From positions 1 through 23,869 of IMG/VR virus record IMGVR_UViG_3300037805_000110: a stretch of 23,869 nucleotides of DNA; one strand, written 5' to 3'. Below are positions 1 through 23,869 of the stretch, piece by piece. Source of the stretch: a virus. The first letter of the stretch is position 1, and every line of letters starts with the position of its first letter. The notes beneath the pieces were generated by a model. That model searched no databases. It saw only the letters and a program-made list of their open reading frames with translations, and had not been told where the DNA came from. A program made the translations under genes and the position numbers.

Positions 1-503
1 TTACCGTCATCACTATAGCCTTCATAAGCACCAAAATATCTATGAGGGACTTCAATACCATTCTTAATAAAAGCTGGATGGACGATAAAGTCATCTTGTG
101 CTGCGAATGAGATCTGGTAACTATGGATATCACCCACCAACATTTTCTTATAGTAGAACTTAGGAATCTCAACCATCACTTGACCCGCACTACCATCGAG
201 TGTAGCTGGTTCACCAGTTGACAGGTATGATGAATTAGTTGAAAGCAGGTATGCTCCAACTGTTCCATCATCATTTAACAAGCACCGCTTCATCGCATTT
301 TGAATTGGAAGTCCTGAATGATCACCGGTTGATGTGTAAGTGTCTGTACTCTGATTCCAATCAACACCATACGTTTGGGATGGGGTGATACCGGCATTAC
401 TTATCTTGATCTTGCGTGATACGCCGCCATCACTGATCAGCAACTCTTCTGTGCCTGTTGATGATGCCTTCTCTGGAAGAGATGAAATTTTACGTGATCC
501 CAT
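1..503 (-). CDS. Tail-fibre-like structural protein, N-terminal part (runs off the window)
   Basis: The 167 visible residues start at an ATG (503) preceded by AGGAG and a late promoter. The protein opens with MGSRKISSLPEKASSTGTEE, an N-terminus common in tail-fibre or neck proteins of T4-like phages. Later it has MVEIPKFYYKKM, HPAF and RYFGAYEGY, motifs that recur in phage receptor-binding and tail proteins. I infer a virion surface protein made late; the exact position in the particle cannot be read. The C-terminus lies outside the window. An alternative is a head decoration or whisker-like protein, since the same motifs are reused in several structural proteins. Confidence 0.7.
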   Translation of the reverse strand, partial: MGSRKISSLPEKASSTGTEELLISDGGVSRKIKISNAGITPSQTYGVDWNQSTDTYTSTGDHSGLPIQNAMKRCLLNDDGTVGAYLLSTNSSYLSTGEPATLDGSAGQVMVEIPKFYYKKMLVGDIHSYQISFAAQDDFIVHPAFIKNGIEVPHRYFGAYEGYSDDG

Positions 504-536
504 GTTATAAACTCCTAAATTCGTGTTAATATGAGT

Positions 537-545
537 CTATTTATC
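537..545 (-). promoter_or_regulatory. T4-type late promoter
   Basis: GATAAATAG on the minus strand matches the T4 late consensus TATAAATA in 7 of 8 positions. It lies 34 nt before the ATG of the tail-fibre-like gene, with AGGAG (512-516) in between. Confidence 0.75.
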
Positions 546-568
546 ACCATATATACTTCACTTAGAAC

Positions 569-1239
569 TCACCACGTTTTAGGCTCGTACCAGAATCCCA
601 ACTCCCTGTATGTCTTGCCTAAATGCTCATCTTTGAGATAAGTCACTCTTGATATGTTTATACGGCCCACCTTCACATCCGGATCACGACACCATCTTCT
701 AACAGCACTGGCAGACACACCTACATCACCCATCATCTTGAAACTTGAGAACGATCCGAACGGTGTGTGATGCCATCCTTTGAAACTACCTCCAACAGCT
801 CCACCAGACATCCACCGAGGATCATCTATCGAAATCGATCCCAAGCACTTACCTGTCTTGGGATCGAAGGCATTAGTCTTTCCCATATGAACAGACACAA
901 TTTCACCAGTCTCCCATCTAGGATCATCTCTTGTTACCTGTCCAAGAGACTCACCGGTGTTAGCATCCTTCACAGCAATCTTCCCAACATTAATACTCTG
1001 GATCTCACCTGTTGTCCAACGAGGATCCGCACTTGACACCATACCTAATGATTCACCAGACTTGACATCAATTGCGGCACTAAATTTTCAGATGTATTAG
1101 AGCCGCCTAACGATCTAGGAACAATATGGTGTGTTTCGGTATATGAGGCTGTAGATGGATTATTGATGCGCTGATATATTATATCACAGTACCATTTATG
1201 ATACTTGTTGATGTAGGACGATCGTGTATAAATAGACAT
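569..1239 (-). pseudogene. HNH homing endonuclease with internal deletion and frameshift
   Basis: The first frame (1239 to 1045, 64 aa) carries the HNH start: TETHHIVPRSLGG followed by SENLV. It then leaves the expected second helix (normally SAREHF-like) and ends at a stop. The second frame, open from about 1071 to 569, holds two and a half repeats of about 34 aa built on DPRWxxGEI and a TGxxLG strand. It ends with the domain KTYRELGFWYEPKTW, also found at the ends of the GIY-YIG genes here. The join at about 1070-1085 looks like an internal deletion that removed the rest of the HNH domain and changed frame. It should be inactive as a nuclease. It has its own late promoter and leader hairpin and lies between two phage genes on the same strand. 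Confidence 0.8.
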
Positions 1240-1272
1240 ATGCTGTCACTCCTCTTAACTGTTAGTGATAGT

Positions 1273-1318
1273 GTAGGTGGGTAGTAAGAATACCGCGACC
1301 TACTTTACTCTATTTATC
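1273..1318 (-). promoter_or_regulatory. Late promoter plus leader hairpin of the HNH pseudogene
   Basis: GATAAATAG stands at 1310-1318 on the minus strand, 79 nt before the ATG. Between them a two-tier hairpin can form: GTAGGT/ACCTAC outside (1273-1278 with 1298-1303) and GGTA/TACC inside. A ribosome binding site follows in AGTTAAGAGGAG. The layout matches the leaders of the GIY-YIG genes. Confidence 0.6.
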
Positions 1319-1322
1319 ATCC

Positions 1323-1511
1323 TCAGAACCGTAACTCACACGCTATATTGTCTATATTCTGTCCGAGGCAAGGCACCCGCTCTTCAGAGGTCTCTTGATC
1401 GACCCAACACTCCTTCTTCTTATCACAATGAGAGCAACATATCACAGGATCATATTCACCATATGCACAGAAGGAAGGTCGTTCTATGCTATCACAAAAA
1501 AGTTTATTCAT
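1323..1511 (-). CDS. Small cysteine-rich protein, function unknown
   Basis: The 62-aa product starts at an ATG one base after the TGA of the previous gene, so translation is probably coupled. A longer start at 1574 would overlap the neighbour by 62 nt and is less likely. It has seven cysteines, four of them in CCSHCDKKKEC, so a zinc-binding knuckle is possible. I do not recognise the family. It is the last gene of the late operon that starts at 3262, before the endonuclease insertion. Confidence 0.6.
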   Translation of the reverse strand: MNKLFCDSIERPSFCAYGEYDPVICCSHCDKKKECWVDQETSEERVPCLGQNIDNIACELRF

Positions 1512-1512
1512 A

Positions 1513-2232
1513 TCAGTGTTTTGGATCCCATCGACCAGGACCGGCGGGTCTTCTAAGAACTGTATATGACCCACTTGAGATATCCTTGATCATTATACCA
1601 TCCTTATTATTGAGCTTCGCCCAATTCTTTATACCACCAGCGCGTTCATCATCACCCAAATAAGATTGCCAACGGCCCGTTTTGCGTTTACCGTGGACAC
1701 ACTTCTGATAAGTATCAGCGTCACAATCAAAATAGGACATACCGAACGCAGTGCCGTCTGGATCTGTGATCAACGGGGTTGGTACTACAGCAACATCACC
1801 CGTTGCTAATGCGTCCTCGTTGATCAAAATCTTCATTGCCACTGAGACATCTACATCGATCATCTCACTCTCGTCCAAGTACTGAGCAAACACCTCATCC
1901 AACTGTTCAGCGTCAGCTCCTCTTTTAACAAGATCCTCTCTCAACAATACATATGCCGCAGCGGCTTTACCCATCATAGACTTACCTCCCGGTATTTTGT
2001 GTAATAGTATCTTCAACTTCCTAACAATTCTGTGGAAGTATGTGTACGCATTTTTTTCATCGTTTCCGATCAAGTGTTTCTTGAGCTTGGCACCCTTATC
2101 ATCTATAATACCTAACTCATACGCTGTCCACTCTTCCCACGGCAATGAGAGTAGCTTCAGAAACCTGTACGCATACACTGTATCCACAGAGCGAGAAAAG
2201 CGTGTTCCTGCCGAGTCTTGAAATGTAGGCAT
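1513..2232 (-). CDS. Conserved T4-like phage protein, function unknown
   Basis: 239 aa, start ATG at 2232 with AGGAG 8 nt upstream. The N-terminal half has the pattern SVDTVYAYRFLKLLSLPWEE, then AYELGIID and YTYFHRIVRKLKILLHKIPG. I recall similar proteins as hypothetical proteins of marine T4-like phages. No catalytic motif or membrane segment is apparent. It lies in a late operon with tagged internal proteins upstream and a tail-fibre-like gene downstream, so a role in the virion or its assembly is plausible but not shown. Confidence 0.75.
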   Translation of the reverse strand: MPTFQDSAGTRFSRSVDTVYAYRFLKLLSLPWEEWTAYELGIIDDKGAKLKKHLIGNDEKNAYTYFHRIVRKLKILLHKIPGGKSMMGKAAAAYVLLREDLVKRGADAEQLDEVFAQYLDESEMIDVDVSVAMKILINEDALATGDVAVVPTPLITDPDGTAFGMSYFDCDADTYQKCVHGKRKTGRWQSYLGDDERAGGIKNWAKLNNKDGIMIKDISSGSYTVLRRPAGPGRWDPKH

Positions 2233-2233
2233 C

Positions 2234-2563
2234 TTATATCTCCTGTCTTATGATTTCCAGTAGAACACCGTCGTACTCACTTATTTCATTCACGTTCAGA
2301 TTAAGAAACCTTAAATATGTGTTCAACTTCAAATGAACGTGTGAATCAATTAAATGGAACAACACAACGCTCAAGTGGCGGGCATCAAAGACGTTAGACA
2401 GTATTATGATGTTGTTGAGGATCAATCTATATCTATCCTCGTCCTCACTCAAATATCTCTCCAAATGGGCTATCTTATTGAAGTCACTATTGAACGATTT
2501 TGTGTCACCGCCCGGATCTTTATAGTGTCGTGCCGCATATAAGCGAGCCTCTTCACGAGTCAT
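2234..2563 (-). CDS. Hypothetical protein, 109 aa
   Basis: It starts at an ATG that overlaps the stop of the upstream gene (ATGA) and ends one base before the next ATG, so it is part of a tightly coupled operon. The product is helical and hydrophobic in the middle (LILNNIIILSNVF) but has no clear membrane span. I do not recognise it. Confidence 0.7.
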   Translation of the reverse strand: MTREEARLYAARHYKDPGGDTKSFNSDFNKIAHLERYLSEDEDRYRLILNNIIILSNVFDARHLSVVLFHLIDSHVHLKLNTYLRFLNLNVNEISEYDGVLLEIIRQEI

Positions 2564-2802
2564 TTTGACAGAGCCTCTTCACCCGCTTGAATCGCCTTTA
2601 TCTTGTTGCGAAATACACCAGACTCAATCACGTGGAGAACGTTAGACATCTTACCCTTCAACACATCACTACTCATCTTGTCGATGTCACGGGACACCAT
2701 TCTTCTGAGCGTGGACAATTTTAGAGTGCCATATCCCTCGACATGGACATCAATATCGTCCTTCGCTTCTAGTATACCAGCAACAGTGTGTCTGAGGTTC
2801 AT
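2560..2802 (-). CDS. Hypothetical protein, 80 aa
   Basis: The ATG at 2802 was chosen over the upstream one at 2814 because it forms an ATGA overlap with the stop of the preceding gene. The product has a beta-like segment (DIDVHVEGYGTLKLSTLRRM) followed by charged helices. The family is not recognised. It overlaps the next gene by ATGA as well. Confidence 0.65.
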   Translation of the reverse strand: MNLRHTVAGILEAKDDIDVHVEGYGTLKLSTLRRMVSRDIDKMSSDVLKGKMSNVLHVIESGVFRNKIKAIQAGEEALSK

Positions 2803-3005
2803 CGAACTTCCCAATATACCTCACCAGAGTTAGTGCCACTCGGTGAACCAGCTGGCTTCGCGCCACGATAAAATACGCCAGAGTTAGCATCACGCAACAG
2901 CGCATCGCCTTTAGAGGGCTGTGAGTCAGGAGACTCTACCAACATCTCTGGCGCGCTCTCTTCTACCACTACTTCCTCTACAACTTCGTTCTTCTTTCTA
3001 GTCAT
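2799..3005 (-). CDS. Small acidic protein, 68 aa
   Basis: The N-terminus is highly acidic after MTRKK (EVVEEVVVEES). The C-terminal half is rich in Gly and Ser and contains two related stretches, DANSGVFYRG and GTNSGEVYWE. It is probably flexible. It follows the tagged gene at 3008 with a 2-nt gap, inside the same late operon. Function unknown. Confidence 0.6.
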   Translation of the reverse strand: MTRKKNEVVEEVVVEESAPEMLVESPDSQPSKGDALLRDANSGVFYRGAKPAGSPSGTNSGEVYWEVR

Positions 3006-3007
3006 TG

Positions 3008-3262
3008 TTATACTCCTTCACCCATTTGAATCTCCATCATGAGATCTTCCAACTTATCCATCGCTTCTGATAATAACTTATTTATAGCAGCAACGTCATT
3101 AGCAGCGCCCTTACCTACAGCATCAATCGCCTGTTTATCAAACACACCGCCCTTTCTGGTAGTTCTAACTGCTCTGTCTACCATATCTACAATCTGAGCA
3201 CCGTTTTTAGACGCGGATGCTTCATTTAGGTTGGCTTCCACAACATCATTAAATGTCTTCAT
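3008..3262 (-). CDS. Small internal head protein with capsid-targeting sequence
   Basis: 84 aa. The N-terminus MKTFNDVVEANLNE|ASAS matches the T4 capsid-targeting sequence (in T4 internal proteins MKTYQEFIAE|A), and LNE fits the gp21 prohead-protease site [L/I]xE. Removal of 14 residues would leave a 70-aa helical protein. A late promoter lies 26 nt upstream. It heads the operon 3262-1323. The size is like a small T4 internal protein; the role after injection is unknown. Confidence 0.7.
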   Translation of the reverse strand: MKTFNDVVEANLNEASASKNGAQIVDMVDRAVRTTRKGGVFDKQAIDAVGKGAANDVAAINKLLSEAMDKLEDLMMEIQMGEGV

Positions 3263-3287
3263 TTCTGTTCCTTTATGTTTAATAGTC

Positions 3288-3296
3288 CTATTTATA
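3288..3296 (-). promoter_or_regulatory. T4-type late promoter
   Basis: TATAAATAG on the minus strand is an exact TATAAATA match. It overlaps the TAA stop of the ligase fusion gene and lies 26 nt before the ATG at 3262. Confidence 0.8.
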
Positions 3297-4806
3297 CAGC
3301 AGTATAGAACTCTCTAATCTCGACATACATCGAGTGGATCTCTTTTGGTGTGTTTGCCTTGAAGTATTTATCATCATCGATCTTCTCAATGACCTTGGAC
3401 GCACTAATATCGTCGTCCGTCCTAGGAGTCTCGTCAACACTCACATCTGGCATTCTCGCCAACTGTGTGTTATACGAGTCAACACGATCAGTGCCAGCCA
3501 TGATAACATTGATGTTGTTGTCGGACTTGTTCATTAGTGTAATGAGGTTGCCGCTTGTGGACTCAACAATCTCGATCTTGTTGCCGAATGCTGTTTCCAG
3601 CATCTTACGGCGAAGGGCTTTGGAGTCCTTAGTGTCTTTGCTGGTGATCAGCGCAACAGTCATAGAATCATATTTACGGATGCCCTCAGCGATGATATCA
3701 TAATGGGCGGTGGTCATAACACGATACTTACCAAGCATCAAAGCACCGTTATTACCGTCCAGGCGGCGGGTGGCAATCATCTTAACCGACAACACAAGGT
3801 CGTCAATGATGATGCTGGTATCCTTCTTACTGTGTGAGAATGACGGTGAGTATTTCTTAAAGTGTTTGGCAGCCTCTCTCATATATGAACCGAGATCAAC
3901 CCCGACAGGATTACTCATTAGATACTCTTCAGCAGCACCTCTAACACTTGCCCAATAGGAAGTCTCCGCCTCAACATCATCCTCCTTGAATCTCATCTTA
4001 ATCTTAGCACGTGCCACGTTATCTAACTGGTACTCTTGCTGGAACTTGATGATCTTACCATTGTACTTGATGACAACACCCTCTTCCTTGCCGCCGAACA
4101 CACTCTCAACAGCTAAAAAGATCTTGGAGACACCAGACACGATTGAAGCGTTATCTTCCCACTCAATAGAGTCTTTATACGCATTGAACTCACTCTGTAG
4201 CTCTTTGTGTAGAATACCCTTGTTAAATGTTGCCTCTGTACCCAAAACACCCTTGAACATTAGCAGAGGGGTGTTTAATGAAAGTGACTTAGCGTACTGA
4301 TCACGTTTGTCAATGAAGAATCCCTTTGGCTTGGTTTTCAACATAGCATTCTTAATGGTATACTTGGTGGGAGAATGAGCAATGAGGACCATACCATGTG
4401 GCTTCTTATAGTTGGATGATACAGTGGGCTTACGCATCAAGAACTCAACAAACAGCTCTGTACCAACAGGCACACTATTCTTCCCTATCTTAGCAAAATG
4501 ATCAAGAACCACCTTGAACTGGGAAGAGCCTATGCTTGTCTTCTTAATAGTCTCATCTGAAGCGTAATCGAACTCACCTGAGTAGATGATAGCATTTTTA
4601 TACGCGATCACCCAATCATCAATGGTGCCATTGTTAGCCATCTTAACCACTGTGATTTTCAGTCCATCAAGTTTTGCTTCGACCTCAACTGGTGAGGTCA
4701 AAAACTCTTTGATGGCCTTGTCGTTTGTCAACACCTTGGCAGCAGCTTTAATGCTAATGTCCAGCATAGCCTTGGCTTCTGTTATATATTGCTTAAATGT
4801 CTTCAT
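3292..4806 (-). CDS. Ligase-like / nucleotidylyltransferase fusion with capsid-targeting sequence
   Basis: 504 aa from the ATG at 4806; the longer open frame to 4893 was rejected because MKTF is the recurrent start. Residues 1-10 (MKTFKQYITE|A) are a capsid-targeting sequence with an ITE cleavage site. The N-terminal half has the covalent nucleotidyltransferase motifs of ATP-dependent DNA/RNA ligases: EAKLDGLKI (motif I, Lys of KxDG), ELFVEF (IIIa-like), EEGVVIKY (IV) and IIKFQ (V). The last ~150 residues look like an NMNAT-type adenylyltransferase: MTTAHYDIIAEG at the HxGH position, then VIMAGTDRV and DDISASKV (ISATKV motif). The HxGH motif is degenerate. The substrate is unknown; nucleic-acid repair, capping or NAD metabolism are possible. 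It is read from a late promoter lying inside the neighbouring endonuclease gene. Confidence 0.7.
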   Translation of the reverse strand: MKTFKQYITEAKAMLDISIKAAAKVLTNDKAIKEFLTSPVEVEAKLDGLKITVVKMANNGTIDDWVIAYKNAIIYSGEFDYASDETIKKTSIGSSQFKVVLDHFAKIGKNSVPVGTELFVEFLMRKPTVSSNYKKPHGMVLIAHSPTKYTIKNAMLKTKPKGFFIDKRDQYAKSLSLNTPLLMFKGVLGTEATFNKGILHKELQSEFNAYKDSIEWEDNASIVSGVSKIFLAVESVFGGKEEGVVIKYNGKIIKFQQEYQLDNVARAKIKMRFKEDDVEAETSYWASVRGAAEEYLMSNPVGVDLGSYMREAAKHFKKYSPSFSHSKKDTSIIIDDLVLSVKMIATRRLDGNNGALMLGKYRVMTTAHYDIIAEGIRKYDSMTVALITSKDTKDSKALRRKMLETAFGNKIEIVESTSGNLITLMNKSDNNINVIMAGTDRVDSYNTQLARMPDVSVDETPRTDDDISASKVIEKIDDDKYFKANTPKEIHSMYVEIREFYTAV

Positions 4807-4822
4807 TTTATATATTCTTAAT

Positions 4823-4855
4823 GATAAATAGAGATAACGGACACAAAGGGTACTG
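4823..4855 (+). promoter_or_regulatory. Late promoter and leader hairpin of the GIY-YIG relic
   Basis: GATAAATAG (4823-4831) lies 76 nt before the ATG at 4899. It is followed by a hairpin, AGGGTA/TACCCT with a 6-nt loop, and then by the ribosome binding site TAAGGA (4883-4888). The promoter faces the opposite-strand promoter at 4909. Confidence 0.65.
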
Positions 4856-4898
4856 ATATACCCTAAGGTCCTATCGCAACTTATAAGGAACATAAGCT

Positions 4899-5427
4899 AT
4901 GACTACATCTATTTATCAAGGTGGCAACTTCTATGTCTACCTCATCACCGACCTAAATCCCTCAGTCCTGCAATCAGACTACTCACACTGAGAAACGATG
5001 TGGATGAGAATGGTCTTGATGGTATCCAAAGATTATGTCACACTAGATCCATGAACATGAGAAGTGATATAGATGAGAATGGTCTTGATGGTTATCAGAG
5101 GCAAGGTGTAACATTGTCAACCATTAAATCCGATCCTGTATGGAAAGAAACTGTTGGTAAATTAGCATTTGTGCAAGCAGTCAAAACACGAGGGCACGTT
5201 CAGCCCTTATAGGCCACACTCAATATGGAACATTTTCAACCGCTCCAGAGCTGGTAAATGCCATGAATAACACTGTAAGTGTCAACACCATCAATAAACA
5301 CGCTAGAACAAAATTCAACACTGTTATAAACAGATCGTCTATATCACACTCAAAGTATCTCCAGAGTTTACCATATAATCCTATAGGCATGACATGGGCG
5401 GAAACTGGATTCTTTGTGATCGACTAA
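4899..5427 (+). pseudogene. GIY-YIG homing endonuclease relic
   Basis: Three frames are used. The first 30 codons (MTTSIYQGGNFYVYLITDLN, stop at 4991) equal the start of the GIY-YIG gene at 13795, but the YIG half is missing. A middle part repeats DENGLDG twice (about 5002 and 5073) and then gives SDPVWKETVGK, one unit of the 21-aa repeat of the 13795 gene. The last part, in another frame, encodes the shared C-terminal domain (YGTFSTAPELVNAMNN ... GMTWAETGFFVID) and stops at 5427. The nuclease core is deleted, so it is dead. It lies antisense between two tagged phage genes; its stop overlaps the stop of the convergent gene at 5424. Confidence 0.85.
4909..4917 (-). promoter_or_regulatory. Late promoter for the ligase fusion, inside the endonuclease relic
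   Basis: GATAAATAG on the minus strand lies within codons 4-7 (SIYQ) of the relic, 103 nt before the ATG at 4806. It starts a 40-bp block identical to 13808-13847. Confidence 0.65.
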
Positions 5428-6635
5428 CGATCTCGTTTTCTACCATAGTTAGCATAATACTCGTCTGTCATATCCTTGATCTGCTTCTCATATTTCTTCA
5501 GCCAGGGAAAAACATCAATTAGATGATTAACACCGCCGAACTTGATCTCCGCGTCGATGTTCTTATCATCACGTTCAAGAGGTTGTCCAGCAGGACCCCA
5601 ACACACTTCAAGGTATCTCTCAAATGTAGTGGCAATGCCTTTCTTATCAAGATATTTCTTCATCAGTTCAACAACACCGACAAATGACCACATCTTTTGA
5701 AGATCCTTAGAATTACGCTCATTAAATAATATCTGGAACATAGACTCAATCGCAGTCTCATATGATGATCCCTTACTAGGCAACTCTCTATAGACATGCT
5801 TACCATCATGAACCCAATGATCATTTGTGCCAGGAACCATAACAGGCTCATATGCTGTGCGAAGACCACGGACCACACTGAACTTGTTGACATTGATTGT
5901 TGTCAGAGGCTCACCCTTCGTTTTCTTGAACTTCGGCTTCTCATAAGTACCAGACTTCAGAAGAATCAACACATCATCACGCTTAGAAGCGCCGCCAACA
6001 ATCGAGCGCAACAAATATTTGTGGTTAACACCCTTGAACCCCTGTTGAGCATCAGCCAAAGAGGATGAATGACTGAAACGAGCAAACATGTCAGGCTCAC
6101 CATTCTCAAACGCGGTGAACTCGAAATCCACCTGAGATTGTGTCTCATTCTCACCAAAAGTCACTTGGAACACTGAGTTGATCTGCTCACCAATAGAACT
6201 CACTGACAGTTTATTACACCCACGATACTCAACATCCTTCATGAAGTGCGGATTGCTCTCAAGATCATCTAAGAGGTGCCATAGATCTGCTTTATACTCA
6301 TGTGGTACCATAATATCAATGTCGCCAGCAGTAGGCTTATATGGGATGACAGCATCATCGGCCAACTCAGGATTCATAATAAATGAAGTTGAACCATTAA
6401 ACGCGACACCGTTCTTGAGAATTTTCTTGTTCTCCCACAACGGATAACCGTACTTCTTCTCAAATAGACGGTCAATCTCTTCAAACACCTCAATGAACTT
6501 CTTAATGAACTGGGCACGCCCGATATCCTTCAGAGGAATCTTCTGGGCAAGTGTATCCATACCAGTTTGCTTGTTCGTTGCTCTTGCATTGCCGCCCTCT
6601 TGGAGTTGCTTTCTATGTTGGTTAAATGTTTTCAT
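5424..6635 (-). CDS. Nucleotidyltransferase-fold protein with capsid-targeting sequence
   Basis: 403 aa. MKTFNQHRKQLQE|GG is a variant capsid-targeting start in which LQE at 11-13 fits the prohead-protease rule. Residues around 70-105 have FNGSTSFIMN, then AGDIDIMV, and later VDFEFTAF. This GS...DxD...D layout is the active-site pattern of polymerase-beta-type nucleotidyltransferases (two metal-binding Asp plus a third acidic residue). The target could be RNA, protein or a small molecule. The start follows the stop of the tagged gene at 6637 after one base, so the two are co-translated. The C-terminal half is not recognised. Confidence 0.65.
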   Translation of the reverse strand: MKTFNQHRKQLQEGGNARATNKQTGMDTLAQKIPLKDIGRAQFIKKFIEVFEEIDRLFEKKYGYPLWENKKILKNGVAFNGSTSFIMNPELADDAVIPYKPTAGDIDIMVPHEYKADLWHLLDDLESNPHFMKDVEYRGCNKLSVSSIGEQINSVFQVTFGENETQSQVDFEFTAFENGEPDMFARFSHSSSLADAQQGFKGVNHKYLLRSIVGGASKRDDVLILLKSGTYEKPKFKKTKGEPLTTINVNKFSVVRGLRTAYEPVMVPGTNDHWVHDGKHVYRELPSKGSSYETAIESMFQILFNERNSKDLQKMWSFVGVVELMKKYLDKKGIATTFERYLEVCWGPAGQPLERDDKNIDAEIKFGGVNHLIDVFPWLKKYEKQIKDMTDEYYANYGRKRDR

Positions 6636-6636
6636 A

Positions 6637-7914
6637 TTATTTGATCTTAACGTAAAGTGAATTGGTGTCGGTAACTTTCATCGCAGAGAAGAATGAGTAT
6701 CGCATAACTTCATCATATCGCTTCATAATGAAATCCAAGTGAGATGCTAGAATAACATATCGACGCTTTAATGTATCGTCAAAGTCATCAAAATTATTCG
6801 GCCAAAGAAGGGCATTGTCCTTCTTCATAATGTCCTTACTATACATCTTGAATGTACCCTTAGCATTCTGAAGATCGCTTTCACTAAATTTGAACTTGTT
6901 GCCATTCAGGATCTGGCCCTTTGTATATCTCTTCCATGCTTTAGCATCAATGGCACCCATAGCAAAGTTCTCTTGCTTGAATGTTCCTTCAAGATATAGT
7001 GTGGTGCTATTCTCTTTGGCACGTGAGTTGCCCTTCCAAGTGAAACCGCTCTTAGTCTCGATAAATAACGACTTGAGTGATCCTGAGATGATGATCTTGT
7101 TCAATGAGAAGTCATAGTCTAGCTTCTTATTCTTATATTTAGATGGGTTCACTAACTCCATAGATGACTTCTTGGACGCCTGCTTCAATGAAATGGGACA
7201 AAGACCACCAGTCAGATATTGCACACGAATCCAATGAACCAACTCTTCCATATGAGTCATCTTGCCAACATCTTGAGCAACTGTGTTGGCAATCCTCATA
7301 TTGAACAACCATAAATCAGCAGGATTCCAGTTGTCAGCAGAAGACGGTCCGCCCAGTCTCTTGGCCGCAGCATAAATGTGTTTAGAGATGCTATCTCCCT
7401 GAAACTCGAAGATGTACTGATTGCCTCTCAATGGCTTAATCTTCTTATACGATTCAAGTTGAAGTTGAGCACTATCAAAAAACTTGTCAATATATAGTGT
7501 TGGATCAGCATCATATTTAGGCAACTCAGCCTCAATGGCACCCTCAGATATCAAGGAGTTCGTCTCTTGATAGTGTTTAAACACGATAAGTGAAACAGCC
7601 TCTTTAACTCGTGTGGCCTTGTGAGTGTCTGACTTACCTCCTCCCATCTTAGCAAATGATGCGTTAATGGCACTAGGCGAACCATTCAGTTTATAAGTCA
7701 CGCCAGCAATAGACAAAATTACAGAAGATGGACCAGATCCCAATTCTACCATATTATCAGTTGGAGCGCCAATCTCAATATCACCGGCAGGAATAAGTGC
7801 TGCCAGTGTCTTATTAGGACTCTTCGCCAAGCGTAGTTTTGTGCCTGGAGCGTATTCACCCTGAGATCTATTTACCAGTGTCATCTCGTTCAAGTACTCA
7901 TTAAAACTCTTCAT
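6637..7914 (-). CDS. Tagged protein, possible PD-(D/E)XK-type nuclease
   Basis: 425 aa. The start MKSFNEYLNE|MT is a capsid-targeting sequence with an LNE site. In the middle, NWNPADLWLF is followed about 50 residues later by GGLCPISLKQ. A D followed by a hydrophobic strand ending in (S)LK is what the catalytic core of PD-(D/E)XK nucleases looks like, and an N-P-x-D-x-W pattern with ISLK is, as far as I remember, found in phage and restriction nucleases. This is inference from short motifs. The start overlaps the end of the methyltransferase gene by 14 nt. If it is a nuclease, the neighbouring methyltransferase could protect phage DNA. Confidence 0.6.
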   Translation of the reverse strand: MKSFNEYLNEMTLVNRSQGEYAPGTKLRLAKSPNKTLAALIPAGDIEIGAPTDNMVELGSGPSSVILSIAGVTYKLNGSPSAINASFAKMGGGKSDTHKATRVKEAVSLIVFKHYQETNSLISEGAIEAELPKYDADPTLYIDKFFDSAQLQLESYKKIKPLRGNQYIFEFQGDSISKHIYAAAKRLGGPSSADNWNPADLWLFNMRIANTVAQDVGKMTHMEELVHWIRVQYLTGGLCPISLKQASKKSSMELVNPSKYKNKKLDYDFSLNKIIISGSLKSLFIETKSGFTWKGNSRAKENSTTLYLEGTFKQENFAMGAIDAKAWKRYTKGQILNGNKFKFSESDLQNAKGTFKMYSKDIMKKDNALLWPNNFDDFDDTLKRRYVILASHLDFIMKRYDEVMRYSFFSAMKVTDTNSLYVKIK

Positions 7915-8689
7915 TGTATACCTTTAATAGTTCACCCTGTGTGAAAGTTGGTGCCATTGCTGTTTCAAGCGCACACTCATATAACTGTTGCTGTATGCTG
8001 TCTAAATTACACTTCAGAGTGTATTTATCAATATTACTTTTCAAGAAAATGAACTGTGTTATAGGCTTGGCATTAACCGGATCAACGATCTCCCCTGTAT
8101 TCTTCCATCCTGTACGTCTCACAGCCCAATCAGCGTCATCCTTATTGAAGCATTTGCCTTGCTTGACAATAGAGAAGTCCGCCACATCTTTAGGAAGCAC
8201 CATCTTTTCTCTTGGGAACATCTTTCTCTCCCACACCTGAAATACACATCTGGCAGAAGTACCCGACTCAAACACACCCTCGTCCAACACTATATTGGTG
8301 CTCATATGAAACATAGAATTCAATTGATTGATGATATACGCTTTATTGAATGACCTAGGCACGATGAATGCTATCGTCTCAGCATAAACGGCGGCCTCGT
8401 TGAAAAAGTCAATAGCGCCCTGTGCTCTATATCCAAATGGTGGATTGCCGATGACAAGGATATTATCATTCACCGGCACATATGATCGACTCTTCAGATA
8501 GTCAACTTCAATCGTGTATGGTGTCTTTGGATCAATATCAAACGCAACTCGTTTGTTAGAGGGAATGAGATCAGAAAAAGCACCAGCGCCCGCAGACGGC
8601 TCAATAATAGTATCGTATTGAGAATCATCAATCAGATCATATAACTCTTTGGATAAGTCGCGTTCCGTGAAGTGTTGGTCTAATTTCAT
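7901..8689 (-). CDS. DNA N6-adenine-type methyltransferase
   Basis: 262 aa from the second of two adjacent ATGs (8692 and 8689). EPSAGAGAFSD (residues 34-44) is the SAM-binding motif I, FDIDP is motif II, and GNPPFGY is catalytic motif IV (NPPF type, amino-methyltransferases). The region AIDFFNEAA...IAFIVPRSF fits motifs V-VI. The nearest type is the small gamma-class or Eco57I-like N6A methyltransferase of phages; RNA as substrate is not excluded. It has no capsid-targeting start. A sigma70-like promoter stands immediately before the gene, so it can be made early, unlike its tagged neighbours. Confidence 0.8.
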   Translation of the reverse strand: MKLDQHFTERDLSKELYDLIDDSQYDTIIEPSAGAGAFSDLIPSNKRVAFDIDPKTPYTIEVDYLKSRSYVPVNDNILVIGNPPFGYRAQGAIDFFNEAAVYAETIAFIVPRSFNKAYIINQLNSMFHMSTNIVLDEGVFESGTSARCVFQVWERKMFPREKMVLPKDVADFSIVKQGKCFNKDDADWAVRRTGWKNTGEIVDPVNAKPITQFIFLKSNIDKYTLKCNLDSIQQQLYECALETAMAPTFTQGELLKVYNEEF

Positions 8690-8695
8690 CATAAC

Positions 8696-8724
8696 ATTAT
8701 ATCACATTGATTGAAAAGTGTTAA
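8696..8724 (-). promoter_or_regulatory. Sigma70-like promoter for the methyltransferase gene
   Basis: On the minus strand: TTAACA (8719-8724), 17 nt, TATAAT (8696-8701), with TG one base before the -10. The -10 ends 6 nt before the ATG at 8689, so the start of transcription would coincide with the start codon. Confidence 0.75.
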
Positions 8725-8727
8725 TTC

Positions 8728-8807
8728 TTTACCTTTATGTTGTAATCTGCTTTAACTGCTCTATATGTCTCACGGGCGCGTTCATTGCCCTTGATGACCT
8801 TCCACTC
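8728..8807 (-). repeat. 80-bp direct repeat, copy 1 (displaced 3' end of the kinase gene)
   Basis: Identical to 9145-9224. It encodes the last ~27 residues of the kinase gene (EWKVIKGNERARETYRAVKA and on) but now lies after the gene at 8806, without a gene of its own. Confidence 0.9.
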
Positions 8808-9138
8808 ACTTATAATATATTTCCACAGAATCATCTTTACCCATACTAGAATCGGCCATCCAAGTAGCATAGAACTCAGATGGTTTATTTTCCTTCACCC
8901 ATTTTCTCACGCCTGTTAGTGTATTAACACGTTTAGTGTTCACATATCCTTTTTTAGCGGAGTCCTTGAACTCACCAATCACCTTTCTATTGTCAACCTG
9001 GCCACCAAACCCCCTCTTAGGAAAATCGTTACCGCCAACATTGTTGTTGAGTTGAATAGCAAAATTCATCTTATCAACTGTACCAAAGAATGGTTTAGGA
9101 CCTCTAGCTTCTGTTATAAACTCTACATATGTCTTCAT
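8806..9138 (-). CDS. Tagged small protein inserted behind the kinase gene
   Basis: 110 aa. The start MKTYVEFITE|ARG is very close to the T4 internal-protein start MKTYQEFIAE|A, and ITE is a good prohead-protease site. The mature part is basic and Gly/Asn-rich (NNNVGGNDFPKRGFGG) without a recognised fold. Its ATG shares one base with the TAA of the kinase gene (TAATG). It is flanked by two copies of an 80-bp piece of the kinase 3' end, so the gene looks like a recent insertion into the operon. Function unknown; a small injected inhibitor, like T4 IPI*, is a possibility. Confidence 0.65.
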   Translation of the reverse strand: MKTYVEFITEARGPKPFFGTVDKMNFAIQLNNNVGGNDFPKRGFGGQVDNRKVIGEFKDSAKKGYVNTKRVNTLTGVRKWVKENKPSEFYATWMADSSMGKDDSVEIYYK

Positions 9139-9671
9139 TAGTTATTTACCTTTATGTTGTAATCTGCTTTAACTGCTCTATATGTCTCACGGGCGCGTTC
9201 ATTGCCCTTGATGACCTTCCACTCCGGGATACTGCTCTGCTTACCGATCTTGGCACGTTTATTCATGCGTTTGATAGCGGTGTCAGCGTTCACATCAATC
9301 AACACAACAGCAACGGAGTATCCCATTGAATGTGCTTTATCCACCTTGTTCTGAATGGTTTTAACACTACCACCAACAGTCACTTGGCCGAATGATACAC
9401 CCTGCTTGAGATACCCATCAATCTCCTTGTTGGCAACACCAATAGCTTTATTGAGGATCTTCGTGCGCTTCTCGAAGTCACCTCCGCTCAATTTAAACGT
9501 GATCTCATCCATGTCCACAAGTGGCATATTGGGGAAATGTGAGTTGAACACGGTATTTTTACCTGAAGCGGGACCACCACATACTATAATGAACACAGGG
9601 CCTATATCTGTGCTATCCAGATCAGCCAGTGTGATCTTAGACTCGTTTAAAAACTCTTCAAACGTCTTCAT
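9138..9671 (-). CDS. P-loop kinase (zeta-toxin / polynucleotide-kinase-like) with capsid-targeting sequence
   Basis: 177 aa. MKTFEEFLNE|SK is a capsid-targeting start with an LNE site. Residues 26-39 give VFIIVCGGPASGKNTV, a strand plus Walker A (GxxxxGKN[T]), followed by LVDMDE, which resembles the DxD of zeta-toxin and polynucleotide-kinase families. Near residue 118 AVVLIDVNADTAIKRMNKR looks like the lid-arginine region of such kinases. The substrate is unknown (nucleotide, RNA 5' end or a cell-wall precursor are family options). The ATG overlaps the stop of the upstream gene by ATGA. Confidence 0.75.
   Translation of the reverse strand: MKTFEEFLNESKITLADLDSTDIGPVFIIVCGGPASGKNTVFNSHFPNMPLVDMDEITFKLSGGDFEKRTKILNKAIGVANKEIDGYLKQGVSFGQVTVGGSVKTIQNKVDKAHSMGYSVAVVLIDVNADTAIKRMNKRAKIGKQSSIPEWKVIKGNERARETYRAVKADYNIKVNN
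9145..9224 (-). repeat. 80-bp direct repeat, copy 2 (3' end of the kinase gene)
   Basis: Identical to 8728-8807. In this copy the sequence is the in-frame C-terminus of the kinase gene. Confidence 0.9.
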
Positions 9672-11044
9672 ACATCAAACATCGCGTTCAACTTCTCTTG
9701 CGTCTTCTTAGGCACTTTATACGCCTTGAACCATACATTCATATCATCACCAAATAGAACCGACGCTGAATCGAAATGCTTTGTTATGAAGGCGAAATCC
9801 TTATCATTCAACTTGTCTGCGTACTTCATTAGATACTCTGGCATCAATAATTTAGTGCTCTCAGTGTCACCTATCTGGAATCCGAACTTCATAATGTGCT
9901 TATTTCTAATGAGTCTCTTAAAGTCTTTAATTGTGACCTGATCGCCGTTCGCAAGTGTTGGGGAAATAAGAATCATCTCATCACCAATAGTCTTGATGGT
10001 ATCACGTATAGTGATTCTCTCAAGATTATTCATCATCTCCTTTGATGTGTAAATGACCATCTTAGGATTCACATTCATCACCTTCTCAACCACCGTGAAC
10101 GCGCTCTTGTCAACGAAGATTGCTTGTGTTGGCTCTGATGGATGAATGATGCCCTTTCCGCTCTTATCCGCAAATCCACTGTATCCAAGCGCGCGGAACA
10201 CACTGTTCCACTTGATGACATCCCTGTTGGCCATCTTTTTCTGAGTGTCCTCAAAAGTTCCAGGTCCTGCTAACATAGAGGAAAGCTCCCCAGTCACATA
10301 CCAGAATGATCCAGCAGGACCCTTTACAGCAGCGTTTTTGATGGATGTTCGGACAATACCCTGAATACTATCATCGAACTCACGATTATAATTGTTGATG
10401 ATCGCCTTTATCACACCAGATGAATTGAACCGTGAATATGGTGTACGCTCAAGAGGTTCCCAGTGGTCTAAACCACCAAAGTAACCATTCATCCCATCAA
10501 CGAAATCTTCCCATTCTATAGACTCATCATTCAGTATTTTACGGATCTGCTGTGACCAATCGGATAGCATCTGAATATCACTATCATTTTGGCCAGTTTG
10601 ATTGATTATGATTTTGGCGATTTTGAGAGAGTACTTGACAATAACTGTATCCACCACGCCGATGTCTTTACCATACAATTGATCCAACTTCGCCATATCA
10701 CGGTCAAAGTCAGCACTTGTATACTCAGTGTACAGATCCTTGACGAACTTCTCTTTAGTCTGACGAATCACCCAGATATATGGCGCCTTACCAGCAAATG
10801 GCACTTCGACATGACGCTGTTTGTGATTGAACTCCTTAAAGATCTCTTTCAGCGGATAGGAATATATGGAAATTGGGGTGTTATATGGCGAGTGTGGATT
10901 GATGCCTATCTTATCAACACCAGTAAATGAGATGTATATGTCCTCATCGTCCTTATACTTCTCAAGAGCATCATAAGCAGATATCTTAGGATTCTGTTCG
11001 GGGTTACGTCTAGCTTCAAATAGGAATTCGTTAAATGTCTTCAT
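9668..11044 (-). CDS. Large tagged protein, function unknown
   Basis: 458 aa from the ATG at 11044; the open frame reaches 11134 but MKTFNEFLFE|ARR is the capsid-targeting start used throughout this region (LFE site). Residues 36-60 read YISFTGVDKIGINPHSPYNT, followed by a PISIYSYPL stretch, a signature I associate with uncharacterised internal proteins of large phages. The C-terminal half has GKGIIHPSEPTQAIFV, another motif of that group. An enzyme such as an ADP-ribosyltransferase is conceivable but no catalytic triad can be assigned. It is the first gene of a tagged operon (11044-8806) and is served by the late promoter at 11139. Confidence 0.65.
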   Translation of the reverse strand: MKTFNEFLFEARRNPEQNPKISAYDALEKYKDDEDIYISFTGVDKIGINPHSPYNTPISIYSYPLKEIFKEFNHKQRHVEVPFAGKAPYIWVIRQTKEKFVKDLYTEYTSADFDRDMAKLDQLYGKDIGVVDTVIVKYSLKIAKIIINQTGQNDSDIQMLSDWSQQIRKILNDESIEWEDFVDGMNGYFGGLDHWEPLERTPYSRFNSSGVIKAIINNYNREFDDSIQGIVRTSIKNAAVKGPAGSFWYVTGELSSMLAGPGTFEDTQKKMANRDVIKWNSVFRALGYSGFADKSGKGIIHPSEPTQAIFVDKSAFTVVEKVMNVNPKMVIYTSKEMMNNLERITIRDTIKTIGDEMILISPTLANGDQVTIKDFKRLIRNKHIMKFGFQIGDTESTKLLMPEYLMKYADKLNDKDFAFITKHFDSASVLFGDDMNVWFKAYKVPKKTQEKLNAMFDV

Positions 11045-11062
11045 GTTTGTATTTATGTTAAT

Positions 11063-11109
11063 GTTAAATAGAAGTAGCCCATCACGGATTGCAGTCCCAC
11101 GGGCAGTAC
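11063..11109 (+). promoter_or_regulatory. Late promoter and leader hairpin of the GIY-YIG gene
   Basis: GTTAAATAG (11063-11071) lies 72 nt before the ATG. It is followed by a hairpin with tiers GTAGCCC/GGGCAGTAC and GGA/TCC around a TTGCAG loop (11074-11109), then TTAAGGA before the ATG. The promoter match is weaker (TTAAATA) than in the sister genes. Confidence 0.5.
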
Positions 11110-11134
11110 CTAACCAGTTTAAGGAAATCAGCAC

Positions 11135-12003
11135 ATGACTATTTATCTATATGTAAAAACCCACAATATTACTGGGTTGAAATATCTCGGCAAAACAATA
11201 CAAGATCCGTACACATATCCAGGATCAGGCATCCATTGGAAGAATCACATCACACATCACGGTAATGATGTGACCACCGATATACTCTATTATACACCAT
11301 CACAAGAGGATTTTAAACAAGTTGCCTTATGGTTTAGCAAGAAATGGAACATCGTCAAGTCCGATGAATGGGCGAACTTGATAGAAGAGGACGGTAGGAG
11401 TAGCTGGAACAGTGGTGGAAAGATAGTAGTGCGTCAAAAAGACGGGTCGTGTATTCAAGTAAGTTGTGATGACCCTAGATTCATATCAGGTGAGCTGCTG
11501 GCAACTCAGAAAGGTCGAGTCACTGTTAGACACTCATCAGGTGATAGCAAGGCGTTCAATGTGAATGTTGATGATCCTAGATTGAAGAGTGGTGAGCTAG
11601 TTTCGGTTGCTTTGGGAATAAAACACACACACCCGAACAGGTGGAAGCGAACAGACAGCGGAATCTAGGCACAAAGGCAAGTGCTGAGACTAGAAAGAAG
11701 ATGAGTATCGCTAAAAAGGGCAAGAAACACACATTTTCACACAGATTAAACAAGTCAAACGAGAATCATCCTATGTTCACTGGTTACTACTGCCACAAAG
11801 ACTTTGGCGAGTTTCCAAATGTAACTACATTAGCTAAAGCTATGAATCTCGGTGTATCCAAACTAGCAAAGATGTTCGAGTTAGGCCTCGATAGTGTCAT
11901 ATCAAGTAGAAGGGCGAAAGCTAATCCATATCTGAGATCTCTTAATTTTGATCCCACAGGAATGACGTTAGAAGACGTTGGATTTTATTTCAAGCCTAAG
12001 TGA
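11135..12003 (+). pseudogene. GIY-YIG homing endonuclease interrupted by a CA-repeat frameshift
   Basis: The first frame starts at 11135. YLYVKTH and LKYLGKT are the GIY and YIG strands. Two repeats of about 34 aa with DPR(F/L)xSGEL follow, the module also present in the HNH pseudogene at 569. At 11624-11631 the sequence CACACACA shifts the frame and a stop follows at 11668. With one CA fewer the frame reads GIKHTPEQVEANRQ and runs into SAETRKKMSIAKKGKKHT (NUMOD3-like, DNA-binding) and the C-terminal domain ending LEDVGFYFKPK at 12003. As read, only a 177-aa product lacking the DNA-binding end is made. It lies antisense between the small membrane-protein gene and the tagged operon. Confidence 0.85.
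11139..11147 (-). promoter_or_regulatory. Late promoter for the tagged operon, inside the endonuclease gene
   Basis: GATAAATAG on the minus strand lies within codons 2-5 (TIYL) of the GIY-YIG gene, 95 nt before the ATG at 11044. Confidence 0.65.
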
Positions 12004-12005
12004 CA

Positions 12006-12254
12006 TCATTTGTCTTCCAGTTTACTCTCATTTATTAATGCGCGGATACGATTCTCACTGACTTCCTTACGCATCTCTTTAATCTCTAATATCAACCCCT
12101 CTTGGCGCTGGATCAACTGAAGGAGAACCTCATTGTCCACCTTATCCTTCATATCGTCGTTGGTCTCTTTCCAGAAGGCATACGATACACTTACGCTGGT
12201 AGTGAGGAGGATGAACGCACCAGACACGATCATCGGCCATGTGGGATACTTCAC
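12006..12254 (-). CDS. Small membrane protein with coiled coil
   Basis: 82 aa, start GTG overlapping the stop of the previous gene (GTGA). Residues 6-27 (WPMIVSGAFILLTTSVSVSY) form one membrane span near the N-terminus, followed by a charged, heptad-like helix to the end (LLQLIQRQEGLILEIKEMRK). One span plus a periplasmic or cytoplasmic coiled coil is what inner-membrane spanins and some small holin-like proteins look like, but no partner with a lipobox lies next to it, so the role stays open. Confidence 0.65.
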   Translation of the reverse strand: MKYPTWPMIVSGAFILLTTSVSVSYAFWKETNDDMKDKVDNEVLLQLIQRQEGLILEIKEMRKEVSENRIRALINESKLEDK

Positions 12255-12463
12255 ACTTTCGTCCCCAGCTTCTCCAGCGTCTTGGTGATCAGGTTGATAG
12301 CGTGTTTAATCGTCTGAGCGTCCTTAGTGTACGTCTCTTTGTTGCCCTGTTGGAGCTTCTTTATCAGAGAGCCACTTATAGAATATCGTGCCTGAAGATC
12401 CTCTAACGTTCTAAGGTCGTCTGCTATATTCCTACCCAATAATCTTGTTGTCATTTCATTCAT
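12251..12463 (-). CDS. Small helical protein, 70 aa
   Basis: Three ATGs are available near the start (12463, 12454 and one between). The first overlaps the end of the AAA gene. The product is helical and basic (SLIKKLQQGNKETYTKDAQT) with no membrane span. It is translationally coupled to the membrane-protein gene downstream by GTGA. Function unknown. Confidence 0.6.
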   Translation of the reverse strand: MNEMTTRLLGRNIADDLRTLEDLQARYSISGSLIKKLQQGNKETYTKDAQTIKHAINLITKTLEKLGTKV

Positions 12464-13682
12464 CTATATATTTATCACCGCACACTTTCATTATTTCGTC
12501 AGGCGTCTTCCCCAGCATAATAAGGTTCTGTACATAAGCAGGACTGATACCGTCTTGTATGTTATATCCTTCTGTCATAACATTATCGGGATAGAACTTC
12601 TCTATCATATCACTAAACATCTCTGTTGTCAAGTGGCCCAGCTCTAATTTTAGATCGACTCTACCTGGACGCAAGAGAGCATCATCAAGTGTCTCATGGA
12701 AGTTGGTCGTCATCACAATAATTCTGCCGTGATTGACAATACCACCGTCAAGAGCTGTGAGAATCTTACCCATTCCGAAGGTCTTCTTATCTTTTTCACC
12801 TGAATCATCTTCGTCTCTTTTTGATAGTCCCATTGTGTCTATCTCATCAGCCATAATGATACAGTCAGATGGGGCGGATTCGGCGGCTTTTGTAAGGTCG
12901 GCAACATCATCCACCATCAAAATATCTCTGGACAAGTATCCTGCCAGCGCCTTTGTCAACACACCTTTACCCGTTCCAGGAGGGCCGTATAACAGTATAC
13001 CCAACTGATATGGTATATTATGCTGTAAATACCACTGCTCATTCGCAATGAACTTATCCACCGTCTCCAACACATCACGTCTATTGTCTTCTGATAGAAT
13101 GACTTGTGATAGATCAAAGCGGGGCTGCTCGGTGACTAGAATTCTATCATCCCAGTCCCATCTATAGTATCGAAGCTTACTCGCATCTCGATTATGCTGG
13201 ATGTCATCTAACAGCTCATCAAACATCTTATGGGAGCGACCCAGCTTTCTAATGGTGATGAACTCCTTCACAATCTTAGACTGACCACCTTCTTCCTTTT
13301 CGATGTGTATGGAGACAGGTCGGCCTCTGACAATGAACAACTGGCGCCCGTATCCGATCTCCTTAGTCGTGTTCTTATTCTCACCGTGGCGACCATTAGA
13401 CAAACGTAGAGTGCGTGAGTTGTCTGACAACCCCTGCCTCATTAGGTATCTCATCAGTAAGTGGAACGACTCTTGAGTGTTGTTCACCTCTAACTTAGTG
13501 GTTAAGTGCTTGATTAGAAAGTGATATACGGTGAACGGTATGTCCTTAGCAATATACATACCCACGCCAGACAGGCCGCCCCACACCACGCCTATCGCAA
13601 AATCATTTCCGTTGAGGACAGTTTCAAGATAAGTGTTAGCTGCTTGTATCAATGTCGATATGATATTTAGATCTATATTCAT
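12456..13682 (-). CDS. BCS1-like AAA+ ATPase
   Basis: 408 aa. An N-terminal membrane-like segment (residues 27-44, FAIGVVWGGLSGVGMYIA) is followed by a BCS1-type region and then a single AAA+ module. This has Walker A GPPGTGKG (about 234), Walker B CIIMADEID, sensor 1 MTTN and the second region of homology LDDALLRPGRVD with its arginines. Mitochondrial BCS1 moves a folded protein across a membrane; the role of phage and bacterial relatives is not settled. A sigma70-like promoter ends 6 nt before the ATG, so early synthesis without a leader is predicted. The ORF ends inside the start of the next small gene. Confidence 0.85.
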   Translation of the reverse strand: MNIDLNIISTLIQAANTYLETVLNGNDFAIGVVWGGLSGVGMYIAKDIPFTVYHFLIKHLTTKLEVNNTQESFHLLMRYLMRQGLSDNSRTLRLSNGRHGENKNTTKEIGYGRQLFIVRGRPVSIHIEKEEGGQSKIVKEFITIRKLGRSHKMFDELLDDIQHNRDASKLRYYRWDWDDRILVTEQPRFDLSQVILSEDNRRDVLETVDKFIANEQWYLQHNIPYQLGILLYGPPGTGKGVLTKALAGYLSRDILMVDDVADLTKAAESAPSDCIIMADEIDTMGLSKRDEDDSGEKDKKTFGMGKILTALDGGIVNHGRIIVMTTNFHETLDDALLRPGRVDLKLELGHLTTEMFSDMIEKFYPDNVMTEGYNIQDGISPAYVQNLIMLGKTPDEIMKVCGDKYIDE

Positions 13683-13688
13683 CAGATC

Positions 13689-13717
13689 ATTATATCACAA
13701 AATCACGTTATTGTGAA
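13689..13717 (-). promoter_or_regulatory. Sigma70-like promoter for the AAA ATPase gene
   Basis: On the minus strand: TTCACA (13712-13717), 17 nt, TATAAT (13689-13694), with TG one base before the -10. Six nt separate TATAAT from the ATG at 13682. Confidence 0.75.
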
Positions 13718-13718
13718 T

Positions 13719-13761
13719 GATAAATAGAAGTGTAGACCACGAGATTCCAGTCTCTGCCTAC
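13719..13761 (+). promoter_or_regulatory. Late promoter and leader hairpin of the GIY-YIG gene
   Basis: GATAAATAG (13719-13727) lies 76 nt before the ATG at 13795. A hairpin with GTAG/CTAC outside and GAGA/TCTC inside closes a TTCCAG loop (13732-13761). AGTTAAGGA precedes the ATG. Confidence 0.65.
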
Positions 13762-13807
13762 TCTAAACATTTTCACAACAGTTAAGGAACCATTATGTCC
13801 AGCAAAC

Positions 13808-13816
13808 CTATTTATC
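13808..13816 (-). promoter_or_regulatory. Late promoter on the opposite strand inside the endonuclease gene
   Basis: GATAAATAG on the minus strand lies in codons 5-8 (PIYQ) of the GIY-YIG gene, 126 nt before the ATG of the AAA ATPase gene, which would thereby have an early and a late promoter. Confidence 0.6.
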
Positions 13817-14184
13817 AAGGTGGCAACTTCTATGTCTACCTCATCACAGATCTAAACCATCACTCTGAAGCACGCTACTATATAGGCTCTGCCACTCGTA
13901 AAGAGCTGGTTGAGAAGAACATCGACCCTGAGCTGGATACATATTACGGCTCATCAAGCGTTGTATCCTTATTTGAGCGTCAAAAGACACAATCACATGA
14001 GCTGGAACGAGTCATCATTGAGACATTTGATGATAAGAAGGAATGTTTATTAGTAGAAGAATGGTATCAGAGACAACACCAAGCTGTTGGGAATCCATTA
14101 TTCTACAATAAGGTCTATGCTAACAATAAGTATACTCCCACAGCAGACTCGATAAGAAAGATGTTGGAGACGCGAAACACGCTA

Positions 14185-14562
14185 GAGTGGCAAGAAACTG
14201 TGGGTAGAGAGGCTAAACGTAAAGAAGCTGAAACTAAAAGTGATCCACTATGGAAGGAAACCGTTGGAAAGAAAGCAGTCGAAGATCGACTGAAGACTAT
14301 TAGTGATCCTGAATGGAAGGAGACTACAGGTAGAAATATGGTGAAAACCCGACTTGAGACTATAAGTACCCCTGAATGGAAGGATACTGTTGGAAAGGAA
14401 GCTAAATGTAAAGAAGCTGAAACTAAAAGCGATCCTATCTGGCAAGAAACAATCGGTAAAGAAGCTATTAGAAGACATAAGGAGACTAAGAGCGACCCTG
14501 AATGGAAAGACAGTGTTGATAGAAACGCCAAAGTCATCAGGGGTCAGATATCATTCAATAGG
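14185..14562 (+). repeat. Six 63-bp repeats coding for 21-aa units
   Basis: Units start at 14185, 14248, 14311, 14374, 14437 and 14500. Each begins with xW(K/Q)(E/D)(T/S) and the first five end with S(D/T)P. The conserved core is EWKETVGKEA. They are diverged from each other, so this is an old expansion. Confidence 0.85.
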
Positions 14563-14785
14563 CCATAAGGATCACGGAACTTTCAATTTCGGTCCAGAGT
14601 TGGCAAATGCTATGAATAACTCAATCTCTCCTACAACCATCAACAGATTGGCATTGTCGAACTTCAGCAAAGTCATCAATAAGCGGGCGATATCGAAGAG
14701 CGAGTACCTTCAGAACTTACCCTTTAATCCTGAAGGTATGACATGGGCGGAAACGGGATTTTATGTGGTTGAAGACTAACGAAAC

Positions 14786-16153
14786 CTAGTTCACCTTAAT
14801 TCCGCCAAACTTCTTTTCGCCCTTCGTCTTACCAAATTGAGGCTTCTTAGTAATGTCCGCCTTGACTGGAGCACTCAACTGAACATCCTCTGACACGTTT
14901 GATAATGTCATTCGAGGATAATCAACATTCACCATAAATGACCTCTTATAGTCACTGTACCTATTCTTAATTATAGATATTTTTAACTGACCCATCGCCT
15001 GAAGTTCCTCTGTTGCTACAAGCGCCAACATCATATCGGCAACTGCTGGCAAGCCGAAACTCTCCGCTGTTGCTGTCATGTCAGGATCACTATCATTGAA
15101 GGCACCACGATTCACCTGAGCTGCTGTCCATACAGGCACATCATGCTCAATGGCCAATGCTCTAATCTCCTCAGCAATGGACTTGATGTAGTGATACGAG
15201 TTCTCAGAAGACCCACTGAATCTTGATGAAGCACAAATACCTAGATAATCGATCATGATCACATCTGGCTTGAACTTCTTTTTGATCTGAAGCTCTTTCA
15301 ACAGTGCCTTGAATGTAGCAGCACTGGCACCAGATGTAGGATACTCCTTAATGACCAGTTTACCCTTGATGGTATCAGTCACCCTCTTGAACTTGCCGAG
15401 GTACTCATCCTTCTCCATAGACTCCAGACTATTCACTGGTGTTCTCAGCATATTAGCATCAATACGCTCGGCGATCTTCTCTTCTGCCATCTCCATGGTG
15501 ATATACAACACGTTCTTATGTTGCTTGAGGTAAGAGGCGCCTAAATGACAGAGTGCTAGTGACTTACCAGTGTTCACGCCTGCTAATATGACATTCAGTG
15601 TCTTCTTATGAACACCACCCTTCATGGCCTCATTTAGCTTAGTGAGATCGCACGGCATCACCTCTTCAGCGCGGTGGTAGTACTCATATCGTGACTCAAC
15701 ATCATCACTATAATCATGGCCGATGTGATTGTCAAGAGAGACCGCCAGCGCATCAGATAGTATTCCTGGTAGTGCGGTATTGGGCTTGTCCTCATCATCG
15801 ATGACATTGATGCCCTCCATGATAGCGTTATACACTGCCTTATCACGGATGAACTTATCAGTAGCGTCAATCAACCACTCTTCATCATGGGACTCTTTGG
15901 TGAGCCCTTCAACAACCTCCATTGTGGATGCATATTGCTGCTCATTCAAGGTGTCCAGATCATCGATTGCTATACCCAGAGCATCTATACTTGGCGGCTT
16001 ATTATACTTGATGGTGTGCTTCAACACCGCTTCCACCACTATACGCTCGGGGGTGTCGTGGAAATACTCAGGCTTCAAATGAGCAACAACTCGCTCCATA
16101 TAGGAGGAGTTGTTCAGAAGCTCAGAGATTATAACATTCTCGATATTATTCAT
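14786..16153 (-). CDS. 41: Replicative DNA helicase (gene 41, DnaB-like)
   Basis: 455 aa from the ATG at 16153. An N-terminal helical domain is followed by the RecA-like motor: Walker A GVNTGKSLAL (about residue 193), VLYITMEMAEEKIAERID (motif H1a), DVIMIDYLGI (Walker B) and VPVWTAAQVNR (H3, sensor Gln). KNRYSDYKR near the end fits the arginine-finger region. This is the hexameric helicase that opens the fork for gp43 and works with the primase. The gene follows uvsX and two small genes, as in T4 (uvsX-40-41). A sigma70-like promoter ends 6 nt before the ATG. Confidence 0.93.
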   Translation of the reverse strand: MNNIENVIISELLNNSSYMERVVAHLKPEYFHDTPERIVVEAVLKHTIKYNKPPSIDALGIAIDDLDTLNEQQYASTMEVVEGLTKESHDEEWLIDATDKFIRDKAVYNAIMEGINVIDDEDKPNTALPGILSDALAVSLDNHIGHDYSDDVESRYEYYHRAEEVMPCDLTKLNEAMKGGVHKKTLNVILAGVNTGKSLALCHLGASYLKQHKNVLYITMEMAEEKIAERIDANMLRTPVNSLESMEKDEYLGKFKRVTDTIKGKLVIKEYPTSGASAATFKALLKELQIKKKFKPDVIMIDYLGICASSRFSGSSENSYHYIKSIAEEIRALAIEHDVPVWTAAQVNRGAFNDSDPDMTATAESFGLPAVADMMLALVATEELQAMGQLKISIIKNRYSDYKRSFMVNVDYPRMTLSNVSEDVQLSAPVKADITKKPQFGKTKGEKKFGGIKVN

Positions 16154-16159
16154 CAATAT

Positions 16160-16188
16160 ATTATATCATCCATCTTGTGTCATGTTAA
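16160..16188 (-). promoter_or_regulatory. Sigma70-like promoter for gene 41
   Basis: On the minus strand: TTAACA (16183-16188), 17 nt, TATAAT (16160-16165), with TG one base before the -10. It overlaps the end of the upstream small gene; 6 nt separate TATAAT from the ATG at 16153. Confidence 0.75.
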
Positions 16189-16381
16189 TGAGAAGTTCAC
16201 TGAAATATGTCTGAATAACAGTCTCAACAACAGACTCATCAAAATCCTCAATAATATCACCTTGCTTGTTGGACACATTATAACTAATAGTTATATTACC
16301 ATCATCTGAGGTCTTCATAGTGTCGGGAAACATATGGACCATGATTTCCCCTACTTCTATAGTCACGGGTGTTTCACTCAT
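16166..16381 (-). CDS. Small protein between genes 40 and 41
   Basis: 71 aa. The ATG at 16381 was chosen because GGAGG stands 8 nt upstream and it overlaps the previous stop (ATGA); an earlier start would lie inside the neighbour. The product is acidic and predicted mostly beta at the start (VTIEVGEIMVHMFP). Family not recognised. Confidence 0.65.
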   Translation of the reverse strand: MSETPVTIEVGEIMVHMFPDTMKTSDDGNITISYNVSNKQGDIIEDFDESVVETVIQTYFSELLINMTQDG

Positions 16382-16710
16382 AAGAGATCCTCCACACACT
16401 TAGCCACTAGAAATGGATCGTCAACGCCGTCACTATACAACATATAAGCGGATGGGTCTTCTTTGTCCAACACGTCACCATAAAAGTATATGATGTTATC
16501 AATCGTATCACCGACGCTATCATCTTCAGCAATGAACAAGTTGATATGATCCACACCATACTGGTCTATGGTCAGATTGTGCTTCACTAAGCGAGCCATT
16601 AACCTATTGAGCATCATAGGAAGCATATCTGCCATAATGTCGCTGGTGATCGACTTGACTAGCTCATCATCACCCATCAAGTCGATGTTAATAGGGATGA
16701 AATCACTCAT
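16378..16710 (-). CDS. Gene 40 candidate (by position and size)
   Basis: 110 aa from the ATG at 16710, overlapping the uvsX stop by 8 nt. T4 gene 40, about the same length, lies between uvsX and 41. The product is acidic, with MSDFIPINIDLMGDDELVKS at the start and amphipathic helices (MADMLPMMLNRLMARLVKH). I cannot confirm homology by motif, so the name rests on gene order. Confidence 0.55.
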   Translation of the reverse strand: MSDFIPINIDLMGDDELVKSITSDIMADMLPMMLNRLMARLVKHNLTIDQYGVDHINLFIAEDDSVGDTIDNIIYFYGDVLDKEDPSAYMLYSDGVDDPFLVAKCVEDLL

Positions 16711-17725
16711 CACTTTCAATCACGATCTCAGCACCGTACTGATATCTATTTTTAACCCAGTCAGTGAATGTAGTGTCATCCATAATAGACTGCCAGAACT
16801 CTTCATTATCAGTGTCAGCCCGTCGAACTTTAGACTCCGAACCCTTCTTCATATACCATCCATTAGACGGCTTGGTGATATGACCTGACTCTAAACCAAT
16901 ATCCAACAACCCAGACCACTTATTAATACCCGAACTCATATCAACAACAAACGGAAATTTAGACTTCTCCTTAACAAATCTAGATTTATGAATGTTGATA
17001 GTGAATTTATATCCAGTTATATCCTTTCCAGTCTTCTCTTGTGCTTTACCAATCACAAAAATAGTATTAGCTGAATATGTTACAGCAGTACCGCCTGGAA
17101 TGACATCCTTCGGAAATAACCCCATCTCTTTATAAACATGATTTACCATGAAACACGGTAAATCCTTAGCAGTTAGATGTGGTGTGATAATCCTCAAGAG
17201 TGATCTAATCGCCTTCGCCCTTGAGAGATCCGCTACCGCCTTCTCATCTTGAGCGTCTTCCACCTCTTTCTTGGAAGCTAGATTACCCAACGAATCTACC
17301 AACACAAACACATGATCACCACGTTTAATTTCTTCCAATCGTTTAACTATATCAAACTTTAACTGCTCAACATGCTCTAAAGGAATGTGAAGGATTCTAG
17401 AAGTATCCAATCCGAACGACTCTAGATATTGTGTCGTCACACCAAATTCACAATCATAAAATAAACAAATCGAGTCCTCATATTTATCCTGGTACGCCTT
17501 TAGAGCATACAAAGACAACATCGTTTTAAATGTTTTAGACTCACCGGATAAAACTGTCAATCCAGATGAAATCCCCCCCATTAAATCCCCACTAAACGCA
17601 GCGTTGATAATTGGAACACTCGTTGATATAATATCCTTCTTATTAAATAAAGTAGACTCATCCAGAGTTTGTACCAATTTAATACTACCTGCCTTTCTTA
17701 ATCTATCCAATAATTCACTCATCAT
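16703..17725 (-). CDS. uvsX: UvsX recombinase (RecA-like)
   Basis: 340 aa. GESKTFKT (about residue 60) is the Walker A of the UvsX type, FYDCEFG is the region with the catalytic Glu, and HVFVLVDSLGNLASKK is Walker B with the following loop. MVNHVYKEMGLFPKDVIPGG corresponds to DNA-binding loops. UvsX forms filaments on single-stranded DNA and drives recombination-dependent replication with UvsY and the gp41 helicase. Two ATGs are adjacent (17725 and 17722), with AGGAG 5 and 8 nt upstream. The base composition is visibly more A+T-rich (about 30-38% GC in sampled lines) than gene 41 (about 45%). Confidence 0.93.
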   Translation of the reverse strand: MMSELLDRLRKAGSIKLVQTLDESTLFNKKDIISTSVPIINAAFSGDLMGGISSGLTVLSGESKTFKTMLSLYALKAYQDKYEDSICLFYDCEFGVTTQYLESFGLDTSRILHIPLEHVEQLKFDIVKRLEEIKRGDHVFVLVDSLGNLASKKEVEDAQDEKAVADLSRAKAIRSLLRIITPHLTAKDLPCFMVNHVYKEMGLFPKDVIPGGTAVTYSANTIFVIGKAQEKTGKDITGYKFTINIHKSRFVKEKSKFPFVVDMSSGINKWSGLLDIGLESGHITKPSNGWYMKKGSESKVRRADTDNEEFWQSIMDDTTFTDWVKNRYQYGAEIVIESDE

Positions 17726-18013
17726 TATCTCCTATAATATACCATTCATCATTATTTTTAACCAATCTAGAAATTATCTTTCTAGTTACACCGAACTCCT
17801 CACATGCTTTTTTTTGATACTCTCACGCTCACCCTCTGGAGTCATTATTCTTTTATTTGCGTGCCTCTGTTTACATACCCTACCTCTATAAAAATTCACT
17901 GGAATATCATCATCCGATGTCAATCTAATATTATCTTTACCATCAGTGAACCACATCAACTCATAATTCTTCTTAATAAATTTCAGTCTATTAATGTCCC
18001 CTAGACTTCTCAA
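17715..18013 (-). pseudogene. Homing-endonuclease C-terminal fragment, frameshifted in a run of eight A
   Basis: The frame from 18013 has ELMWFTDGKDNIRLTSDDD and FYRGRVCKQRH, resembling the W-TDG-N-R module that precedes DNA-binding parts in phage homing endonucleases. At a run of eight A (minus strand, 17808-17815) the frame changes and stops. With nine A it continues as ACEEFGVTRKIISRLVKN, a helix-turn-helix-like end, and stops at 17715 inside the first codons of uvsX. No nuclease domain is present. The start at 18013 lies within the gene before it. The segment is as A+T-rich as uvsX, suggesting joint acquisition. Confidence 0.6.
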
Positions 18014-18170
18014 GACGTAAGAATAGTGCCTTCTGGATCACTCTCTCACTATCGTCTCTTGATACATTATCGGAGAAGATCTCATGAGTCACCATAGCAT
18101 CCGCTAGATCTTCTAATAGGGCCGTACGCTTGCCACTCTTTGTCTTTGTCTGTCTCTCTGAACCAATCAT
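17991..18170 (-). CDS. Small basic protein, 59 aa
   Basis: The ATG at 18170 has AAGGAG 6 nt upstream and overlaps the previous stop (ATGA); the longer frame to 18317 is a shadow of the membrane-protein gene. The N-terminus is basic (SERQTKTKSGKR), the rest a charged helix. Family not recognised. Confidence 0.6.
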   Translation of the reverse strand: MIGSERQTKTKSGKRTALLEDLADAMVTHEIFSDNVSRDDSERVIQKALFLRLEKSRGH

Positions 18171-18415
18171 TTCTTCTCCTTCCTTATAAACCTCTTGTGT
18201 ATATACATAGCACTCACCACACCCATTGAGCCTCCTAGACCGATATATGGTATTGATGACCAACCGATCTGAACAACATATAGTAAAGTGGCAACGTCTG
18301 CTACCGCTAGACCCCACGTGGTCAACACTGACCAGTAATAGTATCCATGAACCACGTTCTGTTGCTGAAGGCCCCGAGCAAGTATCAAGATGAATGAAGT
18401 GAATATAAGTATCAT
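18167..18415 (-). CDS. Small membrane protein next to gene 43, Imm-like by position
   Basis: 82 aa from the ATG at 18415, which is preferred over the one at 18436 because a TATAAT box ends 6 nt before it. Three hydrophobic stretches (residues 2-13, 29-48 and 54-70) suggest two or three membrane spans, and the C-terminus is basic (KRFIRKEKK). In T4, imm (83 aa, superinfection immunity, blocks entry of DNA from later phages) lies just downstream of gene 43. Position, length and membrane nature agree; sequence similarity cannot be judged by eye. Confidence 0.55.
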   Translation of the reverse strand: MILIFTSFILILARGLQQQNVVHGYYYWSVLTTWGLAVADVATLLYVVQIGWSSIPYIGLGGSMGVVSAMYIHKRFIRKEKK

Positions 18416-18421
18416 TGATGT

Positions 18422-18427
18422 ATTATA
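18422..18427 (-). promoter_or_regulatory. Extended -10 box for the membrane-protein gene
   Basis: TATAAT with TG one base before it, 6 nt before the ATG at 18415. The -35 region (GATACA at 17 nt) is weak. Confidence 0.5.
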
Positions 18428-18448
18428 ACACATCACACTCGATATGTA

Positions 18449-19372
18449 TCACCCAAAGAACGATTCCAGCGAGACTCTTTTCTCATGAGACCAATCAATA
18501 GCATTCAGCATAAGTTTCAACGGCTTAACGAACGCCTTCTCAAATTGAAGATCCCTATCAATCCACTTGGGATCAAATGCTTCTGGGATGCCATCATGGA
18601 AGCCCATCACATGCGAATGATATGGGTTAGGCTCTTTCAAATATGTGAACACCAGCTTACCACCATCATCAATGGGTGTGATAGTGTCGTTTTCACCCAA
18701 CATCTCATTGTGCGTGATGGCAGCCTTTGAGTTAATGGGAACACCCTTAGATACAGGCACACCATTCTCATAATACTTGGACACACTACTCACACCTCGT
18801 GGCATCCCAATATCCTCAATCGATAGTGTGTCAAACTCCCTCTTCACATCATCAATATAACTAATGAGGTCATCATTTGTCTTGTCCATCATATATCCCA
18901 CACACTCTTTCAGCTTGTCACGAAGGATAGCAGGTGTGGAAGACTTCACGATGTCAAGTCCCATAATCTTCATCTTAGGCTCAGGATACCGCACGCCCTC
19001 AGAGTCATAGACACGTATAGCATATCTCTTCTTGGAGACGAATATGCCGGGTGTACCAATGATTTCTCTGTCTGCTGCTAGGGTTCTCTCGGTTACGTTG
19101 AGATAGTCCATTAGGACCCCGTACATTCGTTCCAGCTCAGGTTCCATCTTCTCAGCAGAGAACTTGGCAAGCATATCGACCACTTTATCAGTGTCGGCAT
19201 TTGGCATGAACTTCTCAACAAGAGGAGACACGTCCATGTAAACGGAATTGTGAACTAATATGTCATTAGCAAAGAAGTTATGGTTATTCTTCACCTCAAT
19301 ATCATATACCCACTCCTCTTTAACACCCAACGACTCAATCTCATAATCACTTATTAGATTCAAAGTATCCAT
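18449..19372 (-). CDS. 43: DNA polymerase C-terminal part with C-half of a split intein
   Basis: 307 aa from its own ATG at 19372. Residues 1-42 are the C-intein: WVYDIEV (block F start) and HNFFANDILVHN (blocks F and G), followed by Ser as the +1 residue. From there SVYMDVSPLVEKF continues the polymerase palm right after YGDTD. FVSKKRYAIRVYD is the KKRY motif, KIMGLDIVKSSTPAI follows, and the protein ends SLESFFG, equal to the clamp-binding end of T4 gp43 (SLDFLFG in RB69). A TAA directly precedes the ATG, so it cannot be read through from the upstream piece. Ligation to the N-part by protein trans-splicing is inferred. Confidence 0.9.
   Translation of the reverse strand: MDTLNLISDYEIESLGVKEEWVYDIEVKNNHNFFANDILVHNSVYMDVSPLVEKFMPNADTDKVVDMLAKFSAEKMEPELERMYGVLMDYLNVTERTLAADREIIGTPGIFVSKKRYAIRVYDSEGVRYPEPKMKIMGLDIVKSSTPAILRDKLKECVGYMMDKTNDDLISYIDDVKREFDTLSIEDIGMPRGVSSVSKYYENGVPVSKGVPINSKAAITHNEMLGENDTITPIDDGGKLVFTYLKEPNPYHSHVMGFHDGIPEAFDPKWIDRDLQFEKAFVKPLKLMLNAIDWSHEKRVSLESFFG
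19247..19372 (-). other. C-intein (IntC) of the split polymerase intein
   Basis: 42 codons. The terminal His-Asn plus Ser+1 are the residues needed for Asn cyclisation and transfer. HNFFANDILVHNS is also, as I recall it, how the known split intein NrdJ-1 ends. Confidence 0.9.
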
Positions 19373-19389
19373 TTATTTTTCTCACAATA

Positions 19390-20278
19390 TTATCCATTTA
19401 TCATCACAATTTCATCACCCTTCCTCAAATCATGGACAGTGCCAGAAATTAACCTCTCTCCTCTACATATCATTATTGAATGATCGCCTGTAATCACCAC
19501 TTCCTTACCACCCGATTTAATCTTGAACATCTCTTTCTTAACTTTATGTGCCATAACATAACTAACATCATTATACTCAATACAGAAGTTATCATTAACA
19601 CTTGCGGCCTTCAGTCCATGCGGTAAGTGTTTGATGAGATTGTCCTTTCCTCGAATCTCAACTTCACCATCGCTATCATTAAATAAATCCTCAATTTTAA
19701 TCCCACCGTAATTTGTAGTTATTACACTATCTCCAACAACACTGTCGGTGTCCCCATAAACACAGTACTTACCGTCAATGGGATGAATCCTCTGGAAGAA
19801 CTCCTCAAGCCCCTTATCCATCCACTTAACTGTAAGTTGACCAGTGTGAGTGATAGCGTTTGCCTGCTCAACATCAAAGTATCGAAAATGTACATTGGCA
19901 ACTGCGCCATATAAACTATTTAACCATTATGTTCGAGAAAACACGCTACCATCTTCTCCGTTCTCTTATGAACTGCTATATGTCACCATATAGATCAGAC
20001 TATATCATCACCCTAATCAATAGGGGCTGGGCGCTTCCACTCACTTGAGTGTACTCCCTCGCGGGATAGTCGTTGCACCTTCCTCAATGAGGCTTGGCTC
20101 AGGATTGTCTACTTGAGAGTTCCCCTGAATTCACCCAGTTATTCGACAGGGGTCACCCCCTGAAGTCACATTATTTTATGATCTTACGAGTCATTTGGGC
20201 ATTCCCAAACAACACTTCTCTGCTACTAGCGTCTTTATAAGCAGCAATCAACTCATCATCACTCATTTCTTCATACAT
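19390..20278 (-). CDS. 43: DNA polymerase palm part, with group I intron, ending in N-half of a split intein
   Basis: Exon 20278-20178 begins with AAGGA then ATG and codes MYEEMSDDELIAAYKDASS to MTRKI. After removal of the intron 19925-20177 the frame continues as KIMLNSLYGAVANVHFRYFD (the polymerase B motif), then ANAITHTGQLTVKW, and reaches the catalytic YGDTD (motif C) at 19758-19744. From Ser at 19743 the sequence is intein: SVVGDSVITTN (block A), VVITGDHSIMI (block B), LRKGDEIVM, stop TAA at 19390. The unspliced message stops 4 nt inside the intron. Both RNA splicing and protein splicing are needed to join the two catalytic Asp motifs. The upstream fingers region is out of frame with this piece. 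Confidence 0.8.
19393..19743 (-). other. N-intein (IntN) of the split polymerase intein
   Basis: 117 codons, starting with Ser1. Block A resembles NrdJ-1 (VGSSEIITRNYG as I recall it, here VGDSVITTNYG). Block B has the conserved Asp-His (GDHS). There is no endonuclease domain. The G+C content in sampled lines is about 30-35%, below the polymerase around it. Confidence 0.88.
19925..20177 (-). ncRNA. Group I intron in the DNA polymerase gene
   Basis: 253 nt without an ORF. P1: exon AAGATCAT pairs with intron GTGACTT (20163-20169) with one bulge, giving the required U.G pair at the 5' site. P2: CAGGGG/CCCCTG. Core: AATCCTGAGCCAAG (Q, 20093-20106), GTGCAACGACTA (R, 20067-20078) and GATATAGTCTGA (S, 19995-20006), with P7 pairing ACTAT/ATAGT. 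P9: CTATAT/ATATAG. Two more hairpins precede the 3' end, GTTC/GAAC and GAGAA/TTCTC. The last base is G (19925). Splicing yields KIMLNSLYGA, matching KILINSLYGA of T4 gp43. The core fits subgroup IA, like the T4 td intron. Confidence 0.93.
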
Positions 20279-20399
20279 ATATTATCCTTATCATATATTT
20301 CATATCCATCAAAATCATTATAGTCAAATTCCGTCAGTTTGTAAACATCAACACCAAGATCCTCTAGTGAGTAGCCGACATGATCACAGAGAGAACCGC
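20279..20399 (-). other. Out-of-frame fingers segment between two polymerase pieces
   Basis: In the frame one base back from the upstream cistron, this stretch codes SGSLCDHVGYSLEDLGVDVY, followed by KLTEFDYNDFDGYEIYDKDN, then stops at about 20266. The frame is lost at a run of four G (20413-20416, minus strand) and again at about 20277. Its downstream half (20281-20340) is only about 22% GC. It may be lost polymerase sequence or the remnant of an inserted element. Confidence 0.5.
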
Positions 20400-21629
20400 T
20401 TATATAGATATACCCCTCTTCATCATCTCCTCTTTGATGGCCTCTTTCTCGGCTTCAGCCTCAAGCATCTTACCTTTATACATCTTACGCTCTTTGAACA
20501 GTCCCTCCACAAGGAACGGGATCATACCCTGCTTCTCTCTAGAGTGCCTAACACCATTAGCCGCTAACGTATACTCAATGGCATCCGTATCAATCTTCTG
20601 AGTGAGAAGATCTTCAATGGTCACATCATCCCTCTTACCCAACTTGGTCTCAGGACTCAGATTGAGTGCTCGCATGATGGATGGATATAGTGATGTCAGA
20701 TCAGCAGACAATAGCCACTTGATCATACCCACACGAGGATTGCCCACATATCCACCAACTACAGTGGTATCGCCAGATGAGTGGCCGTTCTTAGGCACAA
20801 TCACACCGTGCTCCAAGCAATAGTTATAGATCCAAGCATCTGCTGGCACAATGGTACCAAACACTTTATCAAATGGGATCTTGGTCATATAACTGAATGC
20901 GATGCCAATGTCCATAAGACCCATCTTATCGTCAAGGCTCTTGACCAACTGTGTATCTTTCAGGGAGTAGTCGAGAAACTTGTGGTAGTCGTCCTCGTAC
21001 AAGGACATGAGGTCACCATGCTCTTCATATGAAATCTTCTTCTCACCCAGCTCAACATGAGCGATATGATCCAACTTATATGACTCTTGGGCCTTGAATG
21101 TGAACTTTTTATATAGCTCTATGTAGTCAAAGGATGCTATACCCACAAAGTCAATGGATGTCGCCTCTTTACCAAAGCCGTTAGTGAATGTGCGAGTGTT
21201 GACAATTCCCCATGGAGACAGGGATTTAGCATACGGGCCGCCAAGTACCTGTGTGATTCTGTTGTAGATGTATAGGTTATCGAACACATCAATGTTCCAG
21301 CCAGTGATAATGTCGGGATCAATCTCTTTCCACAGTGCCACAAACGACTCTAACAGGGATGCTTCATCATCAAATGCGAGGTATTCACACTCATCACTCT
21401 GCCAAGTGTCATCTCCTAGGCCGAGAACCCAATACTTATCATGCGTTGATGAATGGATAGACACCGCCGTGATTTCGTGGGCAGCATCTTCAGGATATGG
21501 AAATCCACCGCTCCTCACATAACAAGACTCACTGAAGTTTACCCACCTTCCCAATTTTTCATCGTAAACTTCATAATCATCCCTATTGTTTAATCCTTTA
21601 AACTCTCTAATCGTATAATCTCTTTCCAT
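20400..21629 (-). CDS. 43: DNA polymerase exonuclease and palm/fingers part
   Basis: 409 aa. After about 40 residues without a counterpart in T4 gp43 (start MERDYTIREFKGLNN), the sequence joins the family at SGGFPYPEDAAHEITAVSIH. DIITGWNIDVFDNLYIYNR is the Exo II motif, and LDYSLKDTQLVKSL is Exo III. SADLTSLYPSIMRALNLSPET is the palm motif A with the first catalytic Asp. FKERKMYKGKMLEAEAEKEA is the start of the fingers. The frame ends at 20400 after KRGISI. It lacks Exo I, which is in the upstream cistron. The ATG at 21629 overlaps the end of the endonuclease ORF by 40 nt. Confidence 0.85.
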   Translation of the reverse strand: MERDYTIREFKGLNNRDDYEVYDEKLGRWVNFSESCYVRSGGFPYPEDAAHEITAVSIHSSTHDKYWVLGLGDDTWQSDECEYLAFDDEASLLESFVALWKEIDPDIITGWNIDVFDNLYIYNRITQVLGGPYAKSLSPWGIVNTRTFTNGFGKEATSIDFVGIASFDYIELYKKFTFKAQESYKLDHIAHVELGEKKISYEEHGDLMSLYEDDYHKFLDYSLKDTQLVKSLDDKMGLMDIGIAFSYMTKIPFDKVFGTIVPADAWIYNYCLEHGVIVPKNGHSSGDTTVVGGYVGNPRVGMIKWLLSADLTSLYPSIMRALNLSPETKLGKRDDVTIEDLLTQKIDTDAIEYTLAANGVRHSREKQGMIPFLVEGLFKERKMYKGKMLEAEAEKEAIKEEMMKRGISI

Positions 21630-22052
21630 TTATCTCTCAATCTTATTGTTCTATCAATGACATGTTGGTGAGTATATCGGGTCAATAACTCGTTGAACTC
21701 CTCATCCGACCACGATGCGTATTTTCTCCCCATATTCTCCTGTTGGTTATTACTCTTTCCACGTTTGCCTTTGGAAATGGCATCGCCTCGCTTCTTATGA
21801 TCACAATTCCGTAAACTGTTATCAAGTCTACCACACATCTCCTCTTCTGTTAATGACGCGCAATACTCTTTGAGTCTAACACTCTGCTTCTCTCGTTCTT
21901 GGTCGTCTACATATCGAGCTGTTGATGTATCAGACGCTCGTTGTCGCATTGTACCGTCATCATTAGCCCACGATTCACGTATCCCGTCTATAGCAGATGC
22001 TTGTATCATAGCAGCTTCCTCTGGATGATCCTTATTCCACTGCTTTTTGCGT

Positions 22053-22105
22053 TCACTCGCACTCTTTCTATGTTCCTCACCCTTAGGCCCATTCCAATAC
22101 TCATC
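22053..22105 (-). repeat. 53-bp exact direct repeat, copy 1
   Basis: Identical to 22173-22225 at a distance of 120 bp, so the reading frame is kept. It encodes DEYWNGPKGEEHRKSASE. Confidence 0.92.
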
Positions 22106-22172
22106 AGTTCTAATCTTGTCCATCATCCTCTGCACTTCAGCTTCCTCACTTCTCCAATACGCCTTACTGATC

Positions 22173-22225
22173 TCACTCGCACTCTTTCTATGTTCCTCAC
22201 CCTTAGGCCCATTCCAATACTCATC
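22173..22225 (-). repeat. 53-bp exact direct repeat, copy 2
   Basis: Identical to 22053-22105. No third base has changed, so the duplication is young. Confidence 0.92.
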
Positions 22226-22242
22226 GGAGCTTTTTCTCATCT

Positions 22243-22578
22243 TCAATTCACTTCAGGCTGTTTTGTTGGATGATGTCTACTGAAATATTCACGGGCTAAC
22301 TTATATCCACGTGCTCTACTTCTACATTGATTATCAGATGACATGCACATATTATTAAAAGCAGATGCCAATTTATGAATGTGAGGGGTGTTGGAATAAA
22401 TCTTACATAACAACCAATGTATTATAAAATGCTCTCTTGCTGATAACTCAACAGTGTACTTAAATGATACTGGACCACCGACACATTTTGGTACAACATG
22501 ATGCCTTTCAGTATACTCATCATTATGTTTATTTGGATTGTTTAGAATAGCAACATACATATCTATATAAAATGACAT
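22243..22578 (-). CDS. HNH homing endonuclease (N-terminal nuclease part) inside the polymerase gene
   Basis: 111 aa. TERHHVVPKCVGG is the HNH beta-hairpin with the catalytic His, and ELSAREHFIIHWLLC is the following helix with the metal-binding His. NNMCMSSDN and the basic RSRARGYKLAREYFSRHHP follow; then the frame closes at 22243. It lies between the first and second polymerase cistrons and has its own late promoter and AGGAG. Endonucleases placed within gene 43 are known from Aeromonas T4-like phages, where the two halves are still made. The target is probably the uninterrupted polymerase gene of related phages (inference). Confidence 0.82.
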   Translation of the reverse strand: MSFYIDMYVAILNNPNKHNDEYTERHHVVPKCVGGPVSFKYTVELSAREHFIIHWLLCKIYSNTPHIHKLASAFNNMCMSSDNQCRSRARGYKLAREYFSRHHPTKQPEVN

Positions 22579-22602
22579 ATTAACTCCTATGAATTGATAT
22601 AT

Positions 22603-22611
22603 CTATTTATA
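22603..22611 (-). promoter_or_regulatory. T4-type late promoter for the HNH cassette
   Basis: TATAAATAG on the minus strand, an exact match, 25 nt before the ATG at 22578, with AGGAG at 22584-22588. Confidence 0.78.
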
Positions 22612-22631
22612 CCCAGTCTCTATATCGTAAA

Positions 22632-23027
22632 TCACTTCTTTCGAACTTTGATGATATGATCACTTGGATAAGCACCGAATTTGGTCTCGATGTCATATGT
22701 GAGGATGCTGATGTTGTCAGGACGTGATAACTCTTGTCCCTTATATTCATCACCTAAAAACGCAATGAGATGATTATCCATACCGCAAATATGAATGTCA
22801 TCTACATCTTTATATTGATCGATGAACTGGCCAGCATCGTACATTGTCTCAAACTTATGAGGTTGCATGTTGTGACCATACAGGTCCTTATGCTTGTGTT
22901 GCTTCTTAGAGCGAGTGAAGAGGGTCGGCTTATATGTGACCTTCTCGTTATGTTTTACACCATTTTCATCAATGAATCGGTGAAGAATCTTGTTGCCCTT
23001 GCGAGCAATAGATGTGTATGTGTTCAT
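22632..23027 (-). CDS. 43: DNA polymerase N-terminal part up to the Exo I motif
   Basis: 131 aa. RFIDENGVKHNEKVTYKPTL, FTRSKKQHKHKDLYGHNM and FETMYDAGQFI align with the start of T4 gp43 (RYIDENG, YKDIYGKNCAPQKF). The Exo I motif LTYDIET comes at about residue 112, and after KFGAYP the homology ends with a short tail (DHIIKVRKK) and a stop. The piece holds the N-terminal domain and the Exo I acids but lacks the rest of the exonuclease, so it must act together with the product of 20400-21629. A GAGGT box and a consensus sigma70 promoter precede it. Confidence 0.88.
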   Translation of the reverse strand: MNTYTSIARKGNKILHRFIDENGVKHNEKVTYKPTLFTRSKKQHKHKDLYGHNMQPHKFETMYDAGQFIDQYKDVDDIHICGMDNHLIAFLGDEYKGQELSRPDNISILTYDIETKFGAYPSDHIIKVRKK

Positions 23028-23055
23028 TCAAATACCTCATTATATAGTACATCAC

Positions 23056-23084
23056 ATTATAACACACCTAACAGCGTGTGTCAA
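23056..23084 (-). promoter_or_regulatory. Strong sigma70-like promoter for gene 43
   Basis: TTGACA (23079-23084), 17 nt, TATAAT (23056-23061), with TG one base before the -10, all consensus. It overlaps the stop of the upstream gene. The predicted leader is about 22 nt and contains GAGGT. A second TATAAT (23039-23044) lies closer to the ATG. Confidence 0.85.
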
Positions 23085-23473
23085 TCACTATCTAAGATAG
23101 CTTGCATCTTCTTCAATTGTGCCTCAATCATAGGCACTCGCTTCTCACCTGGCCACAAAATAGTGTCGCGCTCAGGGTGTTTCTGGAGGTTCTTCAATAA
23201 CGGCGCAATCAACTGCACCATTGCTACCACCTTCACATTAGCGTTCTGGGTGATAAGTGCCTTCGTCTCACTCATATCAAGCTGGCCAGCAATGTCTGCC
23301 ATCTTACTCTGGAGATCTTCTAATTTATGATCAAGATTACCAGTGGCCTCATTGACCACATCTCTCACTTTATCAGATTCCGCCTGCTTATCTGCCTTTG
23401 AGTCCGTAAAATCTATACCATAATCAAAGTCAAAGTTATCCGCTTCGAAATCATCAATATTAATGTCACTCAT
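23081..23473 (-). CDS. Unknown protein between regA and gene 43
   Basis: 130 aa, with GAGGAG before the ATG. The N-terminus is very acidic and aromatic (DDFEADNFDFDYGIDFTDSK). The middle is a heptad-like helix (HKLEDLQSKMADIAGQLDMS), and the C-terminus is basic. T4 has no gene here, but marine relatives may. The layout (acidic tail plus coiled coil) suits a protein that binds a partner; nothing more can be said. Confidence 0.7.
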   Translation of the reverse strand: MSDINIDDFEADNFDFDYGIDFTDSKADKQAESDKVRDVVNEATGNLDHKLEDLQSKMADIAGQLDMSETKALITQNANVKVVAMVQLIAPLLKNLQKHPERDTILWPGEKRVPMIEAQLKKMQAILDSD

Positions 23474-23483
23474 AATCTACTCC

Positions 23484-23846
23484 TCAAAAATTATACTTAG
23501 GCACAAGCTTCCAGTTATGTTTATCCTTATGGGAGATGATCCTGAAGTCGTTGTGCTCTGACACTGGCTGATCGTCAAAGTTGTCTGAGATGATAGTCAA
23601 CAGATCCCAGTCCTCTAAGAGAAGAGCAATGCGATTTCTACGTTCCATATCTTCAACAGTGAAGTTGGAAGTGCGTCCATCCAACGCGAACAACTCTTTA
23701 AATGATACTAGAAAGTACCGACCTCGCTTATGGAGAATATGACAGCTCTGATAGAGCGTGTTATCTCTAGTACTGATACCTACACGAGTCAACGTCTCTT
23801 TGATCTTTAGAAAACTCTCATCATCGGCCAGTTCGACCTCAATCAT
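23484..23846 (-). CDS. regA: RegA translational repressor
   Basis: 120 aa. MIEVELADDESFLKIKETLT, TLYQSCHILHKRGRYFLVSF, RRNRIALLLEDWDLL and HKDKHNWKLVPKYNF line up with T4 RegA (FLKVKETLTRMGI, YQSCHILQKKG, LLEDWGLI, WKLVPKY). RegA binds the start regions of early phage mRNAs and blocks ribosomes late in infection. The ATG at 23846 was chosen (MIE, as in T4) over a TTG one codon upstream. Gene order regA-43 is as in T4 apart from the extra gene between them. Confidence 0.95.
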   Translation of the reverse strand: MIEVELADDESFLKIKETLTRVGISTRDNTLYQSCHILHKRGRYFLVSFKELFALDGRTSNFTVEDMERRNRIALLLEDWDLLTIISDNFDDQPVSEHNDFRIISHKDKHNWKLVPKYNF

Positions 23847-23869
23847 CAATGACGGATTCCACTTAATAA
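23846..23869 (-). CDS. Possible end of gene 62 (clamp-loader small subunit)
   Basis: Seven codons (LLSGIRH) and a TGA that overlaps the ATG of regA. In T4, gene 62 precedes regA. Too short to recognise; the RegA frame is also open here. Confidence 0.25.
   Translation of the reverse strand, partial: LLSGIRH

Follow-up and report, generated by a model that had tools for sequence, protein, structure and literature searches.

Genes and features of the locus

The window, i.e., the whole stretch of DNA analyzed here, comprises 23,869 bases (positions 1-23,869 of IMG/VR virus record IMGVR_UViG_3300037805_000110). Its minus strand was read as carrying T4-like replication genes: a split DNA polymerase, uvsX, and a gp41-type helicase, the last two of which matched annotated cyanophage genes. 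The features considered in this study were as follows.

3292..4806, minus: tagged (MKTFKQYITEA) fusion of a ligase-motif N half and a phosphopantetheine-adenylyltransferase-like C half
5424..6635, minus: 403-aa Pol-beta-like nucleotidyltransferase candidate (GS...GDIDI...DFE)
6637..7914, minus: 425-aa nuclease-like protein of family phrog_1462, predicted to be head-packaged (ORF, profile, alignment, model)
6988..6990, minus: E309, acidic in 54/54 members (52 E, 2 D; alignment)
7183..7191, minus: SLK (residues 242-244) with invariant K244 (alignment)
7309..7329, minus: WNPADLW (residues 196-202) with invariant D200 (alignment)
7600..7602, minus: E105, Glu throughout the alignment, on the first helix of the putative catalytic domain
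7885..7914, minus: N-terminal tag MKSFNEYLNE, predicted capsid-targeting propeptide with a predicted cut after LNE
7901..8692, minus: 263-aa N6-adenine-type DNA methyltransferase (NPPF), solitary (motifs, profile)
8696..8724, minus: sigma70-like site TTAACA-17-TATAAT, upstream of the methyltransferase (11/12 match)
8806..9138, minus: 110-aa protein with the tag MKTYVEFITE (phrog_2667 match over residues 1-19)
9138..9671, minus: tagged (MKTFEEFLNE) P-loop kinase, AAA_33/zeta-toxin-like
9668..11044, minus: tagged (MKTFNEFLFE) 458-aa protein with no function assigned, from an internal ATG

As described in an earlier note on this DNA, NWNPADLW (residues 195-202) and ISLKQ (residues 241-245) were both found in the tagged 425-aa ORF (6637-7914, minus), and its gene overlapped by 14 bases with that of the methyltransferase, in which NPPF occupied residues 83-86. 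The end at 8689 given there corresponded to the second ATG of the methyltransferase ORF (7901-8692).

Family and conservation of the 425-aa protein

The profile of phrog_1462, a family without an assigned function, matched residues 145-424 of the 425-aa protein (E 8.6e-13). Neither this protein nor its family had a meaningful hit when searched against Pfam, NCBIfam, PADLOC, and PDB sequences. Plain tblastn with this protein gave 10 cyanophage records; when it was aligned with three cyanophage relatives obtained in this way (19-27% identical to the window protein), W-N-P-A-D-x-W and S-L-K were invariant. A pattern scan using the 425-aa protein alone produced three pattern matches, none of which was confirmed, and a scan seeded by the four-sequence alignment produced at least 155 confirmed relatives among at least 600 candidates, 80 of which were kept. 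The first motif was present in 80/80 and the second in 79/80 of these (the one exception was cut off), counts that were partly circular because both motifs guided retrieval. A 54-member alignment was made from the window protein and the 80 relatives, minus duplicates, cut-off and some near-duplicate members: E105 was Glu in 54/54, D200 and K244 were invariant, position 309 was acidic in 54/54, and G320 was Gly in 53/54. E105, the acidic residue at 309, and G320 played no part in the retrieval scan. Since the motifs were invariant both in plain-tblastn relatives of such low identity and in the 54 aligned members, they go beyond chance.

The family is widespread and uncharacterized, with members in cyanophages and in other T4-like contigs. 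The window protein has D.WNPADIW and (I/V)SLK in common with the phrog_1462/cyanophage gp182 (syn9) family; the three cyanophage members lacked a tag, whereas the window member was tagged. Structure matches of the 425-aa model in BFVD were uncharacterized phage proteins, mostly from cyanophages. In the open-licence literature, no paper was found on the WNPADIW motif or on DUF6267 (see below).

Putative active site and predicted fold

Among the 54 members, 36-51 residues lay between D and S and 38-53 between D and K (43 between D200 and K244 in the window protein), and the usual (D/E) position of (D/E)XK was Ser in 54/54, a departure from the canonical D + (D/E)xK motif. Enzymes of the CCGG family also carry Ser at the usual acidic position, and their extra Glu sits in a helix. 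PMC4652773 gives the active site of CCGG-family restriction enzymes as PDX21-53KX12-13E plus Glu, and PMC551604 describes acid migration as known among PD-(D/E)XK enzymes. The window protein resembled NgoMIV, Cfr10I, Bse634I, and BsaWI in the helix Glu (E105), D200, K244 and the spacing between the two, the Ser, and a further acid, but had PAD in place of the literal PD, and an acid at K+9 or E309, not at K+12-13, and had no detectable sequence or fold match to them. Its agreement with this type was thus good for E105, D200, and K244 but incomplete for the last acid. After K244, E was found at K+9 in the window protein, and some acid at K+8 to K+15 in 47/54 members. The conserved candidate for the last acid of the putative site is most likely E309.

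AlphaFold models of the whole protein and of residues 90-264 had pLDDT values of 90.1 and 90.2, respectively; E105 fell in a helix, D200 preceded a strand, and SLK closed a strand. No PDB match at E 0.001 or better was obtained by Foldseek with either the whole model or residues 90-264; influenza PA-N, presumably a PD-(D/E)XK nuclease, recurred among the matches at the noise level (E 1.8-6.6). The best VIA matches were below the trustworthy level: FeoA for the whole model (Z 3.5, residues 11-91, rmsd 3.6, 64 aligned), and translin for the middle domain (Z 6.6, domain residues 2-69, rmsd 3.4, 63 aligned). The Bse634I family gave no match to the window, nor to any of 14 controls. These sequence features point to a nuclease-like active site of the form E...D...SxK...acid, and the nuclease reading of the 425-aa protein is likely, though only likely because the confident AlphaFold model had no significant PDB match. 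The nuclease proposed earlier thus retained an invariant E-D-SxK-acid set, held less firmly than the tag, but gained no significant PDB fold match; structure prediction of its core, suggested as a check, yielded a confident model (pLDDT 90) but no significant match by Foldseek or VIA, an outcome that speaks neither for nor against a PD-(D/E)XK fold.

N-terminal tag and predicted packaging

According to PMC9026906, T4 internal proteins carry N-terminal propeptides of 10-19 residues that are removed after L/I-X-E, and MKSFNEYLNE agreed with this rule as given there (key residues at 4 and 7; L/I-x-E at 8-10). The window resembled T4 both in an approximately 10-residue N-terminal propeptide ending in L-x-E, as in IPI, IPII, IPIII, and Alt (prohead protease gp21), and in unrelated cargo proteins encoded as a set. 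It differed from the T4 internal head proteins in that the cargo is a 425-aa nuclease-like enzyme with no search links to them, its packaging being predicted from sequence. The tag was disordered in the AlphaFold model (pLDDT below 50 for residues 1-9), and was shared by five window genes: MKSFNEYLNE, MKTFKQYITE, MKTYVEFITE, MKTFEEFLNE, and MKTFNEFLFE, the second and fifth of which start from internal ATGs as read here. The tagged 110-aa protein matched the internal head protein family phrog_2667 over residues 1-19 only (E 0.013).

Both tagged and untagged homologues were found, e.g., MKTFYQYLSE followed by ASIVNGRYGSGHK versus untagged MASIVGSSKYGEGHK. The untagged start MASIV..YGEGHK corresponded to MKTFYQYLSE/ASIV..YGSGHK (slash, predicted cut); since the tag ends exactly where the untagged form begins after Met, the predicted cleavage would give an identical start. 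Tagged homologues accounted for 28 of 78 with a known 5' end (loose pattern), and a tagged family gene was present in 15/55 non-redundant loci (tighter pattern). Since the majority of the fetched members, including the three cyanophage members, were untagged, packaging may be lineage-specific.

The tag pattern was also compared between the 219 annotated proteins of S-CREM2 (OR473000) and the published list of 52 virion proteins in Table 3 of PMC10665884. The pattern near the start occurred in 5/52 virion proteins and 3/167 other ORFs (Fisher p 0.02). Widening the pattern gave 7 and 3, respectively (p 0.002), and narrowing it gave 4 and 1 (p 0.01); these p values are optimistic because the patterns were picked after viewing the window and 27 virion-protein N-termini. 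The tagged virion proteins in this list included a SAM hydrolase, a Cas9-like protein, a kinase, and a cytidylyltransferase (MKNFSSFLTE). The N-termini of these four were MK.F..FL.E-like, the tag of the Cas9-like protein lying approximately 18 residues in (S-CREM2, L088, and L090). A cytidylyltransferase was also detected in S-SM1 virions (PMC3037559), and the S-CREM2 authors noted in PMC10665884 that virion association could reflect contamination. No member of the 425-aa family was detectable in S-CREM2. These results suggested that MK.F..FL.E-like N-termini are a general cargo tag of T4-like cyanophages. From its sequence, we infer that the 425-aa protein is packaged, cleaved, and ejected. 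The earlier idea of a nuclease entering with the DNA was better supported in its packaging tag (pattern, clean prefix, and S-CREM2 enrichment) than in its nuclease-like site.

Methyltransferase and its promoter-like site

The 263-aa ORF carried EPSAGAGAF and NPPF and matched PADLOC MTase_II at 2.7e-29; by motif I, NPPF, and this profile match, it is assigned as a phage DNA N6-adenine-type methyltransferase. Its relatives numbered 221 phage records at E 1e-3 or better, all below 60% identity. Solitary N6-adenine methyltransferases of Escherichia and Klebsiella phages (GenBank annotation) were 28-34% identical to it among the relatives listed, but the window copy sits in a T4-like operon. In three annotated phages, relatives adjoined DNA polymerase or primase genes.

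No relative of the methyltransferase was found in a comparison of 85 loci (80 from the 425-aa family, three cyanophage, and two other phage loci) or in 49 whole contigs (5-179 kb and mostly fragments, from 49 of the 80 loci), a search in which the window itself was detected as the positive control. A motif search of the 3.5 kb flanking the family gene in 55 non-redundant loci found no other methyltransferase-like ORF; an NPPY-like motif occurred in 1/506 ORFs, and that ORF belonged to the nucleotidyltransferase cluster. A scan of viral contigs for methyltransferase relatives gave seven pattern matches and no confirmed one. On the loci and contigs compared, a restriction-modification pair as a conserved module was rejected, the nuclease and methyltransferase genes not being conserved together there. 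The restriction-like pair of the earlier note was not upheld, and the recurrent partners were other enzymes. The methyltransferase appears to be a chance neighbor, an unlinked solitary gene without a partner role.

The earlier note had also given the methyltransferase its own early promoter. A site with an 11/12 match was indeed present, its -10 box ending three bases ahead of the first ATG, but nothing supported "early". Sites at a 9/12 match were not above shuffles (23 found versus 21.2 expected, 4-12 kb), and those at 11/12 or better on the minus strand of the window numbered seven, including that of the methyltransferase, where 60 simulations averaged 0.55. TATAAT was observed six bases before ATG at 8696-8701, 13689-13694, and 16160-16165 (minus), ahead of the methyltransferase, an AAA ATPase, and the gp41-type helicase, respectively, the spacing for the first and last being counted from the ATG just past the listed start. 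Leaderless transcripts would result from this arrangement. The idea of a leaderless promoter (TATAAT-N6-ATG) in these three genes was dropped, since the 80 related loci showed no enrichment of this spacing.

Neighboring genes and recurrent companions

Of the 55 non-redundant loci, 32 had the gp41-type helicase and 19 had uvsX at most 3.5 kb from the family gene. A DUF6267-type gene was present in 31/55 (KxDG in all 31 listed), and a cluster with HIGH-type nucleotidyltransferases in 35/55, this cluster being single-linkage and including other genes too. The tag pattern occurred on 19 ORFs of the former and 18 ORFs of the latter cluster. In the window, both companion functions seem to be fused in ORF 3292-4806: the C half matched phosphopantetheine adenylyltransferases (best E 1.8e-4), and EAKLDG and EEGVVIK in the N half are taken here as ligase-type motifs. 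Homology of this fusion with DUF6267 was discarded, no match being found at the profile level.

In ORF 5424-6635, GS...GDIDI...DFE presumably represents a Pol-beta-like nucleotidyltransferase motif; its relatives were found in Vibrio Va1 and Campylobacter CP220-type phages, and no solved structure gave a meaningful match. A Pol-beta-like gene adjoined the 425-aa family gene in loci L017 and L049, and in L034 lay approximately 270 bases off on the other strand. Relatives of the fusion and of the Pol-beta-like ORF were each found in 3/49 contigs, and in L049, the fusion, Pol-beta-like, and 425-aa family genes were contiguous.

Proposed function and alternatives

We estimate at approximately 50% the probability that the 425-aa protein is a nuclease-like enzyme that is packaged in the head, is ejected, and acts with co-packaged nucleic-acid-processing enzymes, and that the methyltransferase is not its partner. 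MKSFNEYLNE would direct the protein to the prohead core, where the prohead protease would cut after L-N-E, and the mature protein would remain in the head and be ejected together with the genome. Its metal-dependent nuclease-like site would be formed by E105, D200, K244, and an acid, most likely E309, in a putative nuclease fold. The co-workers would be the KxDG covalent-nucleotidyltransferase-like protein and the HIGH-family nucleotidyltransferase encoded nearby, often tagged and fused here, and, in this phage, also the Pol-beta-like nucleotidyltransferase candidate and the P-loop kinase. Their joint target would be nucleic acid, within the first minutes after infection begins; the most plausible substrates may be the ends of incoming phage DNA, or RNA attacked by host defenses, for trimming, rejoining, or repair. 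The methyltransferase would be a solitary phage enzyme whose gene was inserted upstream in this particular lineage. Phage RNA-repair sets of an RNA ligase and the RlaP Pol-beta nucleotidyltransferase (PMC7824862) similarly combine ligase-like and nucleotidyltransferase proteins, possibly in counter-defense, but the window set is head-tagged and includes a nuclease-like protein, and any relation by descent to RlaP is putative.

A possible alternative is that the 425-aa protein is indeed packaged but has a role other than that of a nuclease, its conserved residues forming a different site, catalytic or binding and dependent on a nucleotide or a metal, that, for example, supports the neighboring nucleotidyltransferases. 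The presence of these neighbors, the absence of a PDB fold match, and the Ser in place of Asp/Glu are consistent with this, but the E-D-K-acid set has the spacing typical of migrated-acid PD-(D/E)XK sites, and D200 is predicted before a strand with SLK at a strand end. It is rather unlikely that the protein serves inside the cell as an ordinary nuclease of DNA repair or recombination, encoded alongside uvsX and gp41, with the tag being incidental or packaging minor. The proximity of uvsX and the gp41-type helicase and the untagged majority of fetched members would fit such a role; against it, the tag is common to five window genes, is cleanly prefixed to the untagged form, and belongs to a pattern enriched among the S-CREM2 virion proteins of the published list.

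Far less probable is a restriction-like pair against the host, in which the ejected nuclease attacks host DNA and the methyltransferase marks phage DNA. The overlap of the two genes, the invariant nuclease-like residues, the likeness of the methyltransferase to Type II enzymes, and the promoter-like site ahead of it agree with such a pair, but the absence of methyltransferase relatives from the loci and contigs compared, the lack of any nearby by motif, and the adjoining polymerase and primase genes in annotated phages oppose it. In addition, the methyltransferase is untagged, so that its synthesis would come only after an ejected nuclease had begun to act. A tempting restriction-modification reading of the locus is thereby corrected.

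Returning to the head-packaged, nuclease-like enzyme, a wider and tentative proposal is that T4-like phages inject a kit: a new-branch PD-(D/E)XK nuclease, a ligase-like covalent nucleotidyltransferase (DUF6267 or a functional stand-in), and a HIGH-family nucleotidyltransferase, joined in some lineages by a Pol-beta nucleotidyltransferase and a kinase. If so, nucleic acid would be repaired or processed ahead of any phage gene expression. Ejected proteins act ahead of all such expression, and functions have been established for only a few of them; nuclease-like, ligase-like, and nucleotidyltransferase genes recurring near uvsX/gp41 as a tagged set would indicate an unrecognized first step of infection, and a simple cargo-marking tag in T4-like genomes would make cargo readable from metagenomes.

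Other observations in the window

A near-identical stretch of approximately 75 bases was seen by eye twice, at approximately 8730-8806 and 9145-9222. One copy lies at the kinase gene end and the other downstream of the gene for the 110-aa protein, an arrangement that points to a local duplication. Tandem peptide repeats, e.g., KSDPEWK and EYWNGPKGEEHRKSASE, were present in ORFs 13795-14568 (plus) and 21590-22246 (minus); the start of the former resembles what we take to be a GIY-YIG nuclease, and these repeats may be homing-endonuclease repeat tails. The DNA polymerase (18449-23027, minus) was apparently divided among several ORFs and interrupted by an intein-like insertion near HNFFANDILVHNS.

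Follow-up and report, generated by a model that had tools for sequence, protein, structure and literature searches.

In T4, the short ip genes encode injected anti-restriction proteins that share a capsid targeting sequence, whereas their bodies are mutually unrelated and their loci variable (PMC12373910, PMC3012670). The injected proteins Ip1-3 have only the N-terminal leader in common, inhibit different GmrSD enzymes and sit in a variable hotspot (PMC12373910), so turnover of injected proteins is to be expected. In the same phage, recombination at microhomologies of 2–10 bp drives amplification and deletion, including of counter-defence genes (PMC9391042), and T4-related phages have been proposed to acquire genes through illegitimate exchange and 3'-end invasion (PMC2993671). 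The gain of injected anti-host proteins in T4-like phages has mostly been deduced from finished genomes, whose joins are eroded. Here we describe a locus at which the two joins can apparently be placed at single-base resolution.

The window, that is, the whole stretch of DNA analysed, is an entire virus record of 23,869 bases (G000) from a T4-related phage; its UvsX has 48–53% identity to the best cultured-phage matches. From their translations, we take other open reading frames (ORFs) to be pieces of a B-family polymerase, a DnaB-like helicase and free-standing homing-endonuclease-like ORFs. The DNA polymerase (18449-21629) is split among separate ORFs, between which lies an intein-like stretch, and a 49-bp repeat of 96% identity (4909-4957 and 13808-13856) links a degraded stretch to an intact homing-endonuclease-like ORF. 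A short tag, MK(T/S)(F/Y)...(L/I)xE, stands at the start of seven genes, all on the minus strand. Two of them, a kinase-like gene (K) and a small gene (T), are followed in order by a copy of the kinase end (R2), a methyltransferase promoter and the methyltransferase gene (Table 1).

Table 1. Coordinates of the tagged genes, the methyltransferase and its promoter, and the two repeat copies within the window.
Feature	Position	Strand	Description
T	8806..9138	(-)	110-aa tagged gene, begins MKTYVEFITEAR...; start codon overlaps K stop (TAATG)
K	9138..9671	(-)	Tagged P-loop kinase-like gene, 177 aa, MKTFEEFLNES...; Walker A GGPASGKN; PHROG 4581/2071
R1	9138..9224	(-)	87-bp copy, 3' end of K including TAA stop; exact core 9145-9224
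R2	8721..8807	(-)	Non-coding remnant of kinase end; exact core 8728-8807
Methyltransferase promoter	8696..8724	(-)	TTAACA-17-TATAAT, TG extension; 11/12 consensus positions
Methyltransferase	7901..8692	(-)	Untagged DNA methyltransferase; probable start 8689; EPSAGAGA and NPPF motifs
tagF	9668..11044	(-)	Tagged; directly upstream of K; conserved left border of variable slot; 46% homologue in L043
tagD	6637..7914	(-)	Tagged; after methyltransferase; tag scan, PHROG 1462
tagC	5424..6635	(-)	Tagged; PHROG 19290; L042 and Vibrio phage Va1 homologues without tag
tagB	3292..4806	(-)	Tagged; CP220 and Va1 homologues (40-43%) without tag
tagA	3008..3262	(-)	Small tagged gene; tag scan

The exact cores of R1 and R2 are identical at 80 of 80 positions and lie 417 bp apart. 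A preliminary description of this DNA had reported that identity and had assigned the R1 core to the 3' end of the kinase gene; both points are borne out, R1 consisting of the last 28 codons and the stop of the kinase ORF. The full homology is somewhat longer than the core, with 85 of 87 bases matching, and both mismatches fall within the last 7 nt (5 of 7 matching there). The TAA of the kinase frame closes the homology in R1 and R2 alike, which makes 87 bp the natural unit. A chance origin is ruled out, given that in none of 50 first-order Markov simulations of the window did an exact direct repeat exceed 17 nt, against the 80 nt observed. R2 occupies the space between the T and methyltransferase ORFs and begins within the TGA stop codon of T: the last two bases of that codon (8806-8807) are part of the repeat, GA being contributed by R2 and the first base by the T side.

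T is a coding gene and carries the tag. In its own frame it has a codon score of 0.305, within the range of the window's other genes (0.127-0.315), and all five alternative frames score below zero, which rules out a spurious ORF. Its product starts with MKTYVEFITEA, compared with MKTYQEFIAEA in T4 ipII/ipIII, and thus has an N-terminal tag of the MKTYxEF(I/L)xEA type. Codon score and tag together uphold the earlier account of a tagged gene, and the duplicated kinase end does frame it. Residues 1-19 also give a weak match to PHROG 2667 'internal head protein' (E=0.013). The consensus of the prohead-protease site, (L/I)xE, stands at the tag end; as a sequence match, it reads ITE in T and LNE, LFE, LNE, LQE, ITE and LNE in the six other tagged genes. 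We predict that the tag directs the T product into the phage head, that the prohead protease cuts it after ITE and that the remainder is injected; an anti-restriction function would likewise be a prediction. The body of T had no match beyond chance in Pfam, NCBIfam, PADLOC or PDB sequences, and no Pfam, NCBIfam or PADLOC match identified it as a homing endonuclease (GIY-YIG, HNH or other nuclease). T is all that the 417-bp unit carries; no integrase or recombinase was matched in it, so it lacks the make-up of an integrative element. Neither GC content (38% versus 42%) nor codon usage marks T as foreign. Structure prediction from the single sequence gave a mean pLDDT of 48.5 for T and 36.6 for K. 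Read-through from T into the kinase frame of R2 was rejected from the sequence, as there is a +1 offset between the two frames and AAG-TGA is no known slip site.

K matches the Pfam profiles AAA_33 (E=1.1e-6) and Zeta_toxin (E=1.9e-5), both passing the curated cut-offs. The P-loop at 9568-9600 reads GGPASGKN where GK(S/T) is normal, and K may be an inactive or unusual kinase. Apart from one partial match of 31.8%, no homologue of K was found in viral contigs, phage records, genome contigs or related contigs; for T, there was none in viral contigs, phage records or related contigs.

The methyltransferase is matched by PHROG 5172 (E=5.9e-42), by a PADLOC Type II MTase profile (2.7e-29) and, in tblastn searches, by phage sequences at 33%. 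Its -10 box sits 6 nt before the ATG at 8689, an arrangement of the leaderless type. TATAAT stands exactly 6 nt before an ATG in four minus-strand genes (8689-8724, 13682-13717, 16153-16188 and 18415-18427), that is, the methyltransferase and three others in the window, against 0.4 expected from mononucleotide shuffles; the 6-nt spacing is also raised in the related contig G019 (loci L043 and L045), not in T4. These four genes possibly yield leaderless transcripts, with the predicted transcript start on the start codon. The promoter scan as a whole returned 45 sites, compared with 44.4 by chance, and our argument is built on the position and quality of the single methyltransferase site, not on the scan total. 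A search of 8690-8810 for a terminator-like stem found none.

This promoter bears on which copy is the older. The -35 box overlaps the stop codon of R2: the last four bases of R2, TTAA, followed by CA, make up TTAACA. R1 lacks these -35 bases and instead carries the TAATG at which T starts. Both differences between the copies therefore fall at bases that have to spell TTAACA in R2, to serve the promoter, and TAATG in R1, to start T. Because its last bases form the -35 box of the methyltransferase promoter, R2 is probably the ancestral end of the locus and the kinase end plus T the newcomer, although two differences in 7 nt are a small basis. The preliminary description had taken the opposite view, in which the copy behind T was the displaced one; the stop codon within the -35 box argues against it.

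The surroundings of T differ in a relative. In L043, tagF is followed, with the same ATG overlap, by a tagged gene resembling NMN-adenylyltransferase (NCBIfam 5.6e-9, below cut-off); next come a p2799 homologue (76%), another three MKTF genes and homologues of p2234 (40%) and p1513 (56%). K, T and the methyltransferase were found neither in L043 nor in L045, the remaining 18 kb of G019, a contig that may be a fragment. The same borders thus enclose other tagged genes, with unrelated bodies behind a common tag. G019 is the one informative relative; because its flanking genes are kept and its slot is filled by other tagged genes, the slot is best described as a turnover island of T4-like capsid-targeted genes. 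T lies in the middle of this island, followed by the methyltransferase and two more tagged genes, rather than at the tail of the operon as had been proposed before. In another locus, L042, homologues of tagC, tagD and tagB recur among other small genes. No relatives of tagD were found in viral contigs, and none of tagF in phages and genome contigs. The untagged homologues of tagB in Campylobacter phage CP220 and of both tagB and tagC in Va1 suggest that the tag was added to or lost from whole proteins, and in its behaviour the tag appears to be a separable N-terminal module.

We consider it reasonably probable that R1, T and R2 are a scar, left when a gene was recently inserted into the turnover island by a single illegitimate join with a donor that carried K and T in succession. 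Before the event, the lineage would have read K, promoter, methyltransferase, with the stop of K overlapping the -35 box. The donor molecule would have read K-T, the end of K and T being coupled by TAATG. The end of T in the donor would then have been joined to the recipient inside the last 28 codons of K, in one illegitimate event, either a microhomology crossover or 3'-end invasion with template switching in recombination-dependent replication. K would have emerged intact and T would have been gained under the upstream transcription of K and by translational coupling, while the recipient's own K end would have been left as R2 ahead of an undamaged methyltransferase promoter. The earlier proposal that T arrived with a copy of the kinase end by recombination remains the best reading in this form; simple unequal exchange between sister genomes does not, because it cannot supply an absent gene, and hence a donor carrying K-T is needed. 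Neither a donor genome (K-T-other) nor a pre-insertion genome (K-promoter-methyltransferase) was found in the collections searched. As K and T have no relatives there, the history and its direction are read from one contig.

The insertion is likely young, as the preliminary description had concluded from the perfect identity of the copies, but that identity is less decisive than it had supposed: zero differences in 80 bp allow a divergence of up to 3.7% (95% upper bound), and gene conversion between the copies would look alike. The sister contig L002 is 99.84% identical to the window over 6.7 kb, and with 9 mismatches strain variation is low. A survey of 85 loci from T4-like phages (1.33 Mb, overlaps included) for spaced direct repeats at least 40 bp long and at least 90% identical recovered few: promoter repeats and near-gene-start repeats in the related contig G011, an intragenic repeat in L076 and a CP220 pair just upstream of two genes. 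The window holds the only 3'-end scar in this survey; its one 5' mirror image is in L066 of G011, where a 105-bp repeat of 96% identity (5396-5500 and 5652-5756), comprising a promoter and the first 12 codons, frames a 61-aa ORF.

Other histories could leave a similar arrangement. The entire kinase gene might have been duplicated in tandem, and the 5' part of the second copy then replaced by the body of a tagged gene, through one exchange in common tag DNA and one illegitimate join before GAGTGG. The tag DNA ATGAAGAC.T, common to most of the seven tagged genes, could serve as the crossover point, the tag regions of T and K being ~72% alike by eye. However, this route requires two events and predicts the end of tagF before the second copy, not a TAATG on the stop of K itself, and we regard it as unlikely. 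It is a little harder still to credit that the genome holds an array (T-R)n with n>1, an amplification of T folded by the assembler into one unit. A unit of 417 bp exceeds a typical short read and would collapse in this way, and T4 does amplify counter-defence genes via microhomology (PMC9391042); nevertheless, the contig carries one unit only, and an initial R-T-R would still be required. We give similarly slight weight to a functional repeat, in which R1 and R2 are kept identical since the two can recombine to delete T cleanly (417 bp), making it a loss-prone or switchable cassette. Excision by R1xR2 would leave K (ending VKN*) and the methyltransferase promoter whole again, with no scar, and 80 bp of homology is far above the 2–10 bp reported as sufficient in T4 (PMC9391042), but there is no sign of selection for identity, and any such duplication is reversible. 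An assembly chimera of K-T-other and K-promoter-methyltransferase strains joined via the common 80 bp is very improbable even though the window is one metagenomic contig and L002, the one sister contig, breaks off within tagF, short of the repeat, because a k-mer jump through the kinase end yields K-promoter or K-T, the T-R2 join must exist in the reads and 80 bp is less than a typical read.

Taken as a recent insertion, the locus suggests how a tolerated insertion may look: placed at a gene end, with the upstream frame kept, translation coupled to the neighbour and the next promoter spared. A wider reading, in which T is a seamless removable cassette, the population is mixed for the injected protein and islands cycle by adding with a scar and losing without one, seems doubtful to us. 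R1-T-R2 offers a concrete target for measuring how a natural population gains and loses one such gene.

Among repeats around genes in T4-type phages, that of L066 likewise frames one small ORF directly, although it copies a gene start rather than a 3' end and its ORF is untagged. PeSL mobile regulatory cassettes have an early promoter and a stem-loop terminator as the repeat unit and surround shuffling genes in plastic regions; the window similarly has repeated sequence and a promoter at the right border. Unlike in PeSL, the repeat here is the coding 3' end of a kinase gene, and the promoter merely abuts R2. T4 alt.-1/alt.-2 are also partial gene duplications beside the gene of a virion-packaged protein, alt (NC_000866 annotation), but they correspond to the 5' part, are old and diverged, and have no gene inserted between the copies. 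The amplification of T4 dmd-tifA is likewise a short-repeat, recombination-driven change of accessory counter-defence genes, and the window encodes UvsX of T4-type recombination. In dmd-tifA a resident gene is amplified in tandem, however, whereas the window adds a new gene and duplicates 87 bp of its neighbour; T is present once in the contig, where an array of two or more whole copies could be collapsed. T4 ipI, ipII and ipIII are, like T, short genes with an N-terminal tag; they differ in that the body of T resembles nothing found, that packaging of T is predicted from its sequence and that the tag in the window also occurs on large proteins whose relatives are without it. The proposed mechanism is an ordinary one that fits known illegitimate recombination in T4, here apparently caught at an informative stage.
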